Assembly (NCBI RefSeq): GCF_944391105.1
Contig: NZ_CALXSK010000001.1
Span: forward strand, 62,001-126,000
Length of the DNA stretch: 64,000 bases
Direction of reading: 5' to 3'
DNA from: an uncultured Victivallis sp.
GTDB taxonomy: Bacteria > Verrucomicrobiota > Lentisphaeria > Victivallales > Victivallaceae
A program made the translations under genes and the position numbers. Positions 1-64,000 of the stretch are shown here, piece by piece; position 1 is the first letter of the stretch; every line of letters begins with the position of its first letter. Below the pieces are notes generated by a model. That model searched no databases. It was not told the DNA's origin and saw only the letters and a list, made by a program, of their open reading frames with translations.

Positions 1-1872
1 TTGTTTCCCGTCAACTCTACGCCGATTGTGCTGCTTGCGGCAATTCTCCTCATTGCCTGGGGGTTCTACCGGCACGGCGCGGGAGTCGCGGAGCTGCCGT
101 CCTCCGCGCCCCGGTTCCATCTGTCGTCCAGAGGGGGGCTGTTTTTTTCGCTTCTGCTTGCGGTCGCGGGCTGTCTCTGGGGATTTTACATGCAGAAACG
201 CGCCTGCGACACTCTTTTTCTCTACTATTCCGACTGGGGAATCTATGCGGAACATTATCTGAAGCTGGCGTTTTCCGGAAGTGCGACGCTGCATGACTGG
301 CTTGTGGCGGGAGGCCACTGGAACGGCGCGATGAACCTGCTGATGACGGCGGCGCTCCGTCTCGCACCCGTACCGGAAACCGTGTTTCTCATGAACAGCG
401 CCATGATTTATTCCGCCGTTCCGCTGGTCTATCTGCTGGGGAGGCAGTTGAAACTGCCTCCCGGGGCGGCGGCGGCATTTTCCGTTTTATTTTTCTTCAC
501 TCCGGTGGTGAGCAATCAACCGCTGTCGCTGTTTTACGGATTTCATCCGATCAATCTGCTGCCGAGTTGTTTTCTGCTTTTCTTTCTTTTCCGGGAGCGG
601 AAAAGGAACGTGGCGGCAGCGGTGATCGCGCTGCTCACGCTCTGCATTCAGGAGACCGCGACGATTTTCTGGTTCGGTTATGCGCTTGTGCTCGCGGCGG
701 AACGGAAATACCTCCGGGCTGTGCTGCTCGGCGGCGCGATGGTGCTGCTCTTCTACTGCCTCAGTCACTGGGTGATCCCGGGGGCGGGAACGGCTTCCGG
801 CGAAAATTACAATCAGATGTTCCACTACTCCCAGCTCGGAAACACGCCGCTGGAGGTGGTGCTCTCTCCCATTCTCAAGCCGGGGGCGTTCTGGCGGACA
901 CTTCTGGCGCTGAACAATCTGGAGTTTGTGCTGTTTCTTTCTTTACCGTTTCTCTTTTTCCTGCGCAGCTCTCCGAAGTTGCTGCTCGCGGGAGTGCCGC
1001 TGCTGGCCGGAGTCTGCCTGCAATCGAGCCGCGATCTTCAGAACACGGTGCTTCAATACGGAGTCGAGTTGAACTGCCTGGTGGTGACGGCGGCGATTTT
1101 CGGTGCGGGAAGGCTGTTTGCGGCGCGCGGCAAACGACAATTGTTCGGGGCGTTCACCGCAGTGCTCTTCGGGGTTTTCGCACTTTACCTGCTGACGGGG
1201 CGGAGCGCATTTCTCGGGAAGTACCCATTCTCCATCATCGCCGAGCGTCCGGAAAGCGGCAAAGTCATCGATTATCTGAAATCCGCCCTGCCGCCCGGCG
1301 CGACGGTGCACGCCACGCAACGTCTGCGGGCGCAGCTGCTGTTCGATCATCCGACCCGCGCACCGGAGGAACCGGCAGAACCGGAAGCATACTATCTGCT
1401 GGAAGCACAGCCGGGAGCGGAGAGTGAACGGATCCATGAGACGCTTCTGAAGGATCCGGCGATTGTGCCGGTCACATCTGCGAACTGGTACGGGTATGAA
1501 TTCGTCGTATTCCGCAAACTGTCGTCCCCCGTTGCGCCTCCTGCTCTGCCGTTCCTGTTCAAAATGACGCAGGAGGAGTATGAGAAATCCGGAATCCCGC
1601 TCAAATTCGATTCCGAAACCTTCTCCGTGCGGCTGCAGATGTCGGAACGTGCGTTGCGTTTTCTCTTCCGGCTTGAGCAAAAGGCGGAAGGGAAGTTCCG
1701 TTTTCTGATCCGCCTCGCCGTTGGAGAAAACCAGTTTGTCCGGTCGGTCACGTTCGCCAATGGGCTTCGGGCCGTCTCCCTGGTCGAACCGGGGACCGTG
1801 TTTCTGGTCGAAATCCCGATCTCCACGAACGCCGGGCAGCTCGCGGTCGATATCCGGGAAGAGCGCCGCTGA
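1..1872 (+). CDS. DUF2079-like polytopic membrane protein
   Basis: Predicted inner-membrane protein of 623 residues as seen; a TTG at base 1 can start it, but the gene may begin before the window. About ten hydrophobic segments fill residues 5-420, followed by a soluble C-terminal part of about 200 residues. The early motif YYSDWGIYAEHYLKLAF, placed after the second membrane segment, resembles the acidic first loop of DUF2079 and other GT-C-fold membrane proteins, in which an Asp in this loop is often catalytic. A lipid-linked sugar transferase role is therefore possible but inferred. It ends 173 bp before the convergent fucose isomerase, with a strong hairpin between them. Confidence is good for a membrane protein and moderate for the family. 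Confidence 0.6.
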   Translation: MFPVNSTPIVLLAAILLIAWGFYRHGAGVAELPSSAPRFHLSSRGGLFFSLLLAVAGCLWGFYMQKRACDTLFLYYSDWGIYAEHYLKLAFSGSATLHDWLVAGGHWNGAMNLLMTAALRLAPVPETVFLMNSAMIYSAVPLVYLLGRQLKLPPGAAAAFSVLFFFTPVVSNQPLSLFYGFHPINLLPSCFLLFFLFRERKRNVAAAVIALLTLCIQETATIFWFGYALVLAAERKYLRAVLLGGAMVLLFYCLSHWVIPGAGTASGENYNQMFHYSQLGNTPLEVVLSPILKPGAFWRTLLALNNLEFVLFLSLPFLFFLRSSPKLLLAGVPLLAGVCLQSSRDLQNTVLQYGVELNCLVVTAAIFGAGRLFAARGKRQLFGAFTAVLFGVFALYLLTGRSAFLGKYPFSIIAERPESGKVIDYLKSALPPGATVHATQRLRAQLLFDHPTRAPEEPAEPEAYYLLEAQPGAESERIHETLLKDPAIVPVTSANWYGYEFVVFRKLSSPVAPPALPFLFKMTQEEYEKSGIPLKFDSETFSVRLQMSERALRFLFRLEQKAEGKFRFLIRLAVGENQFVRSVTFANGLRAVSLVEPGTVFLVEIPISTNAGQLAVDIREERR

Positions 1873-1949
1873 ACAACGCAACGCAACAGCGGACCATGCT
1901 GAAAATCGCCTGCCGGAGTGTCCCGTTGCGGTCCGGATTATGCGCAGAG

Positions 1950-1987
1950 GAGCCTCATCGCAAAGCGCAATCTCTGCGATGAGGCTC
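1950..1987. terminator. Perfect 13-bp-arm hairpin between convergent genes
   Basis: GAGCCTCATCGCA at 1950-1962 is the exact reverse complement of 1975-1987, with a 12-nt loop. It sits between the stop of the DUF2079 gene and the stop of fucI, so it can serve as a two-way terminator or 3' end protector. Neither side has a U-tract, so intrinsic termination is not proven. Confidence 0.5.
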
Positions 1988-2045
1988 GATTCATGGAGAG
2001 ACCGGGAAGAGGAGAGAATCCCCCCTCCCCGATCGTCGCGCAAAG

Positions 2046-3800
2046 TCAGCGGTAGAGCGGCCCGAAGTTCGCGCAGGCGCGGTAGTCGGCTCCCTCCTTG
2101 TCCATGCCGAACGCATTCCACGCCGCCGGGCGGAAGATCTTCTCCTCCGGAACGTTGTGCATGCAGACCGGAATGCGCAGCATCGACGCGAGCGTGATGA
2201 GATCCGCGCCGATGTGTCCGTAGTTGAACGCACCGTGGTTCGCGCCCCAGTTCGCCATGACGCTGTACACATCCTTGAACGCGCCCTTGCCGGTCAGATT
2301 CGGCACGAACCAGGTGGTCGGCCAGCCCGGATCGGTGCGGTCGTCGATGATCTTGTGAACCTTTTCCGGCAGTTCGTACGTATACCCCTCGGCGATCTGC
2401 AGCACGGGGCCGAGCCCTTTTACGCGATTCAGGCGCGACATGGTGATCGGCATGCCGCCTTTCGACAGGAAGTGACTCGAAAAGCCGCCGCCGCGGAAAT
2501 AACCGAGGTTCGCCGGGACCCAGGAAGTCGCCTCGAGACACGCCTCCGCTTCTGCTTCTGAGAGTTCCCAGAACGGCTTCATGACCGGCTTGCCGCCGGC
2601 CGTCGCGCGGCCGGTCGCGTCCATCGTGGTCGCGCCGGAGTTGATGAGGTGAATCAGGCCCGGCACTTCGAGATCGTAACCGGTCGCTTTCTTCACGGCC
2701 TCGGGGCTCCAGTAGGTGCGCACGTCGCTGAACCCGGAGGCGCTGTTCGAGAGCAGGTGTCCGAAGAGCATTGCCGTGCCGTTCAGCGCGTCGTTTTCGG
2801 TCGCGAGGACGAACGCCTCGCGGATGCCGTTCCAGTCGAACGAGGAGTTCAGGATCGTCTCCATGAAATCTCCGTTCGGCATGTGGTCGGTCCACTGCCG
2901 CTGCCCCTGGAAGCCGCCCGCGATCGCGTTGTGCCCCTCGGCCTCCTCGCGGAATCCCTTCTCTGCGAGTTTCGGATTGCCGACCATGAGGTCACGCCCG
3001 ATCATCGTCATTTTGACGACATACTCCCAGATCTTCTCCTGCTGTTCGGGGGTCTTGCCGTTCGCGCCGTTGTAGACGTCCTCGCCCTGTCTGCAATGGG
3101 CTTTCGTCCAGGCGAGAGCGCGCTCAAACTCCTCTTCGTCGTAAATCTTCTCGTTCACGCGGCGGATGATTTCGCACATGTCGACCGATTCGCAGCGCAT
3201 GTTGAGGTACTCTTCAAAGAAATCCGGCTCGACGATCGAACCGGCGATGCCCATCGCAACGCTGCCCATCGAGAGATAGGATTTTCCGCGCATCATGCCG
3301 ACCGCGACGGCGGCCCGGGCGAAACGGAGAATTTTCTCGCGCACATCGTCGGGAATCGAAGTGTCTGCGGCAGCCTGCACGTCGCGCCCGTAGATGCCGA
3401 ACGCGGGGAGTCCTTTCTGCGCATGGGCGGCGAGCACCGCCGCGAGGTAGACCGCGCCGGGACGCTCCGTGCCGTTGAATCCCCAGACCGCCTTCTGGGT
3501 CAGCGGATCCATATCCATCGTCTCGGAGCCGTAGCACCAGCACGGCGTGACGGTCAGCGTGGCGGTGACGTTTTCGCGCGCAAACTTCGCAGCGCAGGCG
3601 GCGGCCTCGTTCACGCCGCCGATGGTCGTATCGGCGATCACGCACTCGACCGGTTTGCCGTTCGGATACTTCAGGGTTCCAATGAGTTCCGCAGCGGCTT
3701 TCGCCATGTTCATCGTCTGGACTTCGAGCGATTCACGGATTCCCTTGCGGCGCCCGTCGATGACCGGGCGGATCCCGATTTTCGGCATCACATTGACCAT
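2046..3800 (-). CDS. fucI: L-fucose isomerase
   Basis: Cytoplasmic ketol isomerase converting L-fucose to L-fuculose (often also D-arabinose to D-ribulose), Mn-dependent in the family. The protein is 584 residues, close to the 591 of E. coli FucI, and aligns from the N-terminal [13 protein letters not shown] block to the C-terminus. The [19 protein letters not shown] segment carries the metal-binding Asp region and [12 protein letters not shown] the conserved His region. The start chosen is the ATG at 3800, preceded by AGAGGTGG; an ATG at 3788 is the other option. No fuculokinase or fuculose-phosphate aldolase adjoins it, although an isomerase/kinase/aldolase operon lies 3 kb away. It appears monocistronic. 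Confidence 0.93.
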
Positions 3801-3948
3801 TTTCCACCTCTTTTGTCTGGTTGCGGGATAAAAGTGTATACAGTTATAATAAACGTCCAAACGGCAAAATCAACATCCGAAATGAAAAAAAATCGATTTT
3901 TTCACATGCCGGTCGGTTTTTTCAAAATCCGGAATCCGGCAGGGAACG

Positions 3949-4944
3949 TCATTTCACAGGTTTTCCGTTCAGATCGAAATACGTGAGAGCGGTCTGCCGC
4001 CCCTGTGTGTCGTAGGAGGCGCTCCATCCGGCACAGCCGGCGGAATGGAGACACGGCTTCCCGTCAACGCCGAAAAACTCGCGCCGGACCAGGCGGCCCG
4101 CCGCGTCATACGAGTCGCGGAATCCTGCCACCTTTTCCACGGTCAGAGCCGGAGACTTGCCGTCGAGACCGAAATAGGAGGTCCGGACGGGGCGGTTGTT
4201 CCCGTCATATTCGACCGTCCAGCCGGCGACGCCGTTGATCGCGAGGCACGGTCTCCCCGCAGTGTCGAAGAACGCTTTCCTCACGAGGCGTCCCTTCTCA
4301 TCATAGGAATTCCGGTAGTCGGCGACCCCCTCCCGGGTCATCAGCAACGATTTGCCGTCCTTGTCGACATAGGCGAGCCGGATCTGCTGTCTGCGGTCGT
4401 CATAATCGGCGATCCAGCCGGCGGCTCCCTGCACCGCGTCATAGCACGGCTGGCCGTCAACCCCGAAAAAGAGACACTGAACCGGGCAGCCGCGGGAGTC
4501 ATAGCGGCTCCGGGTCTCTGCAACCCCTTCCCTGCTTAATATCAAAGATTTGCCGTCCAGTCCCAGATAGGCGATCCGGATTCGCAGCCCCTGCTCATTG
4601 TACTCGATCTCATACCCGGCCACGCCATTGTGGTCGAAACAGGGCTTCCCCTCGGCGTTGAGAAATTTTCTCTGATGGATGCGGCCGTTGGAATCGACCA
4701 GTTCCCGAAACATGGCCACCCCCGTCCGCGCCCGGTTTTCCGGGGAGAGAGAGACATACTGTTCACGCATTTTCGCCTTCACCGGAACGACGGGATTCTC
4801 CTCCGCAAAACATGGAGTTCCGGCACAGAGCGACATCGCCAGCAAAGCCGCCGCTCCGGAAAACCATCCCCGGCAACCATGCGAAAAACGCTGAGTACGA
4901 GACATTTGACCCCACTCCTCGACAACGAATTTCGACTTTTTCAT
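3949..4944 (-). CDS. Secreted protein with eight 33-residue RHS/WG-like repeats
   Basis: Protein of 331 residues with a long basic N-terminus and a hydrophobic stretch (GAAALLAMSLCAGTPCFA), suggesting Sec export; an internal Met at residue 14 gives a more usual signal peptide. The start at 4944 is supported by AGGAGG six bases upstream. From about residue 70 the chain is eight repeats of roughly 33 residues with the pattern YDxxGRxxRxxYFGxDGKPxxxxxxGVAGxxxx. Alternate units carry DGKSL and DGKPC, so the true period may be a pair. The pattern recalls WG/RHS-type beta repeats seen in bacterial surface proteins. No enzymatic residues are recognisable; function unknown. Confidence 0.7.
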   Translation of the reverse strand: MKKSKFVVEEWGQMSRTQRFSHGCRGWFSGAAALLAMSLCAGTPCFAEENPVVPVKAKMREQYVSLSPENRARTGVAMFRELVDSNGRIHQRKFLNAEGKPCFDHNGVAGYEIEYNEQGLRIRIAYLGLDGKSLILSREGVAETRSRYDSRGCPVQCLFFGVDGQPCYDAVQGAAGWIADYDDRRQQIRLAYVDKDGKSLLMTREGVADYRNSYDEKGRLVRKAFFDTAGRPCLAINGVAGWTVEYDGNNRPVRTSYFGLDGKSPALTVEKVAGFRDSYDAAGRLVRREFFGVDGKPCLHSAGCAGWSASYDTQGRQTALTYFDLNGKPVK

Positions 4945-5356
4945 TCTCACCTCCTGTTTTGGAAGAGTTTGAAATCTGCTTCGATTCAGTAAAGCCACCG
5001 GGCTTCTCATCCGGAACGTTCTTCGTCCCAGTTCTTTTCAGAAAAAAATAACACCCCTGCGGAGGAATTGCAAGCCGGGCCTGCCGCGCAATTCAAGAAA
5101 CGGCTCCCGGTCGGAAAGGGCTTCTCTCACGACCTGCCGCAGAAACGGGAGGAATTCGTATCGTATCTCGAAGAGGGCGAATGAAGGCATCACCTCCGAA
5201 CTCGATCTCACCGAACCGCGGGTCCGCCTGACGCCGCCGGCCGGGCTCAAAGGGGGGGGGACGCTGAAACCGTTGAAATCAACTTTTCGCCTTTGCTTTT
5301 TCACAAAAGCGTGGTACACTATACAACACGAAGCGGAATCAAAGGAGAAAGTCATC
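4945..5356. other. Intergenic region with possible gene remnant and G9 tract
   Basis: Between the divergent repeat protein and flavodoxin genes. Bases 5056-5184 read in one plus-strand frame as codon-like sequence ending at TGA (…EEFVSYLEEGE), and the next frame continues codon-like to about 5280 (ELDLTEPRVRLTPPAGLKGGG). This could be a frameshifted C-terminal remnant of a lost gene, though no start, RBS or family is visible. A run of nine G occurs at 5252-5260. The flavodoxin promoter lies at the right end. Confidence 0.3.
5293..5320 (+). promoter_or_regulatory. Candidate promoter of the flavodoxin gene
   Basis: TTGCTT (5293-5298), 16-bp spacer, TACACT (5315-5320), 36 bp before the ATG. It fits the TTGCNT/TANNNT pattern of other candidate promoters here. 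Confidence 0.4.
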
Positions 5357-5851
5357 ATGAAAATTTCCATTCTCTACTTCAGCCAGACCGGCAACACCCG
5401 CACCATGGCGGAGGTCGTCGCAGAGGGAGCGCGCGCCGTGCCCGGCGTCGAAGTCGGCCTCTTCCCGCTCGATGCGATCGACAAGGAGTTTCTCGACGCG
5501 AGCAAGGCGGTCTTTTTCGGCACGCCGACCTACCTGGCCAGCACCTGCTGGCAGTGGAAGAAGTGGTTCGACGAACCCGCGCCCTGTCCGCTCGGCGGCA
5601 AACTCGGCGCGGTCTTCGCCACGGCCAACTTTGCGCAGGGCGGAGCCGACATCGCGCTCCAGACGCTGCTCTGTCACATGCTGGTCAAGGGAATGCTGGT
5701 CTACTCGGGAGGCGGAGCCTGCGGTTCGCCCTACACGCACCTCGGAGCAGTCGCGCTGCGGGAGAATTTTGAAGAGAGCAAAGCGATGTTCCGCATCTTC
5801 GGGGAGCGTGTCGCGCGCAAGGCGCTGGAGCTCTTTCCGGAGGGAAAATGA
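5357..5851 (+). CDS. Flavodoxin-family protein
   Basis: Cytoplasmic FMN-binding protein of 164 residues. The phosphate-binding loop SQTGNTRTMAE lies at residues 8-18, right after the first beta strand (KISILYF). The segment FFGTPTYLASTCWQWKKW corresponds to the second flavin loop and TANFAQGGADIALQTL to the later conserved strand and helix, as in WrbA/NAD(P)H-quinone-oxidoreductase-like flavodoxin folds. The ATG is preceded by AAAGGAG. It is translationally coupled (ATGA overlap) to the next gene, a DUF6624-like protein. Electron-transfer or quinone-reductase partner unknown. Confidence 0.85.
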   Translation: MKISILYFSQTGNTRTMAEVVAEGARAVPGVEVGLFPLDAIDKEFLDASKAVFFGTPTYLASTCWQWKKWFDEPAPCPLGGKLGAVFATANFAQGGADIALQTLLCHMLVKGMLVYSGGGACGSPYTHLGAVALRENFEESKAMFRIFGERVARKALELFPEGK

Positions 5852-6456
5852 GCGATCCCGCGCCGAAAGGCGAAACGGTTGCGGCGCGTCTTGTCGCGCT
5901 CCGCGACCGCGATGAGAAAATGCGCCGCCACCTGCTTGAAGCGGGGCGGCTTTTCGAGGGATACTGCCCCGAGATGGAACAAGTCCATCTCGAAAATGCG
6001 GCGGAACTGGAGAAAATCATCGCTGAATTCGGCTATCCCTCCGTCTCGAGAGCCGGGCGCGAAGCGTCCGATGCGGCGTGGCTCGTCATCCAGCACGCGA
6101 TCAGCCGTCCGGAATTCATGCGCCGGATGCTGAAAATCCTGCAAAAGCTCCCCGCAGGTGAAGTCGATCCGTGCAACCTCGCCCGCCTCGAGGACCGTAT
6201 CCGCATGTACGAGGGGCTGCCGCAGCGGTACGGCACGCAGTTCGACTGGGATGACGATGGAAAGCTCTCGCCAGTGCTGCACGATCCGGTTGCCGAGGTC
6301 GACCGCCGCCGCCGCGAACTCGGCATGGAGTCGCTCGCGGAGGCGACTGAACGCTTCCGGAAGAATCAGGAGTTCACGCCGGACCCGGCGTTTCTCGAAC
6401 GCTATCGGCGGGGGTATCGCGAATGGCTCATCCGAACCGGCTGGCGGAAGCCATGA
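5848..6456 (+). CDS. DUF6624-like protein
   Basis: Protein of 202 residues, no signal peptide or membrane segment. The core SDAAWLVIQHAISRPEFMRRML followed by LEDRIRMYEGLPQRYGTQF is the hallmark of DUF6624 (an AAWL-QH helix and a Q-RYGTQ motif). The ATG overlaps the flavodoxin stop by four bases, so the two are made from one message. Function of the family is not established. Convergent with the kinase gene that ends 2 bp later. Confidence 0.7.
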   Translation: MSDPAPKGETVAARLVALRDRDEKMRRHLLEAGRLFEGYCPEMEQVHLENAAELEKIIAEFGYPSVSRAGREASDAAWLVIQHAISRPEFMRRMLKILQKLPAGEVDPCNLARLEDRIRMYEGLPQRYGTQFDWDDDGKLSPVLHDPVAEVDRRRRELGMESLAEATERFRKNQEFTPDPAFLERYRRGYREWLIRTGWRKP

Positions 6457-6458
6457 AC

Positions 6459-7466
6459 TCAGAACTTCTCGAACGCGCATCCGTTCAGGTGCGCTTCGAG
6501 CTCCCGGAACGGAACCGCGCCGCCGGAAGCGGTCGGGTGCTTCAGATTGAAGTAACTGCTTGCGGAGCCGATCCGAAGCGCGGTTTCCAACGGCAGACGT
6601 TTTGCGAGCGCATAAAGCAGCCCTGCGGCAAACGCGTCCCCTGCGCCATTTCGCCCGGCGATCTCCTCCGGCCCGATGCGGCATGCGGGAGAAACGCAGA
6701 ACTCCCCCCTGCGCGTCCGCGCCGCCGCCCCTTCCGGAAAGTGGATGACGGCCACGTCGCCGATTCCCAGCGCAAACAGCCGTGCGAACGACTCCGGAAA
6801 CCGCTCTTTGTGCAGAGCACCGTCTTCCCCGCGCAACGCAACCCCCGTACAGCAGGAAGCCTCGATCTCGTTCGCAATCAGGATGTCTGTGTATGGAAAT
6901 GCCGCCTGCGCCGCAGGCAGAAACCCCTCCGGGGCTCCGGAGACGAAGTCGACCACCGTGCGGAATCCGCGTTCCCGCATCGAAGCGAGCAACCGCGCCG
7001 CACCGGTTCCATATTCCGGATCCGGTGCATCGAGCGACGGCAGAAGCAGCAAATAACCGAGATAGAAGAACTCCGCCGGGCAGTCGACCGCCTCGAAATC
7101 CTGCGCCGACAACCGCCGGTCCGCCCCTGCCGCATGAAAAAACGTCCGGCTGCCGGGCGCGGAAATCACATCCGTATATGCGGTCGGCATTCCCGGAGTA
7201 CGCAATAGAAACGTCGTATCGACGCCGCGTTTCGCTGCCTCGGATCGCAGAAAATCGCCTTCTGTGTCGTCGCCGATTCTTCCGGCCGCGTAGAGCGGAA
7301 ACTCCGGATCCATCGCCGCCAGATCGAACAGTACATTGGCCGGACCTCCCCCCGGGGCACACTCTTCGGCGAAGATGGAGGCGAGATTCCCCTCCCCCGG
7401 CCAGCGGTCGACCTGCTTGATCCGGTCGACGATCCAGTTTCCCGCACAGAGGATTCCGTCACGCAT
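6459..7466 (-). CDS. PfkB-family sugar kinase
   Basis: Ribokinase-fold kinase of 335 residues that phosphorylates a sugar or ketose with ATP. Seen are the N-terminal GGGPANVLFDLA substrate-binding motif at about residues 35-47, the FFHAAGAD region, and the C-terminal GRNGAGDAFAAGLLYAL signature with the catalytic Asp in GAGD. Start at ATG 7466; the gene overlaps the end of the upstream lyxose-isomerase-like gene by 8 bp, so it is the third gene of an aldolase-isomerase-kinase operon. Context suggests a ketose kinase feeding the aldolase. Substrate is inferred, not shown by sequence. Confidence 0.82.
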   Translation of the reverse strand: MRDGILCAGNWIVDRIKQVDRWPGEGNLASIFAEECAPGGGPANVLFDLAAMDPEFPLYAAGRIGDDTEGDFLRSEAAKRGVDTTFLLRTPGMPTAYTDVISAPGSRTFFHAAGADRRLSAQDFEAVDCPAEFFYLGYLLLLPSLDAPDPEYGTGAARLLASMRERGFRTVVDFVSGAPEGFLPAAQAAFPYTDILIANEIEASCCTGVALRGEDGALHKERFPESFARLFALGIGDVAVIHFPEGAAARTRRGEFCVSPACRIGPEEIAGRNGAGDAFAAGLLYALAKRLPLETALRIGSASSYFNLKHPTASGGAVPFRELEAHLNGCAFEKF

Positions 7467-8160
7467 CGCTCGAGCCTCCGAAGAGTCTCCGGTAATCGGC
7501 GGCGAGCAGATACTCCATCTCCTCATCCTCCTCGATCGGATCGAACCGGATCACTCCGCCGGGAAAACAGTTGTCGTTCGCATCGTCATTGACCATCGAC
7601 ACTTCGCCGACCATGACCGTCCCGCTGCCGGGTTCTCCCCAGAATGAATGAGCGTGAACCGGCTCGAAGCAGACGCTCTCCCCCGGTGTCAGAACGAGCC
7701 GGTCACCGCTGTTCATACGCCGTCTGATGCCGTCGACCGCGATCTCGAACGGGCCGCCGACCACGGCCGAACGCTCCGGATCCGCCCGGTGGAGCTCAAT
7801 GACCAGATTCCCGCCCGCGCGCACAATGATGTCCTCGCGTTTGCGCCAGTGAAAATGGCACGGCGTAACCTGGCTCTCGCGAACCATCATGATCTTCTCG
7901 GCGTAAGGTTTCGGATAACGGATGGAACCGGCCCGGCCGTTCCGCAGCGTGAAGAGCAGCAAACCTGTGCGCAGAAACTCCTCCTCTCCGAACCCGGTGA
8001 CATCCCAGCCGAGTTCAAGGTCGAAAATTTCCGCGGCCTCCACCCTCTTCCTCTCCCACTCCTCCCGGCGGAAAAATGCGAAAGGCGGCAGATGAAAATT
8101 CTGTTCCGCGAAAAACGCCATCGCCTCGCGGATCGCGCGATTGATCGTAGAACGCTTCAT
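7459..8160 (-). CDS. D-lyxose/D-mannose isomerase-like cupin protein
   Basis: Protein of 233 residues resembling the D-lyxose ketol-isomerase (YdaE/EcSI-like) family: small metal-dependent cupin isomerases interconverting D-lyxose and D-xylulose and often D-mannose and D-fructose. The metal-binding cupin motif is visible as QVTPCHFHWRKREDIIV (two His and a Glu), with the second His at FEPVHAHSFWGE. Start ATG 8160 follows GGGGTGAGG. It sits 4 bp after the class II aldolase and overlaps the kinase, matching an isomerase-kinase-aldolase catabolic order. The exact sugar cannot be read from the sequence. Confidence 0.8.
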   Translation of the reverse strand: MKRSTINRAIREAMAFFAEQNFHLPPFAFFRREEWERKRVEAAEIFDLELGWDVTGFGEEEFLRTGLLLFTLRNGRAGSIRYPKPYAEKIMMVRESQVTPCHFHWRKREDIIVRAGGNLVIELHRADPERSAVVGGPFEIAVDGIRRRMNSGDRLVLTPGESVCFEPVHAHSFWGEPGSGTVMVGEVSMVNDDANDNCFPGGVIRFDPIEEDEEMEYLLAADYRRLFGGSSDA

Positions 8161-8164
8161 TGCC

Positions 8165-9034
8165 TCACCCCTTCCGGTTGCTGCCGAAAAGCCGGATCTT
8201 GCGGCGCATGACCTCGCGCACGGCCGCCTCGGCGGGACGGCAGACGGCGGAGTTGTGAACGGAATAGTTCGGCGCTTTTCCGAGTTCCGCCACCACACTC
8301 CGATGCCACGCATCCATGATCTCCGAGCAGATGTTGATCTTCGCGATTCCATGAGCGATCGCGGCGCGGATCTGATCTTCCGGAGTGCCGCTGCCACCAT
8401 GCAGCACAAGCGGCACCGGTGAGATCCGGTTGATCTTGTCAAGCAACCCGATCTGCAACTCCGGCGCGGTCGCATAGACGCCGTGCGCGGTACCGATCGA
8501 CACCGCCAGCGCATCGCAATGGCTGCGTTCGACGAATTCAGCCACCCGGTCAGGCTCGGTATAGGCGCTGCCGGAGCTGTTTCCGCCGAGTTCCGCTTCG
8601 CCGCCGGCGGAGGCGGAACCGACATGCCCGAGTTCCGCCTCGACACCGACGCCGCGCCGACGCAGCGCCTCGCAGACACGCCGGGTCGCGGCGACGTTCT
8701 CTTCGAACGGCAGCGCCGACGAGTCGATCATCACGCCGGTGAAGCCGGCTTCCGCACAGCGCACGCACGCCTCCAGACTCGAACCGTGATCGAGCATGAG
8801 ACAGACCGGCACTTTCGCGCCGAGCGCCGCACGGAATGCGAGAGCCGCCCAGTCGCCGAGTCGTTCTCCCTCAAAATCGAATTCGACTCCCGCGAGGATC
8901 ACGGGGGAGTTCTCCTCCTCGGCAACTTCAACGGCGCTGCGGATCATCGCCATATTCTGGGTGTCGAAGAGCGGAACAGCGTAACGGCTGCGGCGGGCAT
9001 CCTGAAGCATTTCACGCAGAGAGACTACGGACAT
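8165..9034 (-). CDS. Class II (zinc) ketose-bisphosphate aldolase family protein
   Basis: TIM-barrel aldolase of 289 residues in the FbaA/GatY/KbaY family. The zinc-binding and catalytic region is CLMLDHGSSLEACVRCAEAGF (Asp and His), followed by the GVEAELGHVG segment with a conserved Glu and His. LVLHGGSGTPEDQIRAAIAHG carries the phosphate-binding Gly-rich loop and the His zinc ligand, and KINICSEI follows as in the family. Start ATG 9034 is preceded by AGGAGG. First gene of a three-gene sugar operon, divergent from an AraC regulator that probably controls it. Likely cleaves a ketose (bis)phosphate made by the downstream kinase. Confidence 0.87.
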   Translation of the reverse strand: MSVVSLREMLQDARRSRYAVPLFDTQNMAMIRSAVEVAEEENSPVILAGVEFDFEGERLGDWAALAFRAALGAKVPVCLMLDHGSSLEACVRCAEAGFTGVMIDSSALPFEENVAATRRVCEALRRRGVGVEAELGHVGSASAGGEAELGGNSSGSAYTEPDRVAEFVERSHCDALAVSIGTAHGVYATAPELQIGLLDKINRISPVPLVLHGGSGTPEDQIRAAIAHGIAKINICSEIMDAWHRSVVAELGKAPNYSVHNSAVCRPAEAAVREVMRRKIRLFGSNRKG

Positions 9035-9133
9035 GATGAAAATCCTCCTGTACAATCCTGTTTCTGGGGGAAATATAGTTCGATCGCGTAATTTTACTCT
9101 TGATTTTTTCGTGAATTATGATACTTTTTTGGC

Positions 9134-9991
9134 ATGAAATTCCACTATGAGACAGTGCTGCATGCGCCGGAAGAGTCGTTCAGCATCGAGACGTTGCGCG
9201 GCCCCGTGCTCGACTGCGTCCGCCATGTCCACCCTGAATTCGAACTTACGCTGGTCGAGTCGGGATTCGGAACCCGCATCGTCGGCGACAGCATCGAGCC
9301 GTTCCGGGAATGGGATCTGATTCTCGTCGGCGGCATGATTCCGCATCACTTTCTGACCCGGCGCGAGGACAGCGACGGTCCGGAGTGGTCGAAAACCCGC
9401 GTCATCAAATTCAACGCCGGCTTCCGGGAAAACGAACTCCCCGCACTGCCGGAATTTGAACCGCTCGGAAGAATGCTCGGAGAAGCCGCCTCCGCCGGAC
9501 TTCACTTCCCGGAGGAATCGGCAAAACGCCTCGCCCCCTTCATTCGGGAGCTCTCCTCCATCCCCGGCTGGAAGCGCTTCCTCGCATTCGCGGAACTGCT
9601 CTGTCTTCTCTCGGAGGAGCCGCGCCGCCAACTTTCGCACAGCACCGGTTGCGCGGCGATCTCCCCGGATGAAAGATTGAATAAAGTCCTGAAATTCATC
9701 CATGCAAGGCTCGAACAAAGGCGAGGCGTTACGCTTGAAGAGGCTGCTGCCTGCGCATGCCTCACACCATCTGCCTTCAGCCACTATTTCCGGGCCGCGA
9801 CACGCAGACGTTTCGTCGAATACGTGACGGAACTCAAACTCAGCCGCGCCGCCCAGCTGCTCGCGAACACCGATCTGCCGATCATGGAGATCGCACTTGA
9901 ATCAGGCTTTGCGAATCTCTCGAATTTCAACCGTCATTTTCTGCGCTGCCGAAACGCCACGCCGCGCGACTATCGCCGCCTTTTCCGCTGA
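9134..9991 (+). CDS. AraC-family transcriptional regulator
   Basis: Protein of 285 residues. Residues 1-130 look like a cupin-type sensor arm (HVHPEFELTLVESGFGTRIVG and WDLILVGGMIPHHF). Residues about 180-285 form the double helix-turn-helix AraC domain, ending IMEIALESGFANLSNFNRHFL…TPRDYRR. Divergent from the aldolase-isomerase-kinase operon with a 99-bp gap, so it is the probable local regulator. The ATG has no clear SD; a -10-like TATGAT ends only 12 bp upstream, so the message may be near-leaderless. Confidence 0.87.
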   Translation: MKFHYETVLHAPEESFSIETLRGPVLDCVRHVHPEFELTLVESGFGTRIVGDSIEPFREWDLILVGGMIPHHFLTRREDSDGPEWSKTRVIKFNAGFRENELPALPEFEPLGRMLGEAASAGLHFPEESAKRLAPFIRELSSIPGWKRFLAFAELLCLLSEEPRRQLSHSTGCAAISPDERLNKVLKFIHARLEQRRGVTLEEAAACACLTPSAFSHYFRAATRRRFVEYVTELKLSRAAQLLANTDLPIMEIALESGFANLSNFNRHFLRCRNATPRDYRRLFR

Positions 9992-9993
9992 GT

Positions 9994-11067
9994 TCAGGCA
10001 AACGGCAGCAGAAGCTGCTCGAAACCGGGATCCGCCCCGGGGTCGACGAAGTTCCCGACCGTGACCCCGAGCAATCGGATCGGGCGCGTCGCCCATTCCG
10101 TCTTCGCGGCCAGAGCAAGAGCAATTTCCCCGATTTCCATCCCGTCGCACACCGGTGCAGGCGCGGAAAACGACCGCGTGACCGTCTCGAAGTTCTCGTA
10201 CCGCACCTTGACCGTCACCGTCTTTCCCGCCAGATTCTTCGCCTGGAGCCGGTGCGCGACACGATGCGAAAGCTGCCGCATCATGATCCGCAGCGCACGC
10301 ATGTTGGTGCAATCTTCCGCGAGCGTAATCTCATGCCCGACCGACTTCGGCTCCTCTTTGACCTCCACCGGGCGGTTGTCGATGCCGCGCACGATGTTGT
10401 AATAAAAAAGCCCCGTCTTGCCGAAGAGCGCCTTCAGCGTCACAGCGTCGAGCTGCCGCAGTTCATGTCCGGTCCGGATGTTCATGCCGGTCAGCTTCGC
10501 GGCGGACACCCGGCCGATGCCGTGAAACTTCCCGACCGGGAGCGTATCGAGATACGCGAGCGCCTTTTCCGGTGGAATCACGGTCAATCCGGCAGGCTTG
10601 CGCGCATCCGACGCGATCTTCGCCAGAAATTTATTGTAAGAGACCCCGGCCGAGGCGGTCAGACCGGTCGCGGCAAAAATCTCCCGCTGGATCGCGCGCG
10701 CAAGTTTCGTCGCGCTCGATTCCCGGAACCGGTTCTCCGTCACGTCAAGATACGCCTCATCGATTGAAACCGGTTCGACCAGATCGGTGTAACGGTGAAA
10801 AATCTCCCGGATCTTCGCGGATTCGCGCCGGTATTTCTTCATATCCACATCGAGCAGAACCGCCTGCGGACAGAGCCGCAATGCGGTTTTCATCGGCATC
10901 GCCGAGTGCAGCCCGAACACACGGGCTTCGTATGAACACGTGGAGACCACGCCGCGCCGCTCAGGTGATCCGCCGACCACCACCGGCCGCCCGCGCAGTT
11001 CCGGCCGGTCCCGCTGCTCGATCGACGCGAAAAACGCATCCATGTCGATGTGGATGATCTTACGCAC
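9994..11067 (-). CDS. dinB: DNA polymerase IV
   Basis: Y-family translesion polymerase of 357 residues. The catalytic N-terminal motif HIDMDAFFASIEQRD, the VEPVSIDEAYLDVT motif with the Asp-Glu pair, and the little-finger region are all present. The C-terminus ends QLLLPFA, a good beta-clamp binding motif. The start ATG 11067 overlaps the upstream small gene by 8 bp, so it is the last gene of the SLC12-like/small-protein/dinB unit. No LexA-type box was recognised upstream. Confidence 0.95.
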   Translation of the reverse strand: MRKIIHIDMDAFFASIEQRDRPELRGRPVVVGGSPERRGVVSTCSYEARVFGLHSAMPMKTALRLCPQAVLLDVDMKKYRRESAKIREIFHRYTDLVEPVSIDEAYLDVTENRFRESSATKLARAIQREIFAATGLTASAGVSYNKFLAKIASDARKPAGLTVIPPEKALAYLDTLPVGKFHGIGRVSAAKLTGMNIRTGHELRQLDAVTLKALFGKTGLFYYNIVRGIDNRPVEVKEEPKSVGHEITLAEDCTNMRALRIMMRQLSHRVAHRLQAKNLAGKTVTVKVRYENFETVTRSFSAPAPVCDGMEIGEIALALAAKTEWATRPIRLLGVTVGNFVDPGADPGFEQLLLPFA

Positions 11068-11431
11068 GCTCCGCCTCCCCCCGGAGAATCACAAAGCGGC
11101 ACTCTCCGGCCTCAAGCCGGAACTCCGCCCGGCCGCCGGGAACGATATAACACCCCGTCACAAGTTCGCGCCCGGGCGTCTCACAGCCGAACACGGCGCA
11201 ACGGTGCGCGAAAAACGCCGAAAACCGTCCGTCCCCGACCCACTCCACCTGCTCCGGCAGACCGGCGGGAGGGACGGCCCGCCCGCTCCCCGGAAAAGCC
11301 GCAAGTTTCCGGAGCGCCCGCGCCGCGGCTCCCGGCAGCAACGCACATGCCGTCTCAAACGCAGCCGAGTCGCCCGCAAGCAGCGCGTGCGCGGCACACA
11401 TCCAGGCGCTCTGTTCCGGCGAGGAACTCAT
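11060..11431 (-). CDS. Hypothetical protein, 123 aa
   Basis: Unrecognised protein of 123 residues, starting at ATG 11431, which overlaps the stop of the transporter gene by four bases (ATGA). The N-terminal half is alanine-rich and helical (SAWMCAAHALLAGDSAAFETACALL); the C-terminal half has a short beta pattern (VEWVGDGRFSAFFAHRCAVFG… AGECRFVILRGE). No signal peptide or membrane segment. Codon use and overlaps on both sides argue that it is real. Role unknown. Confidence 0.6.
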   Translation of the reverse strand: MSSSPEQSAWMCAAHALLAGDSAAFETACALLPGAAARALRKLAAFPGSGRAVPPAGLPEQVEWVGDGRFSAFFAHRCAVFGCETPGRELVTGCYIVPGGRAEFRLEAGECRFVILRGEAERA

Positions 11432-13689
11432 GCGAGCAGGTCCGCCTCGCCGTTGGAGACCACGAGGAAGCACGGCGGCATATTCTTGAGTTCCCGTTCA
11501 ATCAGATAGTGGTTCACGCGCTGTCTGCGCTCATCGCGCGCGTCGTACTCCGTAAACTCGATGAACACCAGTTCCGCGTTGAACGAAAAACGCGGCAGTA
11601 CCACGTGCAGTTTCGTTCCCGGCGCGATGCGGACGATCTCCGCCGGAATCCGTGCCCGTTCCAGCATCTGCCGAATCCGTTTTTCCTCCGCCTTCGAATC
11701 CATCAGGAAGATGCGCAGCACACTCTTGCGCCAGTTCCGGTCGAGCTGCACAAGGTACGCGAGGATTGTGATGAGCGAACCACCCTTCTGGCTCTGCCAC
11801 CAGATGTCGATCGTACCGCCGTCGAACCGGCGCGGCGCGGAGGCGTCCGATCCGTTCGCAAGCAGCAGCGCACTGCGGTTGAAGTCGTTCACGATCATCT
11901 GCAGATGCGTGAAAAACGGCCGGACCCGCTCCTTCTGGTGCGGCCACCCCATCATGATGATGTTCGGCCGGATCGGATCGAGCGAATGGCTCTGCAGCAC
12001 CGTGTGCAGCGCCACATCGAATTCCGGCGCAACGACCACGGTCGGAAACACCTGCCACTCGCGTTCACGGCAAAGTTCGCGCAGAGCGCGCAGCCGCTTC
12101 GTACGCAACTCTCCGAACTCGAGGCAGCCGGGCAGTTCGATGATCTGGATCATACTCAGAATGCCGCGGTGCTGGCTGAAAAGCAGTGCGTACTCGACGA
12201 GGTCGCTCCGTTTCTCCGGCTCTTCAATCAGAACCGCAATGGTCGGCCGCCAGTTCTTCGGGTGGAGCGGCAGTCGCGGAAGCTGTAACAGCATCGACCG
12301 GATGCGGGAGTAGAGAAAACCGCGACGCGCATCCCCGTACTCCATCTCAAGATTCCGGTATCTCGACCAGAAGTAGAGCCCGCCGATAATCACGATCGCC
12401 GCCACCGAAAGCCAGAGATCGATCAGAAACGCCGCAATCGAACAGGCCACCGCCCCGTAAACCGCCACCGTCCAGTGGAAAAAACGGAAACGCGGCCGGA
12501 ACGATGGATTCGCCCCGTGCGACTCCACGAACGCCGCAATGTTGATGATCGCATAGGTGAAAAGGAAGAAGAGCGATACGAGTTCGCTCATGAGGTTGAT
12601 CGGAGAATGCTCCACATCGGACTCGCTGCGTCCGAGCATGCCCGCCCAGAGCAGAATCGGCAGCACGATGAGAATCACCACCACAATCGCGCGGCGCGGC
12701 TCGTTCTGCGGCCCGACCCCCTTCCGGAAGACCCGGATCCCCGGCAACACATTGTCCACACCGAGACTCTGCAGCACGCGCGGCGCACCGAGCATCCAGC
12801 CGAGCGCGGTCGAGAGCGTCGCCGCCTGCACGCCCGCCAGCACCATGAACCAGAGCCCCCAGAGCGCGTTTGAAGTCAGAATCTGGTACGGTGTACGGAT
12901 CATCTCCTCACGCGGGAAAGAGCCTGCCGCGATGAAGATCTGCACGAAATAGAGTGCCACCGCCGTTCCGAGTGCTGCGAGCGTTCCGCGCGGGATCGAC
13001 CGGTGCGGCTCTTTCAGGTCGCCGGACATGTTCACGCCCGCCATGATACCCGTCACCGCCGGGAAGAAGATCGCGAAAAGCGGAATCATCGAAACCACTC
13101 CCTCCGCAGGTCCGAGATTCGACACGAAATTCTCCAGAGAAAAGTTTCCGATCGGTCCGAGCAGAAAGACCATCACCGAGATCCCGAGAACCGCCATGAT
13201 GACATATTGTACCCGGATCGCCCAGTCCGCCCCTTTCCAGACGAAAAACGCCAGTATGCCACCGAGCGACAGATTCAGCAGCGGGAAATAAGGGCGCAGC
13301 TCCGGCCACTGCGTCACCAGCGACTCCGACGCGCCGAGGATGTTGAACGGAATCGCCAGTGACTGCGAAACGAAAAGCGTCAACCCGATCGACGTGCCGA
13401 ACGACGGTCCGAGTACGCGGCTGATGAGGTAATAGGCCCCTCCCCCGCGCACCTCGGTGTTCGTCGCGATGGCCGCGATCGACAGCGTCGTCGCCAGCGA
13501 AATGCTCGCTCCGACGCCGAGGATGATGAGCGTATTCACGAACCCCGCGCTGCCGAGCACGAAGTTCGTGCGCATGTACATCACCAGCCCGAGAATCGTG
13601 AGCAGTGCGGGCGTATAGACGCCCCCGAATGTCCCGAAATTATACCCGCCGGAATTGACTGCTTCCGCACCGGAATTTTTCCTCTCCAT
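11428..13689 (-). CDS. SLC12-like amino acid/cation-chloride permease
   Basis: Integral membrane transporter of 752 residues. Residues 15-475 hold about 12 transmembrane helices with APC-superfamily features, including FGGVYTPALLTILGLVMYMR and VRGGGAYYLISRVLGPSFG near the start, as in cation-chloride cotransporters. Residues 480-752 form a soluble C-terminal domain like that of SLC12 proteins (TIAVLIEEPEKRSDLVEYAL…; WWQSQKGGSLITILAYLV…). The ATG at 13689 follows GGGGGAGGG. It is translationally coupled to the 123-aa gene and then dinB. Substrate ions cannot be assigned. Confidence 0.82.
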   Translation of the reverse strand: MERKNSGAEAVNSGGYNFGTFGGVYTPALLTILGLVMYMRTNFVLGSAGFVNTLIILGVGASISLATTLSIAAIATNTEVRGGGAYYLISRVLGPSFGTSIGLTLFVSQSLAIPFNILGASESLVTQWPELRPYFPLLNLSLGGILAFFVWKGADWAIRVQYVIMAVLGISVMVFLLGPIGNFSLENFVSNLGPAEGVVSMIPLFAIFFPAVTGIMAGVNMSGDLKEPHRSIPRGTLAALGTAVALYFVQIFIAAGSFPREEMIRTPYQILTSNALWGLWFMVLAGVQAATLSTALGWMLGAPRVLQSLGVDNVLPGIRVFRKGVGPQNEPRRAIVVVILIVLPILLWAGMLGRSESDVEHSPINLMSELVSLFFLFTYAIINIAAFVESHGANPSFRPRFRFFHWTVAVYGAVACSIAAFLIDLWLSVAAIVIIGGLYFWSRYRNLEMEYGDARRGFLYSRIRSMLLQLPRLPLHPKNWRPTIAVLIEEPEKRSDLVEYALLFSQHRGILSMIQIIELPGCLEFGELRTKRLRALRELCREREWQVFPTVVVAPEFDVALHTVLQSHSLDPIRPNIIMMGWPHQKERVRPFFTHLQMIVNDFNRSALLLANGSDASAPRRFDGGTIDIWWQSQKGGSLITILAYLVQLDRNWRKSVLRIFLMDSKAEEKRIRQMLERARIPAEIVRIAPGTKLHVVLPRFSFNAELVFIEFTEYDARDERRQRVNHYLIERELKNMPPCFLVVSNGEADLLA

Positions 13690-13733
13690 CGGAAAACCCT
13701 CCCCCTGTCGTTCACAGAATATAGATTTTATTA

Positions 13734-13761
13734 AAGATAGCCGCGCATAAGTTTTTTTCAA
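13734..13761 (-). promoter_or_regulatory. Candidate promoter of the SLC12-like operon
   Basis: Read on the minus strand: TTGAAA (13761-13756), 16-bp spacer, TATCTT (13739-13734), giving a leader of about 40 nt before ATG 13689. Confidence 0.4.
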
Positions 13762-13884
13762 CCCGGAATGTTATTTTTCGGTTTGGTTTCTTGTATTTTC
13801 GGCACTTCGGGAGAATATTATAGCAAAGCGGAGTCCGTCGGGACGACGCCCGTGCAAGTTGCAGCCAGTAACCGGGAGGGGATT

Positions 13885-15057
13885 ATGAGTTTTTACAAGA
13901 ATGTCGATCTGCTGTTCAGGAAACATGAGAAGCTTGTCTCGCGTCCGAACGAGATTCTGCCGGGAAACGGCGTTCTGAACCGTTGCAAGTATCCGGTTCT
14001 GACCGCCCGCCATGTACCGGTGTTCTGGCGCTACGACCTCGACAAGAAAACCAATCCACTGCTGCTCGAACGCATCGGATGCAACGCGACGATGAATTCC
14101 GGAGCGATCAAATACGGAAAAAAATACTGCCTTGTGGTCCGCGTTGAAGGCTCCGACCGCAAATCATTCTTCGCGGTGGCCGAAAGTCCGAACGGCATCG
14201 ACAACTTCCGCTTCCGCGACTACCCGATCACGATGCCCGAGACTGAAGATCCCGACACGAACGTCTACGATATGCGTCTGACCCGCCACGAGGACGGCTG
14301 GATCTACGGCATCTTCTGTACGGAACGGCGCGACCCGAACGCCGAGCCCGGAGACCTCTCCAGCGCCGTCGCCGCCGCCGGCATTGCCCGGACGAAAAAC
14401 CTGACCGACTGGGAACGGCTCCCCGACCTCAAGTCGAAGAGCCAGCAGCGCAACGTCGTGCTGCACCCTGAATTTGTCAACGGGAAATATGCGTTCTATA
14501 CGCGTCCGCAGGACGGTTTCATCGACGCCGGATCCGGCGGCGGCATCGGCTGGGCTCTCGTCGACGACATCAAAAACGCCGAAATCAAATCCGAGACCAT
14601 CATCGACGAGCGTGCCTATCACACGATCAAGGAGGTCAAAAACGGCGAAGGACCCGCCCCGATCAAGACGCCGCAGGGGTGGCTTCACCTCGCGCACGGC
14701 GTGCGCGGCTGCGCCGACGGGTTGCGTTACGTGCTCTACATGTACATGACTTCGCTCGAAGATCCTTCGAAAAAGATCGCCAGTCCCGGCGGCTATCTGC
14801 TCGCACCGGTCCGCAAGGAGCGCACGGGAGACGTTTCGAACGTGCTCTTCTCGAATGGCTGGATCGAGAATGACGACGGCACGGTATTCCTCTACTACGC
14901 TTCGAGCGACACGCGTATGCACGTGGCCGTCTCGACCGTCGAACGGCTCGTCGACTACTGCCTCAACACGCCGGAAGATCAGGGACGTTCCGCCGCGTCG
15001 GTCGCAACGCTGAACAAACTCATCAGTCACAACCTCGAACTGCTCAGGAAATTCTGA
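13885..15057 (+). CDS. GH130 4-O-beta-D-mannosyl-D-glucose phosphorylase-like enzyme
   Basis: Protein of 390 residues, the usual length of subfamily GH130_1. Family members split mannosyl-beta-1,4-glucose with phosphate into mannose 1-phosphate and glucose. The N-terminal [40 protein letters not shown], and the internal [19 protein letters not shown] and [13 protein letters not shown] blocks match this group, including the conserved Asp in the YDMRL segment. The start at 13885 follows GGGAGGGG; there is no signal peptide, so it is cytoplasmic. PPK2 follows after 14 bp. Substrate is by family. Confidence 0.9.
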
Positions 15058-15071
15058 GCGAAGGACCCATT

Positions 15072-15974
15072 ATGAACCGTTTCTATAACGCATTCATCAT
15101 CAAACCGGGTTCGAAGGTCAACCTCGCGAAGCGGAATCCCTCCGAGACGTTCGATTTCAAGGACAAGGCCGCTGCCCTCGAACTGCTCGCCAAAAACAAC
15201 CACCGCATCGCACGGCTTCAGAACGATCTCTACTCCGAAGGCAAACAGTCGCTGCTCATCGTGCTGCAGGCGCCCGACGCCGGCGGCAAGGACGGCACGA
15301 TCAACAACGTCTTCTCGGCCATGAATCCGCAGGGGTGCCGCGTGCAGTCGTTCAAGACGCCGACCAGTCTTGAACAGTCGCACGACTTTCTCTGGCGCGT
15401 TCATCCGGTCGTGCCGCGCCGCGGCGAAGTCGTGATCTTCAACCGCTCCTATTATGAGGCTGTGCTGATCGAACGCGTTCACAAGTTCGCAACGCCGGAA
15501 CAGCTCGAATACCGCTATCAGGCGATCAACGAATTCGAGGAGTTGCTCAGCCACAATGGGACCCGCATTGTGAAGTTCTTCCTCCACATCGACAAGGAGG
15601 AGCAGCTGCACCGCTTTGTCCGCCGCCTGAAGCACCCCGAAAAGCACTGGAAGATCTCCGCCAACGACTATCCCGAGCGGCAGTTCTGGGACCAGTATAC
15701 CGAGGCGTTTGAAATGGCGATGATGAAGTGTTCCACCAAAATCGCCCCCTGGTTCGCGATCCCTGCCAACTGCAAATGGTTCCGCAACCTTGCAGTCTCG
15801 CAGATCATCCTCGAAGAGCTCGAATCCATGAAGATCAAGCTGCCCGCTCCTTCGGTCGACCTTCAGGAGACCCGCCGTCTCGCAGCCATTGAACTCTCCC
15901 GGCTGCGCCAGGAACGCAAGATGCGCAAAACCCTTGAGAACGCAAAAAAACAACAGCGGGACAACCACTCGTAA
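15072..15974 (+). CDS. ppk2: Polyphosphate kinase 2 family protein
   Basis: Cytoplasmic P-loop kinase of 300 residues that transfers phosphate between polyphosphate and nucleotides. The Walker A loop APDAGGKDGTINN lies at about residues 67-79 and the Walker B/lid region FNRSYYEAVLIERVH at about 123-137. The C-terminal third is basic and helical, ending in a Lys/Arg-rich tail. The start follows AAGGA. It lies 14 bp after the GH130 gene and ends at a strong terminator, so the two form one transcription unit. Which nucleotide it uses cannot be read directly. Confidence 0.9.
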   Translation: MNRFYNAFIIKPGSKVNLAKRNPSETFDFKDKAAALELLAKNNHRIARLQNDLYSEGKQSLLIVLQAPDAGGKDGTINNVFSAMNPQGCRVQSFKTPTSLEQSHDFLWRVHPVVPRRGEVVIFNRSYYEAVLIERVHKFATPEQLEYRYQAINEFEELLSHNGTRIVKFFLHIDKEEQLHRFVRRLKHPEKHWKISANDYPERQFWDQYTEAFEMAMMKCSTKIAPWFAIPANCKWFRNLAVSQIILEELESMKIKLPAPSVDLQETRRLAAIELSRLRQERKMRKTLENAKKQQRDNHS

Positions 15975-15998
15975 CGTTCTCAAACAAACTGCATTCCG

Positions 15999-16028
15999 GC
16001 CCCGGATTCCTGCTCCGGGGCTTTTTTT
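15999..16028 (+). terminator. Intrinsic terminator of GH130-ppk2
   Basis: GCCCCGGA (15999-16006) pairs with TCCGGGGC (16014-16021), followed by seven T. Confidence 0.9.
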
Positions 16029-16033
16029 ACAAC

Positions 16034-16064
16034 AAAAAAAGCGCGCCATGTTCAACGGCGCGCT
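16034..16064 (-). terminator. Intrinsic terminator of the LysM gene
   Basis: Minus strand: AGCGCGCC arms at 16064-16057 and 16047-16040 with a U-tract at 16040-16034. It is back-to-back with the ppk2 terminator. Confidence 0.85.
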
Positions 16065-16093
16065 CCGAAACAGACACTGGACTGAACGTCACA

Positions 16094-17221
16094 TCACTTC
16101 TGAGCCGGGACAAAGAGGATCTGCCCCTTCATCAACTTTCCATCCTCCGGCATCATGCCGACATTGAGCTCCTTGAGCTTTTCAACGGTGGTGTTGTATT
16201 TGGCGGCGAACTCCTCGACCGTGGTGTCCTCCGTGACATCCTTCGGAGTCGACTCTCCGCCGACCAAGTCAAGTTCCTCCTCCACAACCGCGGTGGCTTC
16301 CGCGGGTGCGTTCGAAGTCGCACCAGGCGTCACCTGCGGGGTCTCGCCGGGAACAGCCGGGACTTCCGCGCCGGACAGCGTTTTTTCGAGCTCACTTTCA
16401 AGGTCATTCCTCGGAGCAGTCGGAGCAGTCGTCGCCGGAACCGACGGTTTCGATGCGACGGACGCTGCGGCGCTGCCGCCCTTGCCCGGAACGATCAGCT
16501 TCTGGCCGACCTGAAGCCGCTTCGCCGACTCCTGGGTCAGATTGTTCGCCTTCATCAGTTCCGACTCCTTTACGCCGAGCTTGCGGGCAATCTTCCCCGG
16601 GAAATCACCGGGCTGCACAGAGTAGGTGCCGTCGGCGTTGAGCCCGCCCTTCGCAGAAACCGCCGCATTGCCGACGGAACTCCTGCCGCTGCTGCGGCCG
16701 GAAACCTTCACTGCTCCGGTCGCCCCGGGAATCACAAGTTTCTGACCGATGCGCAGACGACGTGCTTTCGCCTCGTCAAGATTGTTCGCCTGCATGATCG
16801 AGGCCGTGGAAACGCCATAACGCTTTGCAAGATGGCCGACCGTGTCACCCGCCTTGATGACATGCGTGGTTCCGCCCTTCGTGGAGACTGCCGCACCGGA
16901 ACTGCCCGCCTGCCCGGAGACACTGGTCACCGGAGAAGAGGAGAGTTTCTCCATCGGCACATACTGCGGAACGGCGGGCCGCTGCGGCTGAGCAGGCGCA
17001 ACCTGCAGAGGAGCAACCTGCTGAGGAACAGCCTGCTGCGGCGGAACATTCTGCGGAAACTGCTGCATGGGAGCGACCTGACCATCCTGATACCCACCGG
17101 CAGCCCCCGGATCCGCCACGTAGTCCCGCTGACCCATCACTTGATTGTTGCAGCCGGCAACGCCGAGCATTCCCACGCACAGAGCCGCGGCTCCGAGCAC
17201 AACGCCTTTGCTCTTTTTCAC
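16094..17221 (-). CDS. LysM-domain lipoprotein
   Basis: Exported lipoprotein of 375 residues. The signal peptide ends in lipobox GVAGC (Cys at about 24). A Gln/Pro-rich low-complexity stretch (repeats of QQAVPQQVAPLQ type) follows to about residue 90. Two good LysM domains sit near residues 118-163 (THVIKAGDTVGHLAKRYGVS…) and 197-243 (TYSVQPGDFPGKIARKLGVK…), with a weaker third at 325-375 (TTVEEFAAKYNTTVEKLKEL). LysM binds peptidoglycan, so it probably links outer membrane and cell wall. The start codon is GTG at 17221 after AAGGG. Monocistronic with its own terminator. Confidence 0.87.
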   Translation of the reverse strand: MKKSKGVVLGAAALCVGMLGVAGCNNQVMGQRDYVADPGAAGGYQDGQVAPMQQFPQNVPPQQAVPQQVAPLQVAPAQPQRPAVPQYVPMEKLSSSPVTSVSGQAGSSGAAVSTKGGTTHVIKAGDTVGHLAKRYGVSTASIMQANNLDEAKARRLRIGQKLVIPGATGAVKVSGRSSGRSSVGNAAVSAKGGLNADGTYSVQPGDFPGKIARKLGVKESELMKANNLTQESAKRLQVGQKLIVPGKGGSAAASVASKPSVPATTAPTAPRNDLESELEKTLSGAEVPAVPGETPQVTPGATSNAPAEATAVVEEELDLVGGESTPKDVTEDTTVEEFAAKYNTTVEKLKELNVGMMPEDGKLMKGQILFVPAQK

Positions 17222-17411
17222 TGTATTATTCCCTTCTGAACCAATAAACCCTACGGTATTGCAATCCCTGAACCACCGGCGTCTTCCGGATCAGCAGCAT
17301 CCGAAAAAAACGTCTCTTTCATAATATAGAAACCTCTCCGGCAAAATCAACAGAAAAAAACCGGAAAAATGCAAATTATTTGAACAACCCGGACTTCCAC
17401 GGCAGTTTCCG

Positions 17412-17720
17412 TTACTTCTCCTTCTCCGGAACCGGGTAGCGAATGACCCGCTCCCCCTCCTTGACCAGCCCGAACTTCTCGCGCGCGACCTTTTCGACCG
17501 CGTCCGGAGAACGGGTCAGATCCGCGACTTCCGTACTGAGCCGGGCGCTCTCGTCACGGCGGTCATTGAGCTTTTCATTGAGGGTTCCCAATTCCGATTG
17601 CTTCTTCTGGTAGCTGCGGTAGACCGGCAGCAGCAGCACCGCGGCCGCGGCAAAAACCAGTACAAGCACAAAAATCAGCAGATAAGTCGACACCGAACTC
17701 TTTTTTTTGTTATCGGCCAT
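17412..17720 (-). CDS. FtsB/DivIC-like septum formation initiator
   Basis: Small bitopic membrane protein of 102 residues: a short cytoplasmic lysine-rich start, one transmembrane helix (TYLLIFVLVLVFAAAAVLLLP, residues 12-32), then a coiled coil with heptad-like spacing (residues 36-70). It ends with VEKVAREKFGLVKEGERVIRYP, the typical FtsB/DivIC C-terminal motif. Family members belong to the FtsQ-FtsL-FtsB divisome bridge. Start after GGAGAGG. It lies 38 bp downstream of rho and in the same direction. Confidence 0.85.
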   Translation of the reverse strand: MADNKKKSSVSTYLLIFVLVLVFAAAAVLLLPVYRSYQKKQSELGTLNEKLNDRRDESARLSTEVADLTRSPDAVEKVAREKFGLVKEGERVIRYPVPEKEK

Positions 17721-17758
17721 AAATGCCTCTCCTTTCCGGTCCCCCTCCCCTGCGGAGA

Positions 17759-19552
17759 TCAGTTGTTGTTCGGCTGCAGCGTCAACAGAAATTCAATGTT
17801 GCTCTTGACCTTCTTCAGCCGTCCGAGCAGAAGCTCCATCGCCTCCGCAGCCGGTACGCCGTTGATCGCCTTGCGCAGCATCCACACCTTGCTCAACTCA
17901 TCCGGATGCAGCAGCAGCTCCTCCTTGCGCGTACCGGATTTCTCGACGTTGATCGCCGGATAGATGCGCCGGTCGGAGACGTTGCGATCCAGGTGCAGCT
18001 CCATGTTGCCCGTGCCTTTGAACTCTTCGAAAATCACGTCGTCCATACGGCTGCCGGTTTCGATGAGCGCGGTTGCAATGATCGTCAAACTGCCGTGATT
18101 CTCGATGTTCCGGGCTGCGCCGAAGATTTTCTTGGGCTTGTGCAGCGCAGTCGCGTCAACGCCGCCGGTGAGGATCTTGCCGCTGTGCGGCTGCAGAGTG
18201 TTGTACGCGCGCGCCAGACGCGTGATGCTGTCGAGCAGAATCACGACGTCATGCTTGTACTCGACCATCCGTTTCGCCTTCTCGATCACCATCTCGGCGA
18301 CCTGCACATGCCGCTCGGGCGGCTCATCGAAGGTGGAGCTCACGACTTCCGCGTCCACGCTGCGTTTCATGTCGGTCACTTCCTCGGGACGTTCGTCGAT
18401 GAGGAGGATAATCAGCTTCACTTCGGGATTGTTCGCACGAATGCTGTTCGCAATCTTCTGAAGCAGAACGGTTTTTCCGGTACGCGGAGGAGCGACGATA
18501 AGTCCGCGCTGCCCCTTGCCGATCGGCGTGACCAGGTCGACGATGCGGGTCGAGAAATCATTCGGATCACGCTCCAGAACCAGACGCTGCGTCGGGAAAT
18601 AGGGTGTCAGGCTGTTGAACGGAATGATCTCCTTCTTCCGCTCGGGCGAATCGTTGTTGATGCTCTCCACCTTCAGCATCGCAAAGAAACGTTCCTTCTC
18701 GCGCGGCGTGCGGATCTGCCCCGCGACGAAGTCGCCGGTCTTGAGCGCAAACCGTTTGATCTGAGAAGGCGAAAGATAAATATCTTCCGAGCACGGCAGA
18801 TAGCAGTAACTCGCACTGCGCAGAAAGCCGAAACCGTCCGGAAGCACCTCAAGATAACCGGAGCCGTACATCTGGCCGCACTTCTCCGCATTCGCCCGGA
18901 GAATTTCGCACACGAGCGTCGATTTGTCGAGCGCGCCGATTCCTTCGATTCCAAGCTCGGCGCCCATCGCGGCGAGTTCCTGCATCGACTTCTCCTGCAG
19001 TTCGGAGATGTTCAGCGACGGGACCACATGATCGCGCGGCACGTCGCGGTCGCGACGGTTCCCATTGTTCCCGTTGTTCCCGTTCCGGCGATGGTCACGC
19101 TCCTGGCGGTCGAACCGCCCCTGCCGCTCGGACCGGTCGAACCGTTCGGTCCGCTCGGGCTTCTCCGCTCTCTCCTCCCGCTCCTGGCGCGGGGCGGGCT
19201 CTTCCGGAAGAGCTTCGGGCCGTTCCCGTTCCGAAACTCTCTCCGCGGCGGCAGCCGCATCGAGCTCTTCGATCAAAAGCTCACGCATGACCTCCTCGGC
19301 GGAAGGTTCGGCAAGGTTCGGCAGCTCTTCCCCGGCCTTCTCCGGCACGGACTCCACGGGACGCCGCGGAGGGCGACCGCGACGACGCACAACCGGAGCG
19401 CTCCCCTCCTGCCCGGCGGGGCTCTCCACGCCCGGTTCAGTCTCCTTCTTTTTCGTCGAACCGGGACGGCGGCCGCGTTTCTTCGGAGCGGGAGCTTCAG
19501 TGCCCGCGTTGTTGTCTGCGTTCATCGGAATGAGTTCGTCGGAGTCGTTCAT
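17759..19552 (-). CDS. rho: Transcription termination factor Rho with long disordered N-terminus
   Basis: Hexameric RNA-dependent ATPase of 597 residues, against about 419 in E. coli. The extra length is an N-terminal extension (residues 1-165) rich in Glu, Arg, Pro and Asn, with two AT-hook-like cores (KKRGRRPGS and [10 protein letters not shown]) and an [13 protein letters not shown] stretch. The Rho N-domain (about 168-205) and RNA-binding fold (GFGFLRS…) follow. The ATPase core has Walker [14 protein letters not shown], Walker [19 protein letters not shown] and the Q/R-loop region. Co-directional with coaE upstream and the ftsB-like gene downstream. Confidence 0.96.
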
Positions 19553-19622
19553 ATTGTTTTCCCTGAAACCTTTTGAGATTAAATGTTTTTCATGAAACCG
19601 CGACAGAGGCTTTCCCGCCGCC

Positions 19623-20228
19623 TCACCGCGAAAAATGTCCTTCCTTCAACACCGGGATCAGACGTTCCACCTGGAGTTCAAGCTCCCGGAGATCCCCGTT
19701 GTTGATGAGCGCAAAATCGGCTCTTTCGAGTTTCGCATCCGCGAAGAGCTGGCGCGCTTCGCGCCGCCGGATCTCCTGATCCGTGAAGTTCCGGTGTTCC
19801 CGCAGTCTCGCGCGGCGGATCTCCGGTGCGGCCCAGACCGCAGCCACCCGGTCGAACTTCCCCTCATACCCCGCTTCAAATAGAAGCGGAATCTCAAACG
19901 CTCCATCCGCACCTTCCCGCCGGCAGCCGCCGATCAGCGATTCGAGCTTCCGGGAGAGTTCAGGATAAAGCAGTTCCGTCAGGAACTCAAGCTCGCCGGG
20001 ATCTTCGAAAACGATCTCGCCGACCCTGCGCCGGTTGACCGCTCCCTCCTCCGTCAAAATCCCGTTTCCCCACCGTTCCGCGAGTTTCCGGGCCATCGCA
20101 CCGCCCGGTTCGGCATAAAGTTCATGGCAGAGCGTGTCTGCGTCGGCCGTACGCCATCCACGTGCCGAAAACGCGGCAAGCACGGAACTTTTCCCGCAGC
20201 CGAACGCACCGGTTATCCCCAGAATCAT
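19623..20228 (-). CDS. coaE: Dephospho-CoA kinase
   Basis: Last enzyme of CoA synthesis, phosphorylating the 3'-OH of dephospho-CoA. The protein is 201 residues, the normal length. The P-loop [13 protein letters not shown] is at residues 4-16, [10 protein letters not shown] carries the conserved Asp, and [10 protein letters not shown] is the substrate-binding region. [18 protein letters not shown] is the lid. Start chosen at ATG 20228, where homology begins; the SD is weak. It is 70 bp upstream of rho and probably co-transcribed with it. Confidence 0.93.
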
Positions 20229-20457
20229 AGAAAATCGTCTCGTCAATCCCCCGACCGGAAAAAAATTCTCCCGGCGGCATGTTGCTTCGATTGGAGCCGC
20301 ACGCAACGAATTCCGGCGACCCCGTCTGGATAAAGAGCTTCGAACGGGAGAAATCGTCCCTCCCGACAGCGACAAAGAGCGCTGTTTTATCATAAATTAA
20401 CTTGATTTATCCATTTTGCAAGTGCATTTTAAAGAAAATTCACAAGATTGGAGCAAA

Positions 20458-21015
20458 ATGAAACCGGAAATCCTTGGAAAAAGAGTGATCGGCGAAGGCC
20501 GTTTCCTGACCCTGAGCGAACTCGAATACGACAACGGCAGCGGCAAACTCCGCCGCTGGGAGGCCTGCGACCGCGCGGGAAATGGAGCGGCCGCCTTCAT
20601 TCTCGCACACATCGCACCGGACGACGAACTGCTGTTCGTCCGCCAGTTCCGCCCGCCGGCCGGAAGGCTCATGCTCGAATTCCCGGCCGGACTTATCGAC
20701 CCCGGCGAAACGCCGGAAGAGACCGCTGTCCGCGAACTCTACGAGGAGACCGGCTATCAAGGCAAAGTCACCGGGTGTTCCCGCCCCGGCTGGAGTTCCC
20801 CGGGGCTCACCGGAGAAACCATCTGCATGGTGAAAATGGAAATCGACGGCGACGCTTACCGCGGTCAAACCGTCGAACCTCATCCCGAGGAGTGCGAACG
20901 CATCGAAGTGTTCCGGGTCAAACGCACGGAACTGGCCGCGTTCGTGGCCGCGCAGGAGGCGCAGGGGGTCGGCATCGACACGAAAATCTACACCTACCTC
21001 GCGGCAATGGAGTGA
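20458..21015 (+). CDS. Nudix hydrolase (ADP-ribose pyrophosphatase-like)
   Basis: Protein of 185 residues hydrolysing a nucleoside diphosphate linked to another group. The full Nudix box is present in the order G-x5-E-x7-REVxEExGx, from GLIDPGE to RELYEETGY (about residues 82-104). FVRQFRPPAGRLMLEFPAG before it is typical of ADP-sugar pyrophosphatases. The ATG at 20458 follows GGAG; an upstream TTG at 20416 is less likely. Convergent with the YeiH gene after 4 bp. Exact substrate unknown. Confidence 0.88.
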   Translation: MKPEILGKRVIGEGRFLTLSELEYDNGSGKLRRWEACDRAGNGAAAFILAHIAPDDELLFVRQFRPPAGRLMLEFPAGLIDPGETPEETAVRELYEETGYQGKVTGCSRPGWSSPGLTGETICMVKMEIDGDAYRGQTVEPHPEECERIEVFRVKRTELAAFVAAQEAQGVGIDTKIYTYLAAME

Positions 21016-21019
21016 CTCT

Positions 21020-22006
21020 CTACCTCACGAGCCCGAAGTGGATCGCCGCACACCAGACCGACGCGAGGATGATCCAGAGCACCACGCCGTGAATCACCGG
21101 CTTCAAGCCCAGCTCCTTGAGCTTCGCGCGGTTCAGATTCGCGCCGATGAGGAAGAGCGTCACGATCATCATATACTTCGAAAGCTCCTTGAGGAAGTGC
21201 CCCGCGTCCTCCGTTCCCGGAATCCAGGTCACCAGCGCCGACGCGATCAGGAATCCTGGAATGAACCACGGAACCTTGAACCGGATCTTCCGCTTCTCCC
21301 CCTCCGCCGCCTCCGCAACGAACATCGAGAGAAACATCGTCACCGGGATGATCCAGAGCGCCCGGGCGAGTTTCACGGTCGTTCCGACCTCCAGCGCCTC
21401 CGGTCCGTAGGCCATCGACGCGCCCACCACCGAACTCGTATCGTGAATGCCGAGCGCCGACCAGTAACCGAACTGATACTCGCTCATCCCGAGCGCGTGC
21501 CCGACCGCCGGAAACACCAGCAGCGCCACCGCATTCAACGTGAACACCACCGCCGAAGCGATCGCAATGTCATGCGCCTTCGCCTTCAGCACCGGAGCCG
21601 CCGCCGCAATCGCGCTGCCGCCGCAGATCGAGGTCCCGACGCTGATGAGATACATCGTGTTTTTCTGCAATCCCAACCGCTTGCCGAGCAGCACGCCGAG
21701 TCCGAGCCCCATCGCGATTCCGACGAGCGTATAGACGATTCCATGCGCTCCGGCTTTGAGCACCTCGACGAGATTCATGCCGAATCCCATCCCCACGATC
21801 GCCGCACCCAGCAGCGGAGAGGTCAACTTCGCCGTCAACGCCTCGAACGGATTCCCCCACGCCACCGCGAAGATCACGCCGCAGATCACAGCCACCCCCG
21901 GCGCGTGATTCCGAAGAGCCGGAAACACCCACGGCAAAATGAAAAATGCGGCGGCTAGCGCCAGAAACACTCCCTGTTTGATTCGAAATTCAAGATTCGG
22001 TTTCAT
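21020..22006 (-). CDS. YeiH-family (UPF0324) putative sulfate/anion exporter
   Basis: Inner-membrane protein of 328 residues with about ten hydrophobic helices. The family signatures GMGFGMNL, VGTSICGGSAIAAAAPV and ALGIHDTSSVVGA are intact, and these Gly/Ser-rich re-entrant-like segments define UPF0324. Some members are associated with sulfite or taurine metabolism. It is divergent from a LysR-type regulator, the classic yeiH/yeiE arrangement, and thus probably controlled by it. The ATG follows AGAAGGAG. Confidence 0.88.
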   Translation of the reverse strand: MKPNLEFRIKQGVFLALAAAFFILPWVFPALRNHAPGVAVICGVIFAVAWGNPFEALTAKLTSPLLGAAIVGMGFGMNLVEVLKAGAHGIVYTLVGIAMGLGLGVLLGKRLGLQKNTMYLISVGTSICGGSAIAAAAPVLKAKAHDIAIASAVVFTLNAVALLVFPAVGHALGMSEYQFGYWSALGIHDTSSVVGASMAYGPEALEVGTTVKLARALWIIPVTMFLSMFVAEAAEGEKRKIRFKVPWFIPGFLIASALVTWIPGTEDAGHFLKELSKYMMIVTLFLIGANLNRAKLKELGLKPVIHGVVLWIILASVWCAAIHFGLVR

Positions 22007-22083
22007 TGCCCGGCTCCTTCTGGTTTGGTGAAACGTTGTCAGATAATATAACTCCCGTTTTTAAAAATTAAAATTATTGAGAA

Positions 22084-22097
22084 TTATCTATTGATAA
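22084..22097. promoter_or_regulatory. Candidate LysR operator between yeiH and its regulator
   Basis: Inverted repeat TTATC-TATT-GATAA in the 128-bp AT-rich gap. It overlaps the -35 of the regulator's candidate promoter, as expected for autoregulation by a LysR protein. Confidence 0.4.
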
Positions 22098-22118
22098 ATT
22101 ATATTTATGTGATACAGT
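22091..22118 (+). promoter_or_regulatory. Candidate promoter of the LysR gene
   Basis: TTGATA (22091-22096), 16-bp spacer, TACAGT (22113-22118), 17 bp before ATG 22135. Confidence 0.4.
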
Positions 22119-22134
22119 AGATCCGGAGGCGAAG

Positions 22135-23013
22135 ATGATCGATAGAAAACTCGAAATTTTCCGCATGGCGGCACAGTTGCGGAACTTCACGGAGGCGGCG
22201 GCGGCGCTCGGCATGACGCAGCCGAACGTGACCCATCAACTTGCTTTGCTCGAAAAGGAGCTCCATGCGCGGCTCTTCGTGCGGGACGGGCGGCATGTGA
22301 CGCTCACCCCGGCGGGGAAAGCGCTGGCCGCGGAGTGTGAACAGCTCTTCGCCGACGCGGAAAAACTCGTCCGCGCCGTCCAATGTGCGGCCGCCGGAGT
22401 CCGCAGTTACAGCATCGGCGGCACCCTCACGGCGGGCGGCTATCTGCTGCCGGGGCTCATGGCGGAATATATGAAACGTCATCCGGAAAAAAGCCTTGAA
22501 CTGAAAATCGCCAACACCCGCGGCATCGAGGAGCTCCTCACCGCTCACAAACTCGATGTTGCTCTGGTCGAAGGACCGTTTGAGCAGAAACATTTTCTTT
22601 CGATCCCGTTCTGCCGGGACGAACTTGTTCCGGCCTTCGCTCCCGGAAGCGCATCGGCGGAAATTTCGCTCGAAGCCTGCCTGCGCGAAGGGAAACGGTT
22701 CATCCTGCGCGAAGCCGGTTCCGGAACCCGTTACTACTTCGAGCGGTTTCTGAAAAGCTGCAACCTGCCGCGTCCGGATCCCCGCTGCGTCCTGGAAGTC
22801 AACAGCTTCGACGCGCTGAAACTGTTTGTGCGCCGGGGACTCGGCATCACGGTCATCTCACGCTTCGCAATCCGGGATGAACTTGCGGCTGGCTGGCTCG
22901 AAAGCGGCCGCTTCACGGAAGGCCCCATCCTCCGGGAATTGAATTTCATCTATCTGCCGGAAGAGAATCTGCGTTTTGCCGAAGAGTTCATCGCTTTCTG
23001 CCGGAAAGCGTAA
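22135..23013 (+). CDS. LysR-family transcriptional regulator (YeiE/CysB-like context)
   Basis: Protein of 292 residues: an N-terminal winged helix-turn-helix (FRMAAQLRNFTEAAAALGMTQPNVTHQLALLEKEL, residues 9-43) and a periplasmic-binding-like effector domain (90-292). FILREAGSGTRYYFERFL matches the anion-binding part of CysB/YeiE/CbbR-type regulators. The start follows GGAGG. Divergent from the YeiH exporter, so it is the likely regulator of that gene, perhaps sensing a sulfur oxyanion (inference from context). Confidence 0.9.
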   Translation: MIDRKLEIFRMAAQLRNFTEAAAALGMTQPNVTHQLALLEKELHARLFVRDGRHVTLTPAGKALAAECEQLFADAEKLVRAVQCAAAGVRSYSIGGTLTAGGYLLPGLMAEYMKRHPEKSLELKIANTRGIEELLTAHKLDVALVEGPFEQKHFLSIPFCRDELVPAFAPGSASAEISLEACLREGKRFILREAGSGTRYYFERFLKSCNLPRPDPRCVLEVNSFDALKLFVRRGLGITVISRFAIRDELAAGWLESGRFTEGPILRELNFIYLPEENLRFAEEFIAFCRKA

Positions 23014-23020
23014 AACGGCA

Positions 23021-25093
23021 TCACAACCAGTCGTGCTTCCGAAAATCCGGCGGGAAGTCGGGATGGAGCTTTGTGACGCCCCCCTCGCGCCGCACATGGA
23101 ACCGGCGGCCGCGCCCGTCGACCCAGACTCCATGATCCGGCAGCGGCAGCCGGGTCACAAGCAGCGGAACCGCCTCACTCCGGCGCGACTCGTCAAACGG
23201 CAGCGGCGACTTTGTCCGGAACGACTCCAATGCCGCCTGGTCGAGTTCAACGAACGGTTCGACGGCATGCACTCCACATCGCTGCAGCTCTTTCGCAGCC
23301 CGTGAGTTGCAGACCGGAAGCGGGAAGGATGCCACCACCTGGCAGCCGGAAGGAAGTTCCCGCAGCAACTCAAATCCATAGATTCCTCCGACGCGGAACG
23401 TCCGGCAACCCGCCCCGTATGCCGCACGAAGTTTTTTCCTCAGAGCGGCGAGTTCCCCTTCCGGAACAAAGCCGGGCAATTCAAACACCTCCCCCTCCGG
23501 CGTCCAGGCGGAACCGGCGGGAGTGCCGAACGCACTCTCCTCGCGGCCCAGCCGCTCCAGCGCCGCCGAACCGGCGGCATTGGCGAGCGCCGGATTCAGA
23601 AGCTGCGCCGCCCACGCCCAGAACTCGCGGCGCAGCGACTTGAGCACGCTCGCCGGAACGAAAAACGCCCCCTCGATCTCCGCGACGACACCGGGCGCAC
23701 TCCACGGCTCCGGCACGGCCGAACCGAATGCGTCAGTCGCATCCTGCGCCGAAAAAGGACGTTTCCCGGCAGGAGCGAAATCGACCTCGCGCTCCCACCG
23801 CCGCCCCGGCAGCTCCGCGATGGAGGCGATCCACTTCGACGCACTCAAATGCAGCGAAACCCTGAGCGAATGCCGTCCCGCTGGCAGCGACGCGGCCTGA
23901 CGGCTGAAGTCGTAACCGTTCTCGCCGATTTTATAAAGCAGCCACCCGGGACGCGCAACATAGTCTCCGGGAATGAAGCAGAGCGTTCCCGGACGCACCT
24001 TCACGACCTCCTCCCCCCGGTTCCGCAGCGCGATCAGCGTAAAGCTCTGCCCGTCCCCGCCCTCGGGCGGAACGAGACGGAGCCGGTCGCCGAGGTGAAG
24101 CCGGTCGAGCGCGGCAACCGAAATTCCGCCGGACACGCGTTTCTCAATCCGTCCGGCCGCCACACCGAACGAACCGAGACGATCCGCATCGATCAACGAA
24201 CGGTACTCGCGCACGAAAAAATATCCGTTCGAGGGACGGCGCGTCGCCGTCGAACGCAGCAATTGTTCCGCTTCCGCGAGCAGTTCCGGCGGCGAATCGA
24301 CCGGACCGTCAAGCAGCAGCCGGTAGGCCTTCACGGTTTTCCAGACGTAGTCGGGCGAACGCAGCCGTCCCTCAATCTTCAGCGAAGCGACGCCGATGCG
24401 CCTGAGTTCCGGCAGAAGCGGAACGCCGTACAGATCGCGCGGCGAGAGAAAAAATCCACGTTTTCCGCCAATCTCGTAACGACGGCGGCACGGCTGCTTG
24501 CACTTGCCGCGGTTGCCGCTTCCGCTCCCGGTCGCGGAGGAGAGCAGACACTGCCCGGAGAGCGAACAGCAGAGCGATCCGTGAATGAACACCTCCAGTT
24601 CGATCTCCGACCGTTCCGCAATCTCCCGGAGCTCCTCAAGGGTAACTTGCCGTTCGAGAATCACGCGACGGACTCCGAGCCGCGCCGCGGCGGCCACGCC
24701 CGCCGAGTTGTGGATCCCCATCTGCGTCGAAGCGTGCAGAACGAGCGAAGGGAAAAACTCCCGCGCCAATGCCAGCACCCCGAGATCCTGCACGATCAGC
24801 GCGTCCGGCCCGAGTTTCACAAGTTCCGCCAGATACTCCGCCACCTCGGGGAGTTCCCTCTCCTTCACAAGCGTGTTCAATGTGAGGTAGAGTTTCCGAC
24901 CGCGCGGTCGCGCATATTCGAGAAGCCGCGCAAGCGAGTCTACCGTGAAATTCTCCGCCCGCTCACGCGCGTTGAATCTGCCGAGCCCGCAGTAAACCGC
25001 ATCCGCCCCGGCGTCGTATGCCGCAAGTGCGGTTTCGAGATTTCCTGCCGGAGCGAGCAGTTCCGGACGTTTTGTCGCATCGAACTTCTTCAT
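23021..25093 (-). CDS. U32 peptidase-family protein, RlhA (23S rRNA hydroxylase)-like
   Basis: Protein of 690 residues with the long RlhA/YdcP layout rather than the shorter TrhP one. The N-terminal U32 TIM-barrel starts RPELLAPAGNLETALAAYDAGADAVYCG. The U32 signature is ELEVFIHGSLCCSLSGQCLLSS, followed by GNRGKCKQPCRRRYE with the Cys residues that bind the Fe-S cluster in RlhA. A DUF3656-like middle domain follows and a second U32-like barrel half is degenerate at the C-terminus. RlhA makes 5-hydroxycytidine in 23S rRNA using prephenate. The start overlaps the helicase stop (ATGA). Confidence 0.85.
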   Translation of the reverse strand: MKKFDATKRPELLAPAGNLETALAAYDAGADAVYCGLGRFNARERAENFTVDSLARLLEYARPRGRKLYLTLNTLVKERELPEVAEYLAELVKLGPDALIVQDLGVLALAREFFPSLVLHASTQMGIHNSAGVAAAARLGVRRVILERQVTLEELREIAERSEIELEVFIHGSLCCSLSGQCLLSSATGSGSGNRGKCKQPCRRRYEIGGKRGFFLSPRDLYGVPLLPELRRIGVASLKIEGRLRSPDYVWKTVKAYRLLLDGPVDSPPELLAEAEQLLRSTATRRPSNGYFFVREYRSLIDADRLGSFGVAAGRIEKRVSGGISVAALDRLHLGDRLRLVPPEGGDGQSFTLIALRNRGEEVVKVRPGTLCFIPGDYVARPGWLLYKIGENGYDFSRQAASLPAGRHSLRVSLHLSASKWIASIAELPGRRWEREVDFAPAGKRPFSAQDATDAFGSAVPEPWSAPGVVAEIEGAFFVPASVLKSLRREFWAWAAQLLNPALANAAGSAALERLGREESAFGTPAGSAWTPEGEVFELPGFVPEGELAALRKKLRAAYGAGCRTFRVGGIYGFELLRELPSGCQVVASFPLPVCNSRAAKELQRCGVHAVEPFVELDQAALESFRTKSPLPFDESRRSEAVPLLVTRLPLPDHGVWVDGRGRRFHVRREGGVTKLHPDFPPDFRKHDWL

Positions 25094-26472
25094 TTGGAAT
25101 ATGCCTCATGTTCGCGCCGGCGGGCGCTCACCCCCTCTTCGCTGGTTCCCGAGCTGACCAGTTCATACAGCAGCGCCTGCTCTTTTCCCGGAGCGGGACG
25201 CAGAATCCGACCAAGCCGCTGTACGTGCTCGCGCACGCTCGCCGACCCCGAAAGAATGATCCCGACCGCGACCGCCGGAACGTCCACGCCTTCGTTCAAC
25301 ACCTTGCTCGTCACCAGCACCGTGTACTTCCCCTCCCGGAAGAGATTCAGAAACTCCTTCCGTTCGCCCGGTTTCGTCCGGTGCGTGATAACAGGCCAGC
25401 AGAACCGGCGGCCGAGATCGTACGCGGTCGCGTTGTCCGCCGTGAAAATAAGGATCCGCTCCCCGGCGTGTCGATTCACAATCTCCCAGACCATGCGGAT
25501 CTTCGCCTCTCCTCCGCGCGCAATGCGCCGCTGTTCGAGAAAGGCCCGGAACACCTCCCGACCGTGCGGAAGCCGCGCGCACAATCCCAGAAACCGCCCC
25601 CACTCCGACTTGAAACGGAAATTCAACCGGTTCGCCGCGAGAAAATCGGTGTACACCTTGCGGTTGCGCGCATACGCCTCGGCCTCCTCCGGATCGAGCT
25701 CCACCGGAATCGGAATCGTCCGGTAGTGCGACAGCACCTTCCCTTCCAGCTCCCCGATTCCGACCCGGCAGACGATCGGCCCGATCAGATTTTCAAGCAC
25801 GGCGGCACGCTCCTCCGGCAGCTCCGGCGTGGCCGAAAGCCCGAGCCGGTAAGGGGCGATCGCCATCGCCGCGGCAAGCCGCGTCTCCGGACCCGGCAGA
25901 TGGTGGCACTCGTCCGCGACGAGCAATCCGAAGCGGTTGCCGATAAACTCCATGTTCAGCACCGCCGAATCGTAGGTGCTGACCGTCAGATCCCGAATCG
26001 AGTGCTCCCCGCCGCCGAGCATGCCGATTTCACGCGCAAAAAAATGTTCGAGCACCCCGACCCACTGTCCGAGAAGATCAATCGTCGGGACAAGGTAAAT
26101 CGCGGGACGTTTCAGGAAAGCCGTCACCATCACCGCAAGCACCGTCTTGCCACTGCCCGTCGGCAGCGCCGCCACGCCGCGGAAAAGTTCCGAACGCCAT
26201 GCGTCAAAAGCTCTCCTCTGATGCGGGCGCGGCACAAGCTCCACCGCAAGCGAAAGATCCTCCAGCGGTGAAAACGCCCGGGCTTCATCCCGGAACGTCA
26301 CTCCGGCCTCCTGCAATCCGAGTACGATCGAGGCGTAATCGCACCCCCTTCCCCGGAAATTTCGCGTCCGCTCGTCAAAACGCAGAACACGACGGAGCCG
26401 CTCCGGCAGCTCCGCCGTGCTCATTCCGGTCAGCGTCAGCGTCCCGGCATCGAAAGCGAGAACCGGCTTCAT
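25090..26472 (-). CDS. Superfamily 2 DNA helicase, XPB/Rad25-like
   Basis: ATP-dependent helicase of 460 residues. Seen are the Q-like segment VPRPHQRRAFDAW, Walker A LPTGSGKTVLAV (about residues 105-116), the DECH box VADECHHLPG, motif III LSATP, motif V region SKVLNEGVDVPAV and motif VI REHVQRLGRILRP. The DECH box with a short N-terminal domain resembles XPB-type helicases. No Bax1-like nuclease lies next to it. The ATG at 26472 overlaps the upstream small membrane gene by four bases and its stop overlaps the U32 gene, so three genes are translationally coupled. Confidence 0.88.
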   Translation of the reverse strand: MKPVLAFDAGTLTLTGMSTAELPERLRRVLRFDERTRNFRGRGCDYASIVLGLQEAGVTFRDEARAFSPLEDLSLAVELVPRPHQRRAFDAWRSELFRGVAALPTGSGKTVLAVMVTAFLKRPAIYLVPTIDLLGQWVGVLEHFFAREIGMLGGGEHSIRDLTVSTYDSAVLNMEFIGNRFGLLVADECHHLPGPETRLAAAMAIAPYRLGLSATPELPEERAAVLENLIGPIVCRVGIGELEGKVLSHYRTIPIPVELDPEEAEAYARNRKVYTDFLAANRLNFRFKSEWGRFLGLCARLPHGREVFRAFLEQRRIARGGEAKIRMVWEIVNRHAGERILIFTADNATAYDLGRRFCWPVITHRTKPGERKEFLNLFREGKYTVLVTSKVLNEGVDVPAVAVGIILSGSASVREHVQRLGRILRPAPGKEQALLYELVSSGTSEEGVSARRREHEAYSK

Positions 26473-26750
26473 CGCATATTCTGCGGCCGGAACGCACCGA
26501 TCGCTCCAACCGCGAGGAACACAATCAACGCAATCGCCAGGACGGTCCAGCCGTATTCGAGCACCCGTCTCCCGAAATGCTCGATCCGGCCGCCGACCAG
26601 CAGAAAAAGCGCAACGAAAATCCCCGCAGTGACCCCGGCGGCAAGACCCCATCGCCATCCCCGTTTCCAGTCGGGATAGTCGGGAATGTCCACGGCCTCA
26701 ACCTGCCGGAGCAGCTCCTTGAATCTGGGATCGTCTTCCGGATCGCGCAT
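26469..26750 (-). CDS. Small membrane protein, two transmembrane helices
   Basis: Protein of 93 residues with an acidic N-terminal helix (DPRFKELLRQVEAVDIP) and two hydrophobic segments at about residues 32-53 and 65-86, both rich in Gly/Ala/Val. No known family recognised. GGAGG lies four bases before the ATG, and the stop overlaps the helicase start. It lies 20 bp after the surface-repeat gene, so one long operon from 28001 to 23021 is possible. Confidence 0.6.
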   Translation of the reverse strand: MRDPEDDPRFKELLRQVEAVDIPDYPDWKRGWRWGLAAGVTAGIFVALFLLVGGRIEHFGRRVLEYGWTVLAIALIVFLAVGAIGAFRPQNMR

Positions 26751-26770
26751 GGGTCCTCCGAATCGGTTGC

Positions 26771-27505
26771 TCAGAAACTGAAGTTCAGAATCGGGAATAC
26801 CGGAATCCAGGCATCCTTGTTGTAGTTGATCGCGCCGAACTGCACCCCTTTGCCGTTCGTCATATTCAGCAGCCCGAGCTGCAGCGCGCCGCCGTTCTCA
26901 CCGGCCTTGTTCACAAATCCGCACTGCACACCGGTGAACGGGCCGTCCGCAATGCTGACCGCCCCGGCCTGGAACCCCGTGAACCCTTTCGACAGCGCCA
27001 GCGCAAGCCCGCCCTGGATGCCCGTGAAGTTCTTCGCCTGCGAGATGAACGCGAACTGCGCACCCTGCACATCACCCGCGAGCGCATAGGGACCGGTCGC
27101 CTGAAGTCCGTTCAGCGAACCGGTGTTCAACGTCGTCACAAACGCGGCCTGAAGTCCGTTCAGATCCCGGCTCTTCACCGCAACCCAGCTCGCCTGCCCG
27201 CCGTTGATCGTGTCGGTACCGGAATAGACCCACGACACCTCAAGCCCGAACACCCTGCCGATGCCGCCCGAGGCAACCCAGCCGGTCTTGAGCCCGTACA
27301 CATTTGAATTCCACGTCGAATTCGGGATATTCGGCAGAAAGACGATCTGCAGAAACGTCCACTTATCCAGCGGCTGCGGCACATCGAGATCGTTGCATTT
27401 CACGGAACCCGTCTGCACCTTCGGTTCAGGAACCGCGGCCGTATCAGCGGCAAACACTCCGGCCAGGCAGCCGAACATCAGCGAAAAGACCAGAAACTTT
27501 TTCAT
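26771..27505 (-). CDS. LA_2272-like surface repeat protein
   Basis: Exported protein of 244 residues with signal peptide MKKFLVFSLMFGCLAGVFAA. The rest is a run of short repeats with the pattern (N/G)GLQ(A/L)(A/G)xxNxxxxx, e.g. LNGLQAAFVTTLN, FTGIQGGLALALS, FTGFQAGAVSIA, FTGVQCGFVNKA and ALQLGLLNMT. Such glutamine-containing repeats, as in LA_2272-type proteins, suggest an all-beta surface or outer-membrane protein. It ends with Phe (LNFSF), as outer-membrane proteins often do. RBS GGAGGAGG favours 27505 or 27508. Paralogue of the gene just upstream. Confidence 0.75.
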   Translation of the reverse strand: MKKFLVFSLMFGCLAGVFAADTAAVPEPKVQTGSVKCNDLDVPQPLDKWTFLQIVFLPNIPNSTWNSNVYGLKTGWVASGGIGRVFGLEVSWVYSGTDTINGGQASWVAVKSRDLNGLQAAFVTTLNTGSLNGLQATGPYALAGDVQGAQFAFISQAKNFTGIQGGLALALSKGFTGFQAGAVSIADGPFTGVQCGFVNKAGENGGALQLGLLNMTNGKGVQFGAINYNKDAWIPVFPILNFSF

Positions 27506-27527
27506 CATTCCCTCCTCCGGCAACTCT

Positions 27528-28001
27528 TCAGAAATTGAAATTCACAATCGGCAGACAGAACACCGGCCCGTTTTCAACGAAGTTCAGCAACCCGATCTGG
27601 AAGGTTTCGTCGTCCGCGAAATTCACGATTCCAAGCTGCAATCCGCACACCTTCACAGACATGTTGACCAGCGAAAACTGAATGCCCGTGACCTCTTCCG
27701 CCTGACAGGTGATGAGGCTGCACTGAAGCCCGTTCACCTCGTCGCTGCCGGCCCAGAGAACCGACGCCTCAACGCCGTTCACCGGAGCCTCTCCCGCGGA
27801 GATCGGAGCACCGACCTTTACGCCGTATGTCTCCGTGACGCCCGCATCCGACGGCGCCTCTGGGAAGAACTGCAAATTGATGAAGGTCCACGGGTAGGAT
27901 TGCGGCATCCCCGCCGGCACCGGAGCGGCTGCCGGTTCGGCGGCCGACACCCCGAGCGCCAGAAGCGCGAGAACCGCCATGGTCAGAAATTGTTTTTTCA
28001 T
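27528..28001 (-). CDS. LA_2272-like surface repeat protein, short paralogue
   Basis: Exported protein of 157 residues with signal peptide MKKQFLTMAVLALLALGVSA. It shares with its neighbour the PWTFINLQFFP/KWTFLQIVFLP segment, the VNGLQCSLITC, VTGIQFSLVNM, VCGLQLGIVNF repeats and a C-terminal Phe (VNFNF). The two differ mainly in repeat number, so they arose by duplication. The ATG follows AGAGGAGGG. A good promoter lies 37 bp upstream, over the last codons of the RluA-type gene. Confidence 0.75.
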   Translation of the reverse strand: MKKQFLTMAVLALLALGVSAAEPAAAPVPAGMPQSYPWTFINLQFFPEAPSDAGVTETYGVKVGAPISAGEAPVNGVEASVLWAGSDEVNGLQCSLITCQAEEVTGIQFSLVNMSVKVCGLQLGIVNFADDETFQIGLLNFVENGPVFCLPIVNFNF

Positions 28002-28035
28002 TTCACGCCCTCCTCTCTTGAGTTTAAAGGATACC

Positions 28036-29013
28036 TTAATATAAGCCGATTTTTTCCGGAATGCAAGCGGCCAGCTCCTCCGGAAGCGGAGATTCAACTC
28101 GAATGAGCTCATTCGTGGTCGGATGACGCACCTCAAGAAGTGCAGAATGAAGCGCCTGGCGCGACACGATCAGCTTCGCACGATCCTCCGGCGTGATCTC
28201 TCCGGAACGGATTTTCAGATAAATCGAATCATCCGGCCCGTAAAGTTTGTCGCCGAAAAGCGGATAGCCGAGCGAAAAAAGCGTCGCGCGAATCTGATGC
28301 AGCCGCCCCGTTTCCGGAACCGCGCGAACGAGAGAGCCTTTTGCCCCGCACAACTCCGGAATCAGCACAGTCCTCGCCGACTCGATCTCGATCGCCCCCT
28401 CCGGCGGGCGGACGCCGAAGACGAACCGACGTTTCTTGCGCACGGCGCTTGACGTGTCCCGCACGAGAAAACCGTAAGCCTCGACCCGTTCGGAAAAACG
28501 TCCGAACACCAGCGCAAGGTACTCCTTCCGGATCGGCCACGACGGTTTGCCGAGCTTCGCGGCGGCCTTCGGATTCTTCGTCGCGATCAGCAGCCCCGAA
28601 GTCTCGCGGTCAAGTCGGTTCACAAGGTGTATCCGCCCATATTTCGAGCAGAGCAGATGCCAGAGCGTGTGTCGGAAAAAGGGGCCGGAAGGGTGCACGC
28701 AGAGGTTGCCGGGCTTATCCACAATCAGAAGCTCCTCATCCTCGTAGGCGACGCGGAAGGAAAGGTCCGCCTCCGGCTCCGGAAGATCTCCGGGAAAATA
28801 CTCAAGCTTGTCGTGCAGCGCCAGAATCTGCTCCGGAAGCGCGGGCGCGTCGTTGACCATGATCTCGCCGCGGACGATCCGGTCCCGCCACTCGTCGAGA
28901 CACCGGTACGTGAAACGCGCGGCCAGATAGTCGTCGAGCCGCAGCCCGACTCCGCTCCAGTCGATCGAGCTGCGGATCACCCGCCGCGTCAGATCCTCAA
29001 ATTGATTTTTCAC
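28036..29013 (-). CDS. RluA-family pseudouridine synthase
   Basis: RNA pseudouridine synthase of 325 residues. An S4-like RNA-binding domain lies at about residues 20-75 (LRLDDYLAARFTYRCLDEWRDRI). The catalytic domain has HLVNRLDRETSGLLIA with the catalytic Asp, and later VPETGRLHQIRATLFSLGYPLFGD. Start taken as GTG at 29013 (9 nt after GGAG); a GTG at 29022 lies too close to the SD. Which rRNA or tRNA site is modified cannot be told. Confidence 0.9.
   Translation of the reverse strand: MKNQFEDLTRRVIRSSIDWSGVGLRLDDYLAARFTYRCLDEWRDRIVRGEIMVNDAPALPEQILALHDKLEYFPGDLPEPEADLSFRVAYEDEELLIVDKPGNLCVHPSGPFFRHTLWHLLCSKYGRIHLVNRLDRETSGLLIATKNPKAAAKLGKPSWPIRKEYLALVFGRFSERVEAYGFLVRDTSSAVRKKRRFVFGVRPPEGAIEIESARTVLIPELCGAKGSLVRAVPETGRLHQIRATLFSLGYPLFGDKLYGPDDSIYLKIRSGEITPEDRAKLIVSRQALHSALLEVRHPTTNELIRVESPLPEELAACIPEKIGLY
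28038..28066 (-). promoter_or_regulatory. Promoter of the surface-repeat operon
   Basis: Minus strand: TTGCAT (28066-28061), 17-bp spacer, TATATT (28043-28038), embedded in the 3' end of the pseudouridine synthase gene. Confidence 0.5.
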
Positions 29014-29037
29014 GTTTTTCACTCCTTTCCATAACGG

Positions 29038-29058
29038 AAAAAGGCGGAGGAGCCGCCT
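29038..29058 (-). terminator. Terminator of the pseudopilin operon
   Basis: Minus strand: AGGCGG-CTCCT-CCGCCT followed by a U-run, just after the K-like gene. Confidence 0.65.
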
Positions 29059-29085
29059 CCCCCGCCCTCGGAGAAAATTCCACCG

Positions 29086-32000
29086 TTATTCGATATATTC
29101 GACCTGGCGGACGATGATCTGCCCGGTATTGGGGTTGTTCTCCATCGTCACAAGCAGCTTGACTTCTCCGGTGATCTCATCGAAGTAGAGGAACTTTTCA
29201 TTGTCCGTAAAATCCGCCGGACAAGTGTTATCCACCGCAAGATCAAACTGTCCGTATTCACAATCCGTCTTCGCGTCAACAGTGCCATCGTACCGGATGC
29301 GTGCGACGGTTCCCGTGTTATCCCGGATCGTCTGGGCGACCACGATGAACCGGATCATGTTCGAAACGCTGTTGTTTCCTTTGATGAGATTGATCGTCTT
29401 CCCGACGATCTCCTCGCGCTGCGCATCAAGGAGGGCATCGTACTCCGCATCGGAGATGATCCCGAAGCCGTTCGCAAGAGATTTGCCGTCATCCGTCTCC
29501 CACGCGAGGAACTGAGCGCGACTTTCGAAGGCGTCGTCATACTCCGGGTAAGCGGCACGGAATTGAGCAACCGCCTCTTTCAAAGGATTCACGACATTTC
29601 CGGTGGCGGCCCAGTCAATCGGAGTGCCGGTTTCCGGGAAGCTGTCCGTATCCGCGACCATGAGATCGCCGATCGACTGTCCGCGGCGAATATTGTAGAA
29701 GAGCGCACGCCCCATCTCGTCATCCCTGGTCGTATAATCCGGATTCAGGGATGTATCACTCGAAAACATATTCACGTTGAGCTTGCCGTAGCAATACGCC
29801 TTATCCGTGATCTTGACCTGTTCCAGCAATCCTCCGTCACCGCCGACAAAGGAAGTCCCGTCCCCATCCCAGGAGGTGTCTCCTTCTCCGGGCTGACGTA
29901 TATCCTCATTCCGGATCGGCTTATCATCCGTTCCGGGGCGCATGGCGGATTTCAGGTTGATCGTCTGCCACGCCTTCGCACGGTGAATCACGCCGAGCTC
30001 CCACAGCGACTTCATCGGCGCATTCCGGATGTAGGCGGTCGAAAGGTGATGCTCCGTCTCCGGATCCCCCTCGGCAGCACCGGCTTCGGTACGCCAGGCC
30101 GGATCGGTTTCCGTCTCATAGTCTCCGACCACAACACCATCGGCATCTTTCTCTCTGTTGGAAGGATTCGAGACATCCTTGTTCACCAGTCCGTTTTCGA
30201 AGGAATCGGCGATCGTACCGGCAGCAAAGTCAACCTTCATCGACAGCACGCCGTCATCATAGTGATTATCGCCTGCGATCGAACTGTCGTATTCAACCCA
30301 CTTGATGTCACTGAAAGTCCGCCAGTCGCTCTTGTCCGCATCATAATCCGCATCGCTCGAAAGATTCTGCTTGACATTCAGATTCTGGCGCGGATCACGC
30401 GCCTGCATGCCGGCGAGATAGACCTTCTTGAGTTTATCATCCGTCACGGAGAACGTTCCGGAAGTCGCCTCGTTGAATCCCGTAGAGACGTCATACTTTG
30501 CCAGATCGGAGAAAAGCACAAGCTCCGGCGCGGAGAAGGACTCATTCCAGCGCACGAAATCAACACCGTACTCAGACGTAGCTCCATCGACTGTCTGCTC
30601 CCGGGTGAGAGCGATCCCATGCACCTTGAACGTGAACGATTTGATTGCAAACCGGACTTTCTTGAGAGTTACCAAAACAGCAGTGGGGGAGATTCCCTCC
30701 TTGCTGCAGTCGAGAACCGCCTCGCCGGCCGCGGCGGAGTCGGATCCATCCTCCTTCAACTGAAGTTCCAGATGGTTCAGAGCGTACCCGTCCTTCCAGA
30801 GCGAGGACTGAAACTCCATCTTCCGAACATCGAGGGCGGAGCCCGTTTCGGATTCGGGAGCGAACTTGAGCGGAACCTCCTTTTCCACCGTGATCGTCGT
30901 CGGCTCGGAAGTATCCGTTTCCTTGACCTCGATCTCGGCTTTCATCGCAAGAGTCAATGTAAACTCCGAGGCGGGCAGCCCCATGTACAGCGTATATGTG
31001 TTTTCCGGGGTTTTCTCGTACATGCTGATGAGTTCGGCCGCGAGTTCAGCTTTCACGTCGGCCTTGATCTTCATCGTCGGGAGACTGGAATTCTCCACCG
31101 AGGGATTGATGTTGAATCCGAATGCGAACTCGTTGATGTACGGAGTCTTCTCATTGCCCGTATACCGGGGCCAAGCGGTATCGATCGAAGAATCCGCGGC
31201 AAGACCGTCCACCCACTCCTCTGCGGGCACGTCGGAGGTCGGAATCGAATCCTCGTCGCAGTAGTCATTCAAATTTGCAGTAATCTGCCGACGGCGATCC
31301 CGCACGGAGTCAAACGTGCCGGCGGATTCCCCGATCGATTTCAGGAACGGCAGCCCGACTCCCGTTGGAGTAAGCTGATCAGTGATTTTAAACTCTTCGC
31401 TGTCGGCGGCAAGCGCCTCGACCGCCTCTTTGGAGTTCTTCCCCGCAGTGGAAAGTCCATCGAAACGGTCATACCATTCATCTGCCGGCGTCCCGTCTTC
31501 GTCATCGATTTCACCGAGGTTGAAACGGTGATAGTACTGCGACGACTGTCCGGACGGATTGAAAAGATAATACTCGGGATCCGCGGCGACCGTGCCGTCG
31601 ATGAACCAGTGCTTGACCCATGCTTCCTTGGTCTCCTTGTCTGTCGCAAAGAGAGTGTCTTTGTAGGCAGTGAAAAAAGCATCGAACGTCGAGGCTTCCA
31701 TATCCTCCTCGTTCTCAGGCGCGTGCGTGGTCTCCCAATTACTGAAAACCTCGGTTTCGTTAAGATTGAGCTCATTGATGTCCGTACCGATCCGGGTCTG
31801 CCACGGGATCCGTATTGGTTTAGGATCGTCCTGCTCATACACGCCGCGCAAATTGTGATCAAGATTGATCTGCGCCGTGGTGGTCGTGGGAATCAACTGA
31901 TAGGCAATTCGACCGATGATTTTATCATCATCGCTGTCATCCCTCGCGGTGATGTAGGACCACTCTCCTCGAAGATCATTCTCAAGATCGTAATTGGTCA

Positions 32001-32394
32001 GCCAGGTGCCGGGAATCAGCTTGGAATCGGAATCGCGCAACCCGTCCGTTGCGGCAGCATCGGCAGTATTCGGGGAACTGCTGCCGACAGGAAGATCGTA
32101 ATGGCTGCGCACATCCATGTAATTTTCCGGGATAAACCCGGTATATGACGCGCCGGTAGGGGGATGAGCTGCCTTGTACTGATAATACATCAGGGAGATC
32201 GCCATGCGGCTGATCGCGGATTGCGCAAGCATCTTCGCCTGACTGCGGCTGCTGTTGTTGCTCGCAATCTTCTGCGCAAGCAGCGAATTCGCCACAAACG
32301 CCAGTCCCATGACAAGCAGCAGCGAGAGAACCCCGAGTGCAAACAGCAGGGCTACTCCCCGCTGATTCCGTTTGTTCATACATCTTTTCTTCAT
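29086..32394 (-). CDS. Very large GspK-like minor pseudopilin (1102 aa)
   Basis: Exported protein of 1102 residues. The N-terminus KRNQRGVALLFALGVLSLLL is a type IV pilin/PilX/GspK-type leader with Gly before the hydrophobic helix and no Glu at +5, as in GspK. The remaining 1000 residues are acidic and rich in Asp, Ser and Thr, forming no family I recognise; some segments look like beta domains (about 430-700). GspK is normally about 300 residues, so this is over three times larger. It is the last gene of an H-I-J-K ordered operon. The start at 32394 has a weak SD; ATG 32379 is an alternative. Confidence 0.75.
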   Translation of the reverse strand: MKKRCMNKRNQRGVALLFALGVLSLLLVMGLAFVANSLLAQKIASNNSSRSQAKMLAQSAISRMAISLMYYQYKAAHPPTGASYTGFIPENYMDVRSHYDLPVGSSSPNTADAAATDGLRDSDSKLIPGTWLTNYDLENDLRGEWSYITARDDSDDDKIIGRIAYQLIPTTTTAQINLDHNLRGVYEQDDPKPIRIPWQTRIGTDINELNLNETEVFSNWETTHAPENEEDMEASTFDAFFTAYKDTLFATDKETKEAWVKHWFIDGTVAADPEYYLFNPSGQSSQYYHRFNLGEIDDEDGTPADEWYDRFDGLSTAGKNSKEAVEALAADSEEFKITDQLTPTGVGLPFLKSIGESAGTFDSVRDRRRQITANLNDYCDEDSIPTSDVPAEEWVDGLAADSSIDTAWPRYTGNEKTPYINEFAFGFNINPSVENSSLPTMKIKADVKAELAAELISMYEKTPENTYTLYMGLPASEFTLTLAMKAEIEVKETDTSEPTTITVEKEVPLKFAPESETGSALDVRKMEFQSSLWKDGYALNHLELQLKEDGSDSAAAGEAVLDCSKEGISPTAVLVTLKKVRFAIKSFTFKVHGIALTREQTVDGATSEYGVDFVRWNESFSAPELVLFSDLAKYDVSTGFNEATSGTFSVTDDKLKKVYLAGMQARDPRQNLNVKQNLSSDADYDADKSDWRTFSDIKWVEYDSSIAGDNHYDDGVLSMKVDFAAGTIADSFENGLVNKDVSNPSNREKDADGVVVGDYETETDPAWRTEAGAAEGDPETEHHLSTAYIRNAPMKSLWELGVIHRAKAWQTINLKSAMRPGTDDKPIRNEDIRQPGEGDTSWDGDGTSFVGGDGGLLEQVKITDKAYCYGKLNVNMFSSDTSLNPDYTTRDDEMGRALFYNIRRGQSIGDLMVADTDSFPETGTPIDWAATGNVVNPLKEAVAQFRAAYPEYDDAFESRAQFLAWETDDGKSLANGFGIISDAEYDALLDAQREEIVGKTINLIKGNNSVSNMIRFIVVAQTIRDNTGTVARIRYDGTVDAKTDCEYGQFDLAVDNTCPADFTDNEKFLYFDEITGEVKLLVTMENNPNTGQIIVRQVEYIE

Positions 32395-32409
32395 GGCCGG
32401 TATATCCTG

Positions 32410-33312
32410 TTAGTCATTGATGTTCATGCGGGACTGTTCCCCGATGAAAACCGTTCGTGCAAATGTATATGCGTGGGTTTTCCGGAACTGGACACGGGCG
32501 TTGTCGCTCGAACTGATCTCTCCGGGATTGCCGTCATCGTCGTAAGTATCCTTCATTTCCATCCAGATCTTGAAATCCGCGGGGGAGAGCATGGTCAGTT
32601 TCAATACCACCATATACGGGAACTCATCATACTGCGTCTCGGTAACAGGATCAAGCCACTGGCTGGTGTCTGTGTCATCAATATCGAGAGCATAAGGAAC
32701 TATTTCAAAGGAAGTCACATGGCGAACCAGAACGGAACCATATGGTTCGCTCACATCCGGATCCCGGGTTGAATTCCGAAGCTGCCCGTCCAGTTTGGAA
32801 ATGACGCCGTTGCGTGCCTCTGTGAGATTCGCCGCCCCTTCGAGTCCGTAGGGCGGAAAATATTTGGAAAACTCGTCCGCCTCCTGGTCGCAGAATACGG
32901 CTAGTTTCAGTTCGTCCCACTCTCCGGAGGTTGCTGTTTCGGACGTGATGGAACTGTCCGGTTCTCGATTGCCGAGCTGGAACGAAACGTATTTCAGCTT
33001 GCCGCCGGGCAAATTCTGCATGGTCTGCGTCGCAAAGTAGATCTTGTGCCGATAATTCTCGCTCCGGTCGATCCGGAACGGAATTCCCCCCTCGCTGTAA
33101 AAGGAGTTCTGCAGCATGGTCGTCATGAGATCCATTGCGACCCGCGCATCCGCATAGAGATTGTTCCGCTGTTCCATCGACTGCCAGAGCCGCTGCGAAC
33201 CGATGAAAAATTGCAGGATGAATCCCAGAATCACCACAAGAACTCCCATGGAAACCAGGAGTTCCACCAGCGTGAACCGGTGTTTTGCCGTATTGATAGC
33301 TTTCTTTTTCAT
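32410..33312 (-). CDS. GspJ-like minor pseudopilin
   Basis: Protein of 300 residues with the prepilin leader KHR/FTLVELLVSMGVLVVILGF: Glu at +5 is present but the residue before the cleavage site is Arg, not Gly. The helix continues to about residue 50, then a long beta-rich domain. Length and position before the K-like gene suggest the J role. The ATG at 33312 follows GGGAG; earlier ATGs at 33336 and 33333 overlap the stop of the I-like gene. Inserted in the inner membrane until processed. Confidence 0.8.
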   Translation of the reverse strand: MKKKAINTAKHRFTLVELLVSMGVLVVILGFILQFFIGSQRLWQSMEQRNNLYADARVAMDLMTTMLQNSFYSEGGIPFRIDRSENYRHKIYFATQTMQNLPGGKLKYVSFQLGNREPDSSITSETATSGEWDELKLAVFCDQEADEFSKYFPPYGLEGAANLTEARNGVISKLDGQLRNSTRDPDVSEPYGSVLVRHVTSFEIVPYALDIDDTDTSQWLDPVTETQYDEFPYMVVLKLTMLSPADFKIWMEMKDTYDDDGNPGEISSSDNARVQFRKTHAYTFARTVFIGEQSRMNIND

Positions 33313-33332
33313 ATCAAACTCCCGTTTTCTCA

Positions 33333-34028
33333 TCATTCCGCCCACCGGAAAGCTTCATTGAAGATCTCCTGCCGGAACAGCCGTCTCTCCCGCTGTGCAT
33401 CGGGAGCCTGTGCAGGCCAGCTGATTTCAATGCAGAGAACCGTTGCATACAAATTGACGGAGTCATCGCCGTAGGTACCGGGATTCACCGTCACCGGAGA
33501 ATATTCGTTGTTGGAAGCATTCAGGGCGAAAAACGAATACGGCTCCCGCCACACCCGCACAACCGCGGCGAAGTCGACGATATCCCCGCTCATCTGCTTG
33601 TAAAGAAATCCGCTGTTCTGACTTCCGGAGAGCTGATACAAATTCTCTGTAATTCTCCCCGTACTGCCTTCGTAGTCACTGAGCTCAATCGCGTCTGTTC
33701 CGATACTGGAGACATTGTTATAACCGGTCGGGATCTGCCCGGAAAAGAAAAAATCCGATTCAGAGAGAGGTCCGGGAGTTCCTCCTGCTTCAATCGTCTC
33801 CTCCCGATCCCTTGCGATCTTCGCCCATTCGGCGAAGCAGCCTGCCCGGAGATAGCCCATCAGGTATTCGCCGATGTCCGCAAGGTTGTTGTCCGCAATC
33901 GCCGACTTGTTCGCGTTGATCCCGACCGGGAACAGCACGAGAATGCTCGAAAGCCCGATCGCCAGAACCGCAAGCGCAAGGGCGATTTCGACCATATTGA
34001 AATAGTGTTTGACCAATCGCTTTTTCAT
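33333..34028 (-). CDS. GspI-like minor pseudopilin
   Basis: Protein of 231 residues with leader VKHY/FNMVEIALALAVLAIGL: Glu at +5, Tyr rather than Gly at -1. The hydrophobic helix (residues 10-35) is followed by a soluble domain that ends in WPAQAPDAQRERRLFRQEIF. The FNMVEIALALAVL pattern resembles the FTLIEVLVALAI start of GspI-type pseudopilins. It lies between the H-like and J-like genes with overlap into the latter. Confidence 0.75.
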   Translation of the reverse strand: MKKRLVKHYFNMVEIALALAVLAIGLSSILVLFPVGINANKSAIADNNLADIGEYLMGYLRAGCFAEWAKIARDREETIEAGGTPGPLSESDFFFSGQIPTGYNNVSSIGTDAIELSDYEGSTGRITENLYQLSGSQNSGFLYKQMSGDIVDFAAVVRVWREPYSFFALNASNNEYSPVTVNPGTYGDDSVNLYATVLCIEISWPAQAPDAQRERRLFRQEIFNEAFRWAE

Positions 34029-34046
34029 TTCATCGAATCCCTTTCA

Positions 34047-34796
34047 TCACTCCGGAAGCGGATAATACTCGACCCGGCCGGTGAATTTATTGATCGAAAG
34101 CATCTTCCAGTTGACCGGATTGCCGCTGCTGTCCTTCACCGGATATTCAATTTCCGTCCCGGACGGCACCGCCTCGGCAATCACCAGCCGCAAATCCTGA
34201 TCTCCGACCAGCCCGCCGTAGGGGGAAAAGACCACAAGGCAGCGATCCACATCCGATGTGGCGGAAGTAGAACCCGTACTCTCCCGCCTCAGTTCTCTCA
34301 GATTCTTGAGAGGTTCAAACTCATCTCGGGACTCCAGACCTGTCGCAACATCCGTAACGCCATCCCCGGCACCGAATTCGTTGAAATCGTCCTCGTCATC
34401 GCTTTTTCCCATCACGCGCACAAGCATCGCACCATCCGGTGCATTCTTCCACTCCTGCCCCTGCACCCAGCGGACAAATCTCCAATCAGACCCGGAAGGC
34501 TCCACATATGCAAGACGGAATCCGCCGTGACTGAACGGCTGAACCAGGCTCAACGAACCTTCTTCCCACTGGCTCCGGTCGTTCGGCAGGACCAGTGCCA
34601 CATGGCGACGGGCCCGGGCCGCGTGCGACTGCGCCTGCTCCAGCCCGAGCTTCAGCCCCGAAGCCAGCTGATCGACCCGGTTCCCCCGGATCATCCGGTT
34701 GAAGGCGGGCAGCATCAGAGACATGATCAATCCCATCAGCAGCATCACCACCAACAGCTCTATGAGCGTGAATCTTCGACGGTTTTTCACTTTCAT
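34047..34796 (-). CDS. GspH-like pseudopilin
   Basis: Protein of 249 residues with leader [21 protein letters not shown], Glu at +5 and Arg at -1. It has the GspH features of a long helix then a beta domain starting GLKLGLEQAQSHAARARRHVALVL. First gene of the H-I-J-K operon, divergent from the FKBP gene. The start is taken at ATG 34796, where the leader begins. GspH/I/J/K normally form the tip of a type II secretion pseudopilus. Confidence 0.82.
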   Translation of the reverse strand: MKVKNRRRFTLIELLVVMLLMGLIMSLMLPAFNRMIRGNRVDQLASGLKLGLEQAQSHAARARRHVALVLPNDRSQWEEGSLSLVQPFSHGGFRLAYVEPSGSDWRFVRWVQGQEWKNAPDGAMLVRVMGKSDDEDDFNEFGAGDGVTDVATGLESRDEFEPLKNLRELRRESTGSTSATSDVDRCLVVFSPYGGLVGDQDLRLVIAEAVPSGTEIEYPVKDSSGNPVNWKMLSINKFTGRVEYYPLPE

Positions 34797-35129
34797 AACC
34801 CCTGTTTGAGCCAAATTTTCATTCCAATCCAAACCCACTTCATTCCATTCCGGAAGAAATTTCCTTTTTCCATCAACTCTACTATAAGAGCAGGAATTCC
34901 ATTTTTCAATCGATTCGCCGCAACTTTTTTCAAAAAACATCCGTCACTTATCCGTTTTTTGGCGCTCCCCTCATGAGGCGAAATGACGGAAAAGTGACGG
35001 ATGGCCATCTTTCCCCCTCAAATCGGCAAAAACCATGCTTTTTCCCGCAAAACAACTTGAAAAGCCGCTCTCGCCGCGGTACTGTATCTCATTCTCAAGT
35101 TTCCAATATCAAACAGTGCAAGGAGCATC
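34797..35129. other. Divergent intergenic region with long inverted repeat
   Basis: AT-rich gap between the pseudopilin operon and the FKBP gene. ATCCGTCACTTATCCGT (34939-34955) matches the reverse complement of 34986-35002 at 16 of 17 positions; the perfect palindrome CCTCATGAGG (34969-34978) lies in the loop. The FKBP promoter is at the right end. No gene is seen in it. Confidence 0.6.
35057..35085 (+). promoter_or_regulatory. Promoter of the FKBP gene
   Basis: TTGAAA (35057-35062), 17-bp spacer, TACTGT (35080-35085), 45 bp before ATG 35130. Confidence 0.5.
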
Positions 35130-35756
35130 ATGAGCGAACCGTTTGCCAACCAGATCGACAAGATGAGCTATGCCATGGGCATGAATCTCGGCGAATATCT
35201 CAACAGCAACCCCGTCGGACTCAACCTCGACGCCGCAGTCGAAGGACTCCGCGATTCCATCGCCGGAACCCCCCGGCTCTCGCGTCAGGAATACGTCAGC
35301 GCCATGCAGCTCCTCCAGCAGCAGATTCAAGAGGCCGGACGCCGCCAGATGGAACAGGCCGCCGCCGCCAACGCCCTCGCGGAAAAGAACTTCATGGCGG
35401 AAAACGCCAAACGCCCCGGAATCACCGTCACTCCGAGCGGCCTTCAGTATGAAGTCCTCAAACAGGGTTCCGGCGCCAAACCCACCGCCTCCTCCGTCGT
35501 CCGTGTCCACTACACGGGAACGCTCCTCGACGGCACCAAGTTCGACAGCTCCGTCGACCGCGGCGAACCCGCAGAATTCGGCGTCAACCAGGTCATCGCC
35601 GGATGGACCGAGGCGCTTCAGCTCATGCCCGTCGGCAGCAAGTACAAACTCTACATCCCGGCCGCCATCGCCTACGGAGCACGCGGCGCAGGCGAGGCGA
35701 TTCCGCCGAACGCCGCGCTCATCTTCGAAGTGGAGCTGCTCGATATCGTCGGCTGA
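35130..35756 (+). CDS. FKBP-type peptidyl-prolyl isomerase (FklB-like)
   Basis: Protein of 208 residues: an N-terminal helical dimerisation domain (residues 1-95, KMSYAMGMNLGEYLN…) and a C-terminal FKBP domain (residues 100-208) with VHYTGTLLDGTKFDSS, FGVNQVIAGWTEALQLMPVG and AYGARGAGEAIPPNAALIFEVELL. There is no signal peptide, so like FklB it is probably cytoplasmic. The length equals E. coli FklB. RBS AAGGAG. An AraC regulator gene follows after 56 bp in the same direction. Confidence 0.92.
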   Translation: MSEPFANQIDKMSYAMGMNLGEYLNSNPVGLNLDAAVEGLRDSIAGTPRLSRQEYVSAMQLLQQQIQEAGRRQMEQAAAANALAEKNFMAENAKRPGITVTPSGLQYEVLKQGSGAKPTASSVVRVHYTGTLLDGTKFDSSVDRGEPAEFGVNQVIAGWTEALQLMPVGSKYKLYIPAAIAYGARGAGEAIPPNAALIFEVELLDIVG

Positions 35757-35812
35757 ACCAACCCTCTGCAGGGCGGGCGGAGCGTCCTCCCCCGCCCCGG
35801 AATCGGGACACG

Positions 35813-36673
35813 ATGAACTCCCCAAGTCACTTTTCGCCGGGCGCCATTCCGCTCAAAGTCCTGAAGCTCGATCACCAGAACACCATCGGGCTTCACGCAC
35901 ACGAATTTCATGAGCTTGTGCTCGTCGTCGCCGGGGAAGGTCGCCATATCACTCCGGCGGAGTCCTATACGCTCTCCGCCGGCGACATTTTCCTCATCAA
36001 ACCCGGCAATCCGCACGGCTACGCGGTGGAAAACGACTTCGCACTCTACAACATTCTCTATTTTCCGGAGAAGCTCGGCCTGCCGCTCTTCGATCTCCCG
36101 GACGAACCCGGATTCCGCGCCTTCTTCGAGCTCGAACCGGAACTCCGAAGGCAATTCGGTTTTCGCAAACACTTCCGGCTCGGCAAAACGTTGCTCGACG
36201 AATTCTCGCTCATCGTCGAGCGTATGCGCGCCGAACTCCAATCCACGGAGCCCGGACACGATTTCCGCGCAGTCGCCCTCCTCATGCGACTGATCGAACG
36301 AATCTCGCGCATCTGCAGCAGCTCGGCCCTCTATCGCGAAAACGATGAACTTTTCCGCCTGAGCGAAGTGGTGAGTTTTCTGGAACGGAATTTCCGCGAA
36401 CAGCTCTCCGTTCAGGAGCTGTCCGAACGGGCGGCCATGTCCCCCGCCACACTGAACCGCGCATTCCGCCGCGCCGTCGGCAAATCTCCCCTCTGCTATC
36501 TCAACGATCTCCGCCTCTCCAGAGCGGAGCTCCTGCTGCGGGAAAATCCGGAGCTGACCATCGCAAACGTCGCCGCGGAATGCGGTTTCCCCGACAGCAA
36601 CTACTTTTCACGCGTGTTCAAAAAACGCAACGGCCGCACTCCGCGCGATTACCGTCGGAACTGCGACGCCTGA
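35813..36673 (+). CDS. AraC-family transcriptional regulator with cupin domain
   Basis: Protein of 286 residues. The N-terminal cupin (GLHAHEFHELVLVVAGEGRHI, residues 24-44; GDIFLIKPGNPHGYAV) probably binds a sugar. The AraC domain (about 188-286) has two helix-turn-helix motifs with LSVQELSERAAMSPATLNRAF and IANVAAECGFPDSNYFSRVF, ending TPRDYRR. The SD before ATG 35813 is weak. Target genes unknown; the LD-carboxypeptidase starts 19 bp after its stop. Confidence 0.88.
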   Translation: MNSPSHFSPGAIPLKVLKLDHQNTIGLHAHEFHELVLVVAGEGRHITPAESYTLSAGDIFLIKPGNPHGYAVENDFALYNILYFPEKLGLPLFDLPDEPGFRAFFELEPELRRQFGFRKHFRLGKTLLDEFSLIVERMRAELQSTEPGHDFRAVALLMRLIERISRICSSSALYRENDELFRLSEVVSFLERNFREQLSVQELSERAAMSPATLNRAFRRAVGKSPLCYLNDLRLSRAELLLRENPELTIANVAAECGFPDSNYFSRVFKKRNGRTPRDYRRNCDA

Positions 36674-36692
36674 CCAGAGGAGCCATCCCAGC

Positions 36693-37577
36693 ATGTACGA
36701 CAAATTCCACAACATCGGAATCATCGCCCCCGCAGGAAAACTCAAGCCCGACAAGTTCGACACCGGCATCGCTTTCCTGCGGGCGTTCGGGAAACAACTG
36801 AAATTCGGCGGCCACGTCAACGGCCCCTCCCCGGCCGACTACCTCTCTGCCGGAGCCGAAGAGCGAGCAGAAGATCTCTCAAGCCTCTGGTTCGATCCGG
36901 AAATCGATCTGCTGCTTGCCGTCCGCGGCGGCTTCGGTTCCGCCCACCTGCTGCCGCTGCTCGACTGGCAGGCGCTCAAAACCAGACCCGAAATCCCGCT
37001 GGCCGGATTCAGCGACATCACAGCACTCCACTGGGCGATGGAACGCTTCGGCGCCGGGCGGCCGATCGCCGGACCGATGCTCGGCAAACTCGCGGAATCA
37101 GCCGCCTCCGCCTATACCGCGCGTTACAATCGCCTCGCGTTCGACGCGGAACCCTATGAGATCAATCCCGCCCCGGAATACGGCGGATATCTGCCGCTCA
37201 AACCTGGAACCGCCTCGGGACTCCCGCTGGTCGGCAATCTCACTGTCGCGGCAACGCTGTGCGGAACCCCGTACCTGCCCGACGTCTCCGGCAGAATCCT
37301 GATCCTCGAAGATCTGAATGAACCGCTCTACAAACTCGACCGTTCGTTGACCATGCTCGAACAGAACGGAATCTTCGAACGGTGCGCCGGAGTACTCTTC
37401 GGGCAGTTCTCCGACTGTGCATTGCAGCCGGAACTTCACACCCTCCTGCGCCGGAGCGCGGAATGCGTGAACGGTCCTGTTCTCGCCAACTTCCCCTTCG
37501 GCCACACGCTGCCCATCGCAACGATCGATTTTCACCGTGCAATCGCCATCGAACACACCCGGGTGCGCGTGCTCTGA
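36693..37577 (+). CDS. S66-family LD-carboxypeptidase-like protein
   Basis: Protein of 294 residues of the LdcA/MccF family, serine peptidases that trim murein tetrapeptides or cleave microcin-type substrates. The chain starts IGIIAPAGKL, and LLLAVRGGFGSAHLLPLLDW and PLAGFSDITALHWAM contain the family's GG-G and GFSD motifs. GNLTVAATLCGTPY and ILEDLNEPLYKLDRSLTML hold the conserved Glu, and the His near GHTLPIATIDF is the last triad member. The nucleophile Ser position is less clear (RGGFGSAH). No signal peptide. Ends at a convergent terminator. Confidence 0.85.
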   Translation: MYDKFHNIGIIAPAGKLKPDKFDTGIAFLRAFGKQLKFGGHVNGPSPADYLSAGAEERAEDLSSLWFDPEIDLLLAVRGGFGSAHLLPLLDWQALKTRPEIPLAGFSDITALHWAMERFGAGRPIAGPMLGKLAESAASAYTARYNRLAFDAEPYEINPAPEYGGYLPLKPGTASGLPLVGNLTVAATLCGTPYLPDVSGRILILEDLNEPLYKLDRSLTMLEQNGIFERCAGVLFGQFSDCALQPELHTLLRRSAECVNGPVLANFPFGHTLPIATIDFHRAIAIEHTRVRVL

Positions 37578-37585
37578 CCATTCGC

Positions 37586-37623
37586 AAAAAAAAGTCCCGC
37601 GCCCTCTGTCGGGCAAACGGGAC
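37586..37623 (-). terminator. Terminator of the GT2-pseudopilin operon
   Basis: Minus strand: CGGGAC arms (37623-37618 with 37599-37594) with a nested GCCC/GGGC stem, followed by eight T. It also faces the LD-carboxypeptidase gene from the other side. Confidence 0.8.
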
Positions 37624-37649
37624 GTTTTCGATTCAGAAAGCACCAGCGC

Positions 37650-38327
37650 TCACCAGGTTCCGTCCTCCCATTTCAGTTTGCTGTTGAAGGTGTTGCCGTT
37701 GTAGGAGACGTTCAGAACCGGTTCCGTACTGCCGGTTTTCGGGTGCCAGAGGCAGCGAATCACCGGAAAATAGCTCAGGAAGGAAGAGTATCTCTGATCC
37801 TTGTACGGTCCCTCTTCCTTGCAGACGTCGTGCTTGACGTTCCGGCTCTTGTACTCATTCCAGGTCATGCTCCCGGTCTCTCCGACCTGGGTTGCAAACG
37901 TGCAGGGAGATTCGGAAAATTCATAGAAATAGCTGATCTTCTCGACATCATCATTGGTCGGATTGTTGTAGGAACCGTTTTTGCCGGGAACATCGTACGC
38001 TTCGCTGTACTCGGAATCGATCAGACCGCGCTGGTTCCAATAGGCCGGGTCCGTGTCGGGATCGTTGCCGTCCTTCGGGCAGTGGTAGGTATCCAGAGAG
38101 CTCATGTAGTTCGGATAAAGCGTGGAGATCCACGGCGGCATCCGGTCGCGGTAGTCGTTGCGATACATATCGCACGCAAGGCTCAGTTGTTTCAACTGGT
38201 TCAGACAGGTCGTGGTTTTCGCCCGCTCCCGCGCCTGGTTCAGCGCCGGCAGCAGCATCCCCGCCAGGATTGCGATGATCGCAATCACGACGAGCAGCTC
38301 GATGAGGGTAAAGGATTGCTTTTTCAT
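37650..38327 (-). CDS. Pseudopilin with [18 protein letters not shown] leader
   Basis: Protein of 225 residues; leader [18 protein letters not shown] with Ser at -1 and Glu at +5, then [25 protein letters not shown], the standard start of the large pseudopilin families of Lentisphaerota and Planctomycetota. The rest is a soluble domain with several Cys ([20 protein letters not shown]) and ends W. Its ATG overlaps the stop of the GT2 gene (ATGA), so it is translationally coupled to it. Start RBS GAGGAAACC. Role probably surface or export related. Confidence 0.88.
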
Positions 38328-39898
38328 GCGGTTTCCTCCTTACATGAGTCGGTGTATTCGGTTAATCCATGCCTGGTCTTCTCCCAGTAAAACGGCTTTG
38401 TGAAAATCTGAACGAATCCCTTCCACGCCGCCAGCGAAATCAGCAGCCAGTAAAACGGCATCAGCAGCGCGGCCGGGATCAGCCGATAGTATTTCCGTTT
38501 GATGCACGCGGCAACCCCGATACCGATGAATATAAAATTCGCAAAGAACATGATCAAGGATCCCAGGAAAAAAATCTGGGAAAAAATCGACCAGAACGGA
38601 TCCTCCCCCGTCCCGTAGTAGACCAGCGGCCATGCACGCAATACAATCCCGCCGATCCGCACCCCGTCATAACCGCCCGTCTGCTGCGGTCCGACGATCA
38701 GGTCGAACACCGACACACCCGAACAAACCCCGTGCAGCAGCAGAGTGCCGTACAACAGCAGAACCACCCAGAAAATCAGGTTCGTCAGCATCATCATCGC
38801 ACTGCCGCCGACCGCGAGAAACCCGCCGAACGCCCCGTACAACCCGAGCCGTCTCACCGTCCGGAACGGATTGCGGTAATGAACCAGATGGGTCTGCACA
38901 AACCCCTTCACCCAGCGGGAACGCTGACGCATCCAGTTTCCAAGCTGGGAATTCGCCTCCTCATATGTGGTGGAGTTGACAAGTTTCGTTTTGTAACCGT
39001 ACTCGTAAATCCGCAGTCCAAGGTCGCAGTCCTCCGTCACATTAAACGGATCCCAGCCGCCGATCCCGCGCAAAATCTCCGTGCGGAAGTGGTTGCTCGT
39101 CCCCCCGAGCGGCAGCGGCAGGCGAAACAGCTGATATCCCGGCAGCGTCAGATCAAAGTAGGTCGAGTACTCGACCGTGAAAAGCCGTGTAAGCAAATTG
39201 TAACGGCTGTTGAAGTAATTGAGTTTGCCCTGGACGCAGAGCACCTTTTTTTCCGGATCGCGACGGAAAACGACATACGCCTTCCGGAGCTGATCCGGCT
39301 CCGGCGCGTCCTCGGCGTCGTAGATCACGCAGAATTCGCCGCGCGCCTGCGCAAGCCCGAAGTTGCATGCGCGCGGCTTGGTCTTCGGCGGCAGATCGGG
39401 GATCGTCAGCACGCGGCAGTACGGCGGCAGATCGGTGTTCTCCAGTGCGAGACGGGTTTCATCGTCATCGGCTTCCAGAAGCAGCATGACTTCGAGCTTC
39501 TCCTTCGGGTAGTCGAGTTTACCGATGTTGTGCACGATTTTCGCAGCGATATTCGCCTCGTGGTAGAGCGGCAGGAACACCGTGTAGACCGGCAGTTCCT
39601 CCTCCGTCACGGCTGCAGCCTCCTCGTCCGTGACGATCTCCTCTCCGCGCCCGAACCACGAAAGAACCGCCGCACCGCCCCGGAAAATCACCGCGGCCGC
39701 ATACCAGAACATCAGAAACGCCGTCACGAAAAACAAAAAGTAGTCCCAGCGGAACTTCAGCAGCAGGAGCAATCCCACCGCGATCAGGAAATAACGGAGC
39801 TGCTGCCAGCGGCTCGACACCTCAATGGCCGAGCCTCCCGGGTGCGTTTCGACAAACGCCCGGGTGACAGGATCAAGTTGTTCCGGAAAATACTTCAT
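38324..39898 (-). CDS. Processive family 2 glycosyltransferase (membrane)
   Basis: Inner-membrane glycosyltransferase of 524 residues, of the BcsA/HasA-like type that makes and exports beta-linked polysaccharide. N-terminal membrane helices are followed by a GT2 domain carrying [28 protein letters not shown] and the processivity motif QRSRW. Several C-terminal helices follow. No PilZ domain is present. It opens the two-gene unit with the pseudopilin and is divergent from the secretin operon. The ATG at 39898 lacks an SD and lies about 13 bp after a possible -10, so a GTG at 39961 remains possible. Confidence 0.87.
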
Positions 39899-40198
39899 GA
39901 CAATGATTGAAGATATCACGTTTTCAGGGAAAGTAAAGTTCTTTTTATGATTTTTTTTCACATTTTTTTTCGGAAGCCTTGATTTTCAACATTCGCTTAA
40001 CAACTATGCTAATACAAGGTACAGGAACGAAAAAAGACAAAAATATCTGAAAAATAACTTGCAATTATGCAATGTTGGTATAATTTTTTTAACGAACGTG
40101 GAAAAAGGCATGACAGAAGCATTCCGGATTCCGCCCGTCATTCATGATATTCCGTTTTTTTTGCAAATAAAACAGCGAAGGGAAGGTTCCAGAGTAAA
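39899..40198. other. AT-rich divergent control region (GT2 / secretin)
   Basis: 300 bp between the GT2 and secretin genes with no gene. It contains long T-runs near 39940-39970, a consensus TATAAT at 40079-40084, and TTGCA-ATTA-TGCAA (perfect inverted repeat) at 40059-40072 just before it. A secretin transcript starting here would have a leader of about 107 nt. Confidence 0.45.
40059..40084 (+). promoter_or_regulatory. Candidate operator/promoter of the secretin operon
   Basis: TTGCA-N4-TGCAA inverted repeat followed by TATAAT. TTGCAA to TATAAT is only 14 bp, shorter than normal, so an activator or a different -35 would be needed. Confidence 0.35.
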
Positions 40199-41734
40199 AT
40201 GCGTTTCGGACAAACTCGATTGTGGAAGACAGCCGCCGTTTGCGGCTCGGTGATGGCTCTGACCGCGCTCTCCGCCCAGGCGGCGGCAGCGGAGGAGGAG
40301 AATGAACCCATCATCCGGACAGAAGAAGACTATGCGCGCGGAAAGCAGAATGTCCGCTCCGTCATCGAAGAACTTACCGAACTCTTCAACAACGACGAGT
40401 CCGTATCAGTCGTCCAGCACACCAATCAGCAGATCCAGCCTCCGTACAGCAAAATCATCGAAGGAGCAAACGGCCGTTCCACCCTGATTTTCCGGCCGCG
40501 ATTCACCTCGGCCAAGCCGATGTACAGAGCGATCGACGGCATCATGACCGGTTCCGCCTACGTCGAACCGCTCGAAGAGCAGAACGAACTCATCATCAAC
40601 GCTCCGACCGATGAGATCAAAAGCTATCAGGCGACTCTTGAGGCGATGGACCTCCCTTCTCCGCAAATCCTGATCGAAGCCAAGGTTGTGGAAGTCATGT
40701 TCAGCGACGGCATGCAGCGCAACCTTTCGCTCATGTTTCAGGGGAACCGCTACCAGGCCGGCGCCCAGACCCAGGTCCCGGGAAACACCACCTCCACGAC
40801 CTCGGGTGCCACCGGCAACTTCACGCCTTATGCGGGAAAGGACTCGATGAACATCGCATTCCAGTGGCTCGAAACCGCCGAGGACGCGACCGTGCTCTCC
40901 AGTCCGAACATCCTCATCTCCCGCAACGAGGCCAGCCGGATCGTCACCGGTGAGGAGATCCCGATCCAGGAGGCGACCAACACCGGAACAAGCATTCAGA
41001 TGAGCACGAGCTTCAAGGAGGTCGGCGTGACGCTCGAAGTCGAGCCGAGCATGATCAACCGCGACAACGTGACCCTCCGCGTCTACCCGAAGGTCTCGAA
41101 CGTCCAGCGCTACGAGAACATCTCCAGCGGCGGCGCGAACTACTCCGTGCCGGTCATCTCCGCGCGCAGCGTCGAAAGCTACATCCGCATGCAGGACAAG
41201 CAGGTCGTGATGATGGGCGGCCTTTACAGCAACCGCACCACGCTCCAGCAGGAGCGCGTGCCGTTCCTCTCGGATCTGCCGTATATCGGCGAACTCTTCA
41301 CCGGCAAGAACGAGTCCAAGGAGGTCACGCAGCTGATCTTCTTCCTGAAGATTCACATCATTCAGCCCGATCAACAGGTCGCCAACGGGATCTACTACAA
41401 TTTCGACACGAACGCCAAAGTCAGTGAAAAACTCGGCGAAGTCGTCACCAATGCAGACAGTTTCCCGACACGGGAACGCTCGCTCAAGCGATTCCGCGAT
41501 GAAGTCGTCGGGGCCCTGCCCGGCGCGGAGGAGAAGAAACGCAAGGAGTTCAAGAGCAGCCCCATCTCCCTGGACGCCGCGACGGAGTCCACCACGGCCA
41601 GCGGGTCGGAAGTCGACAAACAATCCTCGAACGAACCGGGGCTGATCGATGATAAACCGTCCGTCAAGGTCTACGTGGAAAAGAAGGACGCGGCTCCCGA
41701 GCCGGCCGCGGAAGCCGTAACCGAAGAGGAATGA
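40199..41734 (+). CDS. Secretin-family outer-membrane channel
   Basis: Exported protein of 511 residues with signal peptide MRFGQTRLWKTAAVCGSVMA… cleaved near AQAAAAEEE. There is a short N-terminal region with one N-domain-like segment (TLIFRPRFTSAKPMYRAIDG to about 150), then a GspD/PilQ-like secretin core from about 155 to 390. The signature VPFLSDLPYIGELF and the gate-region pattern VLSSPNILISRNEASRIVTGEEIPI are clear. A charged tail of 120 residues follows. N0/N1/N2 repeats of type II secretins are absent. First gene of an operon coupled to a MacA-like adaptor, which is unusual for a secretin. Confidence 0.88.
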   Translation: MRFGQTRLWKTAAVCGSVMALTALSAQAAAAEEENEPIIRTEEDYARGKQNVRSVIEELTELFNNDESVSVVQHTNQQIQPPYSKIIEGANGRSTLIFRPRFTSAKPMYRAIDGIMTGSAYVEPLEEQNELIINAPTDEIKSYQATLEAMDLPSPQILIEAKVVEVMFSDGMQRNLSLMFQGNRYQAGAQTQVPGNTTSTTSGATGNFTPYAGKDSMNIAFQWLETAEDATVLSSPNILISRNEASRIVTGEEIPIQEATNTGTSIQMSTSFKEVGVTLEVEPSMINRDNVTLRVYPKVSNVQRYENISSGGANYSVPVISARSVESYIRMQDKQVVMMGGLYSNRTTLQQERVPFLSDLPYIGELFTGKNESKEVTQLIFFLKIHIIQPDQQVANGIYYNFDTNAKVSEKLGEVVTNADSFPTRERSLKRFRDEVVGALPGAEEKKRKEFKSSPISLDAATESTTASGSEVDKQSSNEPGLIDDKPSVKVYVEKKDAAPEPAAEAVTEEE

Positions 41735-41736
41735 AC

Positions 41737-43260
41737 ATGAAGCTCAGCCGGAAAAAACTCACATGTCTGATCGTCCTGCTGGTGCTCTGCGGGATCGGGT
41801 CCGGAGTGTGGTTCGGCGTCATCCGTCCGAAACTTCAGGCGAAAAGAGCCGAGGCAGCCAAAAAAGCCCAGGACGCCGAGGATATGGACCGGACCTACAA
41901 AGTCCGCCGCGACGACCTCGTCATCGGTCTGCTCCAGGGCGGATATGTGAACGCCAGTCAGAAGCACAAACTCTCTCTTCAGGCCAACTACCGCACCAAA
42001 CTGCTCTGGGTCATCGATGAGAACACCAAGGTCAAGGCAGGCGATCTGCTGGCCCGGTTCGAGACCGACGAACTCAAGGAGCAGATCGAAAACCTCGAAA
42101 TCGAGCTCGACAACCTCAAGAAGGAGCTCGATCTGGCGATCGAATCGAAGAAGATCCAGATCAGTACGAACGCGGCCGATCTCCAGGCCGCCGAAGAGAA
42201 CCTGCTCCAGGCCGATGACGCCATGCGGAAATACCGCCGCTTCGAGCGCTCCAGCACGCGCGACAGCCTCGACCTCGCAATCTCCAACGCGGAAGCGGCA
42301 CTCGAAACCGCCAAGAACGATTATGCCACCACGCGCGACAGCGAAGTCGAGGTCTCCAAGGATGAAAATGCCGAGGACAAGAAACGGCAGCTGCTCAAAG
42401 AGGCGCAGGCCGTGATCGACGAGAAGGAGAACGCCCTTACCACGGCGGAGGACAATCTGCGGGTGTTCCGCCGCTACGACAATCCGAGCAAGCTGACCCG
42501 CCTCTTCAACGCCTACGAACAGGCGAAACTGAATTTGCGCAAGGTCAAGATCTCCACCGAGTCGAAAATCGTTCAGGCCGACAAATCGATCGAGAACTAC
42601 CGGCGGCGCGTCCGGCGCACGACCGAACAGCTGAACCGCTACAAGAACTACATGACCATGATGGAGCTGCGCGCCCCGGTCGACGGGGTCGTGATCTATG
42701 CGGATCCCGACCGCCGCTGGGGCAACCTCGACGTGAAGCCCGGCATCGACATCAACAAGGGGCAGGTGCTCATCACAATTCCGGAAATGTCGAATCTCGT
42801 GGTCGACTTCGATCTGCCGGAACAGTACCGCTCGAAGATCAACATCGGCGACCGCGCGGTCATCTCGCCGGATTCACTGCCCGGGGAGAAGTTCGGCGGA
42901 ACGATTTCGCACATCGATACGCTGCCGGTCAACCTTGTGAACTGGGACGCCTCGTCTCCGAAGATCTACAAGTCGAAGATCAAACTCGATCACCAGTCGC
43001 CCAAACTCGTGAACGGAATGAGCGTTCAGATCAACATTGTGACCAAGACGATTCCGAACACGATCTTCGTGCCGGTCGAGGCGGTGTTCGAAGACAACGA
43101 CCGGTTCTTCGTCTACCGCAGCAGTCTGACCGGGCCGAAAGAGGTGGATGTGACGATCGGAGAATCGAACGACAACTTCGTGGAAATCCCGAGCGGACTC
43201 GAAGAGGGAGACGTCGTTTATCTCTACCGGCCGTACCAGAAAACGCAGGACTCAAAATAA
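41737..43260 (+). CDS. MacA/HlyD-type periplasmic adaptor
   Basis: Membrane fusion protein of 507 residues, anchored by an N-terminal helix (LTCLIVLLVLCGIGSGVWFGV). It has the split biotinyl-like half (LLWVIDENTKVKAGDLLARFETDEL), a long coiled-coil hairpin (about residues 110-300) and the second half ELRAPVDGVVIYADP. A beta-barrel and a membrane-proximal domain ending in VFVPVEAVFEDNDRFFV follow. The secretin gene ends four bases into an ATG at 41731, but AGAGGA is better placed for ATG 41737. The coiled coil is the part that contacts the outer-membrane channel in MacA. Confidence 0.85.
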   Translation: MKLSRKKLTCLIVLLVLCGIGSGVWFGVIRPKLQAKRAEAAKKAQDAEDMDRTYKVRRDDLVIGLLQGGYVNASQKHKLSLQANYRTKLLWVIDENTKVKAGDLLARFETDELKEQIENLEIELDNLKKELDLAIESKKIQISTNAADLQAAEENLLQADDAMRKYRRFERSSTRDSLDLAISNAEAALETAKNDYATTRDSEVEVSKDENAEDKKRQLLKEAQAVIDEKENALTTAEDNLRVFRRYDNPSKLTRLFNAYEQAKLNLRKVKISTESKIVQADKSIENYRRRVRRTTEQLNRYKNYMTMMELRAPVDGVVIYADPDRRWGNLDVKPGIDINKGQVLITIPEMSNLVVDFDLPEQYRSKINIGDRAVISPDSLPGEKFGGTISHIDTLPVNLVNWDASSPKIYKSKIKLDHQSPKLVNGMSVQINIVTKTIPNTIFVPVEAVFEDNDRFFVYRSSLTGPKEVDVTIGESNDNFVEIPSGLEEGDVVYLYRPYQKTQDSK

Positions 43261-44036
43261 TGGCGACGAACACGGCGGCGGACCGCAACGACATCGTCCG
43301 CCTCATTGACATTCGCAAGACATACATCACCGGCGAACTTCAGGTTCCCGTGCTCAAGGGGATCGATGCGACAGTCAAGCGCGGAGAGTTTGTCGGCTTC
43401 ATCGGGACCTCCGGTTCCGGAAAGTCGACGCTCCTGAACATTCTCGGTATGCTCGATGTCCCGACCAGCGGCAAATACTTTCTGGAAGAAACCGAAGTCA
43501 GCCAGCTCTCCGATGTCGACCAGGCGACGATCCGGAACCGGAAAATCGGCTTCATCTTCCAGAGTTTCAACCTCTTCCCGCACCTTTCGGTCGAGGAGAA
43601 CATCGAGGTTCCGATGGTCTACGGCCGGATTCCGGGGCGGATTCGCCGCAAGCGGGCGCTGGAACTCGCCAAGCGGGTCGGGCTCGGTCACCGTCTCGGA
43701 CACCGGCCGACACAGCTCTCGGGCGGAGAGTGCCAGCGTATCGCAATCGCGCGGGCGCTCTCGAACAACCCCGCCTTCATCCTCGCGGACGAACCGACCG
43801 GCAACCTTGACGAAAAAACCAGCAATGAAATCATGAACCTTTTCCATGAGCTGAACCGCGGCCAGGGTGTGACGATCGTCATGGTGACCCACAATCCGGC
43901 GCTCGGGCCGCATTACGACACGATCATCCGGCTGCGCGACGGACGGATCGACGACCGCCTCTTCGAGTGGGAGATCCGGGAACAGGAACGGCAGGCGGCG
44001 GAGAAGGCTGCGAAAGGTGCGGAGGTGGCGAAATGA
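43260..44036 (+). CDS. ABC transporter ATP-binding protein (MacB/LolD type)
   Basis: Protein of 258 residues. Walker A is GTSGSGKSTLL, the signature motif LSGGECQRIAIARAL and Walker B FILADEPTGNLDE, with H-loop MVTHNP. This sequence class powers MacB/LolCDE/FtsE-type permeases. The ATG overlaps the adaptor's stop by one base (TAATG) and the next gene overlaps its stop, so translation is coupled. In E. coli MacB the ATPase and permease are one chain; here they are separate. The C-terminal tail is charged and Lys/Ala-rich. Confidence 0.95.
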   Translation: MATNTAADRNDIVRLIDIRKTYITGELQVPVLKGIDATVKRGEFVGFIGTSGSGKSTLLNILGMLDVPTSGKYFLEETEVSQLSDVDQATIRNRKIGFIFQSFNLFPHLSVEENIEVPMVYGRIPGRIRRKRALELAKRVGLGHRLGHRPTQLSGGECQRIAIARALSNNPAFILADEPTGNLDEKTSNEIMNLFHELNRGQGVTIVMVTHNPALGPHYDTIIRLRDGRIDDRLFEWEIREQERQAAEKAAKGAEVAK

Positions 44037-45304
44037 TGCTCGTCCGCGACCTCTTCAAACTTTCGCTTCACAATCTGCTGCTGCACAAGGTGCGGTCGAT
44101 TCTGACCTCGCTCGGCGTGATCTTCGGCGTCGGCAGCGTGATTGCGATGCTTGCGATCTCCGAGGGCGCCAAACGTTCGGCGCTGGCCCAGATCGAGGCG
44201 ATGGGCGTCGACAAGATCATCCTCTTCTCGAAACGTCCCCCGATCGACGGACGCAGCGAAAGCTCAGACAACGCCAGCGTCATGGAGCGCTATGGACTCA
44301 ACTACCGTGATGTGAACAACATCCTCAAAATGGACAACGTCGAACGCATCACCGGAGTTTTCGACACGCGGAAAAAAGTGCTCAAGGGGCTCGACCGAAC
44401 CGACCTCAAGCTGGTCGGATGCGACTATGAGTTTCTGGGCGATTCGCTTGCGCGGGTGGAAAAGGGACGCTGGTTTACCCCGGCCGACTTCAAAAACGAC
44501 GCCTACGTCTGCGTGATCGGCAAAAATGTGAAGCGAAAGCTCTTTTCGATCGGCAACACGGACATCGTCGGCAGCACGATCCGGATCGAAGACATGGTGT
44601 TCCGGATCATCGGCATCATCAACAACGAATACGGTACGCAGTACCCGGAAATCGGCGGCCAGAACGACATGATCCTGATCCCGATGACGACCGCCCGCGC
44701 GCTCTGCAAGGACTACACGTTCTACCGCGAGGGGCGGAACTACAAGATCACCCGCATCGAATATGACCTCTTCCTCATCAAGGTGAACGATACGAGCTAC
44801 ATCGACAACACCTCCAAACGCGTCGCCGGGTATCTCGAAAAAACCCACTCCGAAACAAAGGACTGGGGGATGGTCGTTCCACTGGAACTGCTCAAGCAGA
44901 TGGAGCAGACCCAGAACATCTTCACAATCGTGATGGGGTCGATCGCCGGAATTTCGCTCGTGGTCGGCGGGATCGGCATCATGAACATCATGCTTGCGAG
45001 TGTCTACGAACGGCGCAAGGAGATCGGTACGCGCCGCGCACTCGGAGCACAGAAATCCGACATCCTGCTGCAATTTCTGATCGAAACGGTCTTTCTGACC
45101 TCGATCGGCGGCGTCCTCGGCATTCTGCTCGGGGTCGGAATCGGGTCGACGATCACCTATTACACGCAGATGCCGACGATTTATTCGGCGTGGAGCATCA
45201 TCCTCGCCCTGGCGATTTCGAGCATCACGGGCGTGATCTTCGGCACCTATCCGGCCTACAAGGCCGCCCAGCAGAACCCGATCACGGTGCTGCGCGCGGA
45301 ATAA
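44033..45304 (+). CDS. MacB-like ABC permease
   Basis: Protein of 423 residues with one N-terminal transmembrane helix, a MacB periplasmic core domain (about 45-295) and three C-terminal helices of the FtsX type. HNLLLHKVRSILTSLGVIFGVGSVIAMLAI at the start and YERRKEIGTRRALGAQKSDILLQFLIE before the last helices are classical. Start at ATG 44033, preceded by GGAGG. Last gene of the operon and followed by a strong terminator. Together with the ATPase it equals a split MacB that works on periplasmic or membrane substrates. Confidence 0.92.
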   Translation: MMLVRDLFKLSLHNLLLHKVRSILTSLGVIFGVGSVIAMLAISEGAKRSALAQIEAMGVDKIILFSKRPPIDGRSESSDNASVMERYGLNYRDVNNILKMDNVERITGVFDTRKKVLKGLDRTDLKLVGCDYEFLGDSLARVEKGRWFTPADFKNDAYVCVIGKNVKRKLFSIGNTDIVGSTIRIEDMVFRIIGIINNEYGTQYPEIGGQNDMILIPMTTARALCKDYTFYREGRNYKITRIEYDLFLIKVNDTSYIDNTSKRVAGYLEKTHSETKDWGMVVPLELLKQMEQTQNIFTIVMGSIAGISLVVGGIGIMNIMLASVYERRKEIGTRRALGAQKSDILLQFLIETVFLTSIGGVLGILLGVGIGSTITYYTQMPTIYSAWSIILALAISSITGVIFGTYPAYKAAQQNPITVLRAE

Positions 45305-45326
45305 GGTCGGACGCCGGAAAAACGAC

Positions 45327-45362
45327 GGGCGGGGAGCATCTCTCCCCGCCCGGTTTTGTTTT
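45327..45362 (+). terminator. Intrinsic terminator of the secretin-MacAB-like operon
   Basis: GGGCGGGGAG-CATCT-CTCCCCGCCC (45327-45351), then GGTTTTGTTTT. Confidence 0.85.
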
Positions 45363-45381
45363 CCTGCTCCCGGCGGATCGT

Positions 45382-45942
45382 CTAATGATAGATCACCATG
45401 GCGGCGGCGTAATCGCACTCCGGCGCGAGCGAGGCGCCGTGCGGCAGCCGCGCGTCGAGGTAGATGGTATCGCCCTTCCGCATGCGGCGGATGTTCTCCG
45501 GGCTGCCGATCGCATAGTCCACCTCGCCTTCGAGAACGACGAAAAACTCCTGGCTGTCATGCTGAAGCAGTTCGCGTTTCCGGTCGCAGGGGCGGTATTC
45601 GATGAAGAACGGGTTCATCGTACGGTCGGTCTTTTCAAATGCGAGCGCATGGTAGTGAATGCCGTATTCGAGCCCCTGATTGCGGTCAATCCGCTCGCCC
45701 TCCTCCAGGCGGCCGAACACATATTCGGGACTCGCGTTCTCGCGCCGGAAGAGTTCTATCATGTCGACCCCGAGCGCGGCGGCAACCAGATTCAGCGCAC
45801 GCAGCGAGGCGCCGGTGCGGAAGTTTTCCAGCCGCGAAATGTATCCCTTCGAAAGACCGCTGCGGGCGGCAAGCTGGTCGATCGTCAACTGCTGCTGCTG
45901 CCGCAACTGGCGGATTTTCTGGGCGACGTTCACTAGATCCAT
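45382..45942 (-). CDS. XRE-family regulator with C-terminal cupin domain
   Basis: Protein of 186 residues. The helix-turn-helix (KIRQLRQQQQLTIDQLAARSGLSKGYISRLE, residues 9-39) is followed by a RmlC-like cupin (ELLQHDSQEFFVVLEGEVDYAI, MRKGDTIYLDARLPHGAS) that would bind a small ligand. This architecture is common in regulators of polyamine, amino acid and sugar genes. RBS GGAGG before ATG 45942. A terminator separates it from the upstream isomerase gene, so it is probably transcribed alone. Confidence 0.87.
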   Translation of the reverse strand: MDLVNVAQKIRQLRQQQQLTIDQLAARSGLSKGYISRLENFRTGASLRALNLVAAALGVDMIELFRRENASPEYVFGRLEEGERIDRNQGLEYGIHYHALAFEKTDRTMNPFFIEYRPCDRKRELLQHDSQEFFVVLEGEVDYAIGSPENIRRMRKGDTIYLDARLPHGASLAPECDYAAAMVIYH

Positions 45943-46020
45943 AAATTCCTCCGGGGGTATGATGCTTCCGACCGGTTTACCATAATGTTTCTTCCGCCGC
46001 AAGTCAAGACCGCGATGCGG

Positions 46021-46057
46021 AAAAAACGGTGGAAACCGGAAAACACAGCCGGTTTCC
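46021..46057 (-). terminator. Terminator of the sugar-phosphate isomerase-like gene
   Basis: Minus strand: GGAAACCGG (46057-46049) with CCGGTTTCC (46039-46031), then ACCGTTTTTT. Confidence 0.8.
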
Positions 46058-46078
46058 AATCCACGTACGGCGGGGAAG

Positions 46079-46999
46079 CTACCTGGCGATGGCCCTCTTC
46101 GCCTCCTCAACGAGCTTTTCGAAGCGGCGGCCGTACTCGACGTAGTTGTCGAACTTCTCCTGGGCGCGCTGATCTTCTCCGACGCTCTCGTGGAAGACGT
46201 TCTTCATGTGGGGTTCCATGGAAAATCCGCCGTCGTAACCGTTCCGCAGCAGATCCGTGACGATGCGCAGCACATCCCCCTGCCCTTCTCCGGCGAAAGT
46301 GAACTCCACCTTGTTGAAGCCGCTCGGATTGGTTTCTCCGAGAAAAATCGCGTCCTTAATGTGCACGTAGTGGATAAACTCCTTCACGTGACTGTAAAAC
46401 TCCCACGAACTCTGGATCCGGTCGAGCGAATCCCCCTCGCTGCGGTCGAAGTTCAGAACGGGATTGCCCGTATCAAAGACCAGCTTGAAGTTCGGCGACT
46501 GGATTTTGTCGAGCAGCTTGAGTGTGTGTTTCCACGACATGCCGCCGTAGTTGTTGCAGTTCTCATGCAGATAGAGCACACCGGCATCCTCGCACATCTT
46601 GACGAGATACGCGACTTTGCGGAAAACGTTCTCCTCGACCTCCGGATCCCATGCGGGCCGATCCCACTGCGCCTTGAAGCTCATGCCCCGGATCATTTTG
46701 CAGTTCAGCCGTTTCATGCGGACGAGAGCGCGCTTGAGCTGCTCGATCGTGGCCTGAAAATCCTCCTCTTTGAGCGGACTCCAGCCCCAGTTCGCAACCG
46801 CGCTGCCGAAGCAGTTGATTCCGACCCCGGACTCCTCCAGCGCAGCGACGACTTTTTCGAACTCCGCTTCAGGAAGATCGTGGATGTTCTTCCCGTCGAT
46901 GTTCCGCGATTCGATCCACTTCCAGCCGAGCTCCTTTGTTGCTTTGATCTGCCCGGCGATCCCGACTGCCGCTTCATCCGCAAAACCGGTGTAATACAT
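46079..46999 (-). CDS. Sugar phosphate isomerase/epimerase-like TIM barrel protein
   Basis: Protein of 306 residues of the xylose-isomerase-like TIM barrel group (AP endonuclease family 2 fold), probably metal-dependent. YYTGFADEAAVGIAGQIKATKELGWKWIE is the first strand and helix. Metal-binding segments are LYLHENCNNYGG (His/Glu), FKLVFDTGNPV (Asp), IHYVHIKDAIF (His) and GGFSMEPHM (Glu). The ATG at 46999 follows AGGAT; an ATG at 47020 is possible. An inverted repeat operator lies just upstream. The substrate cannot be read, and the gene has its own terminator. Confidence 0.83.
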   Translation of the reverse strand: MYYTGFADEAAVGIAGQIKATKELGWKWIESRNIDGKNIHDLPEAEFEKVVAALEESGVGINCFGSAVANWGWSPLKEEDFQATIEQLKRALVRMKRLNCKMIRGMSFKAQWDRPAWDPEVEENVFRKVAYLVKMCEDAGVLYLHENCNNYGGMSWKHTLKLLDKIQSPNFKLVFDTGNPVLNFDRSEGDSLDRIQSSWEFYSHVKEFIHYVHIKDAIFLGETNPSGFNKVEFTFAGEGQGDVLRIVTDLLRNGYDGGFSMEPHMKNVFHESVGEDQRAQEKFDNYVEYGRRFEKLVEEAKRAIAR

Positions 47000-47025
47000 C
47001 TTCCGATCCTTTCCTGACATCTGCT

Positions 47026-47044
47026 TTGTTAAGTCTGTTAACAA
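47026..47044. promoter_or_regulatory. Candidate operator of the isomerase gene
   Basis: Perfect inverted repeat TTGTTAA-GTCTG-TTAACAA, centred 36 bp before ATG 46999. It is a plausible site for a LacI, GntR or XRE repressor; the XRE-cupin gene next door is one candidate. Confidence 0.4.
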
Positions 47045-47143
47045 TAATTAATGTAACGCCGCGCCGGTGATTTATCAACAACTGCACGAGATTTTTCAGA
47101 ATAATTTTGCCCCGGGGAAGGGCAGAAACAAGACGATTGGAAC

Positions 47144-47172
47144 TTGCTTTTCCTGAAAGGAAGCGGTACATT
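47144..47172 (+). promoter_or_regulatory. Candidate promoter of the amidohydrolase-ispF unit
   Basis: TTGCTT (47144-47149), 17-bp spacer, TACATT (47167-47172), 22 bp before ATG 47194. Confidence 0.45.
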
Positions 47173-47193
47173 ATCGGCGGAAGGAAGAAGAGT

Positions 47194-48087
47194 ATGAAGA
47201 TCATCGACGCACACATCCATTACGCCGGGCACGAGGGGTTCAATCAGACAGCCCGGGAATCCGGTCAGATCAACACCGCATCGGCCGTCGCGGAGAATTT
47301 CAGGAACAACGGGGTCGTCGCGGCAATCGCGATGGGGACGGGCCGCAGCGACGGGAATCCGGCGGGCCTCTGCGAACCGATGCGCCCGGATCTGGCCGGG
47401 CCGGTCACGGCGGAAACGTGCGCACTGCCCCGGAACATCGTCTACTGCGCGGGAGTCGATTCGGGAGCGATCACGCCGGAAAACACCGCGAAATCCCTGG
47501 AACTCTTTGAAAAATATCTGAAGACACCGCAGTGCGTCGGTCTGAAGTTCTACCCCGGATACCACCACCTCTACATGTCGGACAAACGCCACTATCCGTT
47601 CTTTGAACTCGCGGCGGCGTATGATGTTCCGGTGGTGATCCACACCGGCGACACGGCGGGAACCCGCGGACATGTGAAATACTCCCATCCGCTGACGATC
47701 GACGAGATCGCGGTCGACTTTCCGCAAACCCGTTTCGTTCTCGCACATTACGGCAACCCGTGGATCGTCGACGCGACCGAAGTTGCCGCAAAGAACGAAA
47801 ACGTCTCGATCGACCTCTCCGGACTCGCCGCGGGGAAAATCGACTCCCAAACATTTCTCGCGCAGTATCGCGGTTATCTCGAATACCTGAAAACCTGGAT
47901 GGCCTATCTCGGCGACTGGAGCCGTTTCCTGTATGGGTCGGACTATCCGCTGGTCAACATCGACGAATATATCAGGGTGATCCGGGCCATCATACCGGAG
48001 GAGCATCACGAGGAAGTCTTTTGCGGCAACGCGCTGCGGACGTTCCGCAAACTCGCGCGGCTCATGAAGGAGGAGGAGACGAAATGA
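47194..48087 (+). CDS. Amidohydrolase-family TIM barrel hydrolase
   Basis: Protein of 297 residues. The metal-binding DAHIHYAG is at the N-terminus (residues 5-12), KFYPGYHHLYM in the middle, VVIHTGDTAGT with the third His, FVLAHYGNP with the fourth, and LYGSDYPL with the conserved Asp. This is the amidohydrolase 2 (COG2159-like) pattern. Cytoplasmic. Start ATG 47194 after GGAAGG. Its stop overlaps the ispF start (ATGA), so the two are translated together. Substrate unknown. Confidence 0.87.
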   Translation: MKIIDAHIHYAGHEGFNQTARESGQINTASAVAENFRNNGVVAAIAMGTGRSDGNPAGLCEPMRPDLAGPVTAETCALPRNIVYCAGVDSGAITPENTAKSLELFEKYLKTPQCVGLKFYPGYHHLYMSDKRHYPFFELAAAYDVPVVIHTGDTAGTRGHVKYSHPLTIDEIAVDFPQTRFVLAHYGNPWIVDATEVAAKNENVSIDLSGLAAGKIDSQTFLAQYRGYLEYLKTWMAYLGDWSRFLYGSDYPLVNIDEYIRVIRAIIPEEHHEEVFCGNALRTFRKLARLMKEEETK

Positions 48088-48569
48088 TCCGGATCGGACA
48101 GGGATATGACGTGCACAAACTCGTGGAAGGGCGCCGGCTCATTCTCTGCGGCGTTCCGGTGCCGCATTCAACCGGGCTGCTCGGTCACAGCGACGCGGAT
48201 GTCGCCGTGCATGCGCTCATGGACGCGATTCTCGGGGCGCTCGCGCTCGGGGACATCGGGCAGCTCTTCCCGGACACCGATCCCGCCTGGAAGGACGCCG
48301 ACAGCATGGAGCTGCTGAAGGCGGTCATGGCTGATCCACGTGTTTCGGAGTGGGAGATCGGCAATCTCGATCTGACCATCATCGCCCAGAAGCCGAAACT
48401 GCTGCCGTTCAACCTCGAAATGCGCACGAACCTCGCGCGGGGGCTCGATCTGCCGCTCGACCGTGTTTCGGTCAAGGCGACGACCACGGAGAAACTCGGC
48501 TTTGAGGGGCGCGAAGAGGGAATCGCCGCCACCTGTGTCGTCCTGCTGGAGAAAACGGTCGGAGCCTGA
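48084..48569 (+). CDS. ispF: 2-C-methyl-D-erythritol 2,4-cyclodiphosphate synthase
   Basis: Enzyme of the MEP isoprenoid pathway, 161 residues (normal length). IRIGQGYDVHKL carries the Asp and His metal ligands, LLGHSDADV the second His-Ser-Asp group, and KATTTEKLGFEGREEGIAA the substrate-binding loop. A trimer with active sites at subunit interfaces is expected from the family. The ATG overlaps the amidohydrolase stop and follows AGGAGGAG. No other MEP gene is in the window. Confidence 0.96.
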   Translation: MIRIGQGYDVHKLVEGRRLILCGVPVPHSTGLLGHSDADVAVHALMDAILGALALGDIGQLFPDTDPAWKDADSMELLKAVMADPRVSEWEIGNLDLTIIAQKPKLLPFNLEMRTNLARGLDLPLDRVSVKATTTEKLGFEGREEGIAATCVVLLEKTVGA

Positions 48570-48575
48570 TCCGGA

Positions 48576-49670
48576 TCAGCGCAATTTCAACGTCGCGAGC
48601 GCAAGCAGCGCAAAAACGCCGGAGAGAATCCAGAACCGTACGACGATCTGCGTCTCGGTCCATCCTTTCCGTTCGAAGGTGTGATGAATCGGCGTGCACG
48701 GGAAGATCCGCTTGCCGGTCAACTTGAAACAGGGGACCTGCAGCATGACCGACCCGGCTTCCATCACAAAAACGCCGCCGACCAGAATCAGCAGCACCTC
48801 CTGCCGCACAAGCACCGCGAGGAAACCGATTGCGCCGCCGAGCGCAAGGCTGCCGGTATCCCCCATGAACATCGAGGCGGGGTAGCAGTTGTGCCAGAGG
48901 AATCCGATGCAGCCGCCGCAGACCGCAGCCGCGAACACCATCCCCTCCCCGGCGCCGGGGATGAACGGGACCTTCAAGTATTCCGCGAAAACCGCATGTC
49001 CCATCAGGTAGGCGAACACCGCGTAAGTGAGCGTGCAGAAGATCGTGCAGCCGGTCGCGAGCCCGTCCTTTCCGTCGGTCAGATTCACAGCGTTCGAGGT
49101 TGCGACGATGGTTCCGACCGCGACGAGAACCGTCCACGGCGCATACACCAGAACCGGCTCCTTGAAAAAGGGGAGCATGAATTCGTGCATGTACGGCCCG
49201 ACCTCCGGCATGCGGAAGAGCGCCCAGACGCCGATTCCGGCGATGAGGATTTGAAGCAGAAGTTTGTACCGGCCCGGCAACCCGTTGCGATCCTTGTAGA
49301 CCACCTTGCGGTAGTCGTCGTAGAAACCGACCAGAGCGAAGGCGAAAGTCGACGCCACGAGCAGGATCGAAATCGGGTTGCTCATCACGTTCCAGAAGCA
49401 GGCAGAGATGAGCACGCCGCCGATCAGCAGAATTCCGCCCATGCACGGAGTCCGGCTCTTCTCCTTGTCGATGAATTCGGCGGGGACAAGTCCTTCGAGC
49501 CGTTCGGCGGAGAGCACGTTCAGCCGCCGCAGCCGCGCCGCTGTGAATTTCCCGAGCAGGATCACGATGAGGAACGCCGTCATCGCCGCGCCGCCCGCGC
49601 GGAAGGTGACGTATTCAAACAGACGGAACGGCAGGAACTCGTTTCCGAGCAGCGAAAGCAGATACAACAT
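48576..49670 (-). CDS. mraY: Phospho-N-acetylmuramoyl-pentapeptide transferase
   Basis: Inner-membrane enzyme of 364 residues making lipid I from UDP-MurNAc-pentapeptide and undecaprenyl phosphate. About ten membrane helices are present. The catalytic segments GFYDDYRKV, SNAVNLTDGKDGLATG and MFMGDTGSLALGG and the PIHHTFERKG loop are intact. It is outside a visible dcw cluster: its neighbours are the convergent ispF and an unrelated esterase operon. Start taken at ATG 49670. Confidence 0.95.
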   Translation of the reverse strand: MLYLLSLLGNEFLPFRLFEYVTFRAGGAAMTAFLIVILLGKFTAARLRRLNVLSAERLEGLVPAEFIDKEKSRTPCMGGILLIGGVLISACFWNVMSNPISILLVASTFAFALVGFYDDYRKVVYKDRNGLPGRYKLLLQILIAGIGVWALFRMPEVGPYMHEFMLPFFKEPVLVYAPWTVLVAVGTIVATSNAVNLTDGKDGLATGCTIFCTLTYAVFAYLMGHAVFAEYLKVPFIPGAGEGMVFAAAVCGGCIGFLWHNCYPASMFMGDTGSLALGGAIGFLAVLVRQEVLLILVGGVFVMEAGSVMLQVPCFKLTGKRIFPCTPIHHTFERKGWTETQIVVRFWILSGVFALLALATLKLR

Positions 49671-49765
49671 GGACGAAATCTCCGGGAAAAAGGGGTTTGG
49701 TTTGCACGCGATTTACTATAAGCCTCCGCCGCTTTTTTTCCAGTCGAAAACCGAACAAAACCAGG

Positions 49766-49806
49766 AAAAAAAACGCCCCGGGCGGCAACAGGAGCGCACC
49801 GGGGCG
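49766..49806 (-). terminator. Terminator of the ThuA-CE7 operon
   Basis: Minus strand: CGCCCCGG (49806-49799) and CCGGGGCG (49781-49774), then eight T. Confidence 0.85.
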
Positions 49807-49824
49807 AAGCCGAAGTTCGAGGGA

Positions 49825-51162
49825 CTATTCCGTCAGCTCACATTTTTGCGAAATCTTCTCCCCCTCCGGGTTGCCGTGGTGGCCGGCGGACTGGGTGTAG
49901 ATGATCTCCTTCGGTCCCTTCGCCTCGGCGAAGATCTTCGCCATGCCGAACGGCGGACAGACGTAATCGCCGAGTCCGGCCAGCAGCACGACCTTGCCGT
50001 TGTAACGGCGCATGTGGTAGATCGTGTCATAATATTTCAGCGCCTCGGTCGGCTTGATGTGCCAGGTCCCACGCAGATGACCCATCGCCGCTCCGCCGAT
50101 GTCGCACATCCACGGCTGATTCAGAATCGCCTCCGTCACATCCTCGTCGAGTCCGGCCGCAAAACCGGTCTGCATACCGCCCTGGCTGTGACCTTCGACC
50201 CGGAGATTCACCCCGTCCCACTCCGGCAGGCTCTTCACGTATTCGAGCGAACGGATCAGCCGCAGCATCATGCCGTTGAAATAGGTCGTCTCGGGATCGG
50301 AATTCTCCTTCTGATCAAACGCATAGGCTTTCAATTCCCCCTGCGCGAGTTTCGAGTAATACTCCTTCGGCTGCCCGTTCAGGAAGCCGTGCGCATTGAC
50401 CGAGAGCACGATGCGATCCTTCGCCATGCCGTCGTTTTTGCTGATCGGGTAGACGCCGTAGCCGAAATAAACCACCGTCGCGGGAAGCGACTTCTCTTTC
50501 GCATTCTCCGGCATGCAGAGGTAACCGGACATCGGCTTGCCGCCGGGAGCGGCGACTTTCACATCATAGCAGACCACGCCCTTTGTACGGACTTTCACGG
50601 GAACTTTTTCGAGCACCTTGAGCGGAACCTCCTTCACGCGCGCCTTCTGGCGATCCCAGAACGCGTCGAAATCCGCCGGTTCGGGGGCGACTTCGAGTTT
50701 GTCGGGCTCGACCGCGGCTCCGGAAGTGACCGTCACGTTGCGGGAACCGTTCTTCAACGGAGATCCATCCTCGTTTTCGGCCTTCACGGTCAGCCGGATG
50801 AAACCGGGAATTTTGCTCTGGGTCACGACCTTCAGGGGAGCGCCCGATTTCGCGCCGCCCTTTTCGACGATGCCGTCATCCCCGTTCCGCTCCCAGGCGA
50901 GAACTTTTCCGGCTCCCGCGGGGGTGCCGTTTTCAAACAGCTCGACCGTGAAGACGACCGGTTCTCCGACCTTGTAGGTAACCGCCGGCTTATCGGTCGT
51001 CACCCGGAAGGAGTACCCCGTCGCCGCCGGTTTCGGCGCCTCCCGAACCGTGGTAACGATCTCCGCAGGAGCAACCATCTTCTCCTGCTCATGAATGGAA
51101 CAGCCTGCAACCAGCAGGAGCGACGCGAATGACGCCGCGGACAGCACAGCTTGAATCGACAT
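49825..51162 (-). CDS. CE7-type acetyl esterase lipoprotein with N-terminal Ig-like domain
   Basis: Lipoprotein of 445 residues (lipobox LVAGC near residue 21). Residues about 45-145 form a beta-sandwich-like domain (VTYKVGEPVVFTVELFENG). Residues 160-445 are an alpha/beta hydrolase of the acetyl xylan esterase (AXE1) type: nucleophile Ser in VEGHSQGG, acid Asp in LAGLGDYVCPP, and His in SAGHHGNPEG. Family members deacetylate xylan and oligosaccharides. It is last in an operon with a ThuA-like gene and an unknown protein, ending at the terminator. Confidence 0.82.
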   Translation of the reverse strand: MSIQAVLSAASFASLLLVAGCSIHEQEKMVAPAEIVTTVREAPKPAATGYSFRVTTDKPAVTYKVGEPVVFTVELFENGTPAGAGKVLAWERNGDDGIVEKGGAKSGAPLKVVTQSKIPGFIRLTVKAENEDGSPLKNGSRNVTVTSGAAVEPDKLEVAPEPADFDAFWDRQKARVKEVPLKVLEKVPVKVRTKGVVCYDVKVAAPGGKPMSGYLCMPENAKEKSLPATVVYFGYGVYPISKNDGMAKDRIVLSVNAHGFLNGQPKEYYSKLAQGELKAYAFDQKENSDPETTYFNGMMLRLIRSLEYVKSLPEWDGVNLRVEGHSQGGMQTGFAAGLDEDVTEAILNQPWMCDIGGAAMGHLRGTWHIKPTEALKYYDTIYHMRRYNGKVVLLAGLGDYVCPPFGMAKIFAEAKGPKEIIYTQSAGHHGNPEGEKISQKCELTE

Positions 51163-51184
51163 ATGTTTTCCTTTCGTTATTCGA

Positions 51185-52471
51185 TCACTTCACGATCGAC
51201 TGATAGCCCCGCCAGAGCAATGTAATCAGGACGATCAGCATGATGCCGACCGTCGTTGCCAGAATCCAGCGCGTCCAGTTGATCCCGCCGGTCTCGTATG
51301 CCGGATTCGGTTCCTCCGGTCCGGCGGAGTAGGAGGCGCACTCCCCTTCGGCCCGGCTTTCGGGACGGACAACCGCCGAGTCGCCGCCATAAGCGAAAAT
51401 CAGCTCCGGTTCGCTGCTCTCAAAGACGATCCGGCTCCGCTCCGCCCCCGCCAGAAACCGGATCTCGTCGAGCGGCGGATTCCCGCCGTTCTCCACCTCC
51501 ACCCGGTAGTGCGGAAAGCGCCTTCCGTCGAGCGGCAGTTTGGCCACCCCCTTCCCGCCTCCGGCGGTTAAGCGCCGGCAGAAGACCCTTCCGAGAAACA
51601 GAAACTTTTTCCCGTCCATGCTGCCGTAACATTCGACGCTGCGCGCAAACGGCTGTTTGGAAACGATCTCCACCTGCAGAACCGAGAATTTCTCTGGCTC
51701 GAACCGCCCGTCCACAATCGACCGCGTCTTCACCTCCCGGCGGGAACTCTCCAGCGGAGAAATGAATCCGGTCAGCGGCTCCCATGCCTGGACGGTTCGC
51801 CCGGCGAGAGCGGAGAACCGCTCGATCCGGATCCGGCGGCGCGCATACTCACCGCCCCCCGGAATCAGACCGCCTTCGACGACAGATCCCGGCGTCGGCC
51901 GTTCCTCCGGATAATCCATCACCCGGATTCGCAGATAGCGCGGAGTCGCCGGCGGAAACGTCAGAACCCGCCGTTCCGCCCCCACCCGGGAGTAGTCGAA
52001 AAACGGCTGGTCCGGCCCGAGCGGCTGAAAATGGACGCCGTCCTCGCTCGTCTCGATCCGCACGAGTTTGTCGAAATCGCGCTCGGCGGTGCGCAGTTCC
52101 ACTCCTTCGATCGTCTCGCGCGCGGGATTGTCGAAGACCACTCCCGGCGTACGGTCGGAAGAGTAATACGGTTTCGATACGAGTCCGAGCGCCCCCAGCG
52201 ACTTCCGTTCGACCGAAATTGTGACCGGCTCGAACCGGAACGGAACGGGGGTTCCCTCCGGCGTGAACAACGCACTGTTCGCATGAGCAACCCCCTTCAC
52301 GGCGAGCTCACGGTCGACCGGAACCGTGCCGAGCGCACCTTCGCCGTTCTGCCGGGTCAGGATCTTCCGCCACGGGTAGGAGGCGGGACTCCCGGAGTCC
52401 GCCGCGCCGCAAACCGCGGCGGCGGCGAACAGCCCGAGCAGGCCTGCAAGGAGCGACAACCGTCTTTTCAT
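51185..52471 (-). CDS. Membrane-anchored beta-rich protein of unknown function
   Basis: Exported protein of 428 residues: signal peptide (LSLLAGLLGLFAAAAVCGA) and a C-terminal transmembrane helix (residues about 400-420, WILATTVGIMLIVLITLLW). The ectodomain has discoidin-like or DUF3999-like patterns (VRIETSEDGVHFQPLG; PRYLRIRVMDY; CYGSMDGKKFLFLGR). It lies between the CE7 esterase and ThuA-like genes (22- and 28-bp gaps), so it probably acts with them on a saccharide outside the cytoplasm. Family uncertain. Confidence 0.6.
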   Translation of the reverse strand: MKRRLSLLAGLLGLFAAAAVCGAADSGSPASYPWRKILTRQNGEGALGTVPVDRELAVKGVAHANSALFTPEGTPVPFRFEPVTISVERKSLGALGLVSKPYYSSDRTPGVVFDNPARETIEGVELRTAERDFDKLVRIETSEDGVHFQPLGPDQPFFDYSRVGAERRVLTFPPATPRYLRIRVMDYPEERPTPGSVVEGGLIPGGGEYARRRIRIERFSALAGRTVQAWEPLTGFISPLESSRREVKTRSIVDGRFEPEKFSVLQVEIVSKQPFARSVECYGSMDGKKFLFLGRVFCRRLTAGGGKGVAKLPLDGRRFPHYRVEVENGGNPPLDEIRFLAGAERSRIVFESSEPELIFAYGGDSAVVRPESRAEGECASYSAGPEEPNPAYETGGINWTRWILATTVGIMLIVLITLLWRGYQSIVK

Positions 52472-52499
52472 CTCTGTAACTTCCCCGCGCGGCGACGCA

Positions 52500-53159
52500 T
52501 CATTTCCCGAGCAGATCGTCGATCAGAATCTTCACATTCTTCACGAAATCCGGATGACGGGTCACGCAGGGCAGATGGCCCGGCAGGAAATTCACGACCC
52601 GGCCGCCCCAGCGGGTGAACGACTCGGTGCACTGCGGAAAGGTTCCCATGCTGATCGTCGTCTGCATCAGGATCGTGAAGGGGCGGGTCTGCTCCAGCCC
52701 GGTGTAGATCTCATCCTGGGGAAAATCCATCGGCACGAGCTTTTTCGCAAGCGGATGACGGGTTTTCGCCGGGACGACCTGATACGGTTCATGCGGATGA
52801 AAGCTCGGTTCGAACCCGTCCGGATCGTTCCCGCGCACCCAGCGGAAGCCGGAGGACTCCCGGAACCAGTCGTAGGGCCAGAATGCGGAACTCGCACCGT
52901 GCAGCAGCAGCATCGGCCTGCCTGCCTCGCAGTAGCGTTTCACCGACGCCGCCGCGGCCTCGTCCGGAATCGGCAGATTGCAGGTGTCGGCGATCATGTT
53001 CAGGATCAGCAACTCGCACTCCCCGGCCAGATCGTATGCCGTGAAGCACGACCAGTCGTTCTCGTAAAACCGCATTTCCGGATAATCGGTTGCAATCTCC
53101 TCGTACGTGTTCTTTCCGGGAGAGGTATTGTAATGGTCGTCCGCCGCAAAAAGTATCAT
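52500..53159 (-). CDS. ThuA-like domain protein
   Basis: Cytoplasmic protein of 219 residues, glutamine amidotransferase-like fold. LLILNMIADTCN, LLLHGASSAFWP with His, DWFRESSGFRW and HPHEPYQVVP, and HPLAKKLVPMDFPQDEIYTGL are typical of ThuA/trehalose-utilisation-like proteins. GGRVVNFLPGH contains the conserved C-terminal His. First gene of the three-gene ThuA/unknown/CE7 operon. Enzymatic function of the family is not established. Confidence 0.8.
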   Translation of the reverse strand: MILFAADDHYNTSPGKNTYEEIATDYPEMRFYENDWSCFTAYDLAGECELLILNMIADTCNLPIPDEAAAASVKRYCEAGRPMLLLHGASSAFWPYDWFRESSGFRWVRGNDPDGFEPSFHPHEPYQVVPAKTRHPLAKKLVPMDFPQDEIYTGLEQTRPFTILMQTTISMGTFPQCTESFTRWGGRVVNFLPGHLPCVTRHPDFVKNVKILIDDLLGK

Positions 53160-53254
53160 TTTTCCGTCCTTGTGTGGTTAAAACAGCGTTTTCATATTTT
53201 AGCACAAATTCGGATTTTTTTCCACTTTTTGCGGCGGAGATTTTTCTGAAAAGC

Positions 53255-55684
53255 TCACTGCCTGCGGACCGGGTGCGGATTTCCGGTCCACTCGTACCGT
53301 CCGAGCGCCGAAGAGAGCAGCGCGATGTTTTCGAGCCGGCCGCACGCCTGGCGCAGGATTCCGGTCAGCGCCAGGAAAACGATCCCGCTCTCCGCGTTGC
53401 ACGTCCCTTTGCGCAGGCTTTCCAGGTAAAGCTCCTCCATCCGGTCGATCCGCGAGCGGATCTCCGGCGCAAGTTCCCGAACCAGAGCGACGGACTCCGT
53501 CTGCCCGAATTCAAGGGAGTCGAACACATGATCGGCCATGCGTCCGACTTCGCGCAGGAGCTCCCGCAACTCCTTCTCGGTTTTTTTCGAAAGTTTTCCG
53601 CGCCGCTCGACGAAACGCGCCGACTCCCGGGCGAGCTGTCCGGCATAATCCGCGAGACACTCGGCGTCATTCACACAGCGGGTCAGCACAGGAATCGCCG
53701 CGGACTGTTCCGCGGTCAGCGGCCGCTGCGCCAGCTGAGTGAGATAGGAGGTGATCTCCTGCTGGATGCGTTCGATCCGGGCGGTGCGTTTGCGGAACTC
53801 CTCACGCTTCGAACCGTCGCTCCTGCCGTCGAGAACGTTTTCCGTGCATTTCCCGAGCAGATGCCAGGCGCCGCGCGTGAGCGTACGCAGACGGCCGACC
53901 GCCTGATGCAGCGCGATCGGCGGATTTTCGAGCAGATACGGATCAAGACTCGTATACTTGACCTTCTTGCGCACCGGAATCAGCCGTTCGCAGACCCGGG
54001 CCATCGGCATGACGAACGGCAGCAGCAGAATCGCGGTGAATACGTTGAACAGCGTATGCGCGTTCGCAATGTGTCGCGGAACATTTTGCGCCACCGCACC
54101 GAACGCATCCCCCGGCGTCACCGCGTCGACGATGTGGAAGAAGACCGGAATCCCGGAACTCCCCCACGGCACGTAGAAGAACACCAGCATGACCACCGTG
54201 CCGATCACGTTGAAGAGCGTGTGTGCCAGCGCCGCCTGCTTTGCGACCCGGTTGGCCGGAATCGCCGCGAGCTGCGCAGTGACGGTCGTCCCGATGTTCG
54301 CACCGAGCACGAGCGGCATCGCGGTGTAGAGATTGATGAGACCGCCCGCACCGAGCGCGATCACAATGCCGGTCGAAGCCGAGCTCGACTGGATGATCAT
54401 CGTCACCACCAGCCCGATCAGCAGTGCGCCCAGCACCGCTCCGAACGGCATCACGCCGTCGACCGGCGTGCAGTCGAAGCGGGCGAAGAGATCAGTCACG
54501 ATCCGGAAATCCGCAATCCGCGTCAACTCGTCGCTCATCATCACCATCCCCAGAAAGAGGAATCCGAAACCAAGCACGGTCTCCCCGATGCCGCGGCAGT
54601 TGCGATATGGAATGAAGAAGAGCAGCAGTCCCACGATGATCGCCGGGAGCGCCAATGCTGAAATGTCGAACGAAACGATCTGCGCGGTGATGGTCGTGCC
54701 GATATTCGTGCCGAAGATGATGCCGATCGACTGCGCGAGGTTCAGCAATCCCGCGTTGATGAAACCGATCACCATGACCGTCGTTGCGCTCGACGACTGA
54801 ATCACGGCGGTCACCCCGGCGCCCGCGAGCAGTCCGATGAAGCGATTGCGCGCAAAGAGCTGAATGATGGTTTTCATCTTCTCCCCGGCGGTCTTCTGAA
54901 GTCCGTCGCTCATCAAATGCATGCCGAAGACAAAGATCGCAAGTCCCGCGAACGCTCCGATGAGCAGACTCCACAAATTCAGCCCCATGACTTCGACGGT
55001 CACGCCGCGGGTCAGGAGTCCCCCGTCCTGCCCGGCCGGCTTGATCTCAATACCGTAAACCCCGGTTGCCTCCCCGAGCGTGACGCGCGTGGCGGCCACC
55101 CCGTCACGGTCGGTCAGCACTTTCGAGTGCGAGAACTGCAGACTTCCCCCCTCCGGAGCCCGCACCGGCTCGAAGTAGACCTCGCGCCCGGCGACCGGCG
55201 CACCGCCGGAGTCGACCAGCCGGACCGCGACCGGATCCGCGAGGCGGCCCCCCGCCGCCCCCTCCCGACGCCCGGCGAGAAGTTCAATCCCGGTCACGAA
55301 GCGGCAGACCAGACTCCTGCGTTCCGCTCCCTCCGGCGTGATCCGCAGATAGTTGTCCCCGAGTTTCCGCCCGGCCGTGACCGGAATCCGCACCACGCCC
55401 CCCGCGTCGGAACGCAGTACCCGTTCCGGCGTCGTGAGCTCGGAGCCCGGTTCCGCTTCGACCGTGACGGCACAATCCGCCACCGGATCGCCGCCGGAAT
55501 CGGTCAGTTCAAGCACGAGCTCCACCGGGAACGGTTTCCCGGGAAGCGCGGACTGCCCGGCTCCGCGCAGGATTCGAACCGAATCAACTTTCCCCTCCCC
55601 CTGCGGCGAACACCCCGCGAGCAGTGCGGCGAACAGGCTGACCAGAGCGAACCGTACCAGCCGGCTTTTGCGTTTCCACCTCAT
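53255..55684 (-). CDS. Na/phosphate cotransporter with lipobox and two Ig-like domains
   Basis: Inner-membrane protein of 809 residues. Residues 1-24 look like a lipoprotein signal (FAALLAGCSPQ), followed by two beta-sandwich (invasin/BIG_1-like) domains to about residue 235 (ELTDSGGDPVADCAVTVEA…; RLVDSGGAPVAGREVYFEP). Then comes the NptA/Na-Pi cotransporter core with its twin QSSSAT/QSSSAS motifs (VIQSSSATT and IIQSSSAST), and a C-terminal PhoU-like helical domain (about 590-809). Start at ATG 55684, which overlaps the secDF stop (ATGA). Ordinary NptA homologues lack the Ig-like front. Confidence 0.87.
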   Translation of the reverse strand: MRWKRKSRLVRFALVSLFAALLAGCSPQGEGKVDSVRILRGAGQSALPGKPFPVELVLELTDSGGDPVADCAVTVEAEPGSELTTPERVLRSDAGGVVRIPVTAGRKLGDNYLRITPEGAERRSLVCRFVTGIELLAGRREGAAGGRLADPVAVRLVDSGGAPVAGREVYFEPVRAPEGGSLQFSHSKVLTDRDGVAATRVTLGEATGVYGIEIKPAGQDGGLLTRGVTVEVMGLNLWSLLIGAFAGLAIFVFGMHLMSDGLQKTAGEKMKTIIQLFARNRFIGLLAGAGVTAVIQSSSATTVMVIGFINAGLLNLAQSIGIIFGTNIGTTITAQIVSFDISALALPAIIVGLLLFFIPYRNCRGIGETVLGFGFLFLGMVMMSDELTRIADFRIVTDLFARFDCTPVDGVMPFGAVLGALLIGLVVTMIIQSSSASTGIVIALGAGGLINLYTAMPLVLGANIGTTVTAQLAAIPANRVAKQAALAHTLFNVIGTVVMLVFFYVPWGSSGIPVFFHIVDAVTPGDAFGAVAQNVPRHIANAHTLFNVFTAILLLPFVMPMARVCERLIPVRKKVKYTSLDPYLLENPPIALHQAVGRLRTLTRGAWHLLGKCTENVLDGRSDGSKREEFRKRTARIERIQQEITSYLTQLAQRPLTAEQSAAIPVLTRCVNDAECLADYAGQLARESARFVERRGKLSKKTEKELRELLREVGRMADHVFDSLEFGQTESVALVRELAPEIRSRIDRMEELYLESLRKGTCNAESGIVFLALTGILRQACGRLENIALLSSALGRYEWTGNPHPVRRQ

Positions 55685-58218
55685 ACCCTGCCCGCTCCGA
55701 TTTTGCGATGCCACATCGCCGCCAGCGGAGTCGCGATGAAGATCGACGAGTAGGTTCCGATCACGATCCCGAGCATCATGACCAGCACGAAATCGTTGAT
55801 GACGATTCCGCCGAAGCAGAACATCACCGCGACCACGAGGAAGGTGGTCACGCTCGTGAGCAGTGTGCGGCTCAGCGTCCGGTTGATCGAGATGTTGATG
55901 ATCTCCCGGAACGGTTTCTCCGGCATCAGACGCGCATCCTCACGAATACGATCGAAAATAATGATCGTGTCGTTGATTGAATATCCGATGATCGTCAGCA
56001 CCGCCGCGATCACCGGAAGCGAAAGTTCGCGCCCCAGAAGGACGAAAAGTCCGAGCGAAATAATCACGTCATGCACGAGCGCAAGAATTCCCGCCGCCGC
56101 GAACGAGAGCTCGAAACGGATCGAAATATAGATGCTCATCCCGAGCAGCGCCACCAGAATCGCGATGATCGACGCCCGGCCGGTCTCCGCCCCGACCAGT
56201 CCGCCCACGGTCGTCTCCTGCCCGTCCGACGCCTTCAACTGCGGAAACGTCTCGTTGAGGAGCGAAACGACCCGGCTGCTCAGAGAAAGCGAAGCCTCTC
56301 CGTCCGCATGGCTGCGGTCGCGGATCAGGATCTCAAGTTTGCGGTTGTCGTGCGCGGCGGGATTCGATTTGTAGTTGATCCGCACGTTCGGGTCGATTGC
56401 ACCGAGAAGTTTTTCGAGTTCCGCGACCGGAACCGGCTCCTCATAGGAGCAGCTGATCCGGGTTCCTCCCGTGAAATCAACGCCGAGCATTCTCTCCCCG
56501 CGGAACTCGAAGAGCAGCAGACTCCCGAGAATCAGCAGCCCTGAAACGAGAAACGCGATCTTCCGTTTCCCGAGAAAATCGAACGTCGGATTCGAAAAAA
56601 CCCGGCACATCTTCAGCGTCTTCCAGTTGCGGAACCGGAGCGCGTAGTCGAAGATCAGCCGCGTCAGGCAGAGCGCCGTGAACATGCTCGAAAGAATACC
56701 GATCGACAGACTCACCGCAAACCCCTTCACCGGCCCGCTCCCGAGATACATCAGAATCAGCGCGCAGATCAGCGTCGTGATGTTCCCGTCGAACACCGCC
56801 GAAAACGCCTTGTCGTAACCGAGCTCAATCGCATTTGCAAGACTCTTCCCGGCGGACAGCTCCTCGCGGATCCGCTCGAACACCAGCACGTTCGCATCGA
56901 CCGCCATGCCGAGCGTCAGGATCACGCCCGCGATGCCGGGCATGGTCAATGTCGCGCCGAACGCCGCCATCGCACCAAGAATCAGCACCACATTCGCCGC
57001 GAGTGCGATGCACGCGATCACCCCGGCCCGGAAGTAGTAGACACACATGAAGATCGTCAACAACGCCGCCGCGAGCAGTCCGGCGTAGACGCCGTTCCGC
57101 ACATTGTCCGCGCCCATCGACGGCGCGGTGTCGTAGACGGCCGTCACGTTGATCCGGAACGGGAAGCTCCCGGCGCTCAGTGCGTCGGCGATCTGCTGTG
57201 CCTCCTCGTTCGAGAACGAGCCGGAAATCTCGGCGCTGCCTCCGGTGATGACCGACTGGATCACCGGCGCGCAGTAGAGCTCGCCGTCGAGCACGATCGC
57301 GAGCTGGCGGTGCAGATTCTCCGCAGTGACCCGGGCGAATTCCGCCGCCCCCTGCGGATTGAATTCCAGCGCGATTTTGAGCTGGCCGAACTGGTCGCGC
57401 ACGACCATCGCCTTCGAAACCGACTGTCCGGTCATCTCCGGGCGGCGTGCCACGAGGTAGCGCATGCCGTCGCGCCCGTTCTCCTCAAGCACCTCGTATC
57501 CGGGCGGCGCGAGGAACGTGGCCGGATCATAGTTTGCGAGCAGACGCGCGCTGTCGGGATGCACAAGGCGGAAATTCAGCTTGCAGCTCATCCGGATGAG
57601 CGAAAGAAGTTGATCCTTCTCATCCTTCGATGTGATCGGCGCCTTCAGCGAGACCGAACGCGAACCGAACGGCATGATCTCCGATTCGAAGATATTCTGG
57701 GATTCGAGCCGCCGCCGCAGAGTGTCGATCGCCTGGTCGCGATAACGGCTGAATTCGGATTCGAATTTCCGCTCCAGTTCCGCGACGCCTTCTTTTCCGG
57801 CGTCGCCCGCGGATTTTGCGAGCAGCTCACGGTCGGGAACGAGTTCCAGAATGAACTCCACTCCGCCGTTCAGGTCGAGCCCGAGCCGGATCGACCCGGA
57901 GGCTTCGCGGCGGACCAGCGCAATCACGTCCGCATTCCCGGCGAGTTTCCCGTCCGGCGGAACCAGCGACACGAGGTCGATCTTCTTCGCCTCGGCCGCC
58001 TCGAGCAGTGCCGTGGACGGATTCAGCCCCGGCTGCGACGCCTGAAGCGCCTTTGCGTCGACAATCAGCGCGGCAGCGACGGGATCGTCCGGTTCGCGAA
58101 GCGTGTTGCGGAACGTCTCATAGAAATCCCGCGGCGTAAGCGGGTGGATGGAAAACGCGAACACCGCGATCACCGCGGCGATGACAAAGGTGCGCAGCTT
58201 GAGAAATTTTCCGCCCAT
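55681..58218 (-). CDS. secDF: SecDF fusion protein
   Basis: Protein of 845 residues joining SecD and SecF, the proton-motive-force-driven accessory of Sec protein export. The SecD half has LRLGLDLNGGVEF-like IRLGLDLNGGVEFILEL, the P1 domain and six helices (ITLGMAVDANVLVFERIREEL). The SecF half starts at about residue 555 (MLGVDFTGGTRI) and has TIIGYSINDTIIIFDRIRE. The separate SecD and SecF open reading frames of E. coli are fused here, as in many bacteria. RBS GGGAGG. It is followed by the Na/Pi cotransporter gene. Confidence 0.95.
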   Translation of the reverse strand: MGGKFLKLRTFVIAAVIAVFAFSIHPLTPRDFYETFRNTLREPDDPVAAALIVDAKALQASQPGLNPSTALLEAAEAKKIDLVSLVPPDGKLAGNADVIALVRREASGSIRLGLDLNGGVEFILELVPDRELLAKSAGDAGKEGVAELERKFESEFSRYRDQAIDTLRRRLESQNIFESEIMPFGSRSVSLKAPITSKDEKDQLLSLIRMSCKLNFRLVHPDSARLLANYDPATFLAPPGYEVLEENGRDGMRYLVARRPEMTGQSVSKAMVVRDQFGQLKIALEFNPQGAAEFARVTAENLHRQLAIVLDGELYCAPVIQSVITGGSAEISGSFSNEEAQQIADALSAGSFPFRINVTAVYDTAPSMGADNVRNGVYAGLLAAALLTIFMCVYYFRAGVIACIALAANVVLILGAMAAFGATLTMPGIAGVILTLGMAVDANVLVFERIREELSAGKSLANAIELGYDKAFSAVFDGNITTLICALILMYLGSGPVKGFAVSLSIGILSSMFTALCLTRLIFDYALRFRNWKTLKMCRVFSNPTFDFLGKRKIAFLVSGLLILGSLLLFEFRGERMLGVDFTGGTRISCSYEEPVPVAELEKLLGAIDPNVRINYKSNPAAHDNRKLEILIRDRSHADGEASLSLSSRVVSLLNETFPQLKASDGQETTVGGLVGAETGRASIIAILVALLGMSIYISIRFELSFAAAGILALVHDVIISLGLFVLLGRELSLPVIAAVLTIIGYSINDTIIIFDRIREDARLMPEKPFREIINISINRTLSRTLLTSVTTFLVVAVMFCFGGIVINDFVLVMMLGIVIGTYSSIFIATPLAAMWHRKIGAGRV

Positions 58219-58388
58219 GCGTCAAATCCTCCCGCCATTCACCGCCGGGACCTCCGGCTGCGACTTCAAAACGGCCTCCTTCATGCGGGACGCCGCAAAA
58301 ACCAATCGAGTTCGTCTCATACTCTCTCTTTCTCTGAATGAATACCGGTAAAAAAAACGGAACTCATCGGAAGAGCAGACCGGACTCT

Positions 58389-58408
58389 GGGCGCGATCTC
58401 ACGCGCCC
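58389..58408. terminator. Short GC hairpin downstream of the 138-aa gene
   Basis: GGGCGCG-ATCTCA-CGCGCCC between the small secreted protein gene and secDF. There is no U-tract, so it is only a possible terminator. Confidence 0.3.
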
Positions 58409-58442
58409 GCCGGAAGCGGGAAATGAAACAGTGCCGGTACGC

Positions 58443-58859
58443 TCAGCCGATGCGCACGGCACAAGGCCCGGCCCGGACTTCGAGCGTCGAAGCGAGCCAG
58501 AAGAGTATTTGAGGAGGAAAATCCGGAACCGGGACGACGCCCCGCACTTCCGGCACGGAACAGACGGAAAAGTTCACCGCCTCGCAGGCGGAGGCAGGAA
58601 ATCTCGGCGGAATCGGGCGGACCGTCCCGCCGGAACGCGCGACCCGCGCCCCCCGCAGCCAGTTCCCGGGCAGCAGCGCCTCGTCCGGAGAAACCGGAAC
58701 CGGGCTCTGGAAAAAGCCCGCGTCAACCGTTTCCCCGGAGCACTCCGCCGGAACCGGCGTGGAAACCGGAATCCCCCTTTTCCCGGCATCATGGCAGATG
58801 CCCGCGACCCCGATCAGGGCCGAAAAAAGAGTCAAAATAAGGAGGATCTGTTTTTTCAT
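58443..58859 (-). CDS. Small secreted protein, 138 aa
   Basis: Unrecognised protein of 138 residues with signal peptide MKKQILLILTLFSALIGVAG, cleaved near GIC. The mature part is rich in Pro, Val and Arg with four Cys and no known family. A good promoter lies 35 bp upstream, which supports the minus-strand reading over the overlapping plus-strand frame. It lies upstream of secDF in the same direction. Function unknown. Confidence 0.55.
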   Translation of the reverse strand: MKKQILLILTLFSALIGVAGICHDAGKRGIPVSTPVPAECSGETVDAGFFQSPVPVSPDEALLPGNWLRGARVARSGGTVRPIPPRFPASACEAVNFSVCSVPEVRGVVPVPDFPPQILFWLASTLEVRAGPCAVRIG

Positions 58860-58893
58860 CAATGAACCGCCGCTTTGGGTTTGCCTTTTATTT

Positions 58894-58922
58894 AACATAG
58901 CAGACCCGGCCGTTTTTTTCAA
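58894..58922 (-). promoter_or_regulatory. Promoter of the small secreted protein gene
   Basis: Minus strand: TTGAAA (58922-58917), 17-bp spacer, TATGTT (58899-58894). Confidence 0.5.
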
Positions 58923-58960
58923 TCCGGAAAACTTTTTTTGCGGTGATCCGTTGTGAAAAA

Positions 58961-59872
58961 TCACTTGACAAAGTGTTTTGCGTAACGCTCCGGAATCTCC
59001 CGCATGTCGAGGAGGATCAGGAAGTCGATCGTCCCGAACTCCCGGTCGTAAGCGGGCGGACCGCACACTTTTGCCCCGAGCTTGATGTATCCCTTGAAGA
59101 GCGGCGGCAGCGTCCGGATCATGCCGGAGCCGCGCTCCTCGAGACAGCGGTCCACCTCCGACGGATCGACCGGATCGAGTTCGAACCCGGGGCGCGGCGT
59201 CGCGGAGAGCCGGTCACTGACCATATTGTTGCGCCGGAAATATTCGTAGAGCGCCAGCGCGGCGGCGGGGTCGCTCTCCTCGAGGCTCGCGCAGCCGAAG
59301 AGGTAGTCGAACGCCGTCTGCGGATGCGGACGACAGCGGCGGGCGTAGCTCACGATCAGCGACTTCGACGGTTTCGGGCGGCAGCGCAGCGCGGCAAGCC
59401 CGCCCCAGAGCATCCCGACCACGGCGCCGCTGCGGAACTCCGGCGCCACACAGGAACGGCCCACTTCGCACATCCGCCGCCGCAGTGGAGCAAGTCCCGA
59501 AATTGCGAACTCCTCCTCGGAATAGAAATTCCCGGCCGCGGCCGCCCCCTCTCCCGAAAGGATGCGATAGGTTCCGACCACGTCACCGCCCGCCTTCTCC
59601 TGGACGAGCAGATGGCGGCAGTAGCGGTCGAACCGGTCACGGTCGATGCCGCCGGAACAGGTCGTCAGCCGTCCCTGCTCCTCCTTGAAGACACGGTAGC
59701 GCAGCCGCTGCGCCGCGGCGACCTCGGAGGGGGTCTCCGCAAGTTTCAACCGGAAGTGCTCCTGTTCGACCAGAACCGGCGACTCCCGCCGAACCGGGAG
59801 ATGGTGCAGCCAGTGGTCGATATTTCCCCGGACTTTATCCGAACACAGCGTCTGTACGATCAATGTCATCAT
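58961..59872 (-). CDS. GNAT-family N-acyltransferase (OlsB-like)
   Basis: Protein of 303 residues resembling L-ornithine N-alpha-acyltransferase and related acyl-ACP acyltransferases of ornithine lipid synthesis. EAAAAQRLRYRVF-like LAETPSEVAAAQRLRYRVFKEEQG near residue 50, DRYCRHLLVQEKAGGDVVGTYRIL and MCEVGRSCVAPEFRSGAVVGMLWGGL show the GNAT core. The C-terminal part (PPLFKGYIKLGAKVCGPPAYDREFGTIDFLILLDM) is typical of OlsB. No OlsA is adjacent. Start ATG 59872 after AAAGGAG. Confidence 0.8.
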   Translation of the reverse strand: MMTLIVQTLCSDKVRGNIDHWLHHLPVRRESPVLVEQEHFRLKLAETPSEVAAAQRLRYRVFKEEQGRLTTCSGGIDRDRFDRYCRHLLVQEKAGGDVVGTYRILSGEGAAAAGNFYSEEEFAISGLAPLRRRMCEVGRSCVAPEFRSGAVVGMLWGGLAALRCRPKPSKSLIVSYARRCRPHPQTAFDYLFGCASLEESDPAAALALYEYFRRNNMVSDRLSATPRPGFELDPVDPSEVDRCLEERGSGMIRTLPPLFKGYIKLGAKVCGPPAYDREFGTIDFLILLDMREIPERYAKHFVK

Positions 59873-60375
59873 AATAGCTCCTTTCTCTTTGGAGATGTGT
59901 CTCTGTCATTTTTTAAGCAAACGGCGTGCCAGAATCGTTTTCCCGCTCAAAAAAGAGTATATTCCACCCTGGAATCGAAAAAATGTGTACATAAAAACAA
60001 CTATCGATATACATATTATGCACACATAGTTCGGATTGCGAATACGTTTCCGGCTTTCTTCGGATAAAATATCACAACGCGACGGAAACGAAAGGGAGAA
60101 GCAGTTAGAACTCGGTCAGGAGTCGGTGAGCAAACGGTAATCACCTGGAGGACTCGTGTACCGTCGAGTTCCGCATCGTACCATGGAAACCTGCCTGAGC
60201 CCGACACTGGACGAAGCCGATTTCAGAGGACTTGCAATCCATAAGCAATGGTATATAGTAACTCCAAGGCCTTTACACCGATCTTTCAGCGAAAAGTTGT
60301 CCCATTGAGGGGTGAGAGACGCAGACCGCCGGAGGATGCCGTAACTTCTACAGATAAAATGAGGATATAAAAAAC
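59873..60375. other. Anomalous intergenic segment in low-GC island
   Basis: About 500 bp between the acyltransferase and the unknown protein. Bases 59900-60060 are AT-rich. Bases 60060-60350 have mixed composition and conceptual frames on both strands broken by stops, with no start or RBS. It could be a decayed mobile or coding element. I recognise no RNA gene or transposase in it. Confidence 0.35.
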
Positions 60376-61437
60376 ATGCGCAGACTGTTATCAACTGCTG
60401 CATTCCTATACTTTTCGATTGCCGTTTGCACCGAAATCAGTGGAGATGGTAAATTCAGAAAAGACAATATAACTGATGCCATTGCTGCTGTAGCCGAAAT
60501 GCGTTCAAATGAAAAACTTAATCCAACAGAACGCGTAAAGATAAGAGAAAAATCAATCACGATCATAAAGTATGAGTTGTCAATATTATTTTCACAGATA
60601 AAATCACCTTCTGATGTTAAACTGCTGAATGATGTCGTAACGGATAATGAACTTTTCCTCTTCTGTATTGATTTCATCATAGCGGAACAAAACAAACTTG
60701 ATGACGATGTCGCCAGTGAGACGATAGATTATGTTATCAAAAATGCCCATAATGATTCAGCGGTTAAATATGTAAATCACATGCTTTTGTCAGATTGTCC
60801 TCTAAGCAGATATACAGAAAACACCCAGGATTTTATTGTTGACAACCTGAAACTGAACAAGATCAAATTCTATGGATATTGGATCCTGTCCGATGCAAAC
60901 AAGGGGAAATTATACCATTTTTATCAATCGCAAAGCCGGAAATTACTGCAGGGTCGTCGTCATAAACAATCTCATGCAGTTCCATTATTTTCAACAATTC
61001 TGCTGGCCTCTGATGGAGATAAAACTGCTGTTGAACGATTGTCTGAACTGATAGACCATATTGACACAAGCAACAACTTTGATTTATTTTATGTCATCAT
61101 AGGGGCAGCAATAACAAAACAGCCATCATTGATGGAGAAGTTAACTATACTTTTGAAAGAAGATAAAAGAGAGAGATTTTTCGGCCATGATTCAATGCCT
61201 GAAAAAATAACTCTCAGGAACGAAGCAGCAGCCTCATTTTCTCTTCTTGATGATAAATTTCCAGCAACCTCGTTTTGGGATGATTCATCGATGGAACACA
61301 TGGATCAATGTGTTTTATGGCTAAAAGAAAATAAATTAAATCTTGATATTGATACGAACACCTTGATCAAGAAAATTCAAAACACCAGGTTGGTCGATCT
61401 TGAAAAATCATTTAATAAATTCAATATCAATAAATAA
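60376..61437 (+). CDS. Low-GC secreted protein of unknown function
   Basis: Protein of 353 residues with a signal-like N-terminus (RRLLSTAAFLYFSIAVCT). The rest is mostly alpha-helical with regular Leu/Ile spacing (YELSILFSQIKS…; VASETIDYVIKNAHNDSAVKYVN), suggesting helical repeats. Base composition is far more AT-rich and codon use differs from its neighbours, pointing to horizontal gain. GAGGAT lies eight bases before the ATG. No family recognised. Confidence 0.7.
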   Translation: MRRLLSTAAFLYFSIAVCTEISGDGKFRKDNITDAIAAVAEMRSNEKLNPTERVKIREKSITIIKYELSILFSQIKSPSDVKLLNDVVTDNELFLFCIDFIIAEQNKLDDDVASETIDYVIKNAHNDSAVKYVNHMLLSDCPLSRYTENTQDFIVDNLKLNKIKFYGYWILSDANKGKLYHFYQSQSRKLLQGRRHKQSHAVPLFSTILLASDGDKTAVERLSELIDHIDTSNNFDLFYVIIGAAITKQPSLMEKLTILLKEDKRERFFGHDSMPEKITLRNEAAASFSLLDDKFPATSFWDDSSMEHMDQCVLWLKENKLNLDIDTNTLIKKIQNTRLVDLEKSFNKFNINK

Positions 61438-61438
61438 C

Positions 61439-61553
61439 CATGATTTTTTCATAATCGACTGCAATACTGCCGGCAGAGTCATTCAAGATGACATCTTCAG
61501 CAAAGTAAAACCATTTCTTACCGACTATTGGCCTCTGGAAACTGAGGAGTGAT
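61439..61553 (+). pseudogene. Short C-terminal coding remnant
   Basis: Frame from 61439 reads HDFFIIDCNTAGRVIQDD… ending LETEE and a TGA. No start codon or RBS fits, and it is in another frame than the 353-aa gene. Probably a leftover of a transferred gene; weak call. Confidence 0.3.
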
Positions 61554-61592
61554 AAAAAAAGCGGCGTACCCCGGATTGCAGGGAAACGCCGC
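61554..61592 (-). terminator. Terminator of the diaminopimelate dehydrogenase gene
   Basis: Minus strand: GCGGCGT (61592-61586) with ACGCCGC (61567-61561), then seven T. Confidence 0.75.
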
Positions 61593-61611
61593 CGTGCGGA
61601 AAAATCAGGAA

Positions 61612-62610
61612 TTACATCCAGTGTTTCAGCAGCTCCTCGCGCGAAAGCGTCGTGAAGTAGGCCGCCGGAATGTCGAGAATCGTGAACGCGCCGGAACGCT
61701 TCTCCTTCGCAAGCCGCGCCGCCGCACGCGCATGAGCGACGAGCACGTTCGCCGTCGCCTCCGGGTTGCTCCCCCAGATGCAGCGGTATTCGACACGCGC
61801 GACGTTGCCGTTTCCGGTTTCGCCGACCGCGATCGCAAGCCCGTCGTGCGGGAAGCCCTTGTACTTCTCGTCAAGCTCCTGCTGGCTCACGAAGTTCACC
61901 GTGGTCTTGTACGGAGCAAAGTAACCGGGCATCTCGAGAATCGCCTTTGTGACGGCCTCCTTGTCCGCGCCCTCCTCCAGCACGACGAAGCACTCGCGCG
62001 TGTGCATGTCGCCCGGCTCGAAGGCCGGATTCTCACCGCGCCGGACGCGCTCGATCGCCTCGGGAATCGCATGCGTGAACTGACGCGCGTCCTTCACACC
62101 CGGAATCGTCCGCAGCGCGTCGGAGTGGCCCATGCTGAGTCCCCCCTTTTCGCCGAGTCCGTAAAATCCGTAGGCGCGCGCGCCGGGCACGAACGCCCCG
62201 CCGAGCACGCGTTCAAGCGAAAAGATGCCCGGATCCCAGCCGGTCGAAATGACCGAAACATGGCCCGCCGCTTTCGCCGCCGCGTCGACCGAGGCGAAAT
62301 ACTCCGGAATCCGGCTGTGGTTGTCGAAGCTGTCGACCGTGTTCACATACTTCGCGAACTCCGGTCCCTGCACCGGCAGATCGTTCTTCGAGCCGCCGCA
62401 GAGAATCGCCACGTCGGGGCGGAACGCCTTCTGCCACCCTTCCACATCCGTGATCGCCATGACCGGGACGTCCGGCAGCTCCTTTTTCACGCGCTCCGGC
62501 GAGCGGCTGACGACGCCGACGAGCTCCATATCGGGATTGCGGCCGAGCGCGAGCTTCACGCCGCGGCCGACGTTGCCGTATCCGACAATCATCACACGAA
62601 TCTTTTCCAT
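61612..62610 (-). CDS. ddh: meso-Diaminopimelate D-dehydrogenase
   Basis: NADPH-dependent enzyme of 332 residues that forms meso-diaminopimelate directly from tetrahydrodipicolinate and ammonia, a one-step bypass of the lysine pathway. The Rossmann motif VMIVGYGNVGRGVKLAL is at residues 6-22; ILCGGSKNDLP, NTVDSFDNHSRIP, STGWDPGIFSLERVL and YGLGEKGGLSMGHSDALR are family-specific substrate segments. Start at ATG 62610 after AGGAGG. A good promoter precedes it. It is monocistronic. Confidence 0.93.
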   Translation of the reverse strand: MEKIRVMIVGYGNVGRGVKLALGRNPDMELVGVVSRSPERVKKELPDVPVMAITDVEGWQKAFRPDVAILCGGSKNDLPVQGPEFAKYVNTVDSFDNHSRIPEYFASVDAAAKAAGHVSVISTGWDPGIFSLERVLGGAFVPGARAYGFYGLGEKGGLSMGHSDALRTIPGVKDARQFTHAIPEAIERVRRGENPAFEPGDMHTRECFVVLEEGADKEAVTKAILEMPGYFAPYKTTVNFVSQQELDEKYKGFPHDGLAIAVGETGNGNVARVEYRCIWGSNPEATANVLVAHARAAARLAKEKRSGAFTILDIPAAYFTTLSREELLKHWM

Positions 62611-62655
62611 AAAATCCAATCCTCCTGAAATTCGGTTCCGGTGAAAAATCCTTTT

Positions 62656-62684
62656 ACAATACTCCGGCAACCTTTTTTTTTCAA
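62656..62684 (-). promoter_or_regulatory. Promoter of ddh
   Basis: Minus strand: TTGAAA (62684-62679), 17-bp spacer, TATTGT (62661-62656). Confidence 0.5.
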
Positions 62685-62736
62685 CAGAAACCTTCTTTTT
62701 TTTCTGGAAAACCGATTCGAAAAAACCGGGAGAAGG

Positions 62737-62765
62737 TTGCGTTTTGCCGTTGCCGGTGTTATAGT
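62737..62765 (+). promoter_or_regulatory. Promoter of the acyl-CoA synthetase gene
   Basis: TTGCGT (62737-62742), 17-bp spacer, TATAGT (62760-62765), about 58 nt leader to ATG 62831. Confidence 0.5.
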
Positions 62766-62830
62766 ATTTTTCAGAATCATATTGAAAATGCGGAACCAAT
62801 CCGCGTCAACCTAATTTCATATTACAGAAA

Positions 62831-64000
62831 ATGATAAATAAGAAAAGCGAAACTCCGGTTGTCATTCCGCCATTTCCGGAGTCGTTTCCGGTGGAGGCCC
62901 CCGAATACTTCAACTTCGGCTACGACGTCATCGACCGGTGGGCCGAGAAAGACCGCAACAAACTCGCCATGATCTGGCGCAACCAGAAGGGCGAGGAGAA
63001 ACGGTTCACGTTCCACGACCTCTCCCGCCTCTCGAACCAGGCGGCGAATCTGCTGTTGAAACACGGGATCACCCGCGGCGACCGCGTCATGATCATGCTT
63101 CCACGGCTGCCGGAGTGGTGGATCTTCTCTCTGGCGCTGATCAAGCTCGGCGCGATCCAGTGCCCTTCCCCGACGCTTCTGACGCCGCATGACCTTGAGT
63201 TCCGGGTCAAGTTCGGCAAGTTCAAAATGATCATCACCGATACCGAAAACGCCTATAAATTTGACGAAATCTACGATGAGTGCCCCGCGCTCGCCTCGCG
63301 GCTCCTCGTCGACGGCGAGCGGCCGAACTGGATCAGCTACCGCGCCGAAATCGCCGGACCCAATGCGAAACTTTCTCAACGCGAGGTCAAAAGCCCGGTC
63401 AAGATCCGCACGAAATCCGACATGCCGATGCTGCTCATCTTCACAAGCGGAACGAGCAAATATCCGAAGATGGTGCTGCACAACCACGCCTACGCGCTCG
63501 GCCACCGCGTCACGGCCGAACTCTGGCACGGACTCACTTCGAACGACCTGCACATGACCGTCTCCGACACCGGATGGGGGAAGAACCTCTGGGGCAATTA
63601 CTTCGGCCAGTGGATCGTCGGGTGCTGCATCTTCATCTACGACATCCGCGGGAAATTCCACGCGGACGAGCTTCTGCCGCTCATCGAAAAATATGAGATC
63701 ACAAGTTTCTGCGCCCCGCCGACGGTCTACCGGATGCTCACGCTCTCAGACCTCTCCCGCTTCGACTTCTCGGAGCTCAAGCACTGCACGACCGCGGGCG
63801 AACCCATGCAGACCGAAACCATCCGGCTCTGGAAGGAAAGCACCGGCCTTACCATCCGCGAAGCCTACGGCCAGACCGAAACCGTCTGCATGATCGGAAC
63901 CTTCCTCGGCATGAAAGTCAAACCCGGTTCGATGGGCGTACCCGCCCCCGGCTGGGATATCGAACTGCACGACGACGACGGCAACCCCGTTAAAAAAGGC
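62831..64000 (+). CDS. AMP-binding acyl-CoA synthetase, 5' part
   Basis: Open frame of 390 codons running past the window end. It resembles acyl-CoA synthetases of the medium-chain/acetate type (ANL superfamily), which activate an acid with ATP and CoA. The ATP-binding P-loop LLIFTSGTSKYPKMVLHN is at about residues 203-220, and AYGQTETVCMIG near residue 352 holds the acceptor loop. The N-terminal YFNFGYDVIDRWAEKD is typical of the ACSM type. No strong SD precedes the ATG. The C-terminal domain lies outside the window; substrate unknown. Confidence 0.9.
   Translation, partial: MINKKSETPVVIPPFPESFPVEAPEYFNFGYDVIDRWAEKDRNKLAMIWRNQKGEEKRFTFHDLSRLSNQAANLLLKHGITRGDRVMIMLPRLPEWWIFSLALIKLGAIQCPSPTLLTPHDLEFRVKFGKFKMIITDTENAYKFDEIYDECPALASRLLVDGERPNWISYRAEIAGPNAKLSQREVKSPVKIRTKSDMPMLLIFTSGTSKYPKMVLHNHAYALGHRVTAELWHGLTSNDLHMTVSDTGWGKNLWGNYFGQWIVGCCIFIYDIRGKFHADELLPLIEKYEITSFCAPPTVYRMLTLSDLSRFDFSELKHCTTAGEPMQTETIRLWKESTGLTIREAYGQTETVCMIGTFLGMKVKPGSMGVPAPGWDIELHDDDGNPVKKG

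Follow-up and report, generated by a model that had tools for sequence, protein, structure and literature searches.

Adaptors that dock on TolC carry a conserved tip at the end of their hairpin with an RLS motif, and this motif is absent from some adaptors proven to bind TolC (PMC4446572). MacA- and MacB-like proteins also occur in the Aat lipoprotein secretion system AatPABCD, where the MacB-like part is divided over separate chains (AatPC) (PMC7943197). A search of the open-access literature returned no published description of a secretin combined with MacAB-type proteins, and a 2018 review of MacB does not mention secretins. The locus described here, from an uncultured Victivallis sp., places a secretin gene in series with genes for a MacA-like adaptor, a MacB/LolD-type ATPase and a MacB-type permease. 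In the following, the window denotes the whole 64-kb stretch of DNA that was analysed.

Operon structure and genomic surroundings

Open reading frames and their translations placed the four genes one after another on the forward strand at 40199-45304. The leading gene (40199..41734) encodes a secretin of 511 amino acids, assigned by Pfam (Secretin, E=5e-41), an AlphaFold model and Foldseek matches to GspD, PilQ and pIV. It is followed by the gene for an inner-membrane-anchored, MacA-like periplasmic adaptor (41731..43260; alternative ATG start at 41737), identified by HlyD_D23/RND_mfp matches, AlphaFold and Foldseek. The ATPase gene (43260..44036; ABC_tran, E=1e-33) has MacB and LolD as its best NCBIfam matches, and a motif check found the Walker A, signature, Walker B and H-loop elements all intact. 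The permease gene (44033..45304) matches the periplasmic domain MacB_PCD (E=7e-32) and FtsX (E=2e-24). Overlaps of 4 bases (ATGA), 1 base and 4 bases join secretin to adaptor, adaptor to ATPase and ATPase to permease, respectively; the last two genes are thus separate, and there is no fused MacB chain. On the 3' side of the permease gene, a strong inverted repeat with a T tail (45326..45352, forward strand) resembles an intrinsic terminator, with a hairpin of 11 pairs, 10 of them G-C, followed by GTTTTGTTTT. The frames, order, coordinates, overlaps and strong terminator given in the preliminary description were therefore borne out by the reading of the open reading frames and by this repeat. 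Its single control region presumably corresponds to an A+T-rich intergenic region at 39962..40198 (forward strand), seen on direct reading of the sequence; a search of the forward strand directly upstream of the operon gave no convincing match to a sigma-70 promoter.

Upstream of the operon and divergent from it, the reverse strand (37650-39961) carries genes for a DUF1559-type pseudopilin and a family 2 glycosyltransferase. Neighbourhood comparison found these two genes adjoining the operon in only a few close relatives. More generally, the flanking genes vary freely among relatives, so that the conserved unit comprises the four genes and no more. A functional tie of the operon to the pseudopilin and glycosyltransferase genes was accordingly rejected, both being divergently transcribed and not kept as neighbours, and the earlier idea of a glycoconjugate or pseudopilin-linked substrate is not supported. 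The assembly ATPase family PF00437 had no match within the 64-kb window; the GspE-type ATPases of the genome sit outside it, two of them adjoining other secretins.

Distribution of the secretin-type operons and their TolC-type sisters

Among the first 40 relatives compared, nearly all intact loci showed the adaptor, ATPase and permease genes, in this order, after a secretin orthologue. An adaptor profile, run against 84,980 species genomes, yielded 76 loci, 67 of which were close (L087-L153). The secretin gene lay directly upstream in 63 of the close loci; three others were cut by a contig end (L094, L121 and L145) and one (L140) was unlinked. Their hosts were Lentisphaerota, together with Kiritimatiellae and other MAGs, and included the cultured V. 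vadensis DSM 14823, whose locus lies on NZ_QEKH01000031.1, and strain zth2. Across 110 Victivallales genomes, the secretin was present in 72, the adaptor in 72 and both in 71; the two genes were adjacent on one strand in 68 of these 71 genomes and on separate contigs in three. Two genomes had the secretin or the adaptor alone, in each case as a fragment or at or near a contig end. The gap between secretin and adaptor did not exceed 30 bases in 70/74 loci, and other families of the phylum contributed 10 more loci with the secretin-first order. In genus g15 of the same family, most sampled genomes were devoid of both secretin and adaptor and a few (G189, G265) kept both, which suggests joint losses.

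At L140 and L154, genes other than the secretin, read as RNase D-like and MatE-like, precede a secretin-type adaptor; in the adaptor tree, the L154 adaptor groups within the secretin clade. A genome search recovered the orthologous secretin elsewhere in both genomes (524 and 306 bits), beside unrelated genes, and this retention without linkage argues for a joint function. Chance offers no reasonable account of the association between the secretin and the MacAB-like genes. The preliminary description had treated the four genes as one unit and had named absence of the order in relatives as the outcome that speaks against it; instead, the order was found throughout the lineage, and together with the co-retention it upholds the unit.

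A phylum-wide adaptor search returned weaker relatives in many families. Sampled loci whose adaptor scored more than 300 bits, and in addition L198 (254 bits), had a secretin upstream; the other 42 sampled loci had none. These 42 sister operons contain the same adaptor-ATPase-permease genes with a TolC-type gene (PF02321) in the place of the secretin: the upstream gene was OEP/TolC in 10/10 cases tested by Pfam and in 37/42 by profile, and a secretin in 0/42. A profile search of the secretin-type loci found no TolC-type gene beside the operons. The secretin is thus the only outer-membrane channel of the operon, as had been claimed, and it occupies the seat held by TolC in the sisters. Since four genomes (G081, G178, G130 and G224) contain one operon of each type, the two exist in parallel and are more than alternative forms of a single gene set. 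In quick trees of the adaptor (tip columns included) and of the permease, one branch with a support of 100 divides the secretin-type from the TolC-type members. On these sequences, the simplest reading is a single channel exchange, probably from TolC to secretin; the direction is less sure, as it rests on a long-branch outgroup.

The cell that carries the operon is not devoid of TolC. The only clear TolC of this genome is an orphan TolC-type lipoprotein on contig C15 (L077:9138-10811, reverse strand), which matches OEP at E=5e-59 and whose gene adjoins one that resembles peptide deformylase. A further MacA-ATPase-permease operon, canonical and devoid of an outer-membrane gene, lies on contig C30 (L078:7453-10872, reverse strand); its MacA has a textbook RLS tip, RAQTLQTKDAMS. 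The C15 protein and the C30 operon would be natural partners. The term TolC-free, used in the preliminary description, consequently holds for the operon but not for the cell. TolC-type proteins occurred in 108 of the 110 Victivallales genomes, including genomes without the secretin operon, and such near-universal presence means that absence provides no argument against a TolC partner. Whole-genome absence of TolC was dropped as a line of proof, since the only two genomes without it were 81% and 72% complete.

The adaptor tip and the secretin

The family matches, the AlphaFold model and Foldseek together identify the adaptor as MacA-type, with an HlyD fold composed of alpha-hairpin, lipoyl and barrel parts. 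Its AlphaFold model (pLDDT 86) displays one very long hairpin formed by helices 111-201 and 212-307, in agreement with the long coiled coil noted before, and the best Foldseek match of the model is MacA of MacAB-TolC. Hairpin length was considered as a secretin-specific trait and rejected, because the TolC-type sisters share it (median 204 residues, compared with 212 in the secretin-type adaptors) and the difference is confined to the tip. Part of a mid-hairpin Lys-Tyr/Tyr girdle is likewise common to both types. The tips of the TolC-type sisters have an invariant Leu followed mostly by Gly/Lys, Phe/Tyr and Ser/Thr/Asn. A corresponding pattern, L...[GQK][FYV].[STN], was fixed on the first 22 TolC-type adaptors and then applied, at the aligned tip, to 20 fetched later; it was present in 20/22 of the initial and 17/20 of the later sequences (37/42 overall). 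Only 1/73 secretin-type adaptors matched (L198), off the tip and by chance, and the tips of this type are longer, polar and unconserved. A naive expression, R...L......[ST], run over whole adaptors was uninformative, as it also matched outside the hairpin. With hairpin length and part of the girdle in common and the tip different, the change is specific to the docking end, as expected upon a change of partner. The secretin-type adaptors have thus lost the TolC-docking tip; given that RLS is not universal among TolC binders, this is strong but not conclusive evidence of a changed partner.

In the AlphaFold model, the secretin is composed of a signal peptide (about 1-29), a helix (42-63), a KH-like N-domain (83-150), the secretin domain (about 156-388) and a variable tail. 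The domain (PF00263) includes an invariant GGL and related motifs, and one weak Secretin_N match accompanies it in Pfam. The single N-domain noted earlier is confirmed by the model; a domain search of the window secretin and seven further members detected neither an N0/STN domain nor a second Secretin_N. GspD, PilQ and phage pIV are the nearest solved structures in Foldseek, and sequence matches agree. The helix at 42-63, ahead of the N-domain, is moderately conserved and is a candidate docking element. The 120-residue charged tail emphasised in the preliminary description does exist, but the part after residue 394 ranges from 36 to 146 residues across members, is not conserved and is disordered or of low confidence in the model, so that it is no defining part of the secretin. 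A functional role of the tail was rejected on the same grounds.

Further secretin-like genes were observed in the same genome. Tandem pairs of secretin-like proteins (about 473-545 and 541-574 aa) are encoded on contigs C12 (L082:6745-9809), C2 (L083:6240-9360) and C20 (L081:428-3776), with no adjoining pilus or adaptor genes recognised; the C12 pair matches Pfam Secretin, its second member best. Contig C3 carries a Tad-pilus-like cluster (L085:5392-11323; CpaB-, CpaC secretin-, CpaF- and TadB/C-like by reading) with a secretin of its own.

A candidate exporter, its alternatives and related systems

Taken together, the four genes of Victivallis and its relatives probably encode a tripartite exporter of the MacAB type in which TolC has been swapped for a secretin. 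ATPase and permease would together make up a split MacB. If this works as MacB does, the periplasmic domains of the permease would move upon ATP binding and would drive a periplasmic or membrane-extracted substrate into a tube of adaptor hairpins. The rebuilt tip of these hairpins might dock on the short periplasmic part of the secretin, that is its single N-domain and helix 42-63, and the substrate would exit through the secretin. We infer the docking of adaptor on secretin, the MacB-like mechanotransmission, the direction of export out of the periplasm and a larger cargo. The bore of secretins is much wider than that of TolC, so that a larger or folded cargo is possible, though unproven. Known structures contain six MacA subunits as against 12-15 secretin subunits, a possible mismatch that counts against the exporter reading. 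A broader proposal is made tentatively and with more doubt than belief: the operon could define a distinct class of one-machine exporter, in which a rebuilt adaptor joins a MacB-type motor directly to a wide secretin. Substrates that TolC could not accommodate, such as folded proteins, large peptides or glycans, would then pass out of the periplasm with no need for a pseudopilus.

Alternatively, the MacAB-like trio could export through the orphan TolC, with the secretin as a separate channel that is merely co-transcribed. E. coli MacAB likewise uses an unlinked TolC, and both the orphan gene and the frequency of TolC in Victivallales are in keeping with such an arrangement. It is nevertheless improbable, because the adaptor is without the docking tip kept by the sisters and by the canonical MacA of the same genome, because the secretin stands exactly at the TolC position of the sisters, and because the second MacAB, with its RLS tip, is at hand as a partner for the orphan TolC. 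The complex might also be no exporter at all. As a MacB-type mechanotransducer, like FtsEX, LolCDE or YbbAP, it could act on the secretin itself, in its assembly, insertion or gating, or could deliver lipids or lipoproteins to the secretin. These three belong to the same ABC subfamily, NCBIfam gives the ATPase equal scores for MacB and LolD, and no substrate gene linked to the operon was found. The permease, however, scores 188 bits to MacB and 35 bits to LolCE, the sisters possess a TolC-type exit duct, and a LolC/E-like permease exists separately, together with a LolD-like ATPase, all of which make this account unlikely.

The secretin could finally serve a type II secretion system, a type IV pilus or a pseudopilin machine, to which the MacAB-like genes would be accessory. 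Its closest relatives are indeed GspD and PilQ, and a pseudopilin gene lies nearby. Yet N0 went undetected, the window is without a GspE-type ATPase, two of those elsewhere stand beside other secretins, and the pseudopilin and glycosyltransferase genes are divergent, unconserved neighbours; we therefore regard this as very unlikely. If the secretin-coupled exporter is real, TolC is not an obligatory part of tripartite pumps, whose channel is exchangeable for an unrelated, larger one. The same adaptor family paired with TolC or with a secretin, both in four genomes, provides natural matched pairs that make the long debate on adaptor-tip recognition testable by tip swaps. A further question is which cargo such a wide-bore MacAB would transport in Verrucomicrobiota of the gut and of the environment.

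Among the related systems, Aat likewise unites a split MacB-like part with an outer-membrane channel; its channel AatA, however, is a TolC homologue, and it has the acyltransferase-like AatD, neither of which is encoded in this operon (PMC7943197). With GspD, PilQ and pIV the secretin shares the secretin domain with its GGL motifs and one KH-like N-domain, whereas N0 and further N-domains were undetected and the operon is without the ATPase, platform and pseudopilin genes of pilus or type II secretion systems. The likeness to MacAB-TolC lies in an adaptor fold nearest to MacA, a permease with MacB_PCD and FtsX, a MacB-type ATPase and sister operons that encode an outer-membrane channel. Unlike MacAB-TolC, the present operon has a secretin for TolC, an adaptor tip without RLS, ATPase and permease on separate genes, and a hairpin almost twice as long as in the canonical MacA encoded on contig C30 (about 212 residues versus about 114 when measured between the same anchors, the second value being read by eye).
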